64,000 nt of DNA from Olsenella sp. An293 (GTDB taxonomy: Bacteria; Actinomycetota; Coriobacteriia; Coriobacteriales; Atopobiaceae), in NCBI RefSeq assembly GCF_002159495.1, contig NZ_NFIT01000013.1, positions 1 to 64,000 of the forward strand, read 5' to 3'. The notes under the pieces are model-generated. The model saw nothing but the letters and a program-made list of their open reading frames with translations. It ran no database searches and was not told the DNA's origin. Below are positions 1 through 64,000 of this stretch, piece by piece (the first letter of the stretch is position 1; every line of letters starts with the position of its first letter). The position numbers were made by a program, and so were the translations under genes.

Positions 1-63
1 GAAGAGGTCGGCAGCCTTCCTTCTCAGGGCAACATCGTATTTGACCCTCATGTCCTGCGCCAT
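1..63 (-). CDS. IS-type transposase N-terminus (partial, runs off window start)
   Basis: Only the first 21 codons lie in the window; the gene reads leftward off the edge. The start is the ATG at 63-61, preceded by GGGAGG six bases upstream. The visible protein (MAQDMRVKYDVALRRKAADLF) has the basic, helix-forming start seen in IS3-type OrfA helix-turn-helix proteins, which bind insertion-sequence ends. That family call is inferred from a very short stretch. It could instead be another small DNA-binding protein. The ribosome binding site lies inside a perfect hairpin. Confidence 0.45.
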   Translation of the reverse strand, partial: MAQDMRVKYDVALRRKAADLF

Positions 64-64
64 G

Positions 65-102
65 AAAAACCTCCCATTTCTCGTTGTCCAAGAAATGGGA
101 GG
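65..102 (-). terminator. Rho-independent terminator after gdhA that also covers the transposase RBS
   Basis: Arms 70-81 and 91-102 are perfectly complementary over 12 bp (AGAAATGGGAGG) with a 9-nt loop. On the minus strand they are followed by TTTTT, so this is a canonical terminator for gdhA. The 3' arm contains the GGGAGG Shine-Dalgarno of the transposase gene. Read-through transcripts would therefore fold the RBS into the stem, which would limit transposase expression from outside transcription. Confidence 0.8.
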
Positions 103-152
103 CAGTTCAAAGAGCTCCGGGGCGGCGCCAAGACGAAGGTTCCTCTCGCCCG

Positions 153-1805
<1,653 letters not shown>

Positions 1806-1919
1806 TGTGCGGATGTTTTGCGCTAGCGCGTCTAGCTGGAATTATGCAGACAATCTACCTGCGTCTAATTAGCCTATTGAGTCTATAAAGACCGTGATTT
1901 AACATGTAGTCAGGCCGAT

Positions 1920-1950
1920 ATTGCGCACGTATTGCGCACGCCATTGCGCA
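1920..1950. promoter_or_regulatory. Integrase arm-type binding sites, left end
   Basis: Three direct copies of ATTGCGCA start at 1920, 1931 and 1943, spaced 11 and 12 bp. A matching trio sits at the right end (14304, 14315, 14328). Repeats at both ends of an integrated element, just inside att, are the layout expected of arm sites bound by the N-terminal domain of the integrase. They lie 19 bp before the int start codon, so integrase binding could also repress its own gene. Confidence 0.7.
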
Positions 1951-1968
1951 TTTTTTGGAGGTGCAAAG

Positions 1969-3237
1969 ATGCAGGTAGAGGACAAGTTTACGAGCGTATC
2001 GATAAGACAATACGGGGACGAAAAGTGGCGCGCTCAGCTCATGTACAAAGATGAAGAAGGAAACTGGAAGAAAACGAGCCGCGTTCTGGAGACCACGGGG
2101 CGCGACACCGGGCGCAGCAAGCAGGTCTGGAAGGCCGCGAGCTACGAGGCGGAGGAGCTGCGGCGTGCGCTAAACGAGGAGGCGCGAGCCGCGCAGGAAT
2201 TGGCCGCGCTTGGCATCAGGCCGGGAGAGACCGTCTCCGACTACGTGAGCTTCTACATCGAGGGGAGGCGACCTCACGTCGAGCGCTCAACGGCTGCGGA
2301 GTACGACCGAATCCTCAGCAAGCTCATTGCTCCGGGCATTGGTTCGATTGGGCTAGACGCCCTCACACCGGACGATGTGCAGGGGTGGATTAACGCCCTT
2401 GCGAAGCAGTTCGCCCCCGTGACCGTTCGCAAGGCCCTCGTCCTTCTCCGCTCCGCCATGACTCAGGCAGTGGAGCGCGACAGGCTCGCGAAGAACCCGA
2501 CCCGTACCGTCAAAGCGCCGAAGCTGGAGGCACCGAAGCCCAACGCGCTGGACGAGAAGGGCCGAGCCAAGGTCGCTCAGTTCATCGCGATAGACCCCGC
2601 CACAAAGACCAACATCGGGTTTGCGCTCGCCCTCTACATGGGTCTGCGCGAGGGCGAGGTCTGCGGCCTCAGGTGGCGCGCCGTTGACCTCGAAGACAAG
2701 ACCCTCACCATACGCGAGACTATCGGCCACGAGGGAAGCAGGTGGTATCCCAAGGAGCCGAAGACGGACGGCAGCGCGCGGACGCTCCCCATCCCCGATG
2801 TTCTCGTCGCTGCCCTCAAAGCGCGGCGCGCTCAGATGAACGAGGAGCGAATGAGCACCGGGCGCGACCTCTCGATGCTGTACGTCATCGGCGGGGCCGA
2901 CGGCTCCTTCATGCAGCCGCACTACCTATCTAACCGATGGAGAAGGACGGCGGACGCGCTGGAGCTAATCGGCACCGAGGGTAAGCGGCCGACCTTCCAC
3001 GACCTGCGCCACACCTTCGCGACGGCTGCGATTGCTCACGGCGTGGACGTTAAGAGCGTGTCGAGCATGATGGGCCACGCAAACGCAGCAATGACCATGA
3101 ACACCTACGCGAGCGCCGACCCCGACGCGAAGCGGCGCGCCTCCGACGCCGTGGCAAGGGCGATTGAGGCGGAGGTCTCCCGCCACGCAAACGACGGGCA
3201 GATTCTGACGCTGGGCAGGACGGGGACGGAGGACTAG
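1969..3237 (+). CDS. int: Tyrosine site-specific integrase
   Basis: The 422-aa protein is a phage-type tyrosine recombinase that would insert and excise the element at tRNA-Gly. An N-terminal arm-binding region (about residues 1-65) precedes a SAM-like core-binding domain (about 75-165) and the catalytic domain (about 180-390). Visible catalytic residues are Arg227 (LREGE), His344 and Arg347 in HDLRHTF, His370 in MMGHAN, and nucleophile Tyr380 in MNTYA. The ATG at 1969 has GGAGG upstream; an earlier in-frame TTG at 1921 has no RBS and overlaps the arm repeats. The gene is adjacent to the left att site. Confidence 0.95.
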   Translation: MQVEDKFTSVSIRQYGDEKWRAQLMYKDEEGNWKKTSRVLETTGRDTGRSKQVWKAASYEAEELRRALNEEARAAQELAALGIRPGETVSDYVSFYIEGRRPHVERSTAAEYDRILSKLIAPGIGSIGLDALTPDDVQGWINALAKQFAPVTVRKALVLLRSAMTQAVERDRLAKNPTRTVKAPKLEAPKPNALDEKGRAKVAQFIAIDPATKTNIGFALALYMGLREGEVCGLRWRAVDLEDKTLTIRETIGHEGSRWYPKEPKTDGSARTLPIPDVLVAALKARRAQMNEERMSTGRDLSMLYVIGGADGSFMQPHYLSNRWRRTADALELIGTEGKRPTFHDLRHTFATAAIAHGVDVKSVSSMMGHANAAMTMNTYASADPDAKRRASDAVARAIEAEVSRHANDGQILTLGRTGTED

Positions 3238-3239
3238 CC

Positions 3240-3467
3240 ATGACACGAGCAAGGGCAACGCGGAACTGGAGCGAGCGCGGAATCGAAATGGTGCGCTCGA
3301 CGGACGAGGACGCGCGGATTGGCTTTCTGGTGAACGCCTACATGGCGAGTGACCCCAAAGACCGCAACGTGTTAATTGGAATGGCTAGCGACATGGCTCA
3401 GATGAACGCAGAGAGACAGGCGACAAACCCCGCCGCCGTCCTCCATTTCAGCGGGACGGAGGCGTAA
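3240..3467 (+). CDS. Small unknown protein next to integrase
   Basis: This 75-aa protein is not recognised. It begins two bases after the int stop, with GGAGG overlapping the end of int, and stops two bases before the next ORF, so all three genes are probably cotranscribed. It is charged, has no membrane segment or cysteine motif, and has a helical middle region rich in Met, Asp and Ala. Position suggests a helper of integration or of the next gene, but nothing in the sequence proves it. Confidence 0.6.
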   Translation: MTRARATRNWSERGIEMVRSTDEDARIGFLVNAYMASDPKDRNVLIGMASDMAQMNAERQATNPAAVLHFSGTEA

Positions 3468-3469
3468 CC

Positions 3470-4342
3470 ATGGCACAGACTCATTTGGTGCGCGAGGGCA
3501 TGCGGCCGCTCACGCAGGGATTCGCCGACGCCTACCGCGCATGGCTGGACAACTGGACCAAACGGAACAAGAGATTCAATCCGCTTGGCAAGGACGTGAC
3601 TCCCGAGCAGTTCGCCGAGGTGCTGGACGCGCTGGGAATCGAGCGGGAGGGCAGAGCGGAGTCTCTTGGCGAAGTTCTGGGCATCAGTAGTAGACAGGCG
3701 CGAAACATCTTGAGTGATCCATCCGTGTTGACAGAGGAGAGGCAGAGGATACTTCTCCGGCACGCTTCGCGGGCGTTCGCAGAGTCGTTTGGTGAATTCA
3801 GTTGTGCCAAGCAGGCTCTTGACGAAGACGAGCGATGCGGCGTGGATACGAGCGATAGCCAAGCGTGGGTTGATTGCTGCGACGAAAGGCTAAAAGCTAT
3901 CGAGTCCGCAGCGGAACTCCTTGGCTGTGACCATCTCCGCACAAGGGCCCAGGAGCGCGCCCGCGCCGAGTTCGTCGGTCGCGCGACAATCGAGGCGATG
4001 CACACAATGGACGCCCGCGACCGGGCGACGCTGTTCCGCGTGATGATGGGGATGCTCGACTCGTACAAGGGCAGCTCGGAGCGCGACCGCCGCGCGCGCC
4101 AGATAGCCGACGCACTGCGAAAGACAGCATACGGCACGCATGCGACGCTTGGCGACCTTGCCGACCTAATCGCATACGACTATGACGGCTACCTCGACCA
4201 TCTGGAGAGAGTGGAGCAGCAGTTGGATGAGGAAACCGGCGCGAACCTGATTGGCAGTCCATCACTCTTCGATTACTACGGGGCGGCAGACTCCGCAATC
4301 GAGACAACGGTCCTTAGCGAGTACTTGGGGCTGGACGGCTAA
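3470..4342 (+). CDS. Unknown 290-aa element protein with a possible helix-turn-helix
   Basis: The product is mostly alpha-helical and acidic/basic mixed, with no signal peptide or membrane span. Residues about 60-95 (SLGEVLGISSRQARNILSD) resemble a helix-turn-helix with a recognition helix, so a DNA-binding role is possible. The rest has no motif I can name. It follows the 75-aa gene by two bases and is the last gene before a 306-bp non-coding stretch, closing the integrase transcription unit. Codon use matches its neighbours in the element. Confidence 0.65.
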   Translation: MAQTHLVREGMRPLTQGFADAYRAWLDNWTKRNKRFNPLGKDVTPEQFAEVLDALGIEREGRAESLGEVLGISSRQARNILSDPSVLTEERQRILLRHASRAFAESFGEFSCAKQALDEDERCGVDTSDSQAWVDCCDERLKAIESAAELLGCDHLRTRAQERARAEFVGRATIEAMHTMDARDRATLFRVMMGMLDSYKGSSERDRRARQIADALRKTAYGTHATLGDLADLIAYDYDGYLDHLERVEQQLDEETGANLIGSPSLFDYYGAADSAIETTVLSEYLGLDG

Positions 4343-4394
4343 CATTTCGACAACGTAAAACGTTGGTTGAGGCAGAGACTTATTTTCAAGCGCG

Positions 4395-4441
4395 GAGGCG
4401 GAAGCGAGAGCCTGAGAATGCGGGCAAGTCGCTTCCGCCTC
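4395..4441. other. Long perfect hairpin in the 4343-4648 non-coding gap
   Basis: Arms GAGGCGGAAGCGA (4395-4407) and TCGCTTCCGCCTC (4429-4441) are perfectly complementary over 13 bp with a 21-nt loop. No T-tract follows on either strand, so it is not a standard terminator. Open reading frames through this gap lack ribosome binding sites and are probably spurious. It may be a structured RNA, a processing site or a protein target between the integrase unit and the replication unit. Confidence 0.5.
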
Positions 4442-4572
4442 TCTCAATGTGTGGGCGAGTGTGGCCAACTGACGGAAATATGCATCAGCGAACGGACCAA
4501 CATCGTTTCCGAATTGGCGATTTCATGCCTATCTACCTGCGTCTTTACAGTCCTCAACAACCGCTAAGCTCC

Positions 4573-4636
4573 AACTAGTCGCGACAAATCAAACATGGCG
4601 GCGAGGCCGGACGCGGCCAGACCGCAACGACTAGTT
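4573..4636. promoter_or_regulatory. Inverted repeat in front of the excisionase-like gene
   Basis: AACTAGTCG (4573-4581) and CGACTAGTT (4628-4636) form a 9-bp inverted repeat separated by 46 bp. The right copy touches the AGGAG ribosome binding site of the 4649 gene. The spacing is long for a terminator, so a pair of operator half-sites or an RNA stem that covers the RBS are both possible. The function is inferred from position alone. Confidence 0.4.
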
Positions 4637-4648
4637 AGGAGTATCACC

Positions 4649-4885
4649 ATGAGCGTTTCCACCGTGACAAACGACGTTGAGTCCAAGTCCCCTGTCCGCA
4701 ACGACACGAGCCTCCGCAGCACCCTCCCCGACCTCCTCGACACCAACCAGGCGGCGGCGATTCTCAACGTCACGCCCCGCACCGTCACCCGCATGTGCGA
4801 GCAGGGCAAGCTCAAGGCCGTGCGCGTCATGAGCCTGTGGCGCATCAACCGCGACCGCCTTCTCGATTTCGCGGGCCTCAACTAA
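4649..4885 (+). CDS. Excisionase-like MerR-type helix-turn-helix protein
   Basis: The 78-aa protein carries one helix-turn-helix domain of the excisionase/MerR-like type in residues about 29-75: DTNQAAAILNVTPRTVTRMC, then the basic wing ending RINRDRLLDF. Such proteins bend DNA at att sites to favour excision, or act as small repressors. The ATG follows AGGAG at a good distance; longer in-frame versions start inside the upstream inverted repeat. It ends 9 bp before the primase gene and is probably cotranscribed with it. Excisionase versus regulator cannot be decided here. Confidence 0.75.
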   Translation: MSVSTVTNDVESKSPVRNDTSLRSTLPDLLDTNQAAAILNVTPRTVTRMCEQGKLKAVRVMSLWRINRDRLLDFAGLN

Positions 4886-4894
4886 GGGCGGGAT

Positions 4895-7402
4895 ATGACA
4901 GGACGCGAGAACAAACACGCGGACCTTCCTAAGCTTCTCGCCGCTATCGACCCCCAAACGCTCACCTATGACGAATGGCTCAAGATTGGGATGGGGCTGA
5001 AGTCGGCAGGGTTTGGCGTCGAGGAGTGGGATGAGTTCAGCTCCCGCGACCCCGACCGCTACGAGCCCGGAGTGTGCGCGAGCAAGTGGGAGACCTTCAC
5101 CGCCGACGGAGGCATCAAGGGGGCAACCGTCGCTAAGATCTGCGCGGAGCGCGGCGTCAGCATCGGGAGCGCAGCAATCGCCCCGGTCAAAAAGCCCGAG
5201 CTGAACAAGTACGGTTTCACCGCAGAGGAAAGCCGGGCGCACCATCGCACGCTTATCGAGGAGTCGCGGCGCACTCTCCGGGACAGCGACGAGGCCAAGC
5301 GCCTTGCCGCACCCTACCTCTCCGCCCATTGTGGGATGACCGTCGAGGAGGCTATCGACGCGGGCCTTGGAGTGGTTGACGCCGACACCATCCGCCGCGC
5401 GGGATCATATAGCGACTTTACCGGGATGTATCGGGACGGCTACACCCGCCTTGTCTTCCCGGCGCGGGGCAGCTTCGATTACTACCACATCGACCGCGAC
5501 ATATCCGAGGGCTACGAGGAACGCGGCACCGATGAATATAAGACGGCGCACCGTGGTTATCGCAAGTACTCCAAGCCGCCCGCAATGAAGCAACCCAACC
5601 CGCTGAACCCTGACGCAATCCACGGGAAAGACGGCGTTTGCTTCGTTGTCGAGGGGTGGCCCGACGCGCTCGCCGTCGAGGCCGCGGGCTACCGAGCGAC
5701 CCCGGTCCTGTCGAGCAGCAGCAATGGCACGCTTCGGGCAATCGAGGCGCACAACGAAATCGAGCAGATGCGAGTTGTCCTCATGCTCGACAACGACGAG
5801 ACGGGACGCCCCAGCACCGAGAAGGCCGTCGCTAGGCTGGAGAAGAAGGGCGTTATCGCAATCCCGTTCGCGTGGCCCGAGGGCGCGCCCAAGGACGCCG
5901 GGGAGTGGCGCGCCGAGGACCCGGCGGGCTTCGCCTCAGCGCTGGGGGTGGCGCACGCCCAAGCGCTCGCCGCGCAGCCCAAGCTCAGCGTCGAGCCGAT
6001 AGACGGCTACTCGTTCTTTGACGAGGAGAGGCAGCCGCGAATCGAGGAGCTTGTCCAGTGGATGAAGGGAAGCACCGAGCTTGTGGCCGCCCTCAAGCTG
6101 AACGAGTGTGACGGAGAGTATTGGAAGCTCGCCCCAACGTCATGGGACCCCGACCCCACCCCACGCCCTTGGGACGATTCCCGCGACGGGGCGGCGGTCC
6201 GAATGGTGGTGGAGCACTACAGCACCAAGAAGGCGGACAGGCACAGCATACGGGACGCGATGGGCGTCTTCACGTCGGCGGTCGAGCATCGGTTCAACCC
6301 GCTTCGCGACGCAATTCTCAACCTCCCAAAAGTGGAGAAGAACACTGGCGGCGGGCTGAACGTGACCGAAACGGGAGAAGGGCCGTTCGGCATGGCCCCC
6401 CTCTACGATGGCGCTCCCACATGCCTTGGCAGCGTCTCACCCGCACCGCGCGGGATGGGCTACGCGCTCACCGACGAGGCGGGAAACATCATCGAGAACG
6501 TTACATGCGTGGCGGGGTGGACGCTCGCCCGATTCCTTGGCGCTACGCCGTGCCGATACACCTACGAGGTTGAGCGGGTGACGTTCCGAGCGATTATCGC
6601 CCGCGCGCTGTACCCGGGGTGCGACTTCCAGCTCATGCCGATACTCTACGGGGCACAGGGCATCGGGAAGGACACGTTCTGGAAGGCCTGTGCGCTCGCG
6701 CCGTCGCTGTTCGTCACGCTCGCGCGCGGCATGGACGAGAAGTCAATCTCGCAGGTCGCACCCGGACACTTGGTGGCCGATGTGGAGGAGCTAGCGGCGA
6801 TGAAGGGGACCAAGAGCCTTGAGCAGCTCAAGTCCGCCGTCAGCCGCAACAGCGACGTTAGGCACGTCAATTACCGTGGCGACTTCGACCTCTCCCGCTC
6901 ATTCGTCATGGTCGGCAGCACCAACAGCCGCGACGTTCTGAGCGACGAGACGGGAAACCGGCGCTTCCCCATCATCGAGTGCCACGCGACCAAGCGGCTT
7001 GCCGACAGTGAGCGCGAAGAGATGTTTAGGGCCGTGAGAATCGGAATCGCGGAGATGCTGGAGGAGCACGACCGCATCGGCAAGGATGGATTCCTCCGCC
7101 GACTCAGACTCCCGGACGCCGTTCTCCCAGACATGGCGGCCGCACAGGCCACATTCACCGAGGCCGACGAATGGGCAGAGAGCATACGCGAGTGGCTGGA
7201 TAGGGCAAAGCCGGAGATCACTTGTCGCGAGATGGCGGCAAAAGAGGCGCTTGGTATCCTCGCAGATGACTTCAGGACGATGCGACGGCCTGAGCAGAAC
7301 AGAATCTCGCGAGCGCTCGACTCCAGCCCATCCTATCGCCGAACGGGCAGGCAGAGGGTTCCCGGCTACGGAACCCTGACAGCGTGGAGGCGTAAGTCTT
7401 AA
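4895..7402 (+). CDS. Primase-helicase replication protein (PriCT/Toprim/VapE-type ATPase)
   Basis: The 835-aa protein looks like the replication initiator of the element. Residues about 15-70 resemble the PriCT_2 domain. Residues about 240-320 form a Toprim domain, with Glu253 in VVEGWPDALA and LMLDNDETG (Asp299, Asp301). A C-terminal virulence-associated-E helicase ATPase has Walker A GAQGIGKDT (Lys592), then an acidic Walker B-like VADVEEL and the sensor-like VGSTN. Such fused primase-helicases are typical of satellites and small prophages, where they act at a nearby origin. The iteron array begins 22 bp after its stop. There is no archaeo-eukaryotic primase motif that I can see, so priming by the Toprim part is inferred. 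Confidence 0.9.
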   Translation: MTGRENKHADLPKLLAAIDPQTLTYDEWLKIGMGLKSAGFGVEEWDEFSSRDPDRYEPGVCASKWETFTADGGIKGATVAKICAERGVSIGSAAIAPVKKPELNKYGFTAEESRAHHRTLIEESRRTLRDSDEAKRLAAPYLSAHCGMTVEEAIDAGLGVVDADTIRRAGSYSDFTGMYRDGYTRLVFPARGSFDYYHIDRDISEGYEERGTDEYKTAHRGYRKYSKPPAMKQPNPLNPDAIHGKDGVCFVVEGWPDALAVEAAGYRATPVLSSSSNGTLRAIEAHNEIEQMRVVLMLDNDETGRPSTEKAVARLEKKGVIAIPFAWPEGAPKDAGEWRAEDPAGFASALGVAHAQALAAQPKLSVEPIDGYSFFDEERQPRIEELVQWMKGSTELVAALKLNECDGEYWKLAPTSWDPDPTPRPWDDSRDGAAVRMVVEHYSTKKADRHSIRDAMGVFTSAVEHRFNPLRDAILNLPKVEKNTGGGLNVTETGEGPFGMAPLYDGAPTCLGSVSPAPRGMGYALTDEAGNIIENVTCVAGWTLARFLGATPCRYTYEVERVTFRAIIARALYPGCDFQLMPILYGAQGIGKDTFWKACALAPSLFVTLARGMDEKSISQVAPGHLVADVEELAAMKGTKSLEQLKSAVSRNSDVRHVNYRGDFDLSRSFVMVGSTNSRDVLSDETGNRRFPIIECHATKRLADSEREEMFRAVRIGIAEMLEEHDRIGKDGFLRRLRLPDAVLPDMAAAQATFTEADEWAESIREWLDRAKPEITCREMAAKEALGILADDFRTMRRPEQNRISRALDSSPSYRRTGRQRVPGYGTLTAWRRKS

Positions 7403-7424
7403 CCTCAGAAAATACGCGAGCGCC

Positions 7425-7725
7425 GTTACAGTTGTTGCAGTTCCTGTTGCAGTTCTCAGCGAGGGAACTGCAACAGGTGTTTTTGCAGGTAAAGCACCGG
7501 ATTTATCCCGCTTGTTACAGTTGTTGCAGTTCTTTTTCTAAAAAGAGGATAGGGATAGAAAACGACAGTGGAATACAAGGCAAAAGCATGTTGTTTCCGT
7601 ATCTCATATGGTTTTCGAGAAAACAACTGCAACAACTGTAACAACTGCAACGCATGGTCAGCTACCTGCGCTTTTGTCGCTCAAGCTGTTACACACCTGT
7701 TGCAGTTCCTGTTGCAGTTCTCAGC
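7425..7725. other. Iteron array, putative replication origin of the element
   Basis: The 479-bp gap after the primase gene holds eight copies of GTTGCAGTT: plus orientation at 7434, 7446, 7523, 7699 and 7711, minus at 7466, 7625 and 7643. Three copies of the variant GTTACAGTT lie at 7425, 7514 and, inverted, 7634. A 27-bp double-iteron unit is repeated exactly at 7434-7460 and 7699-7725. An A/T-rich stretch lies between them (7532-7620). Iterons beside a primase-helicase gene are the classic form of a replication origin. Origin function is inferred. The remaining 150 bp to the next gene show only a short CCACCC-GGGTGG palindrome. Confidence 0.75.
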
Positions 7726-7881
7726 ACTTTGGGGATGAACCCACCCTGGGTGGACACGCGCGAAAGGCGGCAGATTGGACGGAGGTAATCGCTAAGCGGC
7801 GCAGAACGCCGAATGACGGCGGTTCCCGGCCCCTCGGGGCATCCGGTCGAGGTCGCCCGTTCTAGGGCCTCATACGGCGTT

Positions 7882-8805
7882 CTACGAGGCCGCTTTCTCG
7901 TTCGAGGCCGCCTTCTCGCGCTCGGCGGCGCGGCGCTCAAGTTTCAGGGCGTTGTTGAAGTTGATGCGGCAGTCACGCGAGCAGTAGTCGGCGCTTCTCT
8001 CGCGCTTGCGCACAGGCTTCGCGGGGCGAGGCGTCCCATCGTCCGCATACGGTTCGTAGCGCTGGTATTGGAACGGCTCATGGCAGAACTTGCACGGCTT
8101 CACCGGCTCGGGGTCTAGCGCCACGCGGCACAGGTCGCCGAGGGCGACGGCGAGCGCCGGGGCCGAGCCCTGCGAGTCGGACCAACCGCCGAGGGGCATT
8201 AGCGGCATGGCGTAGCGCGAGAGTGCGCGGCTAACGTAGCGGCACGCCTGCCCGAGCACATTCTCGCGGTAGCTGCCGGGTTTCGGGTAGCATCCCTCCA
8301 TCTTCGCGTCTATCACGGTGCGCGCGGCCCATTGGCAATTCTCAAGGGCCGCGCGGGCCTCTCTCTCGGCGACGAACGAGCCGCCGAGCGCCGCCGTCTC
8401 CCCCACGGCCTCAGCCTCATACAGCGCGGGCTCATACATGACGAAAACCCCGGTCATAAGTGGATCGCAGAGGTCGAGGGCTAGGCACGGATCGCTGTTC
8501 GGGAAGAACGGCGACACGCGGGCAAGGGACGTGGCGAGGCCCCACGTCTCCATGAAGTCGAGGCACGCCCCGCGGTCGGAAACGTCGAGATGGTAGAGGT
8601 CGCTGAGGACGCCCGAGCGGAACAGGTCATATATCGGCGTCTCCTCGCGCTCCACCTCCTCGCGCCCGGTCACGCGAAAGGCGGCCACGCCCCCCACGTT
8701 GTCGGGCTCGAAGGTCAGCCGGAGCAGCTTCGTCGCGGCGTCAATGCCCACGGGGGAAGAGAAATGCGGCTCCTCGCGGTGGCGGTTTTCGTCCTTCTTG
8801 CTCAC
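7882..8805 (-). CDS. Unknown protein with C-terminal four-cysteine zinc finger, opposite strand
   Basis: The 307-aa protein is the only gene of the element on the minus strand. The GTG start has an excellent RBS (AGGAGG, six bases away). The first 220 residues match nothing I recognise. Near the C-terminus CKFCHEPF and, about 40 residues later, YCSRDCR provide two CxxC/CxxxC pairs, as in small treble-clef or ribbon zinc fingers, followed by a basic helix. This suggests nucleic-acid binding. It faces the XRE regulator across a 106-bp divergent promoter region, a usual place for accessory or immunity genes in phages and satellites. A role in defence or helper interference is speculation. Confidence 0.75.
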   Translation of the reverse strand: MSKKDENRHREEPHFSSPVGIDAATKLLRLTFEPDNVGGVAAFRVTGREEVEREETPIYDLFRSGVLSDLYHLDVSDRGACLDFMETWGLATSLARVSPFFPNSDPCLALDLCDPLMTGVFVMYEPALYEAEAVGETAALGGSFVAEREARAALENCQWAARTVIDAKMEGCYPKPGSYRENVLGQACRYVSRALSRYAMPLMPLGGWSDSQGSAPALAVALGDLCRVALDPEPVKPCKFCHEPFQYQRYEPYADDGTPRPAKPVRKRERSADYCSRDCRINFNNALKLERRAAEREKAASNEKAAS

Positions 8806-8830
8806 GTTTTGCCTCCTAGATACCTGTATT

Positions 8831-8856
8831 TGTAGACGCGCTACTGTGCGTGTACA
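8831..8856. promoter_or_regulatory. Candidate operator between divergent genes
   Basis: TGTAGACGCG (8831-8840) and TGCGTGTACA (8847-8856) form an imperfect inverted repeat, 8 of 10 positions, with a 6-bp centre. It sits in the 106-bp region between the zinc-finger gene and the XRE regulator, where a repressor of this family would bind. Binding is inferred. Confidence 0.4.
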
Positions 8857-8911
8857 AGTTCATTCTAGCATTAGTCATGGGCACGACCACGAGAGAACGG
8901 AGGCAGGGGCA

Positions 8912-9169
8912 TTGGCAGCAACCACACGTTGCGGCGACTTCTTCGCGGATCGCGTAACGCGACTGAGGTTCGAGCGCGAGAGGCGCGGGCTCACGATCGC
9001 GGCGCTCGCCCGCGTGGCATGGATGAACAGCGCGGACGTTTCCAAGATGGAGCGCGGGCGCGTCCTCCCGTCGAGGGAGCAGGCGCAGCGCATCGCGGCG
9101 GCGCTTCGCTGGGAGGGGCCGCTCGAGGAGCTGTTTGAGCCCATCGGCGCCGGGGAGGCGAGCGCCTAG
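8912..9169 (+). CDS. XRE-family transcriptional regulator
   Basis: The 85-aa protein is a single Cro/C1-type helix-turn-helix domain: LRFERERRGLTIAALARVA, then MNSADVSKMERGRVLPSREQ as recognition helix and third helix, and a short acidic tail. A TTG at 8912 is chosen because GGAGG lies 8 bp upstream and the domain is then complete. An ATG inside the second half of the domain would truncate it. It probably controls the element switch through the divergent promoter region. Its stop overlaps the start of the next gene (TAGTG). Confidence 0.8.
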   Translation: MAATTRCGDFFADRVTRLRFERERRGLTIAALARVAWMNSADVSKMERGRVLPSREQAQRIAAALRWEGPLEELFEPIGAGEASA

Positions 9170-9531
9170 TGGCAGACCTTCGCGGCATCGGGGCCGAGGA
9201 GCGCCGGTTCATAGCCGAGTGGCTGCGCGTGAGCCTCAGGGGCTACCGCGTGGCCGAGGGCTTCGCGGACGGCGCTCCGTGCGTATACGTTCAGGTCATG
9301 CGCCCGGACGATTGCGGAAACGGCCTTGTCTGCTTCGAGGTCTACGTCTCGTGCTCCTACAGGCGCAAGGGGCGCAGGGAGGCGGCCACGCGCGAGGTTA
9401 CGGCTGCGCTAAGGGCGCTCGCTCACGTCGGGCGCTATGAGGAGTGGGGAGTCTACGAGCCTACCGAGTTCGCGGGCGAGTCCTCAGTCCTCGCTATCGG
9501 ACACCGCCGAATGGGCGGGCAGGACTTCTAG
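9169..9531 (+). CDS. Unknown small element protein
   Basis: This 120-aa protein begins with a GTG overlapping the XRE stop by one base, so the two are translationally coupled. It is basic, with no membrane segment. The beta-rich middle (PCVYVQVMRP, CFEVYVSCSY) followed by a helix suggests a small alpha/beta fold. I do not recognise the family. Its coupling to the regulator suggests early expression, perhaps an anti-repressor or partner, but this is inference. Confidence 0.6.
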   Translation: MADLRGIGAEERRFIAEWLRVSLRGYRVAEGFADGAPCVYVQVMRPDDCGNGLVCFEVYVSCSYRRKGRREAATREVTAALRALAHVGRYEEWGVYEPTEFAGESSVLAIGHRRMGGQDF

Positions 9532-9545
9532 AGAAAGAGGCACGA

Positions 9546-9725
9546 ATGAGCGTCAACAAGATCATGGGCGAGGTTCGCGGCAAGCTCGCGGAGGCCGAGA
9601 AGGGCGTCCGCCTCAGCCAGTGGCCGGACACGGACGAGGGCCGCGAGAGCGCCGTCTCGTTCCTTGAGGCCGTGGACGCGGACGTTCGCGGCGCTATCTC
9701 CGCGCTCAAGGGCGAGGAGGGCTAG
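9546..9725 (+). CDS. Unknown 59-aa element protein
   Basis: The ATG is preceded by GAGG at good distance and the stop is two bases before the next gene, so it belongs to the same transcript. The protein is almost entirely helical and acidic at the C-terminus. No domain is recognised. An alternative upstream start would overlap the preceding gene without an RBS. Confidence 0.55.
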   Translation: MSVNKIMGEVRGKLAEAEKGVRLSQWPDTDEGRESAVSFLEAVDADVRGAISALKGEEG

Positions 9726-9727
9726 GG

Positions 9728-10411
9728 ATGTTCGACAAGGGGCGCACTAACGCGCGTCTCTCCATCATCGCCGAGCAGTGCGCGAGCGCCGCGCTCGAGG
9801 TCGCAAGGCAGGATTACAGGGAGTACATGGCCGCGCTCAAGCCGGGGCAGACGGTCGAGCCCATGGGCAAGCTCAAGGGCCGCGCGGGCCAGGAACGTCT
9901 CTACGCATCATGCGAGGAGTTCCGCGAGAAGGCCGCCGCCGTCCTCGCTCAGGCGGAGCGCGAGGCGGGCGACGAGATGGCCGAGGCGCCGAGCGCCGCC
10001 GCGCTCGCATACGTTCAGGCGCTCGGGGCGCGCTCGCGCGTCACAAAGACCGAGCTTGAGGCCGCGTTCCGCAACTATGGCGACAACTGGTCGATCTATA
10101 GGACGCTGCGCGACATCGAGGCGCGGCAGGCGCGCGAGGGACACCCGGCGTTCGTCACAGGCATCAGCAGCACGCTCGACGGGGCCATGGAGTACGTGGA
10201 GGACGCCAAGAAGGCGATTGACCGGTTCATCGACGGCGTTCGCTTTCAGGAGTACAAGGACGAGAACGACCTCAAGAGCCGCCTCTCGTTCCTCCAAATG
10301 GCGCTCAACGGCATCGCGGACGGCAACGCCTTCGCCGGAATCGTCGGCGGCATCACGGGCGGCCACGAGGGCGGCGAGCCTTCGGGCGACGGCGCTTCTC
10401 AGGGGGAGTAG
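9728..10411 (+). CDS. Unknown 227-aa helical element protein
   Basis: The protein is highly helical and charged, with no cysteine motif or membrane span, and a Gly-rich C-terminal tail (about residues 200-227). Residues about 104-135 (RSRVTKTELEAAFRNYGDNW) follow the same pattern as residues about 73-103 of the next gene product (NVTPDEVSRALASWGKN): V-T-x-x-E, then A, then G-x-N and R. The two may therefore share a small domain. The helical, soluble character is compatible with a scaffold-like or DNA-binding helper, but no function can be assigned. Confidence 0.65.
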   Translation: MFDKGRTNARLSIIAEQCASAALEVARQDYREYMAALKPGQTVEPMGKLKGRAGQERLYASCEEFREKAAAVLAQAEREAGDEMAEAPSAAALAYVQALGARSRVTKTELEAAFRNYGDNWSIYRTLRDIEARQAREGHPAFVTGISSTLDGAMEYVEDAKKAIDRFIDGVRFQEYKDENDLKSRLSFLQMALNGIADGNAFAGIVGGITGGHEGGEPSGDGASQGE

Positions 10412-10414
10412 CGC

Positions 10415-10972
10415 ATGGAGTTCGAGGACTTCGAGGAGAGCGAGTTCAAGGAGGTCGCGGAGGCCATGTTCTACTGCATGGCCGCCGGTGGCCGAGGCGA
10501 GGACGGCGAGTCGTGGAGTCCGTGGCGCGGCAAGGCCATTGAGGCGTGCGACAGGGCGCTAGAGCGCATCGGCAACGACATGGTTAGGCCCATGAGCGCC
10601 AACGCCGAGCGCTACGTGGCGCTTCTCAGGGAGCGCGAGAACGTGACGCCCGACGAGGTTTCGCGCGCGCTCGCGTCGTGGGGCAAGAACCATCAGGCCG
10701 CGCGCGCCATTATCGACCGGGCGCACGAGCTGGGCTTCAAGGGCTTCGATGCGACGCGCGACGAGCAGCTTTACCACGCCTTCGAGATCATCAAGACCGA
10801 TTGCAAGACCATGAGGTTCAAGGAGGAGTCCGGCAAGGTCGAGGACCGCGAGGGATACAAGCGGCTGGGCGTCGCGCTCAGGGACTGGGCGAACTACCTA
10901 AAGGGCTACGAGTCCATTCTCGGCAACGCCGTGGAGCCGCTGCGCGTGCCGCGCGAGGAGGTGGGCGCGTGA
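10415..10972 (+). CDS. Unknown element protein, related to both neighbours
   Basis: The 185-aa product has AGGGGGAG before its ATG, and its stop overlaps the next start (GTGA). The middle part resembles the preceding protein (V-T-x-x-E ... G-x-N ... R). The C-terminal DWANYLKGYESILGNAVEP resembles the DWANYLTGRDSFMGRACGP of the following protein. The N-terminus also matches the following protein in pattern (FKE..EAMF against FKA..MHMF). It therefore links a small family of proteins produced by duplication. Function unknown. Confidence 0.65.
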   Translation: MEFEDFEESEFKEVAEAMFYCMAAGGRGEDGESWSPWRGKAIEACDRALERIGNDMVRPMSANAERYVALLRERENVTPDEVSRALASWGKNHQAARAIIDRAHELGFKGFDATRDEQLYHAFEIIKTDCKTMRFKEESGKVEDREGYKRLGVALRDWANYLKGYESILGNAVEPLRVPREEVGA

Positions 10973-11328
10973 CGCTGCCGCCCGTAGCCGCCGAGCTAGA
11001 GCCGGACTTCAAGGCCGCTTGTATGCACATGTTCGAGGCCGCCCGCGCGGCGTGCCGTGGCGAGGCTGCGGACAGGCTCAGGGCCGCCGCCGTCGAGACG
11101 TGCGAGGCGGCCGCCGAGTACGCCGAGGGGCAGGGCGACCACGCGACCGCCGGGGCGTTCCGGCGCATCGCCGGTGAGTGCGGGAGCCTGCCGCTAGATC
11201 GCGGGGAGCTTGCTACCTACGCGCTCCTCAAGACGGCTGCCCACGACTGGGCGAACTACCTCACGGGGCGAGACAGCTTCATGGGCCGCGCGTGCGGCCC
11301 CATCGGGAAGGGGGCGGACAATGGCTAG
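10969..11328 (+). CDS. Unknown element protein, shorter relative of the preceding gene
   Basis: The GTG start at 10969 overlaps the upstream stop. The 119-aa protein matches the ends of the preceding product (FKAACMHMF near the start, DWANYL-G-x-S-x-x-G-x-A-x-x-P near the end) but lacks its middle V-T-x-x-E segment. It looks like a tandem duplicate with an internal deletion, or the reverse. It is Ala-rich and helical with no known domain. Confidence 0.6.
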   Translation: MTLPPVAAELEPDFKAACMHMFEAARAACRGEAADRLRAAAVETCEAAAEYAEGQGDHATAGAFRRIAGECGSLPLDRGELATYALLKTAAHDWANYLTGRDSFMGRACGPIGKGADNG

Positions 11329-11731
11329 GAGCGTTGAGCACGAGTGCGGCGGGAACTGGGAAGCCGCAAGGCGCGCCCTCTCGCTGGTGAAGCGCGCCCT
11401 AACGGACTTCGCCGCGAGCTTCGACGCGCTGGGCGAGCGGCACGAGGAGGAGCGCGCCGCCGTGGCTCAGGTCGCCTACGGTCGCCTTGACACCGCGTGC
11501 CGCCTGCTCAGGGAGGAGGGCGGCGAGGACTTCGACGCCGAGGCGGTGACCGAACCCGCGCGGCGCTTCGTGGGCGACGTGGAGGGCTACGCGATGGGCG
11601 CGCCGTACAGCGTGGAGGGCGCGGCCCTGCTCGCGCTGGCAAAGACGGACGCGCTTCTCCACGAGGCGTGGAGGTTCGTCCCCTACAGGTTCAGCCCTGA
11701 GCCGTGCCCGACGCCTAGCGAGGTCGCCTAG
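11321..11731 (+). CDS. Unknown 136-aa element protein
   Basis: The ATG lies 8 bp inside the upstream gene, a coupling seen throughout this operon. The protein is helical, with an EEERAAVAQ segment and a C-terminal aromatic stretch (WRFVPYRF). No family is recognised. It is the last of the small unknowns before the HNH-terminase module, which starts two bases after its stop. Confidence 0.6.
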   Translation: MARSVEHECGGNWEAARRALSLVKRALTDFAASFDALGERHEEERAAVAQVAYGRLDTACRLLREEGGEDFDAEAVTEPARRFVGDVEGYAMGAPYSVEGAALLALAKTDALLHEAWRFVPYRFSPEPCPTPSEVA

Positions 11732-11732
11732 C

Positions 11733-12071
11733 ATGGGCGGCCACAACCCGCGCGTATCCAACGGCACGAGGCGGCGCGACCTGAGAAGGCGCGTCGCTTC
11801 AATGGGTCTGCCCTGCGCCCTGTGCGGCGCGCCCATAGACTACTCGCTTCCCGCCGGTCATCCCATGAGCTTCGAGCTTGACGAGATCGTTCCGGTCAGC
11901 CGCTTCGAGGAGGGCGGCTACGCATCGGCCACGGCCTGCGCGCTCGACCCGCGCAACGTGCGTCCGGTGCATCGACAACGAATCTGCAACCAGAAGCGGG
12001 GCAACGGGCTTCGCAAGAGCAAGGGCGAGAAGCGAGAGCAAAAGCCATTGAAGCACTCGCGGGCTTGGTGA
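11733..12071 (+). CDS. HNH endonuclease next to terminase genes
   Basis: The 112-aa protein has the HNH beta-beta-alpha fold pattern: Cys28-x-x-Cys31, then FELDEIVPVSR, DPRNVRPVH with His80, and ICNQKRGN. Small HNH proteins encoded just before terS/terL take part with the terminase in cutting phage DNA at cos during packaging in HK97-like phages. The usual DH of the first motif reads Asp50-Glu51 here, which may be a family variant. It starts two bases after the preceding gene, and about 100 bp follow before terS. Confidence 0.85.
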   Translation: MGGHNPRVSNGTRRRDLRRRVASMGLPCALCGAPIDYSLPAGHPMSFELDEIVPVSRFEEGGYASATACALDPRNVRPVHRQRICNQKRGNGLRKSKGEKREQKPLKHSRAW

Positions 12072-12177
12072 GGGTGTGGGGGGCTTGCCCTCCCAAGGCC
12101 GACGGCACGCCCGGCGGCGCATAGCGCTGCCCCCCCGCTAGTTCCGTTTCCGTCAGTGATAGGAGGTTTTTCCCACC

Positions 12178-12408
12178 ATGGGAAAGCTTGTTTCAGCAGC
12201 TAAGAGGGGCAGAAAGCGCGACATGCTGGTTGCCCTGCGCGACGAGATCGCGGAGCAGATAGAGGCCACGAGCAGCGGGCGCGACATGGCGGCCCTGAGC
12301 AAGCGCCTTATCGAGGTCGTGGAGCAGATAGAGGACATGGACGCCGCCACGGCGCAGACGGCGAACCCGCTGCAAGCCGCCCGGAAGGCCGTGGCCGATG
12401 GCGACTAG
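12178..12408 (+). CDS. Terminase small subunit-like protein
   Basis: The 76-aa protein has the short helical form of actinophage TerS-like proteins: a basic start (GKLVSAAKRGRKRDMLVALR), then an amphipathic segment (RDMAALSKRLIEVVEQIEDM). It is preceded by AGGAGG and overlaps the start of terL by 11 bp. Small terminase subunits recognise the packaging site and load DNA onto TerL. The call depends mainly on position between HNH and terL and on size, since TerS sequences diverge strongly. Confidence 0.65.
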   Translation: MGKLVSAAKRGRKRDMLVALRDEIAEQIEATSSGRDMAALSKRLIEVVEQIEDMDAATAQTANPLQAARKAVADGD

Positions 12409-13849
12409 GTACGGCAGGCAGGAGCCTACGTTCGAGGTCGTGGGCGGCTTCTCCTCCTCTAGGGGAGGCGAGGCCGTGGGGCTGTTCGAGAGCTACGGCG
12501 TGCGCTTCATGCCGTGGCAGGCGCGCCAGTTGGAGCTTTACCTAGCCCGCGACGGCGCGGGGCGCGCGGCCTCTAAGACCATCGGCCTGAGCGTCCCGAG
12601 GCAGAACGGGAAGAGCTACGCCGCCCGCTTTTACGCGGTCTGGTGCGCCGCCGTCGAGGGCAGGGCCGTGCTCTACACGGCCCACCACGGCGTCACCACG
12701 CGGGAGATGTTCAAGCGCATCAAGAGCTTCGCGGAGGGTACGCCGGACTTCGCCGCCGAGCTTGCGCACAACGGCGTGAAGCAGGCGCAGGGGAACGAGG
12801 CGGTCTACTTCGCAAACGGTGGGTTCATCGAGTTCAACACGCGCACGACCTCCGTTTCGAGGGGCAAGACGTATGACGTTATCGTGGTTGACGAGGCGCA
12901 GACGTTGGACGATTTGGAGGCGTCCGCCTTGCAGCCCACGACGCTCGCCACGGACAGCGGCGACCCCCAGATGATCTACATAGGCACGCCCCCAGACCCC
13001 AAGTGCAAGGGAACCGTTTTCCGCGACCTCCACAGGAAGGCCCACGCGGGGGAGCTGGGCGGCGGCTGGTGGCTCGAATGGGCGGCCACGGAGATAGGCG
13101 ACCCCCACGACGCGGGGCGCTGGTACGAGTGCTGCCCCGCCATGGGGTACCGAATCAGGGAGGACGTTATGGCCGACGCGGCGGACAAGACGGCGGCGGA
13201 CAGCTTCGCGCGGGAGTACCTAGGCTGGTGGGGCGCGGAGGTCGGCGTCCTACAGCACGTCATAGACCGCAGGTCGTGGGACCTGTGCGAGACGGACGAG
13301 CCGCCGGAGGGCGGGCTTCTCACGGTCGGCGTGAAGTTCAGCCCGGACGGCACGCGCGGGGCGCTGGCCGTGTGCCTGCGGCCCATGGACGAGCGCTTCA
13401 GGGCGACCGGTGAGCCGCCATACGTCGAGGTCATAGACGTTAGGCCGCTATCCCACGGCGTCTCATGGTTCGCCAAGTGGGTTCTAGACCGGAAAGACAA
13501 GGTCGCCGCCGTCGCCGTTGACGGCAAGGCGGGTTCCGGCGTCCTCATTCAAAAGCTGGTGGACGGCGGCCTCGCCAAGGGGAAGATAGTCACGCCGAGC
13601 GCCGGGGACGCCGCCACGGCGAACGCCATGATCGTTGACGCCGTGAGGGAGAGCGCCCTAACGCACTACGGGCAGGAGCAGCTAACCGAGTCCGCAACCG
13701 AGACGGTCAGGCGAAAGCTGGGTAAGGACGGCTTCGGCTTCGAGGACACCGAGAAGGCGGACGCGACCCTCATTGAGGCGTGCGCCCTCGCGTACTGGCA
13801 GGCCATGACAACCAAGAGGCGACCGGGGCGAAAGGCCGTCGTGTACTAG
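12398..13849 (+). CDS. Terminase large subunit (packaging ATPase-nuclease)
   Basis: The 483-aa protein has both TerL domains. The ATPase shows Walker A VPRQNGKS (residues 66-73, Lys72), Walker B VIVVDEAQ (Asp165, Glu166) and the coupling-like IGTPPDP. A C-terminal RNase H-like nuclease starts near residue 305 (LLTVGVKFSPDG), with later acidic positions in VAVDGKAG and MIVDAV. TerL pumps DNA into procapsids through a portal and cuts it. No portal, protease or capsid gene follows, so a helper must supply the procapsid. The first nuclease motif reads GVKFS rather than G-V-D; whether this is normal for the subfamily needs an alignment. Confidence 0.9.
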   Translation: MATRYGRQEPTFEVVGGFSSSRGGEAVGLFESYGVRFMPWQARQLELYLARDGAGRAASKTIGLSVPRQNGKSYAARFYAVWCAAVEGRAVLYTAHHGVTTREMFKRIKSFAEGTPDFAAELAHNGVKQAQGNEAVYFANGGFIEFNTRTTSVSRGKTYDVIVVDEAQTLDDLEASALQPTTLATDSGDPQMIYIGTPPDPKCKGTVFRDLHRKAHAGELGGGWWLEWAATEIGDPHDAGRWYECCPAMGYRIREDVMADAADKTAADSFAREYLGWWGAEVGVLQHVIDRRSWDLCETDEPPEGGLLTVGVKFSPDGTRGALAVCLRPMDERFRATGEPPYVEVIDVRPLSHGVSWFAKWVLDRKDKVAAVAVDGKAGSGVLIQKLVDGGLAKGKIVTPSAGDAATANAMIVDAVRESALTHYGQEQLTESATETVRRKLGKDGFGFEDTEKADATLIEACALAYWQAMTTKRRPGRKAVVY

Positions 13850-13988
13850 CGACCATCGGGCGAGCAGACGCCGCATAACGGCTCAGGGCCGCCGTGGGGC
13901 GTCCTTCTCTCGTTCCCGGCACTTCGGGTACCGAGGCGCTGGGAACGGGCCTAGAAACGGCGCTCAGAGGCTCAGAGAGGGGCGAGGC

Positions 13989-14171
13989 GTGGGCAAGGAC
14001 TACGCGACCATGAGCACGGAGGCGCTGCAACGCCGCAACTGCTTCCTCATAGGCAAGCTGGGCAGGGCGCGTCGCGGCAAGCTCGAAGCACCGCCAGAGA
14101 AGGTGGAGGCGTGGCGGCGCGAGTTTGACGAGGTGACGGAGGAGCTGTTGCGCAGGGCGCGCAGGGGATAG
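13989..14171 (+). CDS. Unknown 60-aa protein at the right end
   Basis: The GTG start follows GGGGCGAGG. The protein is strongly basic and helical (RRGKLEAPPEKVEAW, then EELLRRARRG). No domain is recognised. It is the last gene before the right att site, 139 bp after terL. A head-tail or packaging helper is possible from position, but a spurious ORF cannot be excluded. Confidence 0.45.
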   Translation: MGKDYATMSTEALQRRNCFLIGKLGRARRGKLEAPPEKVEAWRREFDEVTEELLRRARRG

Positions 14172-14303
14172 GGGGAGTCTAAAAGTCCGGGCCATGCCCG
14201 CGTGCGAGTCCGCCCCGTCTGCAATATCTCCCTCTCCCCTGACGCGACGGGGGGAGGTGCGAACGGGCGACGTGCGTCTATCGCTGAGGTCAATCACGCC
14301 TAT

Positions 14304-14335
14304 ATTGCGCATTTTTTGCGCATCGTCATTGCGCA
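14304..14335. promoter_or_regulatory. Integrase arm-type binding sites, right end
   Basis: ATTGCGCA occurs at 14304 and 14328, with the variant TTTGCGCA at 14315, spaced 11 and 13 bp. The trio mirrors the left-end set at 1920-1950. The repeats are absent from the rest of the element as far as I can see. This supports a two-armed integration complex. Confidence 0.65.
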
Positions 14336-14345
14336 TAAAATTGAT

Positions 14346-14384
14346 AAAAGAAAACAGGTCAAACCATTTTGTAGGTTTGACCTG
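14346..14384 (-). terminator. Element-borne terminator for the tRNA-Pro/tRNA-Gly transcript
   Basis: Arms CAGGTCAAACC (14355-14365) and GGTTTGACCTG (14374-14384) are perfectly complementary over 11 bp with an 8-nt loop. On the minus strand they are followed by GTTTTCTTTT. The hairpin lies 11 bp beyond the tRNA-Gly CCA, inside the element, and so replaces the chromosomal terminator displaced by integration. Confidence 0.8.
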
Positions 14385-14394
14385 CCGTTTTGTC

Positions 14395-14468
<74 letters not shown>

Positions 14469-14473
14469 GTGCG

Positions 14474-14550
14474 TGGTCGGGGCGACTGGATTCGAACCAG
14501 CGACCCTCTGCTCCCAAAGCAGATGCGCTACCAAGCTGCGCCACGCCCCG
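14474..14550 (-). tRNA. tRNA-Pro (anticodon TGG)
   Basis: The 77-nt cloverleaf has acceptor CGGGGCG with CGCCCCG, anticodon loop TTTGGGA giving TGG, T-loop TTCGAAT, discriminator A and encoded CCA. It is the first gene of a two-tRNA transcript with tRNA-Gly. Confidence 0.97.
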
Positions 14551-14563
14551 GTCGCAAGTGCTA

Positions 14564-14592
14564 AGTATAGGCGAGCGTCGCCGGTCGGGCAA
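14564..14592 (-). promoter_or_regulatory. Promoter of the tRNA-Pro/tRNA-Gly operon
   Basis: On the minus strand TTGCCC (14592-14587) and TATACT (14569-14564) are separated by exactly 17 bp, a strong housekeeping sigma-factor promoter. It is about 14 bp upstream of the tRNA-Pro 5' end. A REP palindrome abuts the -35 box. Confidence 0.8.
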
Positions 14593-14593
14593 T

Positions 14594-14624
14594 CTGTTAA
14601 TTGGGGACTGTCCCCAATTTACAG
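14594..14624. repeat. REP palindrome (31 bp, one mismatch)
   Basis: CTGTTAATTGGGGAC and its inverted copy (one base changed, TTTACAG instead of TTAACAG) surround a single central base. The same 31-bp unit is perfect at 26669-26699 and 57798-57828. It begins two bases from the -35 box of the tRNA promoter. Confidence 0.85.
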
Positions 14625-14693
14625 ACGCAAGACAAGGCGTCTGAGCCTCCCGCACAAGGGTATAAAGCACAGTAACCGCAGGAAGGAGGCAAG

Positions 14694-15155
14694 ATGGACG
14701 GCCAGTTTCTCGTCGACTCCCTTGCGATGCTGTGGGTCCCGGCGATCGTCATCCTCATGCTGAGCACGATCGCCGGCAGGTGGGTCGTCCTCGGGAAGAT
14801 GGGCAGGCGGCGCTGGGCCGCCATCATCCCGGTCTTCTCGACCTGGGAGGTCTGCTCGGGCGACTCAGGCAATCGCGCCCTGTGCGTGGTCGCGTCCATC
14901 GCGAGCGCCGCCCAGCTCCTCTCGGTCCTTCTCGGCCTGGGGCGCTACTACGAGTCGCAGTGGCTCGCGGCGCTTTTCCTCGCGCTCTGGTTCGTGACGC
15001 AGCTCGTGGTGAGCGAGCGTCTGGCGCGCGCCTTTGGAGCGGCGCCAAGCTATGCCTATGCGGTCGGCCTCGTCCTTCTCCCCTACGTGGGCTATCCCCT
15101 CCTCGTCGCGGAGAACAAGGTCTATCTTGGGCCAGTTGACGGCGCTTCGGCCTAG
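14694..15155 (+). CDS. Small integral membrane protein (DUF5684-like)
   Basis: The 153-aa protein has about four membrane segments (residues about 10-28, 58-80, 88-108, 120-140) separated by short loops. The first loop, RRRWAAIIPVFSTWEVC, resembles the W-A-x-I-P-x-x-x-x-W motif of the DUF5684 family, whose function is unknown. AGGAGG precedes the ATG. It stands between the tRNA promoter region and a lipid-kinase gene transcribed the same way with a 62-bp gap. Confidence 0.7.
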   Translation: MDGQFLVDSLAMLWVPAIVILMLSTIAGRWVVLGKMGRRRWAAIIPVFSTWEVCSGDSGNRALCVVASIASAAQLLSVLLGLGRYYESQWLAALFLALWFVTQLVVSERLARAFGAAPSYAYAVGLVLLPYVGYPLLVAENKVYLGPVDGASA

Positions 15156-15217
15156 TGCCGGACTCGACGCCGCGTGACGTACAATCGAGGCGAGAAGAAC
15201 CTCGAGAAGGGTCCCGC

Positions 15218-16141
15218 ATGGCCGAATCGCCGCTCGGACGCACGCTCCTGATCGCCAACCCCGCCGCCCACAGCGGCAAGGGCGCCGCGGGTGCCGACTT
15301 TGCGCGGCATTTTCTCAACAGCTTTTCCTCCGCGACGCGCGGCTACGAGGTTCGCCTCACCGAGGGGCCCGGGGACGCCGTCGACATCGCCGCGGGGGCG
15401 GCGGGGTTTGACACGGTCCTCGCGCTCGGCGGCGACGGCGTCATCCACGAGGTCGTGAACGGCCTCATGGGGCTGCCCACCCAGAGGCGCCCTCAGCTCG
15501 GCGTCATCCCGCTCGGCTCCGGCAACGACTACGCGCGGACGCTCGACATGCCCAAAAACGACGTCGAGGGCGCCTTCGTGCGTCTCGTCCGCGGGCGGGC
15601 GCGCGAGCTGGAGGTCGGGCGCGTCAACGGCACTCACTTCATGGAGACGCTCTCCTTTGGCCTCGACGCCGCGATCGCGATCGACACGACCGAGCGGCGC
15701 GCCGCCGAGACCTCACAAGAGGGCGAGGCGCTCTTCATCACCTCCGGCCTCAAGGTCATCTCTCGCGCGCACGCGGGCTATCCCTGCACCGCGCGCTTTG
15801 ACGATGACGAGCCACTCGCCCTCAGCGCGCTCATCTTCGCCGTGCAGGTGGGGCCGACCTATGGCGGCGGATTCAGGGTCTGCCCCGACGCAGATCCCCG
15901 TGACGGCCTGCTCGACGTGTGCTACAACGTGCGGCGCCCCTCGATCCCCCACTTCCTGGCGCTCTTTGGGCTGGCTCGCTGGGGCAGGCACGCGCTCACC
16001 GGTGCGGTCAGGATGCGGCGCTTCCGTCACGCGACCGTCGACTTCTCAGCAGAGCCGCCCTGTCAGGTCGACGGCGAGCGGCTCGTGGGCACGCATTTCG
16101 AGATCGACGTCATCCCCCACGCCCTCCGCGTCGTCTGCTAA
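15218..16141 (+). CDS. Diacylglycerol kinase-family lipid kinase
   Basis: The 307-aa product matches the DagK/YegS family, which phosphorylates diacylglycerol or related lipids at the inner face of the membrane. Diagnostic motifs are the N-terminal LLIANPAAHSGKG, the nucleotide-binding LGGDGVIHEVVNGL (about residues 74-87) and PLGSGNDYAR, followed by the beta-rich C-terminal domain with QVDGE. The ATG at 15218 is chosen for its GAGAAGGG upstream; a longer version starts upstream without an RBS. The true substrate is unknown. Recycling of diacylglycerol from lipoteichoic-acid synthesis is a family-based possibility. Confidence 0.85.
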   Translation: MAESPLGRTLLIANPAAHSGKGAAGADFARHFLNSFSSATRGYEVRLTEGPGDAVDIAAGAAGFDTVLALGGDGVIHEVVNGLMGLPTQRRPQLGVIPLGSGNDYARTLDMPKNDVEGAFVRLVRGRARELEVGRVNGTHFMETLSFGLDAAIAIDTTERRAAETSQEGEALFITSGLKVISRAHAGYPCTARFDDDEPLALSALIFAVQVGPTYGGGFRVCPDADPRDGLLDVCYNVRRPSIPHFLALFGLARWGRHALTGAVRMRRFRHATVDFSAEPPCQVDGERLVGTHFEIDVIPHALRVVC

Positions 16142-16154
16142 TCCGACCAGCACG

Positions 16155-16199
16155 TTGGGGACAGTCCCCAATTTGCTGCACGTTGGGGACTGTCCCCAA
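16155..16199. repeat. REP pair at the 3' side of the RAYT gene
   Basis: Two palindromic cores lie at 16155-16171 (TTGGGGACAGTCCCCAA) and 16183-16199 (TTGGGGACTGTCCCCAA), linked by a GCTGCACG-type spacer. The pair is the reverse complement in arrangement of the pair at 17062-17106, so the transposase gene lies between inverted REP pairs. Confidence 0.85.
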
Positions 16200-16200
16200 T

Positions 16201-16956
16201 TCACACACAATTTTGATGTATTGCCTTTTCGATGACATAGCGGCCGAGCCCCGTTAGCCTCCCAATCTGCTTCAGAGAGAGGCCCGCCTCGGCGAGACGG
16301 TGCAGATGGGTCGCACGCCTCTGCGGTTCCATCGTCTTCAGGCTATCGAGAGACTCCGGCCAGATCGCAGCGGCTGCCGCTTCGATCGCGTCCTCGTCCG
16401 GAACTCTCACCGAAGTCCTCGGGTAATAAGGGGCGGCTTCAGGGTCATCGATAAACCGGCAGAATCCGGGCACGCCTCCGACCATTTCCAGAATCAGGCC
16501 CGTCTCGGATATATCTGGGGTTCCGAGGTACTCGGAATAGCTGCTCCACCTATATGCGCCGGGTTCCGACAGCCCCGCCTTGCTCGGATTGCAGATGATG
16601 TACCTCATCGTCACGAGCAGCTGTTCGTCTGACTGAACGGCGACGCTCGTGAAGCGCGACGAAAACACATGGCCCACGTGCCCCCAACGATCATTGAAAT
16701 GACGCGCGTACGTTGTCGTCACGAGGTGCACGAAAGAACTCAGCTCCCCCTTTGAATCGTCCACAAGAAGGTGCACGTGGTTGCTCATGAGGCACCATGC
16801 CAAGACAGAAACCGAGTACTTCTCCCGCGCGCGTCTCAGCACCTGAAGGAACGCCTCATAGTCGGCGTCGTCCTCGAAGATGACCTGGTTTCCCGCGCCT
16901 TTCATGATGATGTGGTAAAACCCCAGCTCCGACAGCTTCCTCGGTCCCCTCGGCAT
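16201..16956 (-). CDS. REP-associated tyrosine transposase (Y1_Tnp, RAYT)
   Basis: The 251-aa single-domain HUH endonuclease has the paired histidines in MSNHVHLLVD (His60, His62) and the catalytic tyrosine candidate Tyr83 in TTTYARHFN. A C-terminal helix-turn-helix-like tail is present (LSLKQIGRLTGLGRYVIEKA). RAYTs nick and move REP sequences but are usually single-copy and do not form classical IS ends. The ATG at 16956 follows GGGGGAG; an upstream in-frame ATG adds residues of no family likeness. REP pairs flank it in opposite orientation and its stop codon merges into one of them. Related REPs occur elsewhere in the window. Confidence 0.9.
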   Translation of the reverse strand: MPRGPRKLSELGFYHIIMKGAGNQVIFEDDADYEAFLQVLRRAREKYSVSVLAWCLMSNHVHLLVDDSKGELSSFVHLVTTTYARHFNDRWGHVGHVFSSRFTSVAVQSDEQLLVTMRYIICNPSKAGLSEPGAYRWSSYSEYLGTPDISETGLILEMVGGVPGFCRFIDDPEAAPYYPRTSVRVPDEDAIEAAAAAIWPESLDSLKTMEPQRRATHLHRLAEAGLSLKQIGRLTGLGRYVIEKAIHQNCV

Positions 16957-17061
16957 GTCTCCCCCAATCGACAGCGTGCGGAGATTCATACCCAACCCGG
17001 CGAGCACAAAACGATGCCGCCCGCCGGCGGTTCGGCGAGCGGCATCAAACTTTTGTGTTAA

Positions 17062-17106
17062 TTGGGGACTGTCCCCAACGTGCAGCAAATTGGGGACTGT
17101 CCCCAA
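17062..17106. repeat. REP pair at the 5' side of the RAYT gene
   Basis: Cores TTGGGGACTGTCCCCAA lie at 17062-17078 and 17090-17106, each followed by CGTGCAG. The second ends 7 bp before the ptsI stop codon, so the pair also lies in the ptsI terminator position, where the palindromes could end transcription. Confidence 0.85.
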
Positions 17107-17113
17107 CGTGCAG

Positions 17114-18817
17114 TTAGCGGGCGGCGGCCTGGAGCATGGCCTTGACCTCGGTGACGGTCTTGAGCTTCATGACCTTCTCGGTCAGGGCGTCGGCCTCGGC
17201 CTTGGTCCACTCGGAGATGATGCGGCGCGTGCGCAGGATCGACGGGGCGGACACGGAGAACTCGCCCAGGCCAAACGAGATCAGCACCGGGATCAGCAGC
17301 GGGTCGGCCGCGGCCTCGCCGCACATGCCGACCATGATGCCGGCCTTGTTACCCTCCTCGATGATGCGCTTGAGCGAGCGCAGAACGGCGGGCTGGTAGA
17401 CCTCGTAGAGGTAGCCGACCTTGTCGTTGCCGCGGTCGGCACACATCGTGTAGCCGATGAGGTCGTTGGTGCCGATGGAGAAGAAGTCGCACTCGGCGGC
17501 GAGGTCGTCGGCGATCAGCGACGCGGCGGGCGTCTCGATCATGGTGCCGATCTCGATCTCCTTGTTGTAGGCCACGCCGCGGGCGTCAAGATCGGCCTTG
17601 CACTCCTCGACGAGCGCCTTGACCTGGCGAATCTCGTCAATGTTGGTGACCAGCGGCACCATGATCTTGATGTCGCCAAAGGCGGAGGCGCGCAGCAGCG
17701 CCGTGAGCTGGACCTTGTACTGGTCGGGGTTGTTCAGGCAGTAGCGCACCGCACGGTACCCCATGAAGGGGTTCTCCTCCTTCTGGAGATTCATGTACGG
17801 GATCTCCTTGTCGCCGCCCACGTCGAGCGTGCGGATGATGACCGGCTGGTCCTTCATGCGCAGCGCGACCTTCTGGTACGCGGCGAACTGCTCGTCCTCG
17901 CTCGGGAGCTCCTTGGCGTCCATGAACAGGAACTCGGAGCGGAAGAGGCCGACGCCCTCGCAGTCGTGCTCGGACGCGACGTTGGCGTCTTCCGGGTTGC
18001 CGATGTTGGCGACGAGAAGGACCTTCTCGCCGTCGCCGGTGATCGTGGGCTTGCCGCGATAGGCCTCGAGCGCCTGCTTCTCCTCGGCGAACTGCTTGGC
18101 CTTGGTGCGATAGTGCGCGAGGTCGTTGTCGGCGGGGTTGACGAGCACGCGGCCGCGGGAGCCGTCGACGATGACCATGTCGCCGCTCTTGATGTTCTTC
18201 GTGACGTCGGCCACGGAGAGCACGGCGGGAATCTCGAGGGCGCGCGCGATGATCGCGGAGTGGGAGGTGCGGCCGCCGGTCTCGGTGACGATGGCGGCGA
18301 CGTTGTCCTTGTCGATGTCCGCGGTCATGGACGGCGTGAGCTCGTGCACGACGACGACGGAGTTCTCGGGCAGCGTGGAGAGGTCGACGACCTCCTTGCC
18401 CAGCAGGTCGGCGAGAAGACCGGTCTTGACGTCGGCGACGTCGGCGGCGCGCTCGCGGAACAGCTCGTCCTCCATGTTGGAGAACATGTTGTAGTACATG
18501 TCATAGGCCTCGGAGACGGCCTGCTCGGCGCACATGCCGGACTCGATGGAGCCGTTGACCATCTCCTGGATGCCCTCGTCCTCGGCAAACTCGATGTGGG
18601 CGCCCATGATGGCGGCGGCCTCCTCGCCCACGGTCTGCGTCATGCGCTCGATCTGGGCGTTGGTCTGCTCGATGAACTTGGCGACGGCGGCGGCATAGCG
18701 CTGCTTCTCGTCACCCGCATCGTCGGGCTTGTGCGGCGTGAAGCTCAGGTCGGGCTCGACGGCGACGCGCGCGACGCCGATGCCGATGCCGTCAGATGCG
18801 TTGACTCCCTCGTACAT
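17114..18817 (-). CDS. ptsI: Phosphoenolpyruvate-protein phosphotransferase (PTS enzyme I)
   Basis: The 567-aa cytoplasmic enzyme transfers phosphate from PEP to HPr as the first step of PTS sugar uptake. The phosphorylated histidine lies in GGRTSHSAIIARALEIPAV (about His186). The C-terminal TIM barrel shows GVGLFRSEFLFMD, the R-x-x-D-x-G-G-D-K region and the active Cys in VGMCGEAA. The start is the ATG after GGGGG. It lies downstream of the PfkB kinase gene, same strand, with a 96-bp gap. No HPr gene is adjacent in the window. Confidence 0.95.
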   Translation of the reverse strand: MYEGVNASDGIGIGVARVAVEPDLSFTPHKPDDAGDEKQRYAAAVAKFIEQTNAQIERMTQTVGEEAAAIMGAHIEFAEDEGIQEMVNGSIESGMCAEQAVSEAYDMYYNMFSNMEDELFRERAADVADVKTGLLADLLGKEVVDLSTLPENSVVVVHELTPSMTADIDKDNVAAIVTETGGRTSHSAIIARALEIPAVLSVADVTKNIKSGDMVIVDGSRGRVLVNPADNDLAHYRTKAKQFAEEKQALEAYRGKPTITGDGEKVLLVANIGNPEDANVASEHDCEGVGLFRSEFLFMDAKELPSEDEQFAAYQKVALRMKDQPVIIRTLDVGGDKEIPYMNLQKEENPFMGYRAVRYCLNNPDQYKVQLTALLRASAFGDIKIMVPLVTNIDEIRQVKALVEECKADLDARGVAYNKEIEIGTMIETPAASLIADDLAAECDFFSIGTNDLIGYTMCADRGNDKVGYLYEVYQPAVLRSLKRIIEEGNKAGIMVGMCGEAAADPLLIPVLISFGLGEFSVSAPSILRTRRIISEWTKAEADALTEKVMKLKTVTEVKAMLQAAAR

Positions 18818-18913
18818 GTTACCCCCTACCTTCGGGCCGCCGGGGCGGCCGTATCCCAACATCGCTCACGTCCCACGGCGGACCGGGGACGGGAAGCCCG
18901 AACGACCCAGGCG

Positions 18914-19912
18914 CTACTTCCCCTCGGCGGCCGCGGCTGCGGCCTCTCGGTCCTTGTTGGCCTGGATGTCACGCGCGATGGTGCCGGGGATCGCGCGACC
19001 CATCTTCTTGTAGAGCGCCGTGACGACGCGGTCGATCGTGGAACGCTTGGCGATTCCCTTGCTCGCCGCCGTGGCGGTGCCACAGGCGGAGGCAAAGATG
19101 AGCGCCGTCTCGTAGTCGACGCCGCGGGTGACCTGGGAGAGGAAGCCGCCGACCATGGAGTCGCCGGCGCCCGTGGCGTTGACGAGCTTGATGCGCGCGG
19201 TGGGGACCACGTGCTCGGCGCCGTTCTCGTCGAGCAGCAGCGACCCGTGCCCGCCGCAGGAGATGATGACGTTGCGCGCGCCGGCCTCCTGGAGCTTGTG
19301 CGCGTAGGGCATGCACTCCTCGGGCTCCTCGATGTTGACGCCGTAGATGCGGCCGACCTCGTGGTTGTTGGGCTTGATGAGGAACGGGTGCATCTCGAGG
19401 GCCTCCATGAGCAGCTGGCCCGGGGCGTCGACGACGAACTGGATGCCGCGCCCGCCGAGGCGGCGCATGATCTGGGAGTACATGTCCTCGGGAAGGGTGT
19501 TGGGGATGGAGCCCGTGAGGACGAGCGTGTCCCCGGCGGTGACGACGTCCATGCGCTCGAGGAGCTCGTCGACCTTCTTCTCGGGGATCTTGGGGCCCAT
19601 GCCGTTGACCATCGTCATGACGATGCCGTTGAGCTTGACGTTGATGCGCGTGTAGCCGCGGTCGAGAAGGACGAAGTTGCTCGCGATGCCCTTCTCCTGC
19701 AGGCGGCGAAGGAGGTAGTCCCCCGTGAAGCCAGCGGCGATGCCCATGGCGATGCTCGGGGTCTCGAGCTCGTTCAGGATCGTGGCGATGTTGATGCCGT
19801 TGCCTCCGCAGTGCAGCTCCTCGTTGGAGGAGCGGTTGGTGAAGCCCATGTCGAGCGTCAGGGGGTGCATGACATAGTCGAGGGCGGGGTTCAACGTCAT
19901 GGTGTAAATCAA
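18914..19912 (-). CDS. 1-phosphofructokinase/tagatose-6-phosphate kinase-family sugar kinase
   Basis: The 332-aa PfkB-family kinase starts with the hallmark (M)IYTMTLNPALDY. It has the CGGNGINIA phosphate-loop region and the catalytic signature NATGAGDSMVGGF near the C-terminus. A TTG start is preferred because AGGAG lies six bases away and it restores the conserved MIYT beginning. Members phosphorylate fructose-1-phosphate or tagatose-6-phosphate, products of PTS uptake. Proximity to ptsI supports a PTS role, but the exact sugar cannot be read from sequence. The C-terminal Ala/Glu tail is unusual but short. Confidence 0.85.
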   Translation of the reverse strand: MIYTMTLNPALDYVMHPLTLDMGFTNRSSNEELHCGGNGINIATILNELETPSIAMGIAAGFTGDYLLRRLQEKGIASNFVLLDRGYTRINVKLNGIVMTMVNGMGPKIPEKKVDELLERMDVVTAGDTLVLTGSIPNTLPEDMYSQIMRRLGGRGIQFVVDAPGQLLMEALEMHPFLIKPNNHEVGRIYGVNIEEPEECMPYAHKLQEAGARNVIISCGGHGSLLLDENGAEHVVPTARIKLVNATGAGDSMVGGFLSQVTRGVDYETALIFASACGTATAASKGIAKRSTIDRVVTALYKKMGRAIPGTIARDIQANKDREAAAAAAEGK

Positions 19913-20020
19913 CGTGCGCTCCTTCCAACGGCAAGGACACTTGTCAAGTATGCCGCATGTGGCTGGCGCTACGCGCAGAAATACGCGAGCGCACACGTCT
20001 CTGCGGCCAGAGGCACGAAT

Positions 20021-20054
20021 CGGGCCGGACACCGAGCTGCCGGTGCCCGGCCCG
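20021..20054 (-). terminator. Hairpin after tRNA-Arg
   Basis: CGGGCCGGACACCG (20021-20034) pairs with CGGTGCCCGGCCCG (20041-20054) at 13 of 14 positions with a 6-nt loop. It begins 10 bp beyond the tRNA-Arg 3' end. The T-tract is weak. Confidence 0.6.
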
Positions 20055-20063
20055 CATGCTTCT

Positions 20064-20140
20064 TGGTGCGCCCTGAGGGATTCGAACCCCCGACCTTCGG
20101 ATTAGAAGTCCGCGGCTCTATCCAACTGAGCTAAGGGCGC
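20064..20140 (-). tRNA. tRNA-Arg (anticodon TCT)
   Basis: The 77-nt cloverleaf has acceptor GCGCCCT with AGGGCGC, anticodon loop CTTCTAA giving TCT, T-loop TTCGAAT, discriminator A and encoded CCA. It reads AGA codons. It sits alone between the PfkB kinase and Nudix genes. Confidence 0.97.
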
Positions 20141-20161
20141 GGCAGACGTGCGCTAAGCATT

Positions 20162-20749
20162 TTAGAGCATACCAAAGGCCTTGGCGGCGAGAATGCCCTC
20201 GACGGTCTTGGCGTCCTGGATGAGCCCCTGGCGGATGGCCTCGACGGCGTCGGCCACCGGCACCCACACCACGTTCAGGAACTCGCCCTCGTCGAGGCGG
20301 GCGCTGCCCTGGGTGAGCCCGTGGGCGAAGTAGACCGAGGTGTGCTCGTTGGTGAATCCCGGGGCCCCGTAGGACTCCGTGAGCAGCTCGAGCCGCTCGG
20401 CGACAAGGCCGGTCTCCTCGGTGAGCTCGCGGGCGGCGCAGACGTCGCGCGCCTCGTCGGGGTCCACCTTGCCGGCCGGGATCTCGAGCGTCATGCAGCC
20501 CAGCGCCACGCGATGCTGCCGCACCAGGCACACGCGGCCGCCCATCACGGCCACCACGCCCGCCCCGCCGTGATGGCGGACGACCTCGCGCCAGTCGAGC
20601 GAGCCGTCGGAGAGCTCCACCCGCAGGTGCTCGACGGCAAAGATCTTGCCCTCCCACTCGCGCTCAGAGCTCACGACGCGCTCCACGAGCGCCGGGTCGA
20701 GCTCGAGCGCGCGCCGGACCTTCTCGAGCCCCTCGCTCTTCTCGGCCAT
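20162..20749 (-). CDS. Nudix hydrolase, ADP-ribose pyrophosphatase-like
   Basis: The 195-aa protein has a complete Nudix box: GKVDPDEARDVCAARELTEE followed by TGL, matching GX5EX7REUXEEXGU. The flanking LEIPAG and the GAPGFTNEHTSVYFA region are typical of ADP-ribose pyrophosphatases that hydrolyse ADP-ribose to AMP and ribose-5-phosphate. The ATG used keeps the usual N-terminal helix. It lies 5 bp downstream of the nuclease gene and is probably cotranscribed. Substrate specificity is inferred. Confidence 0.85.
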   Translation of the reverse strand: MAEKSEGLEKVRRALELDPALVERVVSSEREWEGKIFAVEHLRVELSDGSLDWREVVRHHGGAGVVAVMGGRVCLVRQHRVALGCMTLEIPAGKVDPDEARDVCAARELTEETGLVAERLELLTESYGAPGFTNEHTSVYFAHGLTQGSARLDEGEFLNVVWVPVADAVEAIRQGLIQDAKTVEGILAAKAFGML

Positions 20750-20754
20750 GTCCC

Positions 20755-21555
20755 TCACTCCCCCACGACGGAAAACTCGCCCGTCGCGTAGTCGATGTCG
20801 AACCCGTATGCGGTGTTGAAGACCTCGACCTCGAGGTCGAGCTCGCCGTCGGAGGAGCGGACGTCGACGATGACGCTGCGGGCGAGCAGCTCGTCGCCCT
20901 CGTAGACGGGCGTCGCGGAGTAGAATACCGTGCCGTCGGGGTTGTCCCAGAGCCAGTCGCGCGCGATGCCCTCGGTGTAGGCCATGCCGCCGTCCTGGCC
21001 GCGGTTGTCGCCCACGTTCTGCGGACGGGTGCCGGTGATAAGGTTGTACGCGGCGTCGTCGCCGCCGAGGGACTTGGCGAGCAGGTGGCTGCGGTTGAAG
21101 AGGGCGCCGTGATAGGTCTTCTCGCCGGGCATCTTGATGTCGACCTCGCGGTTGTGGCCCCAGCCGGAGGGATGGATCTCGTGGATGTCCTCGCGCTCGC
21201 GGTCGCTGCCCTCGCGCATCATGTCGTAGGTGACGAGCGCGACGGCGCGGCCGGTGCGACCGAGCGCGTCGAGCCCCTCGTAGCGCGCCTCGCCAGGCTC
21301 GAGCTCCACGTCCACGACGGCGGACCCGACGACGCGATAGTACTCGGGGTACTCCTCGAAGCTCCACTCGCTGTAGGCGTCCTGGCGCTGCGAGAGGCGC
21401 TGCGGCTCGGGCGAGAGCGCGCGCTGGATGCTCGGCAGCGCCCCGGAGAGCCCTGCGACGATGAGCGCCGCGACGAGTGCGCCGAGAAGCGCGGCAGGCT
21501 TGCTGCGCGGACGTCGGGCGCCCTCGTTGCCGCCCCTGCCCTTGACGTAGGCCAT
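20755..21555 (-). CDS. Membrane-anchored DNA/RNA non-specific endonuclease (DNA-entry nuclease-like)
   Basis: The 266-aa protein has a basic N-terminus, one membrane segment (residues about 21-40, ALLGALVAALIVAGLSG) and an extracellular beta-beta-alpha-metal nuclease domain. The core is NRSHLLAKSLGG followed by YNLITGTRPQNVGDN, where His in RSHLL is the expected general base and the later Asn the metal ligand. This family includes EndA-type nucleases that degrade or take in DNA at the cell surface. AGGAGG precedes the ATG. Competence, nutrition from DNA, or release of host DNA are all possible. Confidence 0.85.
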   Translation of the reverse strand: MAYVKGRGGNEGARRPRSKPAALLGALVAALIVAGLSGALPSIQRALSPEPQRLSQRQDAYSEWSFEEYPEYYRVVGSAVVDVELEPGEARYEGLDALGRTGRAVALVTYDMMREGSDREREDIHEIHPSGWGHNREVDIKMPGEKTYHGALFNRSHLLAKSLGGDDAAYNLITGTRPQNVGDNRGQDGGMAYTEGIARDWLWDNPDGTVFYSATPVYEGDELLARSVIVDVRSSDGELDLEVEVFNTAYGFDIDYATGEFSVVGE

Positions 21556-21573
21556 GAGTCCTCCTGCGTAAGA

Positions 21574-21606
21574 AAAACGGCCGGACGCCCAACAGGTGCC
21601 CGGCCG
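21574..21606 (-). terminator. Terminator of the tRNA-His/Lys/Lys transcript
   Basis: CGGCCGG (21579-21585) pairs with CCGGCCG (21600-21606), followed on the minus strand by GTTTTTCTT. It lies 10 bp after the last tRNA-Lys and 24 bp before the nuclease start codon, so it separates the tRNA unit from the nuclease-Nudix unit. Confidence 0.75.
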
Positions 21607-21615
21607 AAGCTATCG

Positions 21616-21691
21616 TGGTGGATCGTCAGGGGTTCGAACCCTGGACCTTGGGATTAAGAGTCCCCTGCTCTACCAGCTGAGCTAACGATCC
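21616..21691 (-). tRNA. tRNA-Lys (anticodon CTT), copy 2
   Basis: The 76-nt cloverleaf has acceptor GGATCGT with ACGATCC, anticodon loop CTCTTAA giving CTT, T-loop TTCGAAC and encoded CCA. It is identical to the copy at 21696-21771, separated by only 4 bp. Confidence 0.97.
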
Positions 21692-21695
21692 AAAA

Positions 21696-21771
21696 TGGTG
21701 GATCGTCAGGGGTTCGAACCCTGGACCTTGGGATTAAGAGTCCCCTGCTCTACCAGCTGAGCTAACGATCC
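21696..21771 (-). tRNA. tRNA-Lys (anticodon CTT), copy 1
   Basis: This gene is identical over its full length to the adjacent downstream copy, a recent tandem duplication. Anticodon CTT reads AAG, the dominant Lys codon in this GC-rich sequence. Confidence 0.97.
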
Positions 21772-21784
21772 GTATTCGATTAAA

Positions 21785-21861
21785 TGGGGTGGGCGAAGGG
21801 TCTCGAACCCTCGACCTACGGAGCCACAGTCCGTCGCTCTACCAACTGAGCTACACCCACC
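21785..21861 (-). tRNA. tRNA-His (anticodon GTG)
   Basis: The 77-nt gene has the His-specific extra 5' G paired with C73 (GGTGGGTG with CGCCCACC), anticodon loop CTGTGGC giving GTG, and encoded CCA. It is the first gene of the His-Lys-Lys transcript. Confidence 0.97.
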
Positions 21862-21891
21862 ATTTCGCGAACCTCTTCAGGCAGCTCGATT

Positions 21892-21920
21892 ATTATGCAC
21901 GCCCGTCCGAGTCGATGCAA
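21892..21920 (-). promoter_or_regulatory. Promoter of the tRNA-His/Lys/Lys operon
   Basis: On the minus strand TTGCAT (21920-21915) and CATAAT (21897-21892) are 17 bp apart. The -10 box ends about 31 bp before the tRNA-His 5' end. It matches the form of the other tRNA promoter at 14564-14592. Confidence 0.75.
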
Positions 21921-21975
21921 GGACTTTTTTGGACGGATTCGGATTCTCTCCACGCGCCGGGCGCACGCGGGCCGC

Positions 21976-22203
21976 CTACCCCGCGGAGCACGAGAGGAGC
22001 GCCCGGAAGATCAAGAACAGGGCGCCGAGAAAAACGAGCGACCCGGCACACCCGGCAAGGCACGACCCTCCCCCGCCGCCTGGGCCAGAGCCCCGAATCT
22101 CGTCCGCGCGGCGCAGCTCCCCGTGGATGCCGTAGTGCGTGAAGGCGCGCTCCGGCGTCGACCAGCGTCCGTCGCGGTTGAAGTCGTAGGGGTTTCCCGC
22201 CAT
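21976..22203 (-). CDS. Unknown small membrane protein downstream of fic
   Basis: The 75-aa protein starts two bases after the fic stop and so shares its transcript. The N-terminus YDFNRDGRWSTPER looks like a single EF-hand-type calcium loop (D-x-N-x-D-G). The C-terminus has a Gly-rich stretch and one membrane span (SLVFLGALFLIFRALL). Such D-x-N-x-D-G short membrane proteins are not assigned a function. It may be independent of Fic. Confidence 0.55.
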   Translation of the reverse strand: MAGNPYDFNRDGRWSTPERAFTHYGIHGELRRADEIRGSGPGGGGGSCLAGCAGSLVFLGALFLIFRALLSCSAG

Positions 22204-22205
22204 GG

Positions 22206-22955
22206 CTAGTCCAGCAGGCCCTCCCAGGTGAGCAGCGTCTCGTTTCTCAGGAAGCGCCGGAAGGGGCTGAGGTCGCCCTCCAGGTGGAAGAGGTCGAGCG
22301 CGGCGTGGTAGGTCGCGTGGTCCTGCGCGCGGATCACGATGGGCGGCATGCCCATGGCGAGCAGCACCCCGTTCATGAGCAGCCGCGCGGTGCGGCCGTT
22401 GCCGTCCGCGAAGGGGTGGATCTCGAAGAGGCGGGCGTGGAGGTATGCCGCGATCGTGAGCGAGCGCTTGCCCTTCTCGAGCTCCGTGTTGACGTCGTCG
22501 GCCAGGATGCCCACCGCGCGCGGCACCTCGACGGAGGGAAGCCCGACCTGAGCGGGGCCGCCCACGTAGTTTTCGAGCTTGAAGGTGCCGGGGCGCTCGC
22601 CGGCGAGCAGGAGCCTCTCGCCGTAGGCCCCCATGGTGACGAGCTCCTGGGCCTGCTGGATGAGCTCCTCGGAGAGGCAGGGGTCCTCGACGAGCTTGAC
22701 GCGGGCGAGGTCCCAGGACAGCTTGAGGTTGCGGGTCTCCACGAGCACGTCCAGCTCTCCGGAGTAGCCGCTCACCTGGTCCATCTCGACGATGTCCCTC
22801 ACGACCGAGAACTCGAGGCTCTCGTTCTCGATCTTCTCGGAGTTATAGACGTAGTCAACGACGAACTCGCGCAGAAGCGCCTCGCGCCGCTCCTCCGGAA
22901 GTGCCACCCAGGTGGCGACGAGCGCGTCGTAGCGCTCCTTCAGAACGTTGGCCAT
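22206..22955 (-). CDS. Fic-family AMPylation protein, class II self-inhibited
   Basis: The 249-aa protein has the full Fic motif HPFADGNGRTAR (catalytic His180, Arg188) used to transfer AMP or another nucleotide moiety to a protein hydroxyl. The inhibitory motif (S/T)xxxE(G/N) is present at the N-terminus as Ser39-E-K-I-Glu43-Asn44, which marks a class II enzyme whose own helix blocks ATP. GGGAGG precedes the ATG. It lies downstream of helicase fragments in a small island beside a tRNA cluster. The target is unknown; regulation, toxin-like growth arrest and defence have all been described for the family. Confidence 0.9.
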   Translation of the reverse strand: MANVLKERYDALVATWVALPEERREALLREFVVDYVYNSEKIENESLEFSVVRDIVEMDQVSGYSGELDVLVETRNLKLSWDLARVKLVEDPCLSEELIQQAQELVTMGAYGERLLLAGERPGTFKLENYVGGPAQVGLPSVEVPRAVGILADDVNTELEKGKRSLTIAAYLHARLFEIHPFADGNGRTARLLMNGVLLAMGMPPIVIRAQDHATYHAALDLFHLEGDLSPFRRFLRNETLLTWEGLLD

Positions 22956-23062
22956 GAGCCACCTCCCGTCTCGGTTGCCTGACAACATCGTAGCCACCGC
23001 GCCGGTGCCGGGCGAGCTCGGCTCCGCCATCGGCACGCCCTGTTCGGCGGAGGGGCAATGAC

Positions 23063-23554
23063 TCATTGGCCCCTTCTATCGTCATTGACATTCTCGCCAT
23101 CGTCGAAGAGCCCGCGAAAGATGATCTCCCGATCGCGCTCGTCCGTCGAGCCGGACTCAAGGACTCCGTGGTCGATGGCGTCGAGCATGACCTGCTCCTT
23201 CTCGCCAAGACGCTCATAGATGTTGCGATCGAGCGACCAGCCCTCGCCCTCGCCTCCCGGGAAGACGCTCTGCATGAAGTGATACTGGGTGTATTGGTCA
23301 TCGGGCAGGCCCAAACGGCTGATTCTGTCCTTTGACTGGAGCAGGTGGACCAAGTTATAGCTGTACTCAAAGTAAACCGCATCGTGACATGACATGTGAA
23401 GCGAGACCGACTCGGCAAGCGTGTGCGGATTGGTCACGAGAACCTCGAGGGTTCCGACCCTGAAGTCCCGGAGAATGCGTGTGCGCTCCTCCATGGGAGC
23501 GTCGATGAGTTCGAGAAGGAGCTGGCCATCATCGTATGAGACCCTTGCCCGCAT
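23063..23554 (-). pseudogene. Fragment of an SNF2-type helicase (C-terminal motifs only)
   Basis: This 163-aa reading frame contains only the end of an SF2/SNF2 helicase: ELIDAPMEERTRILRDF, motif V-like VLVTNPHTLAESVSLH, and motif VI-like HLLQSKDRISRLGLP with its arginine finger. The ATPase half (Walker A, DEAD/DEAH) is absent from the window, so the fragment cannot be an active motor. A start codon with a fair RBS exists, so a short protein may be made. Helicases of this type occur in phage-defence systems; the fragment next to fic suggests a decayed defence locus. Confidence 0.65.
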
Positions 23555-23559
23555 GCCGG

Positions 23560-24121
23560 CTACCCCTCCGCTCGCCTGATGGCACGGTCAATCTGATCGA
23601 ACCGTGCACCGAGCCTCATGAGCGCCGCCCTGACGTCGCGGATCTCCTCCGCCCCAAGCTCTCCAAAGATTCCCTCTTCGACCTGGTCGAGATCCTTGAG
23701 CGCCTTTTTGATGGCCTCGGCAGGAGAGCCGATGGCGCGCTGCCTCTTCGCCTCCCTCGTGGCGGAATCCATCGTCTGTTGCAGCTGCCGAGCCAACTCC
23801 TCGTCTGCCCTGATCTCGCGGATTGCGTCCTCGACGTTTCCCTCGTGGGTCGCCAGGCGCTCGCAGACCTCTGCGGTCAGGTCTCTCTCGCGATCGATGA
23901 AGTCCTCCGCGCTGTCACTCTCGAGCACGAGCTTCATCGGTCGGACAAAGCGCACTCGATCCCCTTGCTGCTGCATGAGGATATTGGTGAAGAGGATGTT
24001 CTTGACCTGTTCCTCTTGCTCCTCGCTCGAGCACTTCTTGAGAATGGCCGGCATTTCCTTGAACGAGCTGCTCCTCAGCGAGGCTTCCCCACGCCGCCCA
24101 CTCGGACATGACGTTGCGCAT
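23560..24121 (-). pseudogene. Unknown helical protein, probably frameshifted near its start
   Basis: A 164-aa frame (23560-24054) encodes a charged, coiled-coil-like protein (residues about 50-140) with no known domain. Upstream, a different frame starting at 24121 encodes MRNVMSEWAAWGSLAEEQLV, which looks like a natural N-terminus but then runs into unnatural sequence. This suggests a one-base shift around 24060-24075 in an originally longer gene. The 164-aa frame alone has a poor RBS. It ends 5 bp before the helicase fragment, and the two probably belonged to one locus. Confidence 0.45.
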
Positions 24122-24259
24122 AAAGCATCATCTCCCCATCACGTCAGGGTCATGATCTCAATGAGGGGACTATACCCAAGCTGGTCGGGTGAGAATTCGA
24201 TAAGGCAGCAACGTAGGGTCTATACTGTCGGGTCGGCAAGACCGACAGAAGGGATTCCC

Positions 24260-25333
24260 ATGAACGTCACCAACGACGAGATCGCCGCGCTTCTTGGCGC
24301 GCTCTCGAACGCGAAGGCGCCCTCCGGCTTCGAGGAGGAGACGCTCGCCGTGGCGCGCGAGTTCTGCGCGGGCTGGGCGAGCCTCGAGGAGAACACGCTG
24401 CGCGACGGGCTCATCACGCCCAACAACTTCACCGGCGAGAAGCCCGTGCTCATGCTCGACGCCCACGGAGACGAGGTCGGCGGCATGGTCAAGGCCGTCC
24501 TCTCAAACGGCACCATGAGCTTCGTCGAGCTCGGGCGCTTCTCTCCGGGCACGCTCGCAGGCCAGGGCGTGTGGGTGCGCGCCACGGACGGCTCCTGGGT
24601 GCGCGGCGTCATTGGCGTCAAGCCGCCCCACTTCTGGACCGAGGCGGAGCGGGCCGCGGGCAAGGCCGGCATGATCCTCGACGTGGGGGCCCGCTCGCGC
24701 GAGGAGGCGCTCGAGCGCTTCCGCATGGGGATGGGAGAGCCCTTCGTTCCGGACACCACCTTCTCCTATGACGTCGAGACCGGCGTGGCCTTTGGCAAGG
24801 CGTTCGACTGCCGCGCTGGCGTGTGCGCGATGCTTCTCGCCCTGCGCGAGCTCGCTGGCCGCGACGACCTCCCGGTGGACGTCGTCGCGTCAGTCTCCTC
24901 CCAGGAGGAGGTCGGCGAGCGCGGCGTGGCGGCTGCGGTGAGGCACTTCTCGCCCGCGGCGGCCTATCTCTTCGAGGGCTGCCCGGCCGACGACACCTTC
25001 ACGCCAGCCGACGAGGTGGGAGCGGCGCTGGGCAGCGGGCCGATGTTTCGCTACTACGACTGCTGCATGATCACGCACCCCCGCTACCAGCGCTTCGTCC
25101 TGGGCGCGGCGGCCGAGGAGGGCCTGCCCGCGCAGACCTCCGTGCGCGAGGGCGGCGGAACCAACGGCGGCGTCATCCACCAGCTCGACGTCCCGAGCGT
25201 GGTCGCCGGCATCCCCTGCCGCTACATCCACGCGGGGACCTCGGTCTGCCGCCTCGAGGACGTGCGCGCCGCGGCGCAGATCGCCGTGGCAGTGGCCGAG
25301 CGGATGACCGGCGAGGTGCTGGCGAGCCTCTAG
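24260..25333 (+). CDS. M42-family metallo-aminopeptidase
   Basis: The 357-aa protein fits the M42 family of dimetal aminopeptidases (glutamyl aminopeptidase/PepA-like), which trim peptides in the cytoplasm as large oligomers. Probable metal ligands are His in LMLDAHGDEVG, Asp in KAFDCRAG, the Glu pair in VSSQEEVGERG (catalytic Glu then ligand), and His in CRYIHAGTSVC near the end. The start follows AGAAGGG. It is monocistronic and ends in a strong terminator, the first unit of a hairpin array. Confidence 0.9.
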   Translation: MNVTNDEIAALLGALSNAKAPSGFEEETLAVAREFCAGWASLEENTLRDGLITPNNFTGEKPVLMLDAHGDEVGGMVKAVLSNGTMSFVELGRFSPGTLAGQGVWVRATDGSWVRGVIGVKPPHFWTEAERAAGKAGMILDVGARSREEALERFRMGMGEPFVPDTTFSYDVETGVAFGKAFDCRAGVCAMLLALRELAGRDDLPVDVVASVSSQEEVGERGVAAAVRHFSPAAAYLFEGCPADDTFTPADEVGAALGSGPMFRYYDCCMITHPRYQRFVLGAAAEEGLPAQTSVREGGGTNGGVIHQLDVPSVVAGIPCRYIHAGTSVCRLEDVRAAAQIAVAVAERMTGEVLASL

Positions 25334-25354
25334 GGGAGGTTCTTCTCGACAAGG

Positions 25355-25404
25355 CGTCCGGACCCCGCACGTGCCCAGAGCAGGTGCGGGGTCCGGACGT
25401 TTTT
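25355..25404 (+). terminator. Strong Rho-independent terminator of the M42 peptidase gene
   Basis: CGTCCGGACCCCGCAC (25355-25370) and GTGCGGGGTCCGGACG (25384-25399) pair perfectly over 16 bp with a 13-nt loop, then TTTTT. It begins 21 bp after the stop codon. Confidence 0.9.
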
Positions 25405-25581
25405 CCTCCCCAAACCGTCCGGAATCCGCACCTTCAAGAACCACATGCGGCTACCGGACGTTTTTCGATCTCAGACCGTCCTAAACCCGCACGTACGAGA
25501 AGGACGTGCGGAATCCGGACACCCCACAACGAGAAACCGTCCTAAACCCGCACGCCCCCAAGAGGACAGGCGTTCCGGACG
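25355..25581. repeat. Tandem array of four palindromic units with 61-bp period
   Basis: Units start at 25355, 25416, 25477 and 25538, exactly 61 bp apart. Each is a 44-45-bp palindrome with outer arms near CGTCC-GGA and inner arms near CCGCAC/GTGCGG around a variable 12-14-nt loop, followed by a 16-bp linker that starts with a T-run in the first two. The 10-mer CGAGAAGGAC overlaps the loop and inner arm of unit three. A second array of the same design lies at 31802-31940. Together they fill the gap between the M42 gene and asd, which are convergent. Confidence 0.8.
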
Positions 25582-25617
25582 GTTCCAAGGTACCGAGAAG
25601 AACCTCGGCCCACGCCC

Positions 25618-26634
25618 CTACACCAGGTACTCGGCGATCTGGACGGCGTTGGTCGCCGCGCCCTTGCGGATCTGGTCGCCGCAGCACCAGAACGTGAGCG
25701 AGCTCACGCCGTCGGGGGCCGAGAGGTCACGCCTCAGGCGGCCCACCCACACGAGGTCCTGGTCGGAGGTCTCGAGCGGCATGGGGTAGCGGCTCGCGGC
25801 GGGGTCGTCGACGACCTTCACGCCCGGGGCGGCCTCGAGCAGGGCGCGCGCCTCCTCGACCGAGAGCGGGCGCTCGAACTCGGCGGTGATGGACTCGGAG
25901 TGGGAGCGGACCACCGGCACGCGCACGCACGTGCAGTTCACGCGCAGCTCGGGCAGGTGCATGATCTTGCGCCCCTCGTTTTGCATCTTCATCTCCTCGG
26001 AGGTGTAGCCCACCTCATTGAAGCCGCCGATCTGCGGGATGAGGTTCTCGGCGAGCTGGTACTGGAAGGGCTTGCTCTCCCCCACCTCCTCGCCGGCGGC
26101 GACGCAGCGGATCTCGCGCTCGAGCTCGAGCAGGCCCGGCAGGCCCGCGCCCGAGGCGGCCTGGTAGGTGGAGACGACGAGGCGCGTAAGGCCCGCGGCC
26201 TGGTGAAGCGGCCACACCGGCACGAGGCCGATGATCGTGGCGCAGTTGGGGTTGGCGATGATGCCGTTGTGCGCAGCGATGTCGCCGGCGTTGACCTCGG
26301 GCACCACGAGCGGCACGTCGGGCTCGAGGCGGAAGGCATGGGAGTTGTCCACGCACACGGCGCCTCGGCGGACGGCCTCGGGCAGAAGGGCGCGGGCCGT
26401 GGCGTCGTCGGCAGCGCCGAGGACGATGTCGACGCCCTCGAAGGCGTCCGGCTCGGCAAGACGCACGGGGACCTCCTCGCCGCGGAAGGTCACGGTGCGG
26501 CCGGCCGCCACGGAGCGCTCGCTCGCGAGCGGCACGAGGCTCGAGACGGGGAAGTCGCGCTCCTCGAGGCACTGGAGCATCTGCTGGCCGACGACGCCGG
26601 TGGCGCCGAGGATGGCAACGTTCTTCTCGCTCAT
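25618..26634 (-). CDS. asd: Aspartate-semialdehyde dehydrogenase
   Basis: The 338-aa enzyme reduces aspartyl phosphate to aspartate semialdehyde with NADPH. It has the Rossmann start VAILGATGVVGQQM, the active cysteine in NPNCATI (Cys131) and the C-terminal RVPVVRSHSES containing the catalytic His. Its gene is downstream of lysC on the same strand with a REP palindrome in the 67-bp gap, giving the order hom, lysC, asd. The start has GAGAGG upstream. Product branches to lysine/diaminopimelate and to homoserine. Confidence 0.95.
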   Translation of the reverse strand: MSEKNVAILGATGVVGQQMLQCLEERDFPVSSLVPLASERSVAAGRTVTFRGEEVPVRLAEPDAFEGVDIVLGAADDATARALLPEAVRRGAVCVDNSHAFRLEPDVPLVVPEVNAGDIAAHNGIIANPNCATIIGLVPVWPLHQAAGLTRLVVSTYQAASGAGLPGLLELEREIRCVAAGEEVGESKPFQYQLAENLIPQIGGFNEVGYTSEEMKMQNEGRKIMHLPELRVNCTCVRVPVVRSHSESITAEFERPLSVEEARALLEAAPGVKVVDDPAASRYPMPLETSDQDLVWVGRLRRDLSAPDGVSSLTFWCCGDQIRKGAATNAVQIAEYLV

Positions 26635-26668
26635 TGGCGTTTCCTCTCTGTCTCCGCCCTGGGGCGGC

Positions 26669-26699
26669 CTGTTAATTGGGGACTGTCCCCAATTAACAG
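26669..26699. repeat. REP palindrome (31 bp, perfect) between lysC and asd
   Basis: Two 15-bp arms (CTGTTAATTGGGGAC and its complement) surround one central base. It ends two bases before the lysC stop codon and is identical to the copy at 57798-57828. In the lysC-asd transcript it would form a stable hairpin, which may alter the ratio of the two messages. Confidence 0.9.
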
Positions 26700-26701
26700 A
26701 A

Positions 26702-28033
26702 TCAGCTGGCGGTGACCATCTCGTCGCGGACGAAGCGGTCGTAGATCACCTGGATGGCGCGCTCGAAGTCGTCGTTGTTGACGCCCATGATGATCGAGAT
26801 CTCCTGAGAGCTCTGGGTGATCATGCGGATGTTGACGCCCGCGTCGCCGAGCGCCCCGAAGATCTTCCCGGAGGTGCCCGAGCGCTTGGACATGTTGCGG
26901 CCGACGACGGAGATCAGCGCGAGCTTGTCCACCATCGTGATGTCGTCGGGCTCGAGCTCGCGGCGGATGTCGGTCACGATCGAGTAGATGGAGTCGCGCA
27001 CGTCGGCTCCGTTGACCACCACGGAGAACGAGTCGACGCCCGTGGGGATGTGCTCCACCGAGATGCCGTAGCGCTCGAAGACGGAGAGCGCCCGCCGCAC
27101 GAAGCCGACCTCGCCCGACATGTGAGCCTTCTTCACGTGCACGGAGATGAAGTCGCGCTTGCCGGCGATGCCGGTGATGAGGTGCTCGTCCTCGCCGATG
27201 CGCGCCTTCTCGCGGATGATCGTGCCCTCGTCCTGGGGACGGTTGGTGTTCTTGATCTGGATGGGGATGTTGACCTCGCGCACCGGGAAGATGGCCTCCT
27301 CCTGGAGGACCGACGCCCCCATGTAGGAGAGCTCGCGCATCTCGTCGAAGGTGATGCGGCGGATCGAGCGCGGGTGCTCGACGATGCGCGGGTCGGCGGA
27401 GAGGAAGCCGGACACGTCGGTCCAGTTCTCATAGAGGCCGGCGTCGATGCAGCGGGCGAGGATGGCGCCCGTGATGTCGCCGCCGCCGCGCTGGAAGAGC
27501 TTGATCTGGCCGTCGACGGTCGCGCCGTAGAAGCCGGGGAGCACGAAGGAGCCCTGGCGCACCATCACGTCCTTGAGGCGAGACGCGGTGCGCTCCATGT
27601 CGACCTCGCCGTTGTGGTGGAAGACAATGACGTCGGCGGCGTCCACGAAGGGCATGCCGAGATACTCGGCCATGAGGTGGGCGGTGAACCACTCGCCGCG
27701 CGCGACGACGTACTCGGGCGAGTGCTTCTTGATGTTCTTGGCGAAGAGCTCGAACTTCTCGTGGACGGGCCACTTGAGCCCGAGCTCCTCGGCGATGTCG
27801 AGGAAGCGCTGCTCGATGTCGGCGAGAAGCGACGTGCAGTCGACGTGATACTGTACGTGCGCGTTCACGAGCAGCAGAAGGTCGGTGATCTTGTTGTCGG
27901 CCGAGAAGCGCTTGCCCGCCGCGGACACCACGACGAAGCGGCGGTCGGGGTCGGCCTCGACGATGGCCTTGACCTTGCGGAACTGCTCCGCCGAGGCGAC
28001 CGAGGAGCCGCCGAACTTTGCGATCTTGATCAT
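26702..28033 (-). CDS. lysC: Aspartate kinase
   Basis: The 443-aa protein phosphorylates aspartate, the first step to threonine, lysine and methionine. The N-terminal kinase domain starts with IKIAKFGGSSVA and contains the FQRGGGDITGA substrate region. Two C-terminal ACT-like segments (about residues 300-370 and 380-440, with FGALGDAGVNIRMI) are the usual site of feedback control by amino acids. The chosen ATG has AGGAAGGA upstream. Its 5' leader is the unusual tandem-palindrome region at 28060-28159 that separates it from hom. Confidence 0.95.
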   Translation of the reverse strand: MIKIAKFGGSSVASAEQFRKVKAIVEADPDRRFVVVSAAGKRFSADNKITDLLLLVNAHVQYHVDCTSLLADIEQRFLDIAEELGLKWPVHEKFELFAKNIKKHSPEYVVARGEWFTAHLMAEYLGMPFVDAADVIVFHHNGEVDMERTASRLKDVMVRQGSFVLPGFYGATVDGQIKLFQRGGGDITGAILARCIDAGLYENWTDVSGFLSADPRIVEHPRSIRRITFDEMRELSYMGASVLQEEAIFPVREVNIPIQIKNTNRPQDEGTIIREKARIGEDEHLITGIAGKRDFISVHVKKAHMSGEVGFVRRALSVFERYGISVEHIPTGVDSFSVVVNGADVRDSIYSIVTDIRRELEPDDITMVDKLALISVVGRNMSKRSGTSGKIFGALGDAGVNIRMITQSSQEISIIMGVNNDDFERAIQVIYDRFVRDEMVTAS

Positions 28034-28059
28034 GCGAGAAATCCTTCCTGAGGGCAAGC

Positions 28060-28159
28060 TGTCAAGGTTGACAAGGTAACCTGACGTCATTGTCAAGGTT
28101 GACAATGTAACCTGACGTCATTGTCAAGGTTGACAATGTAACCTGACGTCATTGTCAAC
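28060..28159. repeat. Three tandem 31-bp units with two palindromes each, in front of lysC
   Basis: Units occupy 28060-28090, 28091-28121 and 28122-28152, with a partial fourth running into the hom stop codon. Each holds the palindromes TGTCAAGGTTGACA (28060, 28091, 28122) and TGACGTCA (28082, 28113, 28144). Units two and three are identical; unit one differs at one base. The 31-bp period is three helical turns, so repeated sites face the same side of the DNA. The array lies 27-126 bp upstream of the lysC start, as expected for an operator array. Confidence 0.85.
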
Positions 28160-29276
28160 TAAGGGCCGCCATGAACGTGGTGGGGTCGGACTCGAGCGCC
28201 TGGTCGAGAAGGGCGCGCGCCGCCTCGGCGGTGAGCCCGCGCACGAGCACGGCGCCCTCGGCGTAGGACTCGCCGCCGACCTGCGCCGCGGTGCGGTAGA
28301 CGTAGTCGGCGCGCAGGAGCGACGGCTCGTAGGCCAGGCCGCGGGAGAAGTCGTAGACGGGCCGGCGGGCGCCCGTGGCGCAGTCGAGCACGTCCTGGAC
28401 GATCGCGTTGCCGGTGGGGAGGCTGCCCGCCCCCTGGCCGTAGAACTTGAGCTCGCCCACCGTCGTGGCGTCGAGCGTCACGAGGTTGAAGTTCGAGGGG
28501 ACGTTGGCCTCGAGCGAGTCGGTCGCCACGGCGACCGGCTCAACGGCGGCCGCGTAGCCGCCGTCGCGAGACACCCCGCGGCCGAGGAGCTTGACCGTGC
28601 GGCCGTGAGCGGCGAACAGCTCGAGGTCGGAGAGGCGCAGGTTGCGGATGCCCGTCGCGGGGAGGTTCTTCTCGCACGCGACGTCAAAGGCCACGGAGGC
28701 CGTGATGATGGTCTTGTTGAGGACGTCGATGCCGTCGACGTCGGCCGAGGGGTCGCGCTCGGCGTAGCCGAGCTCCTGGGCGCGCGCGAGCACCTCGTCG
28801 AAGTCGGCGCCGTCACGGCGCATGGCGTCGACGATGTAGTTGGTCGTGCCGTTCATGATGCCCATGAACGACGTGACCTCGTCGACGCGGCGCGCCTTCT
28901 CGATGCCGGCGATCCAGGGGATGCCGCCGCCCACGGAGGCCTCGATGTAAAGCCCCGCGCCCGCGACCTGCGCGGCGGCAGCGAACTCGGAGAGGTGCGC
29001 GGCGACGACGGCCTTGTTGGAGGTGACCACGTGCTTGCCCGCCGCGAGCGCCGCCATGAGATAGGTGTGCGCGGGCTCGACGCCGCCCATGCACTCGACG
29101 ACGAGCTCGACGTCGGGGTCGGAGACGATGTCCTCGAAGCTCGAGGTCATGCGGGGGTCGCTCAGGCGGTCGGGCAGCTCGAGGATGCGGGAGACCTCGA
29201 CCTGAGGCACGCGCGAGGAGATGATCTCGTCCACGCCGCGGCCGACCGTGCCGTAGCCGAGAAGGGCGATCTTCAT
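28155..29276 (-). CDS. hom: Homoserine dehydrogenase, short form without ACT domain
   Basis: The 373-aa enzyme reduces aspartate semialdehyde to homoserine. It starts with the NAD(P)-binding KIALLGYGTVGRGV and has the family core with GGIPWIAGIEKA and MGIMNGTTNYI, and the catalytic Lys region VDGIDVLNKTII. Many homoserine dehydrogenases are about 430 aa with a C-terminal regulatory ACT domain; this one ends soon after the catalytic domain (about residue 345), so threonine feedback through ACT is not expected. The ATG used has only a weak RBS. It is divergent from thrC. Confidence 0.93.
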   Translation of the reverse strand: MKIALLGYGTVGRGVDEIISSRVPQVEVSRILELPDRLSDPRMTSSFEDIVSDPDVELVVECMGGVEPAHTYLMAALAAGKHVVTSNKAVVAAHLSEFAAAAQVAGAGLYIEASVGGGIPWIAGIEKARRVDEVTSFMGIMNGTTNYIVDAMRRDGADFDEVLARAQELGYAERDPSADVDGIDVLNKTIITASVAFDVACEKNLPATGIRNLRLSDLELFAAHGRTVKLLGRGVSRDGGYAAAVEPVAVATDSLEANVPSNFNLVTLDATTVGELKFYGQGAGSLPTGNAIVQDVLDCATGARRPVYDFSRGLAYEPSLLRADYVYRTAAQVGGESYAEGAVLVRGLTAEAARALLDQALESDPTTFMAALS

Positions 29277-29387
29277 GTGCGTCCAATCTTTCGAGTCTGT
29301 GTCAGGCAACCGCGGACGGGCGGCATGCGGCTATCATACTTGCATCGAGGGGGACAAGAGCCCCTGGGCCCGACGCAAGGAGCAACC

Positions 29388-30872
29388 GTGACCACGTTCT
29401 ACCACAGCACGCGCTCGGCTGATGATTCCGTAACAAGCAAGCAAGCAATTCTCACCGGCATCGCACCGGACGGCGGCCTCTACGTGAGCGACGGGCTCGG
29501 CGAGAAGACCCTGGACCTCGCGGGCGTGTGCGAGCAGGGCTTCCACGACACCGCGCGCCTCGTGCTCGGCACGCTCCTTCCCGACTACGCGGCCGACGAG
29601 CTCGCCGGCTGCGTCGACGCGGCCTACGGCGCGCAGTGGGACTGCGAGGCGGTCTGCCCGCTCACCCCGCTCGGCACCGACTGGCTGCTCGAGCTCTACC
29701 ACGGCCCCACCTGCGCCTTCAAGGACGTCGCGCTGCAGATGTTGCCCCGCCTCATGAGCGTGGCGCGCGCGGGCGACGGGCGCAAGATCATGATCGTCAC
29801 CGCCACCTCCGGCGACACCGGCAAGGCGGCCCTCGACGGCTTCGCGGGCGTGGAGGGCACCGGCGTCACCGTCTTCTACCCCGACGGCAAGGTCTCCGAC
29901 ATCCAGCGCCTGCAGATGGTGACCCAGCTCGGGGGCAACGTGGCCGTGTGCGCGGTGCGCGGCACCTTCGACGACTGCCAGGGCGAGGTCAAGCGCATCT
30001 TCGCCGACCGCGCGCTCGCCGGCCGGCTCGCCGAGCGCGACGTGGTCCTCTCGAGCGCCAACTCCATCAACGTGGGCCGCCTCGCCCCGCAGGTCACCTA
30101 CTACTTTGACTCCTACGCCCAGCTCGTGCGCCGGGGCGCCGTCGCGATGGGCGACGAGGTGACCTTCTGCGTCCCCACCGGCAACTTCGGCGACGTGCTC
30201 GCCGGCTACTACGCCAAGCGGCTGGGGCTGCCCGTGCGGCGCCTCGTCGTGGCGTCCAACGCCAACGACGTCCTCACGGACTTCCTCACCACCGGCACCT
30301 ACGACCGCCGGCGTGACTTCCACAAGACGATCTCGCCCTCGATGGACATCCTCGTGTCCTCCAACCTCGAGCGCCTGCTCTACTTTGCCTCCGACGGAGA
30401 CTGCGAGCTCGTGGCGTCGCTCATGGGCGAGCTCGCCGAGAAGGGCGCATACACCGTTCCCGCGGCCGTGATGGACGAGATCCGCTCGACCTTCTCGTGC
30501 GGCCGCGCCGACGACGAGGACACGCGCGAGACCATCCGCGACACCTGGCGCGAGCTCGACGTCCTCATCGACCCGCACACCGCCGTGGCAAAGCACGTGC
30601 TCGACTCCGTCCCCGCCGACGGCACCGAGCGCGTGTGCCTCTCTACCGCGAGCCCCTACAAGTTCTCCTCCGACGTCCTCGCCGCGCTCGGCGAGGTGAC
30701 CGACGGCATGAACGGCTTCGCCTGCATGGACGCCCTCGAGCGACTGACGGGCACGACCGCCCCGACGCAGCTCTCGGGCCTGCGCGCCGGGGAGGTGCTC
30801 CACGACGACGTCTGTGACCGCGAGCGCATGGGCGCCTTTGTTGAGTCCGCCTGTGCGAGGGTGTTCCTGTGA
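29388..30872 (+). CDS. thrC: Threonine synthase
   Basis: The 494-aa PLP enzyme converts O-phosphohomoserine to threonine. The pyridoxal lysine lies in PTCAFKDVALQ (Lys112), and the phosphate-binding loop is TATSGDTGKAA. The conserved N-terminal FYHSTR is present, typical of the long bacterial form. A GTG start is used with AAGGAGC upstream. It overlaps thrB by 4 bp (GTGA), so the two are coupled. A possible -10 box (TATCAT, 29332-29337) lies in the 111-bp divergent region shared with hom. Confidence 0.95.
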   Translation: MTTFYHSTRSADDSVTSKQAILTGIAPDGGLYVSDGLGEKTLDLAGVCEQGFHDTARLVLGTLLPDYAADELAGCVDAAYGAQWDCEAVCPLTPLGTDWLLELYHGPTCAFKDVALQMLPRLMSVARAGDGRKIMIVTATSGDTGKAALDGFAGVEGTGVTVFYPDGKVSDIQRLQMVTQLGGNVAVCAVRGTFDDCQGEVKRIFADRALAGRLAERDVVLSSANSINVGRLAPQVTYYFDSYAQLVRRGAVAMGDEVTFCVPTGNFGDVLAGYYAKRLGLPVRRLVVASNANDVLTDFLTTGTYDRRRDFHKTISPSMDILVSSNLERLLYFASDGDCELVASLMGELAEKGAYTVPAAVMDEIRSTFSCGRADDEDTRETIRDTWRELDVLIDPHTAVAKHVLDSVPADGTERVCLSTASPYKFSSDVLAALGEVTDGMNGFACMDALERLTGTTAPTQLSGLRAGEVLHDDVCDRERMGAFVESACARVFL

Positions 30873-31780
30873 TCGGAGCGGACGGCCGCGAGCGGCCCAT
30901 GGTCATCGTCCGCGTCCCGGCGACGAGTGCCAACGTCGGCGTGGGCTTCGACTGCCTGGGCATCGCGCTCGACCTCACGGCGACGTTTCTCATGACGCCC
31001 TCCGACCGTCTCGAGATCGAAGGCTGCGAGCAGCGCTTTCGCGGCGAGGACAACCTCGTCTGGCAGAGCTACCTCGACGCCTGCGAGCGCCTGGGCACGC
31101 AGGCGCGGCCGCTCCACATCACGATCCTCTCGCCCATCCCGCTCTCGGGCGGCCTCGGCTCGAGCTCGGCCTGCGTCATCGCCGGCATCGGGGCCGCCAT
31201 GGCGCTCTCGCCCGAGGGTTTCGACCGCGCCCGGGCGCTCGAGCTCGCCGTGGCCATCGAGGGGCACCCCGACAACGTGGCGCCCGCCCTTCTCGGCGGT
31301 CTTGTGAGCTCGTTTGTGGACGAGCGGGGGCAGACCACCTCGACGCGCATGGACGTCGCGGGCAACCTGCGCTTCGTCGCCGTGGCGCCCCCTTACGAGG
31401 TGCGCACCGCCGAGGCGCGTCGGGTCCTGCCGACCGAGGTGACGCGCGAGACGGCCGTGTGGCAGATGGGCCGCTGCGTGGCCGTGGTCCGGGCGCTTGA
31501 GCTCGGCGACGCGGCGCTGCTCGCAGCCGCCTGCCACGACCGGCTCCACGAGCCCTACCGAGCCAAGCTCATCCCCGACTACGAGCCGCTGCGCGAGGCG
31601 GCCCTCGCCGCGGGAGCCTGCGCGTACATGATCTCGGGCTCCGGCTCCACGATGCTTGCCGTCGCCGACGTCGACGAGACGGCCGCGCGGGTCGCCGACG
31701 CCCTGCGCGCCGAGCGACCCGACTTCTGGCTGCAGACCCTTCCGGCCAACACCCTGGGCACCACCGTCGAGGTGCACTAG
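30869..31780 (+). CDS. thrB: Homoserine kinase
   Basis: The 303-aa GHMP-family kinase makes O-phosphohomoserine for ThrC. It shows VRVPATSANVGVGFDCLG at the N-terminus, the ATP loop PLSGGLGSSSACV, and a C-terminal GHMP motif around MISGSGSTMLA. GTG at 30869 overlaps the thrC stop; an ATG ten codons later is possible but has no clear RBS. The thrC-thrB order completes the threonine pathway opposite hom-lysC-asd. A hairpin array follows the stop. Confidence 0.95.
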   Translation: MIGADGRERPMVIVRVPATSANVGVGFDCLGIALDLTATFLMTPSDRLEIEGCEQRFRGEDNLVWQSYLDACERLGTQARPLHITILSPIPLSGGLGSSSACVIAGIGAAMALSPEGFDRARALELAVAIEGHPDNVAPALLGGLVSSFVDERGQTTSTRMDVAGNLRFVAVAPPYEVRTAEARRVLPTEVTRETAVWQMGRCVAVVRALELGDAALLAAACHDRLHEPYRAKLIPDYEPLREAALAAGACAYMISGSGSTMLAVADVDETAARVADALRAERPDFWLQTLPANTLGTTVEVH

Positions 31781-31801
31781 CGAGGTCCTTCTCGCCCAAC
31801 C

Positions 31802-31940
31802 CGTTGTTTTCCGCACCCAATCAATCGACGTGCGGATTCCGGACGATTTCAGCTGCCAGACCGTCCGGTTCTCGCATCCATTCAACCAACGTGTGGATTC
31901 CGGACGGTTTGTGCTCGTAAAGCGTCCGATAGCCGCACAT
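31802..31940. repeat. Second 61-bp-period palindrome array, after thrB
   Basis: Two complete units (31802-31845 and 31862-31906) and a truncated third (from 31923) are spaced 60 and 61 bp. They share the design of the array at 25355: outer CGTCCGG/CCGGACG, inner CCGCAC-like arms, a variable 13-nt loop and a 16-bp linker beginning with TTT. The array lies at the thrB 3' end, so it probably ends transcription. The 10-mer GTCCTTCTCG precedes it at 31785. Confidence 0.7.
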
Positions 31941-31956
31941 TAACCGGGACAAGAGA

Positions 31957-31987
31957 GGCGGCGGGCCCGGGAGGGTGGCCCGCCGCC
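31957..31987 (-). terminator. Terminator hairpin after livF
   Basis: GGCGGCGGGCC (31957-31967) and GGCCCGCCGCC (31977-31987) pair perfectly over 11 bp with a 9-nt loop. The minus-strand tail CTCTCTTGTC is only moderately T-rich. It lies 61 bp beyond the livF stop. Confidence 0.65.
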
Positions 31988-32048
31988 TGAGACGAGGGCG
32001 ACGGCGAGCCGCCGCCCAGGTACACGATGTTTGACGCCCGCGGCTCCC

Positions 32049-32756
32049 CTACCCGCCGAGATAGGCCTTGCGGACGTCGTCGTCGACGAGAAGCTCGGCG
32101 CCCGTGCCGGTCTTCTTGATCGTTCCGATCTCGAGGACGTAGGCGCGGTCCGCAACGGAGAGCGCCATGTTGGCGTTCTGCTCCACGAGAAGAATCGTGG
32201 TGCCCGCGGCGTTGAGCTGCTTGACGATGTCGAAGATCTCCTGGACCAGGATCGGCGCGAGGCCCATGGAGGGCTCGTCGAGCATGAGCAGGCGCGGCTT
32301 GCTCATGAGGGCGCGGCCCATCGCGAGCATCTGCTGCTCGCCGCCGGAGAGGGTGCCCGCAACCTGGTTGCGACGCTCCTTGAGGCGCGGGAAGTGCGCG
32401 TAGACCTTCTCGAGCGTTTCGCGGTTCTCGGCGTCGGAGCGGGTGTAGCCGCCCATCTCGAGATTCTCGGCGACGCTCATCTGCGTGAACACGCGCCTGC
32501 CCTCGGGGCACAGCGCAAGCCCGCGCTGGACGACCTTGTGGGCGTGCAGCCCGACGATCGACTGGCCCTCGAGCTCGATCGAGCCGCTCTCGGGCTTGAT
32601 CAGCCCCGCGACGGTGTTGAGCGTCGTGGACTTGCCGGCGCCGTTGGCGCCGATGAGCGTGACGATCTCGCCCTCGTTGATGTCAAACGAGATGCCGCGG
32701 ACCGCCTTGATGGCACCGTAGGAGACGTGCAGGTCGCGCACGGAGAGAAGCGCCAT
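32049..32756 (-). CDS. livF: Branched-chain amino acid ABC transporter ATPase LivF
   Basis: The 235-aa ATPase drives uptake with LivG and the LivHM permeases. It has Walker A GANGAGKST, signature LSGGEQQMLA and Walker B LLMLDEPSMGLAP, with the MGLAPILV variant characteristic of LivF. It begins 1 bp after the livG stop and is the last gene of a five-gene importer locus. Confidence 0.95.
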   Translation of the reverse strand: MALLSVRDLHVSYGAIKAVRGISFDINEGEIVTLIGANGAGKSTTLNTVAGLIKPESGSIELEGQSIVGLHAHKVVQRGLALCPEGRRVFTQMSVAENLEMGGYTRSDAENRETLEKVYAHFPRLKERRNQVAGTLSGGEQQMLAMGRALMSKPRLLMLDEPSMGLAPILVQEIFDIVKQLNAAGTTILLVEQNANMALSVADRAYVLEIGTIKKTGTGAELLVDDDVRKAYLGG

Positions 32757-32757
32757 G

Positions 32758-33627
32758 TTACTTCACCTCCTGCTTGCCGAGATACGCCTCGATGACGCGC
32801 GAGTCGTTCTGGATCTGCTCGGGCGTGCCCTTGGCGATGATCTTGCCGTAGTCCAGCACGCCCACGACCTCACAGACGCCCATGACGAGCGACATGTCGT
32901 GCTCGATGAGCAGGATGGCGATCTTGAGCTCGTCGCGGATCTTCTGGATGTTCTCCATGAGCTCCTCGGTCTCGGCCGGGTTCATGCCGGCCGCGGGCTC
33001 GTCGAGCAGCAGCACCTTGGGCCCCGTCGCGAGGGCGCGCAGGATCTCGAGGCGCCTCTGGGCGCCATACGGGAGGTTGCCGGCGAGCGTGTCCGCGTAC
33101 TTGCGCATGTCGAAGATGTCGAGCAGCTCGAGCGCCCGATCGCGGAACTCGGCCTCCTGCTTCCAATGGCCCGGCAGGCGCAGCATGTCGGTGATCAGGT
33201 GCGTCCTCATGGTGTTGCCAAAGCCCACGAGCACGTTCTCCTCGACCGTCATCTTGGAGAAGAGGCGGATGTTCTGGAACGTGCGCGCGATGCCCATGCG
33301 GTTGACCTCGGCGACGGACTTGCCGGCCGTGTCGTAGCCGTCGATGAGCACGGTGCCGCGCGTCGGCTTGTAGACGTTTGTCAGCAGGTTGAAGATCGTG
33401 GTCTTGCCGGCGCCGTTGGGGCCGATCAGGCCGGAGATCTCCGTGCGACCCATGGCGATGTTGAAGTCGTCCACGGCGGTGAGGCCGCCGAAGTCGATGC
33501 CCAGGTGCTCGGCCTGCAGCACCGGGATGGTGCCGAGGTCGCGCTCGGGGATGAGGTTGGGGGTCTCGACCTGGACGAGGACCGGGCGGCGCTTCTTCGC
33601 GCCCCTCTCGTTCTTCTCGCTAGGCAT
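32758..33627 (-). CDS. livG: Branched-chain amino acid ABC transporter ATPase LivG
   Basis: The 289-aa ATPase has Walker A GPNGAGKTT, the LivG-type GIARTFQNIRLF after it, a modified signature LPYGAQRRLEIARAL-like stretch (here LEILRAL) and Walker B LLLDEPAAGMNP. The family is usually about 255 aa; the extra 35 residues at the N-terminus are basic and polar (KNERGAKKRRP). An internal start is possible, but the first ATG overlaps the livM stop in the usual ATG-TAG manner. Confidence 0.93.
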   Translation of the reverse strand: MPSEKNERGAKKRRPVLVQVETPNLIPERDLGTIPVLQAEHLGIDFGGLTAVDDFNIAMGRTEISGLIGPNGAGKTTIFNLLTNVYKPTRGTVLIDGYDTAGKSVAEVNRMGIARTFQNIRLFSKMTVEENVLVGFGNTMRTHLITDMLRLPGHWKQEAEFRDRALELLDIFDMRKYADTLAGNLPYGAQRRLEILRALATGPKVLLLDEPAAGMNPAETEELMENIQKIRDELKIAILLIEHDMSLVMGVCEVVGVLDYGKIIAKGTPEQIQNDSRVIEAYLGKQEVK

Positions 33628-34777
33628 CGGCGCTCACCTCCTTAGCGGCAGGCTCGTCCTTCTCGGCGCGACGCGCCCACGGGAAGTCGCGGTTCATGAC
33701 GCGCTCGATGATGCGAGAGAGCGAGAAGTCATAGGAGCCGAGAAGACCCTGGGGACGGAAGATCATCACGAGGATGAGGACGATGGCGTAGGCGATCATG
33801 CGGTACTCGGAGAAGGCGCGCAGCGCCTCGGGCAGGATCGTGAGCACGGTGGCGGAGAGCGCTGAGCCGAGCATCGATCCCATGCCGCCGAGAACCACCA
33901 TGACGAGGATCTCGATGGACTTCATGAAGCCGAAGACGGCGGGCTGCAGGACGCCGACGCACCCGGCATAGAGGCCGCCCGCGACGCCGGCGAAAAACGC
34001 CGACACGACGAAGGCGAGCGTCTTGTAATAGGTGGTGTTGACGCCCGAGGCCTCGGCCGCGATCTCGTTGTCGCGGATGGCCAGGATGGCGCGGCCGTGG
34101 CGGGACTTCATCATCGTGTGCGTGAGGAAGCACACCACCGCGACGCAGCCAAAGACGAGCAGGAAGCTCGAGTAGCCGGGGATGCCCGTGAGGCCCGCGG
34201 CGCCGCCCGTGAGGTCAAAGCCCACGACGTCGTCGATGTTGAGCATGACCACGCGGATGATCTCGGCGAAGGCGAGCGTGATGATGGCGAGGTAGTCGCC
34301 CTTGAGGCGAAGCGCCGGGATGCCGATGACGATGCCGGCGACGGCGGCGCAGACGCCACCGACCACCAGGCCGCCGAGTACGAGGACGAGCGCCATCGGC
34401 GTGCCGGTCACGAAGTCGCGGGCGCCGACGCCGAGGGCCTCGCTCATGCGGATGATGAAGATCGAGCAGCCGTAGGCGCCCATCGACATGAAGCCCGCGT
34501 GGCCGAGCGGCAGCTGGCCCAGGTAGCCCGTGGCGATGTTGAGCGAGACGGCGAGGATGATGTAGATGCCCACCTGCTCGAGCACCGTGGACTGATAGCG
34601 GTTGATGGCCCCGCCGTCGATCATGAGCTCGCCCAAGACGAGAAGGACGAGAACGACCACGGCGTTGATGGCGTAGCGGACCGGCATCGGAAGCGTCTTG
34701 CGCGCCGCGCCCTCGCGGCGCGGGCCGCCCCCGGCGGAGATGATGGGGCGCTTCTCGGTCATGACCTCTTCTTCCAT
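33620..34777 (-). CDS. livM: Branched-chain amino acid ABC transporter permease LivM
   Basis: The 385-aa permease has a polar N-terminus of about 35 residues and roughly nine membrane segments. The LivM-type GYLGQLPLGHAGFMSMGAY and the cytoplasmic coupling helix AIRDNEIAAEASGVN are present. GGGGG before the first ATG favours this start over the Met five codons later. It lies 11 bp downstream of livH and overlaps livG by 8 bp. Confidence 0.93.
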   Translation of the reverse strand: MEEEVMTEKRPIISAGGGPRREGAARKTLPMPVRYAINAVVVLVLLVLGELMIDGGAINRYQSTVLEQVGIYIILAVSLNIATGYLGQLPLGHAGFMSMGAYGCSIFIIRMSEALGVGARDFVTGTPMALVLVLGGLVVGGVCAAVAGIVIGIPALRLKGDYLAIITLAFAEIIRVVMLNIDDVVGFDLTGGAAGLTGIPGYSSFLLVFGCVAVVCFLTHTMMKSRHGRAILAIRDNEIAAEASGVNTTYYKTLAFVVSAFFAGVAGGLYAGCVGVLQPAVFGFMKSIEILVMVVLGGMGSMLGSALSATVLTILPEALRAFSEYRMIAYAIVLILVMIFRPQGLLGSYDFSLSRIIERVMNRDFPWARRAEKDEPAAKEVSADA

Positions 34778-34788
34778 GATTGCACCCC

Positions 34789-35661
34789 CTAGACCTTCTC
34801 GTTCATCGTGCGGCCGAAGATGCCGGTCGGGCGCACGACGAGGACGATGATGAGCAGGAGGAAGACCACGGCGTCCTTCCACACGGAGAGGCCGATGGCG
34901 GTAACGAAGACCTCGGCAAAGCCCACGAGCAGGCCGCCCACCACGGCGCCGGGAATCGACCCGATGCCGCCGAGGACCGCGGCCACGAAGGCCTTGGTGC
35001 CGAGCATCATGCCCATGGTCGGGTTGGCCTGGGTGTAGGCCATCGCGTAGAGCACCGCACCGATGCCGGCGAGCGCGGAGCCCACGGCAAAGGTGAACGA
35101 GATCGTGGTGTTGACGTTGATGCCCATGAGGCGCGCGGCGCCCATGTCCTCGGACACGGCGCGCATGGCCTTGCCGAGCTTGGTCTTCTGGACCACCACG
35201 GTGAGCGCCACGGTTGCCACGACCGTCACCAGGACGGTAAGGATGGACGGGAACGAGAGGCTGAGCCCGCCGAGCTGCACGGTGGTGAGCTCGGTGTAGG
35301 CCGGGACCACCTTGGCGTCGGCGCCAAAGACGAGCTGCGCGCCGTTCTCGAGGAAGTACGAGACGCCGATGGCCGTGATGAGGATAGAGAGCCTCGGGGC
35401 GTTTCTGAGCGGCGCGTACGCCACCTTGTCGATGAGCACGCCCATGAGCGTGCACGCCGCGACCGAAAGGATGATCGCGAGCACGGGGGGAAGCCCCAGC
35501 TGGGCCATGACCAGCCACGACACGTACGCGCCCACCATGATGATGTCGCCGTGGGCGAAGTTGAGCAGCAAGATGATGCCGTACACCATCGTGTAGCCCA
35601 GGGCCACGAGCGCGTAGATGCTGCCGAGCTGCAGGCCGTTGAGCACCTGCGTGAAGAACAA
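34789..35661 (-). CDS. livH: Branched-chain amino acid ABC transporter permease LivH
   Basis: The 290-aa membrane protein has about eight spans, with NGLQLGSIYALVALGYTMVY at the N-terminus and the LivH coupling helix AVSEDMGAARLMGIN. A TTG start is chosen because GAGAGGAG lies at proper distance and the protein then begins as other LivH do (LFFTQVLNGLQ). A longer GTG start upstream lacks an RBS. A hairpin separates it from livJ. Confidence 0.92.
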   Translation of the reverse strand: MFFTQVLNGLQLGSIYALVALGYTMVYGIILLLNFAHGDIIMVGAYVSWLVMAQLGLPPVLAIILSVAACTLMGVLIDKVAYAPLRNAPRLSILITAIGVSYFLENGAQLVFGADAKVVPAYTELTTVQLGGLSLSFPSILTVLVTVVATVALTVVVQKTKLGKAMRAVSEDMGAARLMGINVNTTISFTFAVGSALAGIGAVLYAMAYTQANPTMGMMLGTKAFVAAVLGGIGSIPGAVVGGLLVGFAEVFVTAIGLSVWKDAVVFLLLIIVLVVRPTGIFGRTMNEKV

Positions 35662-35706
35662 GGGAGAACTCCTCTCAGGGACAGCGCGCACGGAGCGCGC
35701 CTAGCA

Positions 35707-35738
35707 AAAGCGGGGCATCGGGCGAACCCGATGCCCCG
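35707..35738 (-). terminator. Partial terminator between livJ and livH
   Basis: CGGGGCATCGGG and CCCGATGCCCCG (35711-35722, 35727-35738) form a perfect 12-bp stem with a CGAA tetraloop, followed on the minus strand by CTTTTGC. Such a leaky hairpin would give more binding protein than permease, as is usual for ABC importers. Confidence 0.75.
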
Positions 35739-35761
35739 AGACGAGGCGAGAATGCGAGCGA

Positions 35762-36964
35762 CTAAGCCTCGAGCACCTCGAAGGTCTCCTCGGTGCCGTC
35801 CTCGGCGAAGGTGATGATCAGCGAGGACTTGATCGGGTCGCCGGTGCCCTCGTAGGAGATGGAGCCCGTGACGCCCTCGACGGTGCCGGAGGCGATGCCG
35901 TCGATCACGGCCTGCTTGTAGTCCTCGGAGCCGGGCTCGAGGCCGGCCTCCTCGGCGGCGGCGAGGCCGTTTGCGAGCACCATGGCGGCGTCATAGCCAA
36001 GCGCGCAGAAGTTCGTGGGGGTTTCGTTGTACTCGGCCTCATAGTCCTCGATGAACTGCGCGGCGACCTCGGAGTCGTTGGAGGAGCTGAACGCGCAGCA
36101 GTAGTAGCAGTCGTGGAGGTCGGCGGCGTCGGCGTAGTTCTCGGAGCCGCCGTAGATGCCGGACCAGCCGTCGACGCCAAGGAAGACCTTGTCGTAACCC
36201 TGGGCGCGAGCCTGGGTAACGATCATGCCGTCGTCCTGGTAGTAGTTGGGAACGAGGATGGCGTCGGGGTTGGTGTTGATGATGTTGGTGAGCTGCGTGT
36301 TGAAGTCGACGTCGCCCTCGGAGTAGGACTCCTGGGCGGTGATGGTGATGCCCTTGGCCTCGGCCTCCTCGCAGAAGGCGGCGTTGACGCCCTCGGAGTA
36401 GTCGGAGCCTGAGAGGTAGAGCGTGGCGACGTTCTTGTAACCCTGCTCCGCGGCGAAGTTGGCCATGACGCGGCCCTGCTCCGGGTCGGTCACGCAGGCG
36501 CGGAAGTAGTTGGAGCCGTAGGTGACGACGTCGGCCGCGGTGGCGGACGGGGTCACGCAGGGCATGTTGTCGGCAACGGAGGCCTGGGCCACGGCGATCG
36601 TGGGGCCGGTGGTGACGTCGCCGACGATGCCGGTCACGCCGTCCTCCTGGACGAGGCGGTTGTAGGCGTTGACAGCCTCGGTGGCGTCGCCCTTCTCGTC
36701 ATAGACGACCGGCTCGATCTGCTTGCCGTTGACGCCGCCGTCCTCGTTGAGCTGCTTGAAGTAGAGCTGGGCGCCGTTCAGGCAGGCGAGGCCGTACGAA
36801 GAGTTGTCGCCGGTGTGCGGGCCCATGATGCCGACCTTGATGGAGCCGGAGGCGTCGCCGCCCTCGCCGGAGTCGCTGCTGCCGTTGCAGCCCGCGAGGC
36901 CGAGAAGGGCCACGCTCGCGGCAGAGACCTGCAGGAAGTTGCGCCTAGAAACGTTCTCGAACAT
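35762..36964 (-). CDS. livJ: Branched-chain amino acid binding lipoprotein LivJ/LivK
   Basis: The 400-aa periplasmic-binding-type protein captures the substrate outside the membrane for LivHMGF. The signal peptide combines a twin-arginine-like SRRNFLQVSA with a lipobox LAGC (Cys26), so it may be exported folded and lipid-anchored. The mature part starts after a Ser/Gly/Asp linker with IKVGIMGPHTGDNSSYG, typical of the type I fold. A ligand-contact Ser/Thr region (TPSATAADV) is visible. GGGAGGAG precedes the ATG. The exact ligand (Leu, Ile, Val or another) is not fixed by sequence. Confidence 0.93.
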   Translation of the reverse strand: MFENVSRRNFLQVSAASVALLGLAGCNGSSDSGEGGDASGSIKVGIMGPHTGDNSSYGLACLNGAQLYFKQLNEDGGVNGKQIEPVVYDEKGDATEAVNAYNRLVQEDGVTGIVGDVTTGPTIAVAQASVADNMPCVTPSATAADVVTYGSNYFRACVTDPEQGRVMANFAAEQGYKNVATLYLSGSDYSEGVNAAFCEEAEAKGITITAQESYSEGDVDFNTQLTNIINTNPDAILVPNYYQDDGMIVTQARAQGYDKVFLGVDGWSGIYGGSENYADAADLHDCYYCCAFSSSNDSEVAAQFIEDYEAEYNETPTNFCALGYDAAMVLANGLAAAEEAGLEPGSEDYKQAVIDGIASGTVEGVTGSISYEGTGDPIKSSLIITFAEDGTEETFEVLEA

Positions 36965-37240
36965 GTCTTTCTCCTCCCGTCGCTTCTTTCTGAAGCAAAA
37001 AGCGTGGGGCTAACGTACGCCGACGTTCTGCTTTCATTGGTGATGTGGAGGATTTGTTAACCGAGCCGTGACGCTGCTAACACGTCCGAAACAATGCCAC
37101 GCGCACATGTTTCTTGATCGCAAGGCGACTTGTTTCAGATAGGTTAACTCCACACCTGGCATGATCTCAGGAAATAAATTAAGGGGGCTCAAATAGCCGT
37201 TAATGTTGAAGTTGCGATAAGAACCACCAGGTGTGGCGTC
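36965..37240. promoter_or_regulatory. livJ upstream control region with a distant inverted repeat
   Basis: This 276-bp region holds no gene. It is less GC-rich than its surroundings and contains CCACACCTGG (37150-37159) and CCAGGTGTGG (37227-37236), a perfect 10-bp inverted repeat with 67 bp between. The right copy lies close to the terminator of the neighbouring minus-strand gene. The pair could be operator sites that loop the livJ promoter. No certain -35/-10 pair was found. Confidence 0.45.
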
Positions 37241-37245
37241 TTAGC

Positions 37246-37279
37246 AAAAAAAACGCGGCGACCCCATGGGGCCGCCGCG
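37246..37279 (-). terminator. Rho-independent terminator of the 37302 gene
   Basis: CGCGGCGACCCC (37254-37265) pairs with GGGGCCGCCGCG (37268-37279) at 11 of 12 positions, followed on the minus strand by eight T. It lies 22 bp after the stop codon. Confidence 0.85.
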
Positions 37280-37301
37280 CCGAGTCGCGTGCGAGAAGCC
37301 C

Positions 37302-38486
37302 TTAGCCCTGGGCCGCCATCGGGACGGCGAAGTGCTTGGCAACGTGCTCGGAGGCCTCCTCGTTGTCAAGGTCGAGGCGCTTGGAGGAGGAGGTGCCCCC
37401 CTCGAGCACGCGCAGGAAGCGGTTGTAGCTGCGCCGGGCGACAGGAGAGGAGCTCTTGGCGAACTCGTCCTCGATGAGGTAGTCGACGTAGGACTCCGTG
37501 TCGACGACCTCGGGGTGCCCCGCGGGGGTCTTGAACGGGATGAACGACGTCTGGAGCTCGAGGTTGTCGGGCTCGTCGAGGGTGTCGACGCCGCCGACGA
37601 GGTCCACGAAGGGCGTAGGGATCTGCGAGGCGGACTCGATGGCGATCCGCTCGTCGAGCGAGCGCAGCGCGAGGTCCCACTCGTCGGACTGGTTGAGGTC
37701 GTCGACGGTGCGGCGCTCGGGATAGGCGCCCTCGTCGATGCGCGCGACGCGCATCGAGATGCCCCCGGCCCTCGGTGCGGGGGCGAGAAGGGCGGCGGAG
37801 GCGCCGGTGAAGTCGGAGGGGATGGCGAGCGCGTCAGAGTCGTCGGCAAAGCCCGAGTCGGCGATGATCGTCTGCTCCCCCACCGCGCGCTTCCACCATG
37901 CGGTGCCGACGTCGCCGACAGACCCGTCGGCCCGCTCGATCACGGGGACGCCGTCCATCATGTTCGAGCCGAGGCGTTCCCTTAGGGTCGCCGCCACGCC
38001 CTCTGCGCGGCGCGCCATGCGCGCGCGGAACGTCGCACGGCGGGCGTAGTTCTCGGCGATGTCCTCGTAGTCGCTCGCGGCGTGGCTGGGAGCGGGCTCA
38101 GAGACGGCGGGAGCCTCGTCCTTCTCTGCGGCGACGGGCGCGTCGACGCGCAGATGGCGCGGACGATACCCGGACGGCTCCTCGCCCGCGGCCTCCTGCA
38201 CGACAAGCGGCTCGGACGCGGCCGTCGGGTCGGTCTGGTCCTGGGACGCCTCTGCGGTGCAGCGCGCGCGGCGACGCGAGACGAGCGCGGCGGAGCCAAC
38301 GACGATGCCGGTGAGCAGCGCCCCGCCTGCAAGTCCGGCGGCAAACGCGACGGACGGCGAGACGAACGTCCCGTCAAGGGCGTCGATGGCGTCTGTGAGG
38401 GAGAGGGCGGCCGCGGGGGCTGGGGCGCCCAGCGCGAGGCTGCCGACAAGGCCTGCGTATACGGCGGCGTTTCTGCTCACGCCCAT
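37302..38486 (-). CDS. Unknown membrane-anchored protein
   Basis: The 394-aa protein has an N-terminal signal-like hydrophobic segment (residues about 8-30), a second clear membrane span (about 45-68, followed by SRRRARC as a cytoplasmic anchor), and a long acidic, low-complexity region. The basic patch RRATFRARMARRAEGV lies near residues 150-165. The C-terminal half is soluble and not recognised. The gene is monocistronic with GGGAGC before the ATG. The positive-inside pattern puts the large C-terminal part in the cytoplasm. A role in cell envelope or division is only a guess. Confidence 0.75.
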   Translation of the reverse strand: MGVSRNAAVYAGLVGSLALGAPAPAAALSLTDAIDALDGTFVSPSVAFAAGLAGGALLTGIVVGSAALVSRRRARCTAEASQDQTDPTAASEPLVVQEAAGEEPSGYRPRHLRVDAPVAAEKDEAPAVSEPAPSHAASDYEDIAENYARRATFRARMARRAEGVAATLRERLGSNMMDGVPVIERADGSVGDVGTAWWKRAVGEQTIIADSGFADDSDALAIPSDFTGASAALLAPAPRAGGISMRVARIDEGAYPERRTVDDLNQSDEWDLALRSLDERIAIESASQIPTPFVDLVGGVDTLDEPDNLELQTSFIPFKTPAGHPEVVDTESYVDYLIEDEFAKSSSPVARRSYNRFLRVLEGGTSSSKRLDLDNEEASEHVAKHFAVPMAAQG

Positions 38487-38676
38487 GTGCTCCCGCTCCC
38501 CCCAAGATGGGAAGACGAGACGAGCTGCAAACCTATGGTCCCCGCCCTTCTGGGGCGGGCGCGACGTCAACGGTTTGGGCTGCGTTTCATCTTCGTGTAC
38601 CGTGACTGGCCCGCAATGCGGACAAACAAGAATATAACCATTTCACCAGCGGGAGCGCAAGTAAGGAAACGACGTT

Positions 38677-38730
38677 TGAGTGCGTCGTTTAGGGTCGCGC
38701 GAAGGCGCCCGCGCGCATGGGCGCGGGCGC
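38677..38730 (-). terminator. Two hairpins after rho
   Basis: GCGCCCGCGC/GCGCGGGCGC (38705-38714, 38721-38730) form a perfect 10-bp stem. AAACGACG/CGTCGTTT (38677-38684, 38693-38700) form a second stem further from rho. Neither is followed by a clear T-run on the minus strand. Confidence 0.5.
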
Positions 38731-38739
38731 GCCCGCCGG

Positions 38740-40638
38740 CTACCCGACGTAGCCGGACTGGGCAGCCTTCTTTGCGCTCTTGATGAGGAACTCGCTGTTG
38801 GACTCGGTCTCCTTGAGGCCGCGCACGAGGGCATTCGCCGCGCGCTCGATGTTGTTCATGTTCGCGAGGATGCGACGGATGCCCCAGACGAGCGGCTGAT
38901 ACTCGGGCTCGATGAGCAGGTCCTCGTTGCGCGTTCCCGAGGAGACGGGGTCGATGGCCGGGAAGATGCGCTTGTCGGCGAGGTCGCGGTCGAGCTTGAG
39001 CTCCATGTTGCCGGTGCCCTTGAACTCCTCGAAGATGACCTCGTCCATCTTGGATCCCGTGTCGACGAGCGCCGAGGCGATGATCGTGAGCGAGCCGCCG
39101 TTCTCGATGTTGCGCGCGGCGCCGAGGAACTTCTTGGGCGGGTAGAGCGCCGCGGAGTCGACGCCGCCGGAGAGAATGCGCCCGCTCGCGGGCTGCGCCA
39201 GGTTGTAGGCGCGCGCGAGGCGCGTGATGGAGTCGAGGACCACCACGACGTCCTCCCCCATCTCGACGAGGCGCTTGGCGTGCTCGATCACGAGCTCGGA
39301 GACGTGGGTGTGGTTGTCCGCGGGCATGTCGAAGGTCGAGGCCACGACCTCGCCCTTGATGGAGCGCTCCATGTCGGTGACCTCCTCCGGGCGCTCGTCG
39401 ACGAGCAGGCAGAAGAGATGGACCTCGGGGTTGTTCGCGGCGATGGACTGGCAGATCTTCTTGAGGACCGTCGTCTTGCCGGCCTTGGGCGGGGACACGA
39501 TAAGCCCGCGCTGGCCCTTGCCGATCGGCGAGACGAGGTCGATGGCACGGCCGGTGATGGAGTCGCGGCCGCACTCCATGACGAGGCGCTCGTTGGGGAA
39601 GACCGGGGTCAGGTCACGGAAGCGCGGGCGCGACCTCATGGCCTCGGGAGGCATGCCGTTGACCGAGGTAACGCGCTGAAGCGGCGGGTACTTGCTGTTG
39701 GATCGGCCGGGGCCGACGGTGCCCGCCACGCGGTCGCCCGGGCGAAGGCCCAGCGAGCGGATGAGCTGCTGATGGACGAAGGCGTCGTCATCGCCCTCCA
39801 TGTAGTTGCCGGTCCTCACCCAGCCGTAGCCCTCGTTGCCGATCTCGAGGATGCCCTCGACCGGGCGGAAGCCCTCGGCGCGGGCCGCGGCCTCGTAAAC
39901 CGCCTCGACAAGCTCGGGCTTGCGGACGCCCACGTACTCGACGCCGAGCTCGGCCGCCTTGGAGCGCAGCTCGGCCACCTTCATGGCGGCGAGCTCCTCG
40001 CGCGTGAGGGAGGGCTCGGCGGCCTCCTGCTGGCGACGGTTGCGCCGGCGACCCTGGCCCTGACCGCCCTTCCGACGGTCAGGGAAGCCGGCCTCGGCGC
40101 CGCCCTTACCGTTGGCGTGATCGGCGCCGTTGCCGTGACGGCGCTTGCGGCCGGGGCGCGCGTCCTCCTCGCGGGCGGGGGGCTCGGACTCGGAGGGGGC
40201 CTCGGCGACCTCCGGCGCGGGCGCGGAGGCCGGGGCCTCGGCAGCGGGGACGTCCGTCACCTCGGAGCGCGCCTCGGCGTCGGCGGCCTCCTGCTTCCTC
40301 GGCCTGCCCCTCCTGCGCTTGGGCTGCGCGACGGGGGCGTCAGCGGCGCGCTCGGGGCCCTCCAGGACGCTCGCCTCGGCGGCGGGGGCGACGGTCTGCG
40401 CCTTGGCGGCGACGGTCTCGGCGGCCTCGGACTCGCTCTTCTTGGGCCTGCCGCGACGGCGCTTGGGAGGCCAGGGCTCGCCGGCTGCCTCCGCGGCCGC
40501 CTTCGCGGCGGCCTCAGCCGCGCGGGCGGCCTCCATCTCGGCCTTGGTCCTGCGACGGCGGCGAGGCTTGGGCTGCGCGGCCTCGGCGCCGGGCTCGACC
40601 TGCGCGGACCCGGAAACGGGAGTCTCGGCTTCCGACAT
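38740..40638 (-). CDS. rho: Transcription termination factor Rho with AT-hook-bearing N-terminal extension
   Basis: The 632-aa hexameric RNA helicase ends transcripts at Rho-dependent sites. The C-terminal 420 residues are canonical: RNA-binding domain ([15 protein letters not shown]), Walker A PPKAGKTT (Lys388), Q-loop [19 protein letters not shown] and R-loop [11 protein letters not shown]. About 210 N-terminal residues form a low-complexity Ala/Glu/Arg region, as in other actinobacterial Rho. It carries two AT-hook-like motifs, KRRRGRPKK (59-67) and KRRRGRPRK (107-115), and an Arg/Gly-rich patch. The extension probably adds nucleic-acid affinity. Confidence 0.95.
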
Positions 40639-40817
40639 ATGTCAACCTCTCTTGCTGATGGGCGGCGACACATGCAGAAGGTCGCCTCGCCCGTGGCGAA
40701 AAGTGTTCGCGCTATGACAGTTGGTGGGGACGCGCGCGACGGGCGACAGAGCACGCCGACGTCTCACGCATCCCGAGCAGTATACCAGAGCGCGGTCCTT
40801 CTCGCCACGCAGAGGGG

Positions 40818-41498
40818 CTACGCCCGCGAGGAGCGCAGCTTCCGGCGGACGACGATCCCCTCGATGCCCTCCTCGAGCTCCTCGGCGGCCTCGGCGCCCC
40901 GGGCCGTCAAGGAGACGCTCGTCGTGCGCAGGCTCGAGACGCCGCGGGCGCGCGTGACGTAGCCGGCCTCGGCGAGCGCCGCGACCGACATCGAGACCGT
41001 GGGCTGAAGCAGGCCGAGGGCGTCGACGAGCTGCATGACGGTCAGCGGGCCGCCGCCCGCCGCCCTGAGGCCGAGAAGCACGATGTCGCCGGCCTGGCAG
41101 AAGAACGACCCCATGGCGTCGACGTAGCGGCAGATGCGCTCGGGCGAGGTCCTCCCGAGCGAACGGCCGCTCGGGATGCGGGAGCAGGTGAGCTCCGAGA
41201 GCTCTCGGACGCGCCGCGCGCCGAGCTCGGAGATGGAGCAGACGACGTTGCGACGGTCGCGCTCCCCCTCGACGCGGTCGATGAGCCCGAGGCGCGCGAG
41301 GTGGTTGGTGCGATGGGTCATCGTGGGCCTGAGCGCGCCCTGATAGTCGGCTATCGCAGAGGTCTTCATCGGCTCGTTGGAGATGAGCAGGCGGCAGAGG
41401 ATGGCAAACTCCTCGAACGTCAGGCGATCGTCGGGCGTCTGGTCCTGCCTGACGATGTTGTATGCCCTTCTGACGGACATATACTCCCTGAGGTCCAC
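40818..41498 (-). CDS. MarR-type regulator with two winged-helix segments
   Basis: The 226-aa protein is longer than the usual 140-160 aa of MarR. A first winged helix spans about residues 25-95 (FEEFAILCRLLISNE, then RPTMTHRTNHLARLGLIDR and the wing EGERDRRNVV). A second helix-turn-helix-like unit lies at about 150-205 (PLTVMQLVDALGLLQPTVSM, AALAEAGYVTR). The GTG start has GGGGGAGG upstream. It is downstream of argS and upstream of rho on the same strand but with gaps of about 140 and 180 bp, so it is likely independent. Target genes unknown. Confidence 0.8.
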   Translation of the reverse strand: MDLREYMSVRRAYNIVRQDQTPDDRLTFEEFAILCRLLISNEPMKTSAIADYQGALRPTMTHRTNHLARLGLIDRVEGERDRRNVVCSISELGARRVRELSELTCSRIPSGRSLGRTSPERICRYVDAMGSFFCQAGDIVLLGLRAAGGGPLTVMQLVDALGLLQPTVSMSVAALAEAGYVTRARGVSSLRTTSVSLTARGAEAAEELEEGIEGIVVRRKLRSSRA

Positions 41499-41640
41499 GC
41501 ATCAACCTCCCCCGCGTCGTGACAAGCGGCGGACGTCAACGTCGCCCGCGCAGGCGCCAGTATACCCCCTTTGACCGCCCGCGACCCAAAACGTGACATC
41601 AAAGTTAACGGGCGACCGGTCACGACCGGTCGCCCGCCGC

Positions 41641-43485
41641 CTACATGCTCTGGGGAGCGCTCACGCCGATGAGCTCGAGGGTGAGCGCGAGCACGCGCCG
41701 CGTCGCGTCGACGGCCGCCAGGCGCGCGTGGGAGAGCGCGTCGTCGAGCGGGCGGCCCTTGCCGGGGAGGACCTGGCAGGCGGCGTAGAAGGAGTGGAAC
41801 TCCGCCGCGAGCTCCTCCGCGTAGTGCGTGAGGCGGAAGGGCGCCCGGTCGCGCGCGCAGCTCTCGACGAGCCCCGGGAGCTCGGAGAGCTTGCGGGCGA
41901 GGGCCGCCTCGGCGGGCTGGGTGAGAAGCCCCAGGTCGTAGCCGTCGCCCACCGCGCGGCGCGCGACCTCGTCCATGCCCAGCCCCGCGGCCTCCTCGAG
42001 GGTCACGTCGGCGCCTCGGCGCAGGATGGAGCAGATGCGCGCATGCGCGTACTGCACGTAGTAGACCGGGTTGGTGTTGTCCTGCTTCTTCACGCGCTCG
42101 ATGTCGAAGTCGATCATCTGGTTGGAGGACTTCGAGATGAGCGTGTAGCGCGTGGCGTCGGCGCCCACCTCGGCGAGCAGCTCGTCAAAGGTGACCATCG
42201 TGCCCTTGCGCTTGGACATGCGCACGGGGTTGCCGTCGCGCAGCAGGTTCACGAGCTGGCCGAGAAGGACCTCGAACTGCGTGGGGTAGCCGAGCGCCTC
42301 GCAGGCGGACTGGACGCGCTGGATGTAGCCGTGGTGGTCGGCGCCCCAGATGTCGATCACGTGGTCGACACGCTGGAACTTGTTCCAGTGGTAGGCGACA
42401 TCGGAGGCGAAGTAGGTGTACTCGCCGTTGGTCTTGATGAGCACGCGGTCCTTGTCGTCCCCAAAGGTCGTCGAGCGGAACCACAGCGCGCCCGCCTCGT
42501 CGTGATAGAGGTGGCCGAGCTCGCCCAGGGCCGAGAGGGCGCGGTCGACGGCGGAGGTGCCGGACGCGTCCTTCTCGTAGAGGCTGCGCTCGGAGAACCA
42601 AACGTCGAAGTCGCAGCGAGCCTCGTGGCAGGTCTGGCGGATGGAGTCGAGCATCCAGCGGTAGCCGCGCTCGCGGAACTCAGCCATGCGCTCGTCCTCG
42701 GGGACGCCCGCCCAGCGGTCGCCGTCCTCGCGCACGAAGCGGCAGGCGATGTCGACGATGTAGTCTCCGCCGTAGGCGTTGCCGCCGAGGGCCTCGTTGA
42801 AGGCGTCGGTGAGCGGGTGGGTCTCGGGGCGGGAGTCGTCCTCGTCGGCGACGTAGGCCTCGCGGTCGGCGAGAAGCGCCGCGCGGGCGGCGTCGAGGTC
42901 CTTCTCGCCCTGGGCCATCACGTCGAGGAGCTGGCGGTAGCGCATCGAGACGGAGTGGCCGAAGACGTCCATCTGGGAGCCGTGGTCGTTGATGTAGTAC
43001 TCGCGCTGGACCTCGTAGCCGGCGTGCTCGAGCACGCGGCACAGCGAGTCGCCCAGCGCCGCCCAGCGGCCGTGGCCGATGTGCAGCGGCCCCACGGGGT
43101 TGGCCGAGACAAACTCCACCTGGACCTTGGTCCCCGCGCCCAGCTGCGAGCGGGCATAGTCGCGACCCTGCTCGCGCACGGTGCGGAAGACCTCGTTGGC
43201 CGATGCCGCGGCGAGGTAGAAGTTGATGAAGCCGGGGCCGGCCACCTCGACGCGCTCGACGGACGCGTCCTCGGCGATGTGAGAGACGATCGCCTCGGCG
43301 ATCTGGCGCGGGGCGCGGCGGGCGAGCTTGGCGGAGCGCATCGCGACCGTCGAGCTCCAGTCGCCGTTGGCCGAGTCGGCGGGCCGCTCGAAGCCGAGCT
43401 CGGTCACCTCGAACTCCGGGAGCTCCCCGGACTGCTGGGCGGCGGCGATGGCGGCTCGAACGAGCTCCTCGATCTTCTCGGGCAT
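41641..43485 (-). CDS. argS: Arginyl-tRNA synthetase
   Basis: The 614-aa class I synthetase charges tRNA-Arg. It has the ArgS N-terminal Add1 domain, the HIGH motif in SANPVGPLHIGHGRWAALGD, the KMSKS-like RMSKRKGTMV, and a DALR C-terminal anticodon-binding domain. GGGGGAG precedes the ATG. The 367-bp region upstream contains a cluster of palindromes but no T-box was found, so its control is not evident. Confidence 0.96.
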   Translation of the reverse strand: MPEKIEELVRAAIAAAQQSGELPEFEVTELGFERPADSANGDWSSTVAMRSAKLARRAPRQIAEAIVSHIAEDASVERVEVAGPGFINFYLAAASANEVFRTVREQGRDYARSQLGAGTKVQVEFVSANPVGPLHIGHGRWAALGDSLCRVLEHAGYEVQREYYINDHGSQMDVFGHSVSMRYRQLLDVMAQGEKDLDAARAALLADREAYVADEDDSRPETHPLTDAFNEALGGNAYGGDYIVDIACRFVREDGDRWAGVPEDERMAEFRERGYRWMLDSIRQTCHEARCDFDVWFSERSLYEKDASGTSAVDRALSALGELGHLYHDEAGALWFRSTTFGDDKDRVLIKTNGEYTYFASDVAYHWNKFQRVDHVIDIWGADHHGYIQRVQSACEALGYPTQFEVLLGQLVNLLRDGNPVRMSKRKGTMVTFDELLAEVGADATRYTLISKSSNQMIDFDIERVKKQDNTNPVYYVQYAHARICSILRRGADVTLEEAAGLGMDEVARRAVGDGYDLGLLTQPAEAALARKLSELPGLVESCARDRAPFRLTHYAEELAAEFHSFYAACQVLPGKGRPLDDALSHARLAAVDATRRVLALTLELIGVSAPQSM

Positions 43486-43568
43486 GGGTTCTCCCCCGTG
43501 ACTTGGGATTGTTCGCAACTTTTTGAGTGTAGCAGAGGCGCGACGCATCAGGAGACGTCCTCGAGCGG

Positions 43569-43838
43569 CACGAGCACAAATCCGCATTTGCGTGCTCGTG
43601 GGCTTCCACGCACTCGACGACGTCCGCCGGGACCGTGCCCGCACTTCTCGCCCGGCGCATCCGGTGCGGGCCGGGGCGCACTCGATCCGCGCACTTGGCA
43701 GCGTTCGCCGAGAAGGGCCGCGCACTCGATGCGTCACGAGCCCAAATCCGCCCGCACTTGATGAACGCACTCACGAGTGCGGGCAAGGCGCGCCGTCCTT
43801 CTCGACATTCTGGGGCGCAATCTCCGTGCGAGAAGGAC
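43569..43838. repeat. Cluster of five palindromes between argS and pncB
   Basis: Within 270 bp lie CACGAGCAC/GTGCTCGTG (43569-43600), GCCCGCAC/GTGCGGGC (43637-43671), GCCCGCACT/AGTGCGGGC (43750-43784) and GTCCTTCTCG/CGAGAAGGAC (43795-43804, 43829-43838). An 11-bp direct repeat GCGCACTCGAT occurs at 43676 and 43720. The segment CACGAGC-CAAATCCGC occurs twice (43569, 43735). The last pair lies 15 bp after the pncB stop and probably terminates it. The first lies close to the argS promoter region. No gene is seen in this 367-bp gap. Confidence 0.7.
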
Positions 43839-43852
43839 GCGGGCGGCAGCGG

Positions 43853-45343
43853 TTAGTCGGCCGTGGGACGGCCGGACTCCTCGCGCTCCTCGCGCGCCAG
43901 GCGGCTGCGGAGCGCCTCGAGGCCCTCCTCGAGGCCCACCGGATAGGTCTGCGGGTTCAGGAAGCGCGCGACCGCGGGGTCGAGGCGCATAAGGGCGTCC
44001 TTGCAGCGCTCGCGGGCGACCTCGATCCCCTCGGGCTCGCAGGCGCGCCGCCCGTGCTCGACGAGCTTGACGAGCAGCTCCTGCGGCTCGCCCTCGAGCG
44101 CGTAGGAGGTGTACGGGTCGAGGATGTCGTACATCTTGCGAGCCACGCCGGGACGGGCGACCTCGTCGACGACGAGCATGTCGGCGGTGGGTCGGCCGGC
44201 GGGGTCGTAGTAGCGCAGGACGCGCTGGACGCCCGGGACCGTGCGCTTGTAGGACTGCTCGGAGAGCTTGATGACCGGCGTCCAGGGCTCGGACTCGTCG
44301 GAGCGCACGGCCGAGAGCTTGTACACGCCGCCGAGCGAGGGCTGGGGGTCGCACGTGGCGAGCTTGGTGCCCACGCCGAAGGAGTCGATCGGCGCGCCCT
44401 GGGCGAAGAGCGACTGGATGGTGTACTCGTCGAGGTCGTTGGAGACCGAGATCTTGACGTAGGGCAGCCCCGCCTCGTCAAAGGCGGCGCGGGCCTCCTT
44501 GGAGAGGCGCGCGAGGTCGCCCGAGTCGAGCCGCACGGCGGAGAGCCGCTCGCCGGCCTCCTCCATCTCCTTGGCCACGGTGATGGCGTTGCGGATGCCC
44601 TGGTGGACGTCGTAGGTGTCGAGGAGCAGCACGCAGTTCTTGGGGCTCGACTTCGCGAAGGCGCGGAAGGCCTCGAGCTCGCTCGGGAAGGCCATGACCC
44701 AGGAGTGGGCGTGCGTGCCAAAGACGGGGATGCCGTAAATCTTGCCCGCGAGCACGTTGGAGGTCGAGGACGCGCCGGCGATGTAGGAGGCGCGCGCGAC
44801 GGCCAGGCCGCCGTCGGGGCCCTGGGCGCGGCGCAGGCCGAAGTCGGAGACCGGGTGACCCTCGGCAGCGCGGACGACGCGCGCGGTCTTGGTGGCCACG
44901 AGCGTCTGGAAGTTCACGAGGTTGAGCAGGGCCGTCTCGATGAGCTGGCAGTCGATGACCGGGCCCTCCACGCGCACCATGGGCTCGCGCCCGAAGACGA
45001 TCTGCCCCTCGGGCACCGCGTGGATCGTGAGGTCGAGCCGGTGGTTTCGCAGATACTCGAGGAAGTCGGGCTTGAACATGGGGCCGCCGCCGGGGGCCGG
45101 CAGCGAGGCGAGAAACTCGATGGCGTCGTCCTCGAAGACGAAGTTCTCCACGAGCTCGGCGAGCTGGCCCGTGCCGCAGCACACCGCGTAGCCGCCGTCG
45201 AAGGGGTTGTCGCGGAAGAAGGCGTTGAAGCACGCCTGCCCGTTCGCGAGGCCCGACTCCCAGAACCCCTGGGCCATCGTGAGCTCGTAGAGGTCGGTGT
45301 TGAGCGAGACGTCCGTGGGCTTGGTGCGGTCAGTGAGCGACAT
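43853..45343 (-). CDS. pncB: Nicotinate phosphoribosyltransferase
   Basis: The 496-aa enzyme makes nicotinate mononucleotide in the NAD salvage pathway. The family regions NTDLYELTMAQ at the start, FGLRRAQG, the ASSTSNVLAG loop, the phosphoribosyl-binding VRLDSGDL and FGVGTKLAT are all present. AGGAGAAG precedes the ATG. It is the last gene of a minus-strand run that begins with the small membrane protein at 45663, 8 bp upstream. Confidence 0.95.
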   Translation of the reverse strand: MSLTDRTKPTDVSLNTDLYELTMAQGFWESGLANGQACFNAFFRDNPFDGGYAVCCGTGQLAELVENFVFEDDAIEFLASLPAPGGGPMFKPDFLEYLRNHRLDLTIHAVPEGQIVFGREPMVRVEGPVIDCQLIETALLNLVNFQTLVATKTARVVRAAEGHPVSDFGLRRAQGPDGGLAVARASYIAGASSTSNVLAGKIYGIPVFGTHAHSWVMAFPSELEAFRAFAKSSPKNCVLLLDTYDVHQGIRNAITVAKEMEEAGERLSAVRLDSGDLARLSKEARAAFDEAGLPYVKISVSNDLDEYTIQSLFAQGAPIDSFGVGTKLATCDPQPSLGGVYKLSAVRSDESEPWTPVIKLSEQSYKRTVPGVQRVLRYYDPAGRPTADMLVVDEVARPGVARKMYDILDPYTSYALEGEPQELLVKLVEHGRRACEPEGIEVARERCKDALMRLDPAVARFLNPQTYPVGLEEGLEALRSRLAREEREESGRPTAD

Positions 45344-45351
45344 GGCTTCTC

Positions 45352-45663
45352 CTATCCGAGGACCGTGAGGGCGAGCCACACGAGGGCGACGCCCACGACG
45401 GCGAGGATCACGATCTTCTGGCCGGACGACATCTTGAGGTCGTCCTCGTCGGGCTCCATGAGGGCGCGACCGCGCTCGCGCGCCTCGGCGTCGCGGGCCT
45501 CGCGGGCGCGCTCCGCCTCGGTCTGGGCGCGCTGGGCGCGCAGGCGCTCGAGCTCGGCGCGCTCCGCGGCGTCTCGCTGGGCCTGCTCGCGCGCGGCCTT
45601 CTCCGCGCGCAGCTGCTCGAGCTCGGCGCGCTCCTCGTCGGTGAGACCGTTGTTGTCCGCCAT
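45352..45663 (-). CDS. Small coiled-coil tail-anchored membrane protein
   Basis: The 103-aa protein is a continuous charged helix (residues about 8-70, rich in Glu, Arg and Ala, heptad-like). It ends in one membrane span (VILAVVGVALVWLALTVL). This tail-anchor topology puts the coiled coil in the cytoplasm. AGGGGG precedes the ATG. No family is recognised. It may be cotranscribed with pncB without functional link. Confidence 0.65.
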   Translation of the reverse strand: MADNNGLTDEERAELEQLRAEKAAREQAQRDAAERAELERLRAQRAQTEAERAREARDAEARERGRALMEPDEDDLKMSSGQKIVILAVVGVALVWLALTVLG

Positions 45664-45694
45664 GGTAGCCCCCTGTCTGCAGGATGTGTTCAGT

Positions 45695-46669
45695 TTATAC
45701 CCCTTGCGCGGGCGCGGGTGCCCCAAGCTCGGGACCGCGCACCCCGGTGGCGTCGAACGCCGGGACGAAGCTCTCGGAGACCGTGCCGCCCTCCTGCCAC
45801 CAGATTCGCTCGAAGCCGAGGTCGTCGGCGTGGCAGAGCGAAAGCTCGTACTCCTCCTCGGTCACGCCCCGGGAGAGCTCTCCCCCGGCCCGTCGGCACG
45901 CCTCGTTGGGCGTGTACTGGTTCATCAGCGAGAGGTCCGCCTCGTTGCCGGCGAGCTCCCAGACGCGGTCGAGGACCGCGCACGTGTCGTCGACGTGGCC
46001 CGGCAGCACGAGGTGTCGCACGATGACGCCCCTGAGCATCCGCCCGTCGGCGCCGAGCGCGCGTCCGCCGGCGGCGCGCACGCCCTCGAGCATCGCCTCG
46101 AGCGCCTCCGAGGCGACCTCGGGATAGTCCGGGGCCGCGGAGAGCTCCCCGGCGAGCGCCGCGTCCGCGTACTTGAAGTCGGCGAGCCACACGTCGACCG
46201 TCCCCGAGAGCGCGCGCACCACCTCGGCGAGCTCGTAGCCGGAGGTGTTGCACACTATGGGAATCTCGAGCCCCGCCTCGCGGGCGAGAAGGACCGCGTC
46301 GCGCACCTGCGGCGCGAAGTGAAGCGCGGTCACGAGGTTGACGTTGAGCGCGCCCGCCGCCTGGAGCTCGAGCATCATCTCGGCGAGGCGAGCCGTGGTG
46401 ACCGTAAGGCCGAAGCCCCCGCCCGAGATCTCGTGGTTCTGGCAGAAGACGCAGCGAAGCGGGCAGCCCGAGAAGAAGATCGCGCCCGAGCCGGCGTCCC
46501 CGGATATGGGCGGCTCCTCCCAGAAGTGCAGGGCGCTGCGCGCGACGCGCAGCTCGGAGGTCATGCCGCAGCGTCCGGGACGGCCCTGGGAGCGGCGGGC
46601 GCCGCAGCGGCGCGGGCAGAGCGCGCAGGCGTCATAGGCCCCCGGCGCCAGAAGGTCGGGCTCAGCCAT
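45695..46669 (-). CDS. Radical SAM protein, pyruvate formate-lyase activase-like
   Basis: The 324-aa protein carries the radical SAM cluster motif CPLRCVFCQNHE (CxxxCxxC) and a preceding Cys-rich stretch (CALCPRRCGARR, then CG), a layout of the uncharacterised PflA-like group related to the AmmeMemoRadiSam type. It would cleave S-adenosylmethionine to a radical for an unknown substrate. It overlaps the upstream transferase gene by 8 bp. No glycyl-radical enzyme is adjacent, so activation of pyruvate formate-lyase itself is not established. Confidence 0.85.
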   Translation of the reverse strand: MAEPDLLAPGAYDACALCPRRCGARRSQGRPGRCGMTSELRVARSALHFWEEPPISGDAGSGAIFFSGCPLRCVFCQNHEISGGGFGLTVTTARLAEMMLELQAAGALNVNLVTALHFAPQVRDAVLLAREAGLEIPIVCNTSGYELAEVVRALSGTVDVWLADFKYADAALAGELSAAPDYPEVASEALEAMLEGVRAAGGRALGADGRMLRGVIVRHLVLPGHVDDTCAVLDRVWELAGNEADLSLMNQYTPNEACRRAGGELSRGVTEEEYELSLCHADDLGFERIWWQEGGTVSESFVPAFDATGVRGPELGAPAPAQGV

Positions 46670-47900
46670 CGTCACGCTCGCCCTTCTCGGCCGCGCCCTT
46701 CTCGCCCGAGACCCGCTCGGCCAGAGAGCGGTGACGGTGCAGCTGCTCCGCCTCCTCGTCGAAGGCCGCGTCGCCGGGCGCCACGAGCTCGTCGGAGCCC
46801 GTCTTGGGGTTGTAGTGGTGCAGCAGCACCGGCTCGAAGAGGTGGAGGTGGCGCGCGAAGGCCATGGAACAGAGCAGCAACAGGCAGAAGATGACGATGC
46901 GCGGCACAGTCTCAACCTGAGTCATCACGAGCGAGCCAACGCAGAGCAGCCCGGTCCAGGAGTACATGACCAGGACCGCCTGGCGCTGGTCGTACCCCTC
47001 GTCGATGAGGCGGTGGTGGATGTGGCCGCGGTCGGCGTGGCTGATGCTCACGTGCCCACGCAGGCGGCGCACGATCGCGGAGAAGGTGTCGATGATGGGG
47101 ACGGCGGCGATCACGAGCGGGACGATGATCGTGGTGAGGCCCGCGAAGCGCGTGACCGAGAGCAGCGAGACCGCGCCGAGGGCAAAGCCCAGCGTGAGCG
47201 CCCCGGAGTCGCCCATGAAGACGGAGGCGGGGTGGAAGTTGTAGCGCAGGAAGCCGAGGGAGGAGCCCGCGACCGCCACCGAGAGCGCGGCCGCGTCGAG
47301 CCGTCCCGCCCAGACGGACAGGACGAACATCGTGAAGCTCGCGATGGCGGAGATGCCCGCGGCGAGGCCGTCGAGGCCGTCGATGAGGTTGATGATGTTG
47401 GTGTAGGCCACGAGGTAGAGCACCGTGGCGGGATAGGCCACCCAGCCGAGCTGGATGAAGCCGCCCGGCTCGAAGGGGTTGGAGATGTCCCCGATCACCA
47501 GCCCGCCCGCGACGGCGATCGTGGCGGCGAGGACCTGCCCGAGGAGCTTCTGTCGGGGCCTGAGGGAGAAGCGGTCGTCCAAAAGGCCCGTGGCAAAGAT
47601 GACGACGAAAGCGGCCACGAGCATGGCGTAGTTGACGTCGAGCTTGGGCGAGGGGACGAGCACGACGGGCCAGCCCAGGCTCATGGTGCCAACGTACTGC
47701 ACCGCGAAGGCGGCGACGATGCCCAGGAAGATGGCTATTCCGCCCATGCGCGGGATGGGAGACTTGTTGATCCTGCGAGCGTTGGGGTAGTCGACCGCGC
47801 CGCACCAGACGGCGACTTTGCGCGCGAGCGGCGTGGTGAGGATCGTCGTCAGGAGCGCGGCGAGAAAGAGGCACAGGTACGGAATCAGGTCTGGTACCAC
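46662..47900 (-). CDS. Undecaprenyl-phosphate sugar-1-phosphate transferase (WecA/TagO type)
   Basis: The 412-aa integral membrane enzyme has about ten spans and the family motifs: GLLDDRFSL (Asp pair for Mg), NIINLIDGLDGLAAG, GDSGAL and the HADRGHIHHRL histidine loop. Such enzymes attach GlcNAc-1-phosphate or a similar sugar to undecaprenyl phosphate, starting wall teichoic acid or surface polysaccharide synthesis. A GTG start is used with GGGGAG close by. The C-terminal 60 residues are a charged cytoplasmic tail. The exact sugar is not determined. Confidence 0.88.
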   Translation of the reverse strand: MVPDLIPYLCLFLAALLTTILTTPLARKVAVWCGAVDYPNARRINKSPIPRMGGIAIFLGIVAAFAVQYVGTMSLGWPVVLVPSPKLDVNYAMLVAAFVVIFATGLLDDRFSLRPRQKLLGQVLAATIAVAGGLVIGDISNPFEPGGFIQLGWVAYPATVLYLVAYTNIINLIDGLDGLAAGISAIASFTMFVLSVWAGRLDAAALSVAVAGSSLGFLRYNFHPASVFMGDSGALTLGFALGAVSLLSVTRFAGLTTIIVPLVIAAVPIIDTFSAIVRRLRGHVSISHADRGHIHHRLIDEGYDQRQAVLVMYSWTGLLCVGSLVMTQVETVPRIVIFCLLLLCSMAFARHLHLFEPVLLHHYNPKTGSDELVAPGDAAFDEEAEQLHRHRSLAERVSGEKGAAEKGERDDG

Positions 47901-48062
47901 GTCTCCCCTCTCGTCGTTCCGTAGCTTGCTGCCCTGCCATGATAGCCGAAGCGCCGCGCCAGACAAACGGAGCGAGAAAAACGCACGTACATCTCTACTC
48001 TTGCCGAGAAGGACCACCAAGTCAAGACTGGTATCGCCCTGCGGGCCCCGTATAGTAGGAGG

Positions 48063-48225
48063 TGTCGTCCCCCTGCGGTCAAACTGGGTGAACCGACAAG
48101 CGTTACGAGGGAGTCCGATATCTCGTGTTCAGTACGGGTATCCTCCGTTGATGAGGAAGCCGGAACGCGCGATGGGGACGCCCACCTTCTGAGAGGTGGG
48201 TTCATTATTCGCCGCAGGGGGCGTC
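48063..48225 (+). ncRNA. Candidate 6S-like regulatory RNA
   Basis: A non-coding stretch upstream of tRNA-Ala folds as a long closed hairpin. CCCCCTGCGG (48069-48078) pairs with CCGCAGGGGG (48212-48221). GCGTT (48100-48104) pairs with AACGC inside. A 3'-side hairpin CCCACCT-loop-AGGTGGG (48181-48200) is followed by TTCATT. A closing stem, a large central bubble and a 3' hairpin of this type are features of 6S RNA, which mimics an open promoter to bind RNA polymerase. A TATAGT box lies at 48051. The call is by structure only. Confidence 0.5.
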
Positions 48226-48274
48226 TTGCTGTCGCGCGGCCCCTCTCGCCATGGCGGGGACCCAAAATCCCCGC

Positions 48275-48303
48275 TTGACACCCGAGGGCGAAACCGCCAC
48301 AAT
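48275..48303 (+). promoter_or_regulatory. Promoter of tRNA-Ala
   Basis: A consensus -35 box TTGACA (48275-48280) is followed after 17 bp by CACAAT (48298-48303). The tRNA begins 21 bp downstream. Confidence 0.7.
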
Positions 48304-48323
48304 AACCAACGCGCGATGCGCCT

Positions 48324-48399
48324 GGGGACGTAGCTCAGCTGGGAGAGCGCTGCCTTCGCAAGGCAGAGGCCGGGGGTTCGAATCCCCTCGTCTCCACCA
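48324..48399 (+). tRNA. tRNA-Ala (anticodon CGC)
   Basis: The 76-nt cloverleaf has acceptor GGGGACG with CGTCTCC, anticodon loop TTCGCAA giving CGC, T-loop TTCGAAT, discriminator A and encoded CCA. It reads GCG. Confidence 0.97.
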
Positions 48400-48410
48400 T
48401 GAGATGCCAA

Positions 48411-48446
48411 GGGCCCGGATGACTCCATCCGGGCCCTTCCTTTTTG
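48411..48446 (+). terminator. Terminator of tRNA-Ala
   Basis: GGGCCCGGATG (48411-48421) and CATCCGGGCCC (48426-48436) pair perfectly over 11 bp with an ACTC loop, followed by TTCCTTTTTG. It ends 2 bp before the stop of the convergent ABC ATPase gene and may serve both. Confidence 0.9.
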
Positions 48447-48448
48447 CG

Positions 48449-49282
48449 CTAGGCCCCGTAGGACCCGCGAAGCGAGTACCACCCGCCGGACTCCCCCACC
48501 ACGAGTGGGACGTCAAAGAGCTCGCTCATGACCTCGCCGCGCAAAAGCTCCGCCTTGGGGCCGTCGGCGAAGACCTCGGCGTCCTTGATGAGAAGGACGC
48601 GGTCGATGGCGGGGATGATGTCCTCCGGATAGTGCGTCACGAGCACGACCGAGCGCCCCTCCGCGGCGAGCGTGCCCATCGTCTCGCGGACGTGGTACAT
48701 CCCCTCGGGGTCAAGGCCCGTGCAGGGCTCGTCGAAGATGAGGACCTGCGGGTCGCGCACGAGCTCGCGCGCCACGAGCACGCGGCGCACCTGGCCGGTC
48801 GAGAGCGTCATCACGTCGCGCGCGGCGAGCTCGGCGATGCCCAGGCGCTCGAGCGCGCTTCTCGCGAGCGCGCGATCCCTCTCGCCCACGTTTCCGCGCA
48901 GCGGCAGACCGAGCGTGCCGAAGAGCCCTCCCGTGACGATGTCGATGACCGGCAGGTGCACGCGCACCTGGTCGTGCATCGTGGAGCTCACGATGCCCAG
49001 CGTCCGCTTGATGTCCTCCAGGCGCGGGCGCTCCTGACCTCGAAAGCGCACGGGGGGCTCCTCGCGCCAGACCGGGAACACCTCGCGGGTGAGCAGCTGG
49101 ATGAAGGTCGACTTGCCCGCGCCGTTGGGGCCCAGAAGCGCCACGTGCTCGCCCTCGCCGAGCGTGAAGTCGCCCACGTGCAGGATGGTCTTGCCGCCGC
49201 GAACCACGCTCGCGTCGTGGATCTGGAAGAGCGGGGTCGCGGACGTCCGTGCGGCCGTCCCGTCCTTCTCGATGGTTTCCAT
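48449..49282 (-). CDS. ABC-type ATP-binding protein (YlmA/ModF-like)
   Basis: The 277-aa ATPase has Walker A GPNGAGKST, a signature LSTGQVRRVLVAREL (S-T-G-Q instead of S-G-G-Q) and Walker B VLIFDEPCTGLDPEG. No permease is adjacent. The family of stand-alone ATPases with this signature includes YlmA- and ModF-like proteins of unclear role. The ATG follows AAGGGG. It is convergent with tRNA-Ala and divergent from ilvA. Confidence 0.85.
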   Translation of the reverse strand: METIEKDGTAARTSATPLFQIHDASVVRGGKTILHVGDFTLGEGEHVALLGPNGAGKSTFIQLLTREVFPVWREEPPVRFRGQERPRLEDIKRTLGIVSSTMHDQVRVHLPVIDIVTGGLFGTLGLPLRGNVGERDRALARSALERLGIAELAARDVMTLSTGQVRRVLVARELVRDPQVLIFDEPCTGLDPEGMYHVRETMGTLAAEGRSVVLVTHYPEDIIPAIDRVLLIKDAEVFADGPKAELLRGEVMSELFDVPLVVGESGGWYSLRGSYGA

Positions 49283-49401
49283 TTGATGCCCCTTCGCCTC
49301 GAGTCGGGACGTCCGCGTCCCGGCAGGACTACTATAGACAAACGAAAATCCGCGGAGACGGCCCCGTAACGAGCCGTCTACTTTTGTTGGGGGGAGTCGT
49401 C

Positions 49402-50622
49402 ATGGCCGAGATGCTCACGCTCGAGGCGTTCGAGGAGGCCTCGGAGAAGGTCAAGGAGGTCACGCAGGAGACCAAGCTCGTGGAGAGCCCGTCGTTCTCA
49501 GCGCAGTGCGGCAACCGCGTCTGGCTCAAGCCCGAGAACATGCAGCGCACCGGCGCCTACAAGGTGCGCGGCGCCTACTACAAGATCTCGACCCTCTCGC
49601 CCGAGGAGCTCTCGCGCGGCCTCATCACCGCGAGCGCGGGAAACCACGCCCAGGGCGTCGCCTACGCCGCGTCGCGAGCGGGCGCCCGCTCCGTCGTGGT
49701 GATGCCCACGACCACCCCGCTGATCAAGGTCGAGCGCACCAAGGGCTACGGCGCCGAGGTCGTCCTGCACGGCGACGTCTACGACGAGGCCTGCGACTAC
49801 GCCCTCGAGCTCGCCGAGCGCGAGGGGCTCACCTTCATCCACCCGTTCAACGACCCCACCGTCGCCACGGGCCAGGGTACCATCGCCATGGAGGTCGTCC
49901 AGGAGCTGCCGCTCGTCGACACCATCCTCGTGCCCGTGGGCGGGGGCGGCTTGGCCTGCGGCGTGGCGACCTTCGCCAAGCTCCACAACCCCAAGATCCG
50001 CGTCATCGGCGTGGAGCCCGAGGGGGCGCCCTCGCTCACCGCGGCGCTCGAGGCGGGGCACCCCGTCCGCCTGCCCTCCGCCAACACCATCGCCGACGGC
50101 ACCGCCGTGCTCGAGGTGGGAGACCAGGTCCTCCCCTACCTGCGCGACAACCTCGACGACGTCATGACCGTGCCCGACGACGAGCTCGTCGTGGCCTTCC
50201 TCGACATGGTCGAGAACCACAAGATGATCGTCGAGAACTCGGGCCTTCTCACCGTCGCCGCCCTGAAGCACCTGCCCGCCGAGAACCGCCGCGTGGTCTC
50301 GATCCTCTCGGGCGGCAACATGGACGTCATCACGATGAGCTCCGTCGTCCAGCACGGCCTGATCATGCGCGACCGCATCTTCACCGTGAGCGTGCTTCTG
50401 CCCGACCGCCCCGGCATGCTCGTGCGCGTGGCGCAGGCCGTCGCCGAGCAGAACGGCAACGTCATCAAGCTCGAGCACAACCAGTTCGTCTCGACCAACC
50501 GCAACGCCGCCGTGGAGCTGCGCGTCACGATCGAGGCGTACGGGACCGACCACAAGCGGCAGATTGTCGCGGCGCTCGAGGCCGCGGGCTTCTCGCCCTC
50601 CCTCGTCCAGACCTCGCTCTAG
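49402..50622 (+). CDS. ilvA: Threonine ammonia-lyase with C-terminal ACT domain
   Basis: The 406-aa PLP enzyme deaminates threonine to 2-oxobutyrate, the first step to isoleucine. The PLP lysine lies in RTGAYKVRGAY (Lys54), and the phosphate loop is VGGGGLACG. An ACT-type regulatory domain covers about residues 325-400 (VSVLLPDRPGMLVRVA). It is the shorter single-ACT form. GGGGGGAG precedes the ATG. It sits upstream of the ilvDBNC operon, with an opposite-strand membrane protein gene in between, and uses threonine made by thrB/thrC. Confidence 0.93.
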   Translation: MAEMLTLEAFEEASEKVKEVTQETKLVESPSFSAQCGNRVWLKPENMQRTGAYKVRGAYYKISTLSPEELSRGLITASAGNHAQGVAYAASRAGARSVVVMPTTTPLIKVERTKGYGAEVVLHGDVYDEACDYALELAEREGLTFIHPFNDPTVATGQGTIAMEVVQELPLVDTILVPVGGGGLACGVATFAKLHNPKIRVIGVEPEGAPSLTAALEAGHPVRLPSANTIADGTAVLEVGDQVLPYLRDNLDDVMTVPDDELVVAFLDMVENHKMIVENSGLLTVAALKHLPAENRRVVSILSGGNMDVITMSSVVQHGLIMRDRIFTVSVLLPDRPGMLVRVAQAVAEQNGNVIKLEHNQFVSTNRNAAVELRVTIEAYGTDHKRQIVAALEAAGFSPSLVQTSL

Positions 50623-52208
50623 GCCGCGGGCTCCGGCAGCCCCGGCGTCCGGGTGACTTGCCCCTCGCTCACCGTGTACGTGACGCCCTCGGGGTCCTCC
50701 GGCGATATGACCTGCACGTTGAGCACCACCGAGGACTGCATGGAGACGAGCACCACCGTGTCGTCGCCGCGCTCGACGGCGAGCTCGCGCGCGCCCTCGA
50801 GGGTCTGGAACTCGTAGACGCCCCGCCCGAAGAGCAGGTTGACGTAGCCCCTGACGCCGCGGTCGCAGGCGTAGAGGGCGTCGGGGTAGCGCTCGGTCAC
50901 CTCGCGCGCGATCGCCGCGTCGTCGGAGCGGTGGGGGTTGTCCTTCACGTAGTGCTCGTCCGCGGCGTAGGAGGCGAAGTTCAGGGCCGAGGCGGCCACC
51001 GCGAGCGCCACGAAGGACGCGGCGCCCACGGTGCCGAGGCGCCGGTTTCGGGGCGCCTCGATCGCGTTTCTCGCGAGCTCGCACGCAAGCAGCACGAGCG
51101 GCACCGCCGCCTTCATCATGTCATAGCTGTACCGGCAGGCGTGCTGCTTCATGATGACGTTCTCCAGCACGGGGAAGGCCGAGACAAACAGCAGCGTCCC
51201 CATGACCGGAACGAGCGAGAGCCTCCCCCGCCGGGCCACGAGCGCGAGTGCGAGCAGGACCGCGAGCGCCGCGAGCAGCCAGCGAAGCGCCACGGGGTAG
51301 CCGGCGAGCAGGTCGAGGAAGGTGACGTCGGTGGAGGCTGCGTTGCGGGAGGTGAAGCTGAACAGCAGCGAACCCGCGAAGTCCGCCGCGCTCACGCGCA
51401 TGAGGTAGTGCGCGCAGAACAGGGCAAACGACGCGAGCGTCAGCGCGCCGACCGCGCAGGCCCTGCCCAGGGCGCGCGCCCAGCCGTCGCGCCTTCCCCT
51501 TGCGAGCTCGGCGATGGCAAAGCCCACGTTGGCGACATATCCCGTCCACTCGACGTAGGGGTTGAGAAGCGCGAGGACGTAGAAGGCGACGCGCCAGGCG
51601 CGCGAGCCGCGCACGGCGTAGTGGTAGTAGGCGGCGACCTGAAGAAGCAGCGTCACCTGCATGAGCGACTGATGCCAGTAGACCAGGCCCATGCCGTGGA
51701 GGATCTCCGGCACAAAGACGTAGAGAACCGCCCCGCCCAGGGCGAGCGCCTCCCGATGCGGGCTGCGGTCGAAGGCCAGCAGAATCAGGTGCACGAGCAC
51801 CGCCGCGGAGGCCGCGAGCAGCGTGGTTCCAAACAGGTAGAGGCTCGACTCGGCGACGGGCAGGCCGAGGGCCTTGATGAAGGCCCAGGCGGCCACAAAC
51901 CCCGCGGGCGAGAAGGACGTGTAATAGTAGTTGCCCGCGTCGTCGGGGATGGTGTGGCCCCAGGGGATGTACTTGTCGGCCGGCTCGCCGAGGGAGACGA
52001 GCGGGAGGAACAGGTGCTCGGACGCCGGCGTCTCGTCATAGGCCTGGACCGTGAGCAGGGTGTGCCACGTGGCGTCCTCGTTTTGGTACGCGATGTCGCC
52101 GGTCCGGAAGCGAAGCGCCGCGCTCGCGACGACCAGCGCGACGACCGCCACGTAGACCAGCGCCCTCAGCAGGGGGCGGCCAGACGGCTCGCGCGCCCCT
52201 TCCGTCAC
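50619..52208 (-). CDS. Multi-spanning membrane protein of unknown function
   Basis: The 529-aa protein has about ten to eleven membrane segments and a soluble C-terminal part (about residues 410-529), giving the outline of GT-C-type glycosyltransferases that use lipid-linked sugars. A first-loop acidic pair (YQNEDATWH) after span one could correspond to their catalytic Asp/Glu, which is an inference. GTG at 52208 with AAAGG upstream is the most plausible start. Its stop shares the palindrome CTAG with the stop of convergent ilvA. Target glycan unknown. Confidence 0.7.
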   Translation of the reverse strand: MTEGAREPSGRPLLRALVYVAVVALVVASAALRFRTGDIAYQNEDATWHTLLTVQAYDETPASEHLFLPLVSLGEPADKYIPWGHTIPDDAGNYYYTSFSPAGFVAAWAFIKALGLPVAESSLYLFGTTLLAASAAVLVHLILLAFDRSPHREALALGGAVLYVFVPEILHGMGLVYWHQSLMQVTLLLQVAAYYHYAVRGSRAWRVAFYVLALLNPYVEWTGYVANVGFAIAELARGRRDGWARALGRACAVGALTLASFALFCAHYLMRVSAADFAGSLLFSFTSRNAASTDVTFLDLLAGYPVALRWLLAALAVLLALALVARRGRLSLVPVMGTLLFVSAFPVLENVIMKQHACRYSYDMMKAAVPLVLLACELARNAIEAPRNRRLGTVGAASFVALAVAASALNFASYAADEHYVKDNPHRSDDAAIAREVTERYPDALYACDRGVRGYVNLLFGRGVYEFQTLEGARELAVERGDDTVVLVSMQSSVVLNVQVISPEDPEGVTYTVSEGQVTRTPGLPEPAA

Positions 52209-52429
52209 GTCGCCTTTGGCAAAGTGTGCGCCACCCACGCGGACCCCTCCCCGGACTCGTTCTCGCGGACCGACACGCAAGACTTTAGCAGGAATCTCGC
52301 CCCGGGGCCCGCGCGCCCCCGCGGAGGGCTCCCAAGGGGGATGTGTCAGTCCCTCGCCGCAGCGGGCCGCTCGCAGACGAAACGCTGCCGTTCGCGGGCG
52401 GTCACGACCCCGAAACACGACGCGCGTAG

Positions 52430-52620
52430 AGTACCAACCACTGAGCAAATGCGATGACAGGGCCAGTACGGGCCGCATCCGTCCCACAGCGAGCGGGCAG
52501 CGTGAGAACCCGCGCCGGACGGCCCCGAAGACTCCCTCGAGCAGCTCGCGAGAACCTCCGCGCCGGACGGCGGGCCACCCCCGCCAACGCGCCGAGAAGT
52601 ACCGCGCGCCGGCGGCCACC
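52430..52620 (+). promoter_or_regulatory. T-box riboswitch in front of the ilv operon
   Basis: The 472-bp gap before ilvD contains hallmarks of an actinobacterial T-box leader. GCGATGAC and CCAGTAC (52451-52469) resemble the Stem I region. GCGAGC (52489-52494) is followed by a Stem III hairpin GCGGG/CCCGC (52493-52497, 52509-52513) enclosing GTGAGA. A degenerate T-box GAGAAGTACCGCG lies at 52594-52606. Uncharged tRNA would pair here and raise ilv expression. ATC at 52477-52479 is one possible Ile specifier. The short Stem I suits the compact type known for actinobacteria. A CGAGG/CCTCG hairpin (52631-52645) follows. I saw no gene in this gap. Confidence 0.65.
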
Positions 52621-52680
52621 GTGACGGCTTCGAGGCTGCGCCTCGCATTTCTCACACACGACGAGGAAAGCGAGGTCAGC

Positions 52681-54345
52681 ATGCAGCTGAGAAGCGACAT
52701 GATCAAACGAGGGCTGGCGCGCGCGCCGCACCGCAGCCTCCTGGCGGCCGACGGCCTCACCGACGAGGAGCTCGACCGGCCGCTCGTGGCCGTGGTCTCT
52801 GCCCAGAACGAGGTCATCCCCGGGCACCTTCACCTCCAGCAGATCGCCGACGCCGTCAAGGCCGGCGTGCGCATGGCCGGCGGCACGCCGCTCCAGGTCA
52901 ACACCATCGGCGTCTGCGACGGCATCGCCATGAACCACGAGGGCATGCACTACAGCCTCACGAGCCGCGAGGTCATCGCCGACAGCGTCGAGTGCGCGGT
53001 CCAGGGCCATCAGTTCGACGCGATGGTCCTGATCCCCAGCTGCGACAAGATCGTCCCTGGCATGCTCATCGCCGCCGCGCGCCTGGACATCCCCACCGTG
53101 CTCGTCTCCGGCGGCCCCATGCTCGCCGGCCGCGGGCGCCACGGCGAGCAGACCGACCTCAACTCCCTCTTCGACGCCGTGGGCCAGGTCACCGCCGGCA
53201 CCATGACCGAGGAGGAGTGCTCCTGGCTCGAGAAGACCGCCTGCCCCACCTGCGGCAGCTGCTCCGGCATGTTCACCGCCAACTCGATCTGCTGCCTCGC
53301 CGAGGCCCTGGGCATCGCCCTTCCCGGCAACGGGACCGTGCCGGCCGTCTACTCCGAGCGCATCCGCCTCGCCAAGCGGGCCGGCATGAAGGTCATGGAG
53401 CTCGTCGAGAAGGGCGTCACCGCGCGGCAGATCCTCACCCCCGCGGCCATCCACAACGGCATGGTGCTCGACATGGCCTTCGGCGGCTCCACCAACACGA
53501 TGCTCCACCTCACGGCCATCGCCCAGGCCGCCGGCTGCCCGGTCACGATGGACGACTGGGACCGCGCCTCCGCGGAGACCCCCAACATCGTGCGCATCGC
53601 GCCCGCGGGGCCGCTCCACATCCAGGACCTGAACGACGTCGGCGGCGTCTCCGCCATCATCGGCGAGCTCGGCCGCACCGGGCACCTCGACCTCACCGCC
53701 CTCACCTGCCACGGCACCATGGCCGAGTGGGTCGCCTCCTGCCCGCCCGTCGACGGCGAGGTCGTCCGCAGCGTGGAAAACGCCTACTCCCCCGACGGCG
53801 GACTCAAGGTCATGCGCGGCAGCCTCGCGCCCGACTGCGGCGTGGTCAAGAAGAGCGCCGTCGACCCGGGCATGTGGCGCCACTCCGGCCCGGCGCGCGT
53901 GTTCGACTCCGAGGAGGCGGCCTGCGAGGCCATCTTCGGCGGGGCGATCAACCCGGGCGACGTGGTGGTCATCCGCTACGAGGGCCCGGCGGGCGGACCC
54001 GGCATGCGCGAGATGCTCACGCCCACCTCGGCAATCTGCGGCATGGGGCTCGCGAGCACCGTGGCGCTGATCACTGACGGGCGCTTCTCGGGCGCCTCCA
54101 AGGGCCCGTGCATCGGCCACGTCTCCCCCGAGGCCGCGGCCGGAGGCCCGATCGCGCTTGTCCTCGAGGGCGACACGATCGACATCGACATCCAGGCCGG
54201 CACGCTCGAGCTGCGCGTCGCGGACGAGGTTCTCGCCGAGCGCCGCGCCCGGTGGGAGCCGCCCGCACCCAAGTACGCCACGGGAGTCCTCTCCCGCTAC
54301 GCAAAGCTGGTCACGAGCGCAGACAAGGGGGCATACCTCTCATGA
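52681..54345 (+). CDS. ilvD: Dihydroxy-acid dehydratase
   Basis: The 554-aa Fe-S enzyme performs the third common step of valine and isoleucine synthesis. Cluster-binding cysteines lie in PSCDKI and ACPTCGSCSGMFTANS. The C-terminal IvD domain contains TDGRFSGASKG. The ATG follows GAGG at the end of the T-box leader. The stop overlaps the ilvB start (ATGA). It is the first gene of the ilvD-ilvB-ilvN-ilvC operon. Confidence 0.96.
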   Translation: MQLRSDMIKRGLARAPHRSLLAADGLTDEELDRPLVAVVSAQNEVIPGHLHLQQIADAVKAGVRMAGGTPLQVNTIGVCDGIAMNHEGMHYSLTSREVIADSVECAVQGHQFDAMVLIPSCDKIVPGMLIAAARLDIPTVLVSGGPMLAGRGRHGEQTDLNSLFDAVGQVTAGTMTEEECSWLEKTACPTCGSCSGMFTANSICCLAEALGIALPGNGTVPAVYSERIRLAKRAGMKVMELVEKGVTARQILTPAAIHNGMVLDMAFGGSTNTMLHLTAIAQAAGCPVTMDDWDRASAETPNIVRIAPAGPLHIQDLNDVGGVSAIIGELGRTGHLDLTALTCHGTMAEWVASCPPVDGEVVRSVENAYSPDGGLKVMRGSLAPDCGVVKKSAVDPGMWRHSGPARVFDSEEAACEAIFGGAINPGDVVVIRYEGPAGGPGMREMLTPTSAICGMGLASTVALITDGRFSGASKGPCIGHVSPEAAAGGPIALVLEGDTIDIDIQAGTLELRVADEVLAERRARWEPPAPKYATGVLSRYAKLVTSADKGAYLS

Positions 54346-56216
54346 TCACCGTTGAGGAGAAGATCGCCCGGCGACAGCGTGCCATCGAGGGGCGCCCGTT
54401 TGGCCCGGGCAGCCACACCGAGCACGAGGGCAAGACCATGACCGGGGCGCAGGCCATCATCGCCAGCCTCGAGGCCGAGGGCGTGGACACCATCTTTGGC
54501 TACCCCGGCGGCCAGGCCATCAAGATCTACGACGCCCTCTACGACTCCAAGAAGATCCATCACGTCCTCGCCCGCCACGAGCAGGGCGCCACGCACATGG
54601 CAGACGGCTACGCGCGCGCCACGGGCAAGGTCGGCGTGGTCCTCGTGACCTCGGGTCCCGGCGCCACCAACACCGTCACGGGCATCGCCACGGCCTACAT
54701 GGACTCCGTGCCGCTCGTGGTCATCACGGGCCAAGTCACTCGCGGCGTCATCGGCACGGACGCCTTCCAGGAGTCCGACATCGTGGGCATCACCATGCCC
54801 ATCGTAAAGCACAGCTTCCTGCTGCAGTCCACCGACGACCTCACGCGCACCTTCCGCGAGGCCTTCTACATCGCCTCGACCGGCCGCCCGGGACCGGTCC
54901 TCATCGACATCCCAAGCGACCTCTCCGGCTCCGAGATGGTCTTCCACTATCCCGACACCGTCAACATCCCGAGCTACCGCCCCACCTACAAGGGCAACGC
55001 CAAGCAGGTCAAGCAGGCCGCGCAGCTCATCTCCCAGGCGAGGCGGCCGCTGATCATGGCCGGCGGCGGCATCGTGGCCTCCCACGCCTGCCCCGAGCTC
55101 GTGGAGCTCGCCGAGCGCATGCAGATCCCCGTGGTCACCACCCTCATGGGCAAGGCGGCCATCCCCTGCTCCAACCCGCTCAACCTCGGGCCCGTGGGCA
55201 TGCACGGCTCCAAGTACGCCAACATGGCCGTGACCGAGTCCGATCTCATCGTCGCCTGCGGCGCGCGCTTCTCGGACCGCGTGACCGGCAAGGTCTCCGA
55301 GTTCGCCCCGCACGCCAAGATCATCCACATCGACATCGACCCGGCCGAGATCGGCAAGATCGTCAACCCCGCCGTCCCCATCGTGGGCGACGTCAAGGTG
55401 GTCCTCGCCGCGATCAACGAGCGCCTCGAGAAGATGGGCGCCGCGCCGCTGGCCGAGGCCTGGCGCGACGAGGTCTTCGAGTGGCGCGAGCGCTGGCCGT
55501 TCTACACCACGGACTTCGCGGACTACCCCGACAAGATCGCCCCCGAGGTCCTTCTCGAGACGCTCTCCGCCAAGCTCGACCCGCACGCCTCCATCGTCAC
55601 CACCGAGGTCGGCCAGCACCAGATGTGGGCCATGCAGAACATCCACCGCGAGCACGCGCGCACCTTCATCTCCTCCGGCGGCCTCGGCACGATGGGCTTT
55701 GGCTTCCCCGCCGCCATCGGCGCCAAGATCGGCTGCCCCGACGAGCAGGTCGTCTGCATCGCCGGCGACGGCTCGTTCCAGATGAACAGCCAGGAGATGG
55801 CAACTGCCAAGATCAACGGCGTCAACGTCAAGGTCGTCATCATCGACAACCGCGCGCTCGGCATGGTCCACCAGTGGCAGCACCTCTTCTACAACGACCG
55901 CTTCTCGTTCACCGAGCTCGCGGACAACCCCGACTTCGTCAAGCTCGCCGACGCCTACGGCTGGCAGGCCGCGCGCATCTCGCGGCCCGAGGAGATCGAC
56001 GCCGCGCTCGACGAGATGCTCGCCGCGGACGGCCCGTACCTGCTCGACGTGCTCATCCCCGCCGCGCAGACGGTCTACCCGATGGTCGCCCCCGGCGCCC
56101 CGATCGACGATATCATCGGCGCGCTCGACGTGACCCTCGGCGGCGTCCGCGTCACCGAGAAGGGCTTCGGCGAGGCCGGACGCCCGCGGCCGTCCCACGA
56201 AGGAGTTGATGAGTGA
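54342..56216 (+). CDS. ilvB: Acetolactate synthase large subunit
   Basis: The 624-aa ThDP enzyme condenses pyruvate with pyruvate or 2-oxobutyrate. The catalytic Glu is in LARHEQGATHMADGYAR, and the ThDP-Mg motif starts IAGDGSFQMNSQE and ends near DNRALGMVHQWQ. It is longer than usual at both ends: about 35 polar residues precede the family start (TMTGAQAIIASLE), and an internal ATG there is possible but without RBS. It overlaps ilvD by 4 bp and meets ilvN at its stop. Confidence 0.95.
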   Translation: MITVEEKIARRQRAIEGRPFGPGSHTEHEGKTMTGAQAIIASLEAEGVDTIFGYPGGQAIKIYDALYDSKKIHHVLARHEQGATHMADGYARATGKVGVVLVTSGPGATNTVTGIATAYMDSVPLVVITGQVTRGVIGTDAFQESDIVGITMPIVKHSFLLQSTDDLTRTFREAFYIASTGRPGPVLIDIPSDLSGSEMVFHYPDTVNIPSYRPTYKGNAKQVKQAAQLISQARRPLIMAGGGIVASHACPELVELAERMQIPVVTTLMGKAAIPCSNPLNLGPVGMHGSKYANMAVTESDLIVACGARFSDRVTGKVSEFAPHAKIIHIDIDPAEIGKIVNPAVPIVGDVKVVLAAINERLEKMGAAPLAEAWRDEVFEWRERWPFYTTDFADYPDKIAPEVLLETLSAKLDPHASIVTTEVGQHQMWAMQNIHREHARTFISSGGLGTMGFGFPAAIGAKIGCPDEQVVCIAGDGSFQMNSQEMATAKINGVNVKVVIIDNRALGMVHQWQHLFYNDRFSFTELADNPDFVKLADAYGWQAARISRPEEIDAALDEMLAADGPYLLDVLIPAAQTVYPMVAPGAPIDDIIGALDVTLGGVRVTEKGFGEAGRPRPSHEGVDE

Positions 56217-56701
56217 TGAACTACCTGCTCTCAGTTCTCGTCGAGAACAAGCCGGGCGTGCTCTCCCGCGTCACGGGCCTCATCAGCCGCCGCGGCTTCA
56301 ACATCGAGTCGCTCACCGTCGCCCCCACCGAGGACGAGAACCTCTCCCGCATGACCATCATCGTCGAGGCCGACGAGGTGGGCTTCGAGCAGATCACCAA
56401 GCAGCTCCACAAGCTCGTCTCGGTCTACAAGATCTCCGACCTCACCTACGAGGAGGCCGTCGAGCGCGAGCTCGTGCTCTTCAAGGTCCAGTCCTCCCCG
56501 GAGCGCCGGCACGAGGTCATCGAGATCGCCAACGTCTTCCGCGCCAAGGTCGTCGACGTGGGCAGGAACACGCTCACGATCGAGGCCACCGGCGCCGCGA
56601 GCAAGCTCGACGCGATGGAGGACCTCTTCCGCGGCTACGGCATCAAGCAGCTCACGCGCACGGGCAAGATCGCCATGGCCCGCGGCGCCCATGAGCAGTG
56701 A
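56216..56701 (+). CDS. ilvN: Acetolactate synthase small (regulatory) subunit
   Basis: The 161-aa subunit activates IlvB and binds valine for feedback. An N-terminal ACT domain ([37 protein letters not shown]) is followed by the conserved C-terminal domain (ELVLFKVQ, then [18 protein letters not shown]). GTGATG at 56213 offers two starts; AGGAG lies 7 or 10 bases before them, and the ATG is chosen. Its start overlaps the ilvB stop. Confidence 0.95.
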
Positions 56702-56796
56702 CGAGAAGGGGCCGTCCCCTCTCATCGACCCGGCACCACCCGCCGTCCTTCTCGGCGGATGAGCATAGCAATAACGGCAAGACTAAGGAGAAAAGC

Positions 56797-57792
56797 ATGG
56801 CCGTCACGATCTACTACGAGAACGACGTCAACCCCGAGGTGATCCTGGGCAAGAAGGTCGCCATCATCGGCTACGGCTCCCAGGGCCACGCCCACGCGCT
56901 CAACCTCATGGACTCCGGCGTGGACGTCCGCGTGGGCCTGCGCGAGGGCTCCAAGTCGGCCCAGGCGGCCCAGGAGGCCGGCCTCAAGGTCATGAGCATG
57001 GACGACGCGGCGGAGGAGGCCGACGTCATCATGATGCTCGTCCCCGACGAGATCCAGCCCAAGGTCTATGAGGAGCACGTCAAGGACCACCTCAAGGCCG
57101 GTGACACCCTCGCCTTCGCCCACGGCTTCAACATCCACTACGGCTACATCAAGGCCCCCGAGGACGTCAACGTCATCATGTGCGCGCCCAAGGGCCCGGG
57201 CCACATCGTCCGCCGCCAGTACACCGAGGGCTCCGGCGTGCCCGACCTCGCGTGCGTGGCACAGGACGCCACCGGCGACGCCTGGGACATCGCCCTGTCC
57301 TACTGCTGGGGCGTCGGCGGCGCCCGCTCCGGCATCATCAAGGCCACCTTCAAGGAGGAGACCGAGGAGGACCTCTTCGGCGAGCAGGCCGTGCTCTGCG
57401 GCGGCCTCGTCGAGCTGGTGAAGGCCGGCTTCGAAACCCTCACCGAGGCGGGCTACCCCGAGGAGCTCGCGTACTTCGAGGTCTACCACGAGATGAAGAT
57501 GATCGTCGACCTCATGTACGAGTCCGGCATCCACTTCATGAACTACTCCATCTCCAACACCGCCGAGTACGGCGAGTACTACGCCGGCCCCAAGGTCATC
57601 AACGAGCAGTCCCGCGCGGCCATGAAGGAGATCCTCGCCCGCATCCAGGACGGCAGCTTCGCGCAGGAGTTCGTCGACGACTGCAACAACGGCCACAAGT
57701 GGCTGCTCGAGAAGCGCGAGGAGATCAACTCCCACCCCATCGAGAAGACCGGCGAGAAGATCCGCTCCATGTTCAGCTGGATCAAAAAGTAG
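56797..57792 (+). CDS. ilvC: Ketol-acid reductoisomerase
   Basis: The 331-aa class I enzyme converts acetolactate or acetohydroxybutyrate to the dihydroxy acid with NADPH. It has the Rossmann motif [15 protein letters not shown] and the Mg-binding Glu/Asp helices in [24 protein letters not shown] precedes the ATG. A 95-bp gap after ilvN contains the 10-mer GTCCTTCTCG. A REP palindrome follows the stop by 5 bp. Confidence 0.97.
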
Positions 57793-57797
57793 CCTCT

Positions 57798-57828
57798 CTG
57801 TTAATTGGGGACTGTCCCCAATTAACAG
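57798..57828. repeat. REP palindrome (31 bp, perfect) after ilvC
   Basis: It is identical to 26669-26699: two 15-bp complementary arms around one base. At the 3' end of the ilv operon it could stabilise the message or help termination. Confidence 0.9.
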
Positions 57829-57832
57829 ACTG

Positions 57833-57867
57833 CGGGCCCGGTGCTGCCATCTGCGGCGCCGGGCCCG
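57833..57867 (+). terminator. Terminator hairpin of the ilv operon
   Basis: CGGGCCCGG (57833-57841) pairs with CCGGGCCCG (57859-57867), followed by TCGTTTG. The T-run is short, so it is probably helped by the REP hairpin just before it. Confidence 0.6.
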
Positions 57868-57950
57868 TCGTTTGGGGCGCGCCGCAGGAAGGAGAGGGGC
57901 GGCGCGCCCCGGGGAGGAAAGGGCTTGCGGGACCTGAGCCAGGGCCGGAG

Positions 57951-59129
<1,179 letters not shown>

Positions 59130-59207
59130 GATGGGCATCCTTCCGATCGTTCTTCTCGGTGGTTCTTGTCTTGCGTGGTCCCGGGCGCGCCCGGGAAGGC
59201 GGCGGCG

Positions 59208-60695
59208 TCAGTGCGGGGCGCGGCCGTAGAGCTCCATGAGCCTCTTGAGCCTCTCCTCGAGCTCGGGGGTGACGTAGCCGGCGGGCATGCGCCAACGCCA
59301 GTTCTCGCCCACGGTGGAGGGCACGTTCATCCGCGCCTCCGAGCCGAGCTCGAGAACGTCCTGCATCTGCACGACGGCGAGGTCGGCAACGGAGGCCCAG
59401 ACGCCGCGCATCATGCCCCAGCCCTCCCCCTCGTCGTCGTTGAGGCCGAGGTAGTCGCGCGCCGCGGAGGCGTCCGCCGGCAGGGCGTGCTCGAGCCACC
59501 CGAGCGCCGTGTCGTTGTCGTGGGTGCCGACGTAGGCCACGCAGTCGCGCGGGTAGGAGTGGGGCAGATAGGGGCTGCCGGTGCCGTCGAGGCTGTCGAA
59601 GGCGAACTCGAGCACGCGCATGCCCGGAAGGCCCGCGTCCTCGCGCAGGCGCGCCACCGAGTCCGTGAGGTAGCCGAGGTCCTCGGCGACGAGACGCTCG
59701 GTCCCGCAGGCCTCGCGCAGCCGCTCGAAGAGCGCGATGCCGGGCCCCTCGCGCCACCGCCCGCCCCGCGCGTCCTTGTCGCCAAAGGGGATGGCGTAGT
59801 AGGAGTCAAAGCCGCGGAAGTGGTCGATGCGCAGGATGTCATAGAGCCTGAGCTGGTACGACACGCGCTCGACCCACCACGCGTAGCCGTCGCGGGCCAT
59901 GCGCCCCCAGTCGTAGAGCGGGTTGCCCCAGAGCTGGCCGCCCTCGGCAAAGCTGTCTGGGGGGCAGCCCGCCACCTCGGTGGGGAGGAGCTTGTCGTCG
60001 AGCTGGAACTGCTCGGGGTGCGCCCACACGTCCGCGCTGTCCGGCGCCACGTAGATGGGGATGTCGCCCATCACGAGGACGCCCGCGCGCGCGGCGTATG
60101 CCCTCAGGTTGTCCCACTGCCGGAAGAAGAGGCACTGCACGCCCTTCCAGAGCTCGATGCGCTCGGAGAGCTCGCGGCGCGCCTCGTCGAGCGCGGGCGC
60201 CTCGCGGCGCTTGAGGGGCTCGGGCCACGCGGTCCACGGCGCCCCTCCCCGGCTGTCCTTGATGGCCATGAAGAGGGCGTAGTCCTCGAGCCACGCCGAC
60301 TCGCGCGCGCAGAACGCCGCAAGCTCCGCGGCTCGGCCCTCGCGCAGGCGCGCGACCGCGGCGCCGAGCACCGAGCGGCGCCCCTCGTAGAGCGCGGCGT
60401 AGTCAACGCGGAGCGGGTCGTCGCCCCAGGGGAGCCCCTCGTACTCCTCGCGCCGCAGGAGCCCCTCGGCCTCGAGGTCGTCGAGGTCGATCAGGTAGGG
60501 GTTGCCGGCGAAGGTCGAGAAGACCTGGTAGGGCGAGTCGCCATAGCCCGTGGGGCCCAGGGGCAGCAGCTGCCACACCGTCTGGCCCGACGCGGCGAGG
60601 AAGTCCACGAACTCGCGGGCAGCCCTCCCCATCGTGCCGATGCCCCAGGCAGACGGCAGCGAGGTCAGGGAGAGCAGGATGCCTGAACGCCTCAT
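59208..60695 (-). CDS. malQ: 4-alpha-glucanotransferase (amylomaltase)
   Basis: The 495-aa GH77 enzyme transfers glucan segments between malto-oligosaccharides in the cytoplasm. It starts with RRSGILLSLTSLPSAWGIGTMG. It has the catalytic nucleophile region LRIDHFRGFDSYY, the acid/base AEDLGYLT and the stabilising Asp in GTHDNDT. GGAGG precedes the ATG. The gene lies between the LacI regulator and the ATPase gene, which supports maltodextrin as the imported sugar. Confidence 0.95.
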   Translation of the reverse strand: MRRSGILLSLTSLPSAWGIGTMGRAAREFVDFLAASGQTVWQLLPLGPTGYGDSPYQVFSTFAGNPYLIDLDDLEAEGLLRREEYEGLPWGDDPLRVDYAALYEGRRSVLGAAVARLREGRAAELAAFCARESAWLEDYALFMAIKDSRGGAPWTAWPEPLKRREAPALDEARRELSERIELWKGVQCLFFRQWDNLRAYAARAGVLVMGDIPIYVAPDSADVWAHPEQFQLDDKLLPTEVAGCPPDSFAEGGQLWGNPLYDWGRMARDGYAWWVERVSYQLRLYDILRIDHFRGFDSYYAIPFGDKDARGGRWREGPGIALFERLREACGTERLVAEDLGYLTDSVARLREDAGLPGMRVLEFAFDSLDGTGSPYLPHSYPRDCVAYVGTHDNDTALGWLEHALPADASAARDYLGLNDDEGEGWGMMRGVWASVADLAVVQMQDVLELGSEARMNVPSTVGENWRWRMPAGYVTPELEERLKRLMELYGRAPH

Positions 60696-60785
60696 GGGAG
60701 AGCCTCCAATCCAAAAAACAAGTCGAAGTCGGTCGCGCGACCACGTGGTCGCACGCTTGCGGTGGTGCGGCGCCTGCGCGGGGCG

Positions 60786-61796
60786 CTACATCCTCAGCGC
60801 CAGCACGCTCTCTCTTCTGAGCAGGCGGAACGGCACGAACTCGTGCGCCGGCGTCCCGCGGCCCTCGACGGCGGCCATGAGCGCCTCGACGCCGCGCCTG
60901 GCGAGAAGACCGGTGTCCTGGCGGACGGTCGAGAGGCGCGGGACGCAGTACTGGGAGACGTCGAGCCCGTCGAAGCCCACGAGCGAGATGTCCGCGGGCA
61001 CGCGGTAGCCCTGGTCCGAGATCGCCCTCAGGGCGCCGAGTGCGATGACGTCGCCCAGGGCGAAGATGGCCGTGAGGTCACCCGAGCGCGCGAGCAGACG
61101 CATCGTCGCCTGGTAGCCCTCGTCCATTGAGAAGCGGCACGGCTCGTAGCTGCGCTCGCGGTCGAAGGTGACCCCGCGGGCGCGGAAGGCGCGCTCGACG
61201 CCCTCGAGCCTGCGCGCGGAGACCTCGCTCACCCAGTTGCCGCCGATCACGCCGATGCGGCAGTGGCCCATCTCCCAGAGGTAGTCGATGACGCTCTCGG
61301 CCGCCGAGGCGTCGTCGGTGGTGAAGCTCGAGAGCGTATCGAGCCCCCAGTCCGCCGCTGTGTTGGTGAGCAGCACGCAGGGCACGCTGATCTCCGAGAG
61401 CCCCTCGATGAAGTGCCGCGGGGTCCCGCCGAGGAAGAGGAACCCCTTGGGGTGGCGGACCTTGTCGAGGTGGGCCGCGCGCGCCGCCTCGTCGGCGTCC
61501 TCGTCGACGAAGTGCACGCGGACCTCCTCATCGGCCTGGGCGAACAGACCCTCCGCCTTCTCGATGATGTCCGTGAAGAGCATGTTCTGCATGCCCTTGA
61601 CGATGATCGCGTAGGAGGACGAGCGACCGCGCATCTTGAGGTGCCGGGCGTTGGTGTTGGGCTCGTAGCCCACGTCGCGCACGACCTGCAGCACGCGCTC
61701 GCGAGCGCGGTCGCTCACCCCGGGGTTGTCGTTGAGCACGCGGGATACGGTGCCCAGGCTGTAGCCGGAAAGGCGCGCGATGTCCCTGATGTCCAC
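60786..61796 (-). CDS. LacI-family transcriptional repressor of the sugar locus
   Basis: The 336-aa regulator has an N-terminal LacI helix-turn-helix (IRDIARLSGYSLGTVSRVLN) with hinge helix (NTNARHLKMRG) and a periplasmic-binding-type sensor domain. A GTG start is used with GGGGGAG upstream. It lies 19 bp downstream of a permease gene and upstream of malQ on the same strand, so it is probably cotranscribed and self-regulated. The effector is likely a maltodextrin, by context only. Confidence 0.92.
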   Translation of the reverse strand: MDIRDIARLSGYSLGTVSRVLNDNPGVSDRARERVLQVVRDVGYEPNTNARHLKMRGRSSSYAIIVKGMQNMLFTDIIEKAEGLFAQADEEVRVHFVDEDADEAARAAHLDKVRHPKGFLFLGGTPRHFIEGLSEISVPCVLLTNTAADWGLDTLSSFTTDDASAAESVIDYLWEMGHCRIGVIGGNWVSEVSARRLEGVERAFRARGVTFDRERSYEPCRFSMDEGYQATMRLLARSGDLTAIFALGDVIALGALRAISDQGYRVPADISLVGFDGLDVSQYCVPRLSTVRQDTGLLARRGVEALMAAVEGRGTPAHEFVPFRLLRRESVLALRM

Positions 61797-61815
61797 GGCT
61801 CCCCCTCTCTTGGGA

Positions 61816-62658
61816 CTAACCCTTGACGGCGCCGGCGGCGACGCCCTTGATGATGTACTTCTGGCAGGACAGGTAGAACACCACGACCGGGATGACGGCC
61901 ATGATCAGCGCCGCCATGATAGCGCCCATGTCCACGCGGCCGTAGGAGCCCTTCATGAACTGGATGACGATGGAGATGGTCTTGTACTTCGTGGTGTCGA
62001 GCACGAGGTACGGGAGCAGGAAGTCGTTCCATATCCACATGGTCTGCAGGATGCCCACCGAGATGAACGTGGGCTTCATGATGGGGACCACCACGGTGAA
62101 GAAGGTCCTGATGGGGCCGGCGCCGTCGATGAGCGCCGCCTCCTCGATCTCTATGGGGATCGACTTCACGAAGCCGCAGAACATGAAGACCGCGAGTCCC
62201 GCGCCAAACCCCAGGTAGACCACTATGATGCCCCACGGGGTGGAGAGGCCCAGGCGGTCGGCGATCATCGACAGGGTGAACATGACCATCTGGAAGGGCA
62301 CGACCATCGAGAACACGCACAGGAAGTAGATGGCCTTCGTGAAGCGGTTCTGGACGCGCGTGATGTACCAGGCGCACATGGAGGTGCAGAGCAGGATCAC
62401 CGCGACCGAGCCCACGGTGATGAACACCGTCCAGCCCACCGAGTCGAGAAACCCGTACTTGTCGATGGCGGTCTCGTAGTTCTCGAGCCCGATGTAGGTC
62501 TGCTCGGTGGGCAGCTCGAACGGCTCGAGGTTGATGAACATCTTGTTCTTGAACGAGTTGAAGAGCACGATGATGACGGGCAGAAGCCACGCCACGCAGA
62601 GAAACCCCATGAGGCCCGTGCCGGCCCAGGAGAGGGCCTTCCTCTCGGAGCGCTTCAT
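61816..62658 (-). CDS. Carbohydrate ABC transporter permease (MalG type)
   Basis: The 280-aa permease has six membrane segments and the cytoplasmic EAA loop EEAALIDGAGPIRTFFTVVV that docks the ATPase. The N-terminus is polar with one span and then the long external loop typical of MalG. The ATG overlaps the stop of the upstream permease by one base (TGATG). GGAGG lies upstream. It pairs with the next permease. Confidence 0.92.
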   Translation of the reverse strand: MKRSERKALSWAGTGLMGFLCVAWLLPVIIVLFNSFKNKMFINLEPFELPTEQTYIGLENYETAIDKYGFLDSVGWTVFITVGSVAVILLCTSMCAWYITRVQNRFTKAIYFLCVFSMVVPFQMVMFTLSMIADRLGLSTPWGIIVVYLGFGAGLAVFMFCGFVKSIPIEIEEAALIDGAGPIRTFFTVVVPIMKPTFISVGILQTMWIWNDFLLPYLVLDTTKYKTISIVIQFMKGSYGRVDMGAIMAALIMAVIPVVVFYLSCQKYIIKGVAAGAVKG

Positions 62659-63500
62659 CACTGCTGCACCTCCTTCGAGCGGGTGGCCCGCAGCTGGATC
62701 AGGCCGATGGCCACGACGATGACAAAGAAGATGACGGCCTTGGCCTGGCCGACGCCCTCCCAGCCCACGCGGCCGTAGAACGTGTTGTAGATGTTGAGGG
62801 CGAGCATCTCGGACATCTTGGACGGCTCGCCGGCCGTGAGCGAGAGGTTCTGGTCAAAGAGCTTGAAGCCGTTGGTGAGCGAGAGGAACGTGCAGATGGT
62901 GATCGAGGGCATCATCATGGGGATGGTCACGTCGATCAGCTTGCGCCACGCGCTCGCGCCGTCGATCTCGGCCGCCTCGAGCACGTCGTCGGAGATGGAC
63001 TGGAGACCGGCGATGTAGATGATCATCATGTAGCCGATCTGCTGCCACGCCACGAGGATCACGAGGCCGACGAAGCCGTACCACTCGTTGAGGTTGATCG
63101 CCTGGGAGTATTGGGCGAGGACGCCGTTAAGGATGAGCTGCCAGATGTAGCCGAGCACGATGCCGCCGATGAGGTTGGGCATGAAGAAGACCGTGCGGAA
63201 CAGGTTGGTGCCGCGCAGCTTTCTCGTGAGCGCAAAGGCGATGGCGAACGCCACCACGTTGATGACGACGACCGAGACCACAGTGAAGAGCGCCGTGTAC
63301 CAGAACGAGTGCTGGAAGACGGTGTCCTGGAGCGCCAGCACGTAGTTTGAGAACCCCACGAACGTGGCGTCGGTCACCGTGGTGAACTCGCACAGGGAGA
63401 GGTAGAGCCCCAGGACGAACGGTGCCACGAAGCCGATGATAAAGGCGAGCAGCGTGGGCAGCACGAAGATGGGGAGGTACTTCTTGATCGACTTCTCCAC
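62658..63500 (-). CDS. Carbohydrate ABC transporter permease (MalF/UgpA type)
   Basis: The 280-aa protein has six membrane segments and an EAA loop EAAEIDGASAWRKLIDVTIP. A GTG start has AAGGAGG upstream. It is the first permease after the binding protein gene, separated from it by a hairpin. Together with the MalG-type partner it forms the membrane channel. Confidence 0.92.
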   Translation of the reverse strand: MEKSIKKYLPIFVLPTLLAFIIGFVAPFVLGLYLSLCEFTTVTDATFVGFSNYVLALQDTVFQHSFWYTALFTVVSVVVINVVAFAIAFALTRKLRGTNLFRTVFFMPNLIGGIVLGYIWQLILNGVLAQYSQAINLNEWYGFVGLVILVAWQQIGYMMIIYIAGLQSISDDVLEAAEIDGASAWRKLIDVTIPMMMPSITICTFLSLTNGFKLFDQNLSLTAGEPSKMSEMLALNIYNTFYGRVGWEGVGQAKAVIFFVIVVAIGLIQLRATRSKEVQQ

Positions 63501-63539
63501 GAGAGACCTCCTTTCCTATAAGTCCTTTGGTTATGAGAA

Positions 63540-63572
63540 GGGCGGCGAGTGGTGGGGTGCCACCCGCCGCCC
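63540..63572 (-). terminator. Hairpin between binding-protein and permease genes
   Basis: GGGCGGCGAGTGG (63540-63552) pairs with CCACCCGCCGCCC (63560-63572) at 12 of 13 positions. The minus-strand tail CTTCTCATAA is weak. It probably lowers permease expression relative to the binding protein. Confidence 0.6.
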
Positions 63573-63598
63573 CAGCAGGGGTAGATCTGCGCGGCGCC

Positions 63599-64000
63599 CT
63601 ATGCCTTGGACGCGGCAGCCTCGGTGGCCCAGCCGTCGACGAAGGCCGTCTTGACGGCGTCCCAGTTGGCGTCGGTCTGGTCGGCGGCGTAGGTGGTGAG
63701 GGCCGATCCCACGCCGTTCTTCCACTCCTCGGAGGGCATGGTCGAGAAGCACCACTTGACCGGGGTCTTGTCGGCGTTGATCTCGTCCGCGAGGTTGTTG
63801 AGGACGTTCTCGGTCTCGAGGTTGGCCTCGAACGGGATCACGAAGCCCATGCCGGGGTCACCGGAGGGCATGGCGCCCTCGGAGCCGCACATGGCCTGGA
63901 CGCCCGTGTCGGAGGTGACGCACCAGTTGATGAAGTCGAGCGTGGCCTGGATGTCCTCCTCCGGGGCGTTCTTGTTCACGCACCAGTAGTTCTCGGAGCC
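63599..64000 (-). CDS. Sugar ABC transporter substrate-binding protein (C-terminal part, runs off window end)
   Basis: The last 133 residues are visible and in frame to the window edge. The order NYWCVNKNAPEEDIQATLDF, then MGFVIPFEANL and a C-terminal helix (TYAADQTDANWDAVKTAFVD) fits the C-terminal lobe of family 1 sugar-binding proteins, which capture oligosaccharides outside the membrane. Lipobox and ligand residues lie outside the window. It is upstream of two permeases. Confidence 0.85.
   Translation of the reverse strand, partial: GSENYWCVNKNAPEEDIQATLDFINWCVTSDTGVQAMCGSEGAMPSGDPGMGFVIPFEANLETENVLNNLADEINADKTPVKWCFSTMPSEEWKNGVGSALTTYAADQTDANWDAVKTAFVDGWATEAAASKA

Follow-up and report, generated by a model that had tools for sequence, protein, structure and literature searches.

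Dispersed arrays of alternating half-sites in Olsenella sp. An293 suggest a repeat partnership with an AbiEi-like, nuclease-like protein

How dispersed palindromes of bacterial genomes originate, spread and are replaced is an old question, and the partner usually named for them is RAYT. The stretch of Olsenella sp. An293 DNA analyzed here (64,000 nt, hereafter the window) poses it anew: it holds two arrays of palindromes with one strict period. The first-pass annotation had described four hairpins with an exact 61-bp period at 25355-25581, with conserved arms and with loops of 12-14 nt and linkers that vary, and had reported a second array of the same period. Both periods were recovered. TRF returned a period of 61 for each, with scores of 141 (25384-25520) and 143 (31812-31928), and a repeat search in the window gave spacings of 61 in agreement with it. 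The elements of the two arrays are as follows.

25354..25583, unstranded: array 1, with a 61-nt unit and eight half-sites in the alternating order L,R,L,R,L,R,L,R
25354..25400, unstranded: unit 1 of array 1, L 25354-25370, R 25384-25400, spacer 13 nt
25415..25461, unstranded: unit 2 of array 1, L 25415-25431, R 25445-25461
25476..25522, unstranded: unit 3 of array 1, L 25476-25492, R 25506-25522
25537..25583, unstranded: unit 4 of array 1, L 25537-25553, R 25567-25583, inner part of R degenerate
31800..31938, unstranded: array 2, half-sites at 31800 (L, degenerate), 31830 (R), 31861 (L), 31891 (R), and 31922 (L)
25336..25348, plus strand: GAGGTTCTTCTCG, left boundary motif of array 1 with an inverted copy opposite, from the repeat search, genus-enriched
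25594..25606, minus strand: CGAGAAGAACCTC, right boundary motif of array 1, from the repeat search

The half-site L is 17 nt long, CCGTCCGG-NNN-CCGCAC, and R is its reverse complement. Start distances are 30 from L to R and 31 from R to L, with spacers of 13 nt (the "loop") and 14 nt (the "linker"), and array 2 has the same 30/31 spacing. Because arrays start or end with either L or R, a fixed unit of hairpin plus linker is not the point; what is constant is that half-sites follow one another at 30 or 31 bp, in alternating orientation. The periodic inverted pairs of the earlier description stand, but they are better described as alternating half-sites whose two spacers are both constant in length, and the arms are conserved at about 14 of 17 positions but not in the middle triplet, which varies. 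With gene limits from a home-made simple gene-calling script, array 1 lies between a convergent gene (stop 25333) and a gene on the minus strand (25618-26634), which from their translations we take to be an M42-type peptidase and asd. Array 2 also lies between convergent genes (stop 31780, and 32049-32756 on the minus strand). Rfam at gathering scores returned only tRNAs in the window.

Arrays of this kind are dispersed over the genome of the window (G000). A 108-nt array query gave 23 matches in it, and the half-site pattern was found 76 times with at most one mismatch, vs. 2 for the reversed control, and 121 vs. 52 times with at most two. Half-site chaining in 26 stretches of 4-6 kb round the matches joined 113 half-sites, with 89 spacers between them, into 24 arrays, and a second chaining with wider limits again yielded 24. 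The repeat family read into the window thus does have further arrays in the genome. Linkers measured 14 nt in 51/51 cases and loops 13 nt in 37/38. Measured against predicted genes, every array was intergenic, with a 9-nt overlap of one array and a gene end; 12 lay between convergent, 10 between tandem and 2 between divergent genes (11, 11, and 2 in the first chaining), and 22 of the 24 adjoined a gene 3′ end on one side or both.

Spacers that were at least 90% identical were concentrated within arrays (13/62 same-type pairs, vs. 10/1,879 between arrays of G000), and such a pair was present in 7 of the 17 arrays having two or more same-type spacers. This concentration demonstrates tandem duplication of the 61-nt unit, and growth by unit duplication, proposed from the window, is supported by it. 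As no empty site could be matched to a filled one with a clean junction, movement was not seen directly. Across six genomes, neighbor distances at the fetched loci were exact in 361/398 cases, and distinct spacers within a genome had a mean identity of just 0.36-0.51. Nine spacings deviated by more than 3 nt, five of them by +10 or +11, one by +21, and the others by +4, +18, and +27, a small number that is suggestive of helical phasing of the half-sites.

The period is kept in relatives, being 61 in G008 and G019, mostly 62 in G021 and G044, and mostly 61 in G002. The last three have a half-site of their own, GTGACTTT-NNN-CGAG. The sequence GTGACTTTNNNCGAG was counted 57 times in G044, 52 times in G002, and 56 times in G021, vs. 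0-4 times in 28 other genomes searched. The pattern GTGACTTT-NNN-CGAG had these same counts of 57, 52, and 56 in the three genomes; G043 had four matches, G013 had one, and the remaining 26 of the 31 genomes had none, and its reversed control gave one match over all 31. Downstream of asd, several congeners had different palindromes at the same place (by eye, 16 of 29 loci printed), among them G016 and G006, with a related half-site at a period of 71 (by eye). When three alternating half-sites were sought at the 29 asd loci, steps of 61/62 appeared in G000 and G021 only, with steps of 47 in G018 and 58 in G011. At asd and at two further pairs with both flanking genes in common, the same site carried different array sequences across species; such sites were hardly more numerous than chance would give by a rough estimate. 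An array in Atopobium sp. UBA1382 (L105) lay at a similar place and was closely alike by eye. As a side observation, the repeats downstream of asd (L168-L196) were palindromic and unrelated from congener to congener, as if successive families re-used the site.

Comparison of array-adjacent genes across genomes revealed one gene that lies between two arrays in G000, G008, and G019. In G000 it is situated outside the window:

G000:C23:47741-48787: partner gene, encoding a 349-aa protein

The repeat-family reading of the window was supported but incomplete, as it had viewed the elements as hairpins and had no sight of a cognate gene beyond the window. The homologue in G044 lies between two GTGACTTT arrays. 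Of 31 congeners, 29 had homologues, between one and five each and 73 places in all; G013 and G018 had none, profile search included. The left and right flanks (700 bp) of 70 of these 73 members were aligned with each other, G044:C23 (seen separately as L205), G010:C17, and G016:C18 being left out. The alignment exceeded 40 bits in 54/70 members, vs. 0/27 control loci at asd (maximum 33.1; 27 of 30 loci, three under 3.9 kb being skipped) and 4/203 controls with left and right flanks from different members, one of which, at 291 bits, probably reflects a shared neighboring gene. In the 16/70 members where the signal was absent at 700 bp, flanks of 1,450 bp brought 5 (L251, L255, L256, L261, and L276) above the control maximum of 44.1. 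A cruder flank test by 14-mer seed counts, too noisy in G+C-rich DNA, placed 18/86 loci above the best control, which was the array-bearing asd locus of G021. The period of 71 seen at asd was also found round a G006 member. In three members, L251 (G045), L259 (G005), and L264 (G010), the tandem repeats of the flanks were short, at 13-18 bp rather than about 61.

The repeat and the protein co-vary. We defined the repeat signature of a member as the 11-mers common to both of its flanks, and the 56/68 members with at least four entered the pair counts. Orthologues from different genomes with at least 75% protein identity had three or more signature 11-mers in common in 15/22 pairs and fewer in 7/22. 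Sharing fell to 9/103 pairs at identities of 0.60-0.75, 1/173 at 0.45-0.60, and 18/1,202 below 0.45. Paralogues within the same genome shared a signature in 2/40 pairs, which differs significantly from the orthologues (Fisher p = 2e-7). The five members of G011 each had different flank sequences. The closely related members L205, L253, and L276 (from G044, G002, and G021) all had GTGACTTTNNNCGAG in their flanks; L253 and L276 were sisters in the tree, and the G044 member was 83% identical to L276. The tree omitted 2/70 members with in-frame stops, and alignment A1 additionally omitted the long-branch rows L297 and L302. As judged from these comparisons of sequence, the repeat follows the protein and not the genome. 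Since paralogues mostly sit in different repeats and orthologues mostly in the same one, a pairing of protein and repeat is required. In 14 close pairs dN/dS was 0.11-0.31, and the partner proteins are thus under constraint.

Outside the genus, nine of 29 genomes had homologous loci, 16 altogether; 10/16 had flank repeats that scored above 50 bits and 6/16 had none, and 5/16 had in-frame stops in or beside the match. The best match in a plasmid collection was WP_148332043.1 of Collinsella aerofaciens, annotated as hypothetical (34% identity over 78%). Six palindromes flank its gene, four to one side and two to the other, with the half-site TGTCTCGATCTGTAAC at distances of 43 and 37/38. A search of 72,556 records gave at least 29 places for the upstream array, its own among them, all in this one record. 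Four 50-kb stretches of C. aerofaciens held 38 half-sites with at most three mismatches, vs. 5 for the reversed control, two of the stretches being without any. The record that carries L327-L330 (NZ_OY725717.1, C. aerofaciens "plasmid 6", 899,693 bp) contains housekeeping genes, namely those of ribosomal proteins and DNA topoisomerase I together with groL and trmD, and appears to be part of a chromosome. A Tsukamurella protein annotated with an AbiEi-family antitoxin domain matched the C-terminal third, and its gene lies between copies of a 78-bp repeat (88% identical); the stretch upstream of the gene occurs at three places in the record; the second Tsukamurella homologue had no such flanking repeat, so that one of the two examined has it. 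A protein-alignment scan of viral contigs gave 28 pattern matches and no relative, and phage records gave none.

What kind of protein is this partner? Pfam, NCBIfam, PHROGs, and solved-structure profiles yielded no convincing match for the family, whose proteins have about 350 aa. PADLOC models of AbiEi matched within the first 200 residues, PDLC02228 in 50/66 members (best 3.5e-12), and the Pfam profile AbiEi_1 matched in just 3/66 (best 7.5e-4). In the last third, E212, R216, Q230, D246, E260, D262, G263, K266, and R288 were invariant among 14 aligned sequences, from Coriobacteriia and from Tsukamurella, which represent two classes; D246 was conserved at 90% or more in alignment A1. Alignment A2 took 10 of the 16 proteins from outside the genus and left out L319, L312, L314, L316, and L323 (stops) as well as L310. 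Residues E212, D246, E260, D262, and K266 form the pattern E..D..ExDGxxK, which we take to be that of the PD-(D/E)XK (DUF559-like) nuclease superfamily. The likeness to DUF559 and other Vsr-like PD-(D/E)XK proteins lies in this pattern; no Pfam match exceeded the cut-off here. The best DUF559 score was 15.0 bits vs. a cut-off of 20.6, on the Collinsella protein only, and DUF559 was not listed among the matches of the 66 genus members or the 10 others. Since DUF559 stayed below threshold and solved-structure profiles were empty, the nuclease assignment is drawn from the motif pattern, by which the C-terminal domain appears nuclease-like. Pfam gave no Y1 match in the partner protein. No AbiEii-type toxin was recognized next to the gene in G000 or C. 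aerofaciens; the neighbors were Aminotran_3 and MFS in the former and, in the latter, an amidohydrolase and a 235-aa protein that matched no Pfam family.

The AbiEi-like region offers a comparison for the strict spacing. According to PMC7319586, the S. agalactiae AbiEi binds a pair of 23-bp inverted repeats separated by 3 bp, and the promoter of Rv2827c holds two inverted-repeat pairs, each with a gap of 13 bp, that are spaced 4 bp from each other. The figures given there for Rv2827c add up to a step of 63 bp with a gap of 13 bp, vs. 61-62 and 13-14 here, and because of this resemblance the arrays look like AbiEi-type operators that have been tandemly extended and scattered over the chromosome. 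An AbiEi-like region is common to this system and to the AbiE type IV toxin-antitoxin system, whose AbiEi-type antitoxins have inverted repeats as operators (PMC7319586). The present proteins differ in having an extra C-terminal nuclease-like domain and no recognized AbiEii neighbor, and in sites that flank the gene left and right and recur at dozens of places elsewhere.

We think it probable that the arrays are DNA sites of their cognate AbiEi/nuclease-like protein, in a partnership that resembles REP/RAYT but has no RAYT. Such an arrangement suggests a new kind of protein-and-repeat partnership, and a literature search of open-licence papers gave no pointer to such a pairing. Under this explanation the AbiEi-like region would bind the half-sites as double-stranded DNA, in register and on one face of the helix, and the nuclease-like domain would nick or cut near bound sites. 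Repair after cutting would then duplicate units within arrays and copy arrays to new intergenic places. Each protein lineage has its own half-site sequence, and gene-free copies of the array are found at dozens of intergenic places. The sequences themselves show the anatomy and dispersal of the arrays, the duplication of units, the flanking of the gene, and the co-variation of repeat and protein; DNA binding, nuclease activity, and a part in spreading are inferred. More tentatively, and as a reading that we regard as plausible rather than probable, this could be a self-spreading repeat system in which AbiEi/nuclease proteins recognize, cut, copy, and lengthen their own helically phased operator arrays, each lineage and each paralogue having its own satellite-like family. 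Such a system may extend past the Coriobacteriales to other Actinomycetota (Tsukamurella, one of two), and it may account for palindromic families without a transposase. The pairing of a protein family with its own repeats in many species gives AbiEi-type proteins that lack a toxin partner a possible role, and, if true, it would explain why neighboring species have different families of intergenic hairpins. It also makes the birth of arrays, changes of specificity, and function directly testable, since the protein is small and one of the gut isolates is named.

The alternative that survives best, though we consider it unlikely, is a non-mobile system of regulation or chromosome organization, in which an AbiEi-like regulator acts on arrays that are scattered operators. 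The strict spacing and the purifying selection on the protein agree with it, as do the paired inverted repeats of similar step to which AbiEi proteins bind (PMC7319586). Against it, arrays adjoining a 3′ end in 22/24 cases, with just 2 in divergent settings, are poorly placed for promoters; the units duplicate, the arrays are wholly different between lineages, and the invariant nuclease-like motif would be left without a role.

A function of the repeats as bidirectional terminators, or as hairpins at mRNA 3′ ends kept for that job, is a weaker candidate and in our judgment improbable. The stem of unit 1 is completely paired and is followed by TTTTT, as in a terminator. The first-pass annotation had called it a very strong terminator. 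The hairpin is very strong (-46 kcal/mol, z = -7.8), but this holds for the first one only: five others that were folded had z-scores of -4.3 to -1.7. Unit 2 is likewise followed by TTTTT but has non-complementary middle triplets, and within array 1 such a T5 follows two of the four units, with variable stem stability. A run of T is absent after most units, and a terminator scan, which allows loops of 3-8 only, found none. The first hairpin of array 1 probably ends transcription as a side effect. Convergent settings also speak for termination in G000, where they made up 12/24 arrays (11 in the first chaining), vs. 6/54 for neighboring genes within the window taken pair by pair (p = 0.0004 for 12/24). 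In five other genomes just 19/73 arrays were convergent (one locus counted twice; 2 overlapped a predicted ORF), and the convergent excess is therefore not general. Nor would a terminator need exact 14-nt linkers, serial units, or lineage-specific sequences.

Pairing of the variable middle triplets bears on the same alternative and on how the sites would be recognized. Full complementarity was compared with a random rate from half-site pairs taken from other loci. G000 had 5/43 loops (0.12 vs. 0.10 at random) and 10/54 linkers (0.19 vs. 0.10) with complementary triplets, and G002 had 0.20 vs. 0.13 in loops and 0.26 vs. 0.18 in linkers. Beyond these two genomes all eight comparisons were at most 0.04 above random: G008 (loops 0.62 vs. 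0.58, linkers 0.65 vs. 0.65), G019 (0.31 vs. 0.42, 0.32 vs. 0.39), G044 (0/52 loops, 0.00 vs. 0.13; linkers 0.15 vs. 0.13), and G021 (0.08 vs. 0.10, 0.06 vs. 0.08). With the variable triplets paired at or near random, a function as RNA hairpins was rejected, a weak excess remaining in G000 linkers and in G002. From the same near-chance pairing we infer that the sites are recognized in double-stranded DNA and not in a folded strand, the excess in G000 linkers and in G002 counting against this.

Less probable again is that the gene is a passenger, landing in or recombining between arrays that something else has spread. Recombination between arrays would also place repeats on both sides of the gene, and flank repeats are missing in some members. 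What tells against a passenger is that paralogues share their repeat in 2/40 pairs and orthologues in 15/22, the pattern that paired proteins and repeats would give.

Hardly any weight is left for ordinary REP/BIME elements spread by a RAYT (a HuH, Y1 transposase). As described in PMC3733652, REPs are palindromic, intergenic, alternating in orientation, and near 3′ ends, as the present repeats are, and G000 has two Y1_Tnp genes. These two RAYTs carry other repeats, however, TTGGGGACTGTCCCCAA and TTGACAATATAACCTGACG, and the half-site with at most two mismatches was present at 0/12 RAYT loci in five genomes (about 1-1.5 kb on each side), with isolated matches only at three mismatches. G019, which is 99% complete, had 29 half-site matches and no RAYT match, and a profile of 53 G000 linkers (45 distinct) lacked a constant GTAG-like tag. 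A likeness between the two partnerships remains: in REP/BIME/REPIN elements with RAYT (TnpA-REP), a gene is likewise flanked by co-varying cognate repeats (PMC3733652, PMC3116915, PMC8266576), and the repeats described here are dispersed, intergenic, in inverted pairs, and cognate to a gene that they flank. They differ from REPs in their half-sites of 17-20 nt, their strict steps of 61/62, 71, or 80-81 nt, and the absence of a GTAG-type tag, and their partner protein differs from RAYT in having no HuH/Y1 match. PMC3733652 also mentions CGTC-tagged REPs, a super-family of dispersed palindromes said to be without a dedicated transposase; CGTC is an unpaired end tag in that description, whereas here it lies inside the half-site, and in one lineage set only. 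CRISPR-like or attC-like arrays were dropped on anatomy, as arms vary between copies and there are no cassettes.

Other repeats were noted near the arrays. The motif AGGTTCTTCTCG occurs 78 times in G000 (reversed control 1), e.g. at window positions 25337, 25594, 28663, and 57961, and 33-162 times in 24 congeners vs. 0-8 times in 15 genomes outside the genus. By eye its copies lie in terminator loops (CCGAG-GTTCTT-CTCGG), in coding sequence, and at array borders, and CGAGAAG-type sequences adjoin several partner-family proteins. Many of 75 contexts were coding or terminator loops by eye, and a DNA-uptake-like or array-boundary role for AGGTTCTTCTCG was for this reason set aside. A RAYT-like gene (Y1_Tnp 16597-16917, minus strand) lies with TTGGGGACTGTCCCCAA hairpins at window 16201-17113, and a tandem 28-mer is found among these hairpins at 17060-17113, the copies on the other side being seen in translation only; gene and hairpins form a separate pair of REP/RAYT-like type. 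At window 28060-28158 a tandem 31-mer, TGTCAAGGTTGACAATGTAACCTGACGTCAT, is present in 3.2 copies and resembles the flanks of the second Y1_Tnp gene of G000 (C34:111178-111507). An exact 80-bp tandem duplication at window 21616-21771 holds two identical tRNA genes.
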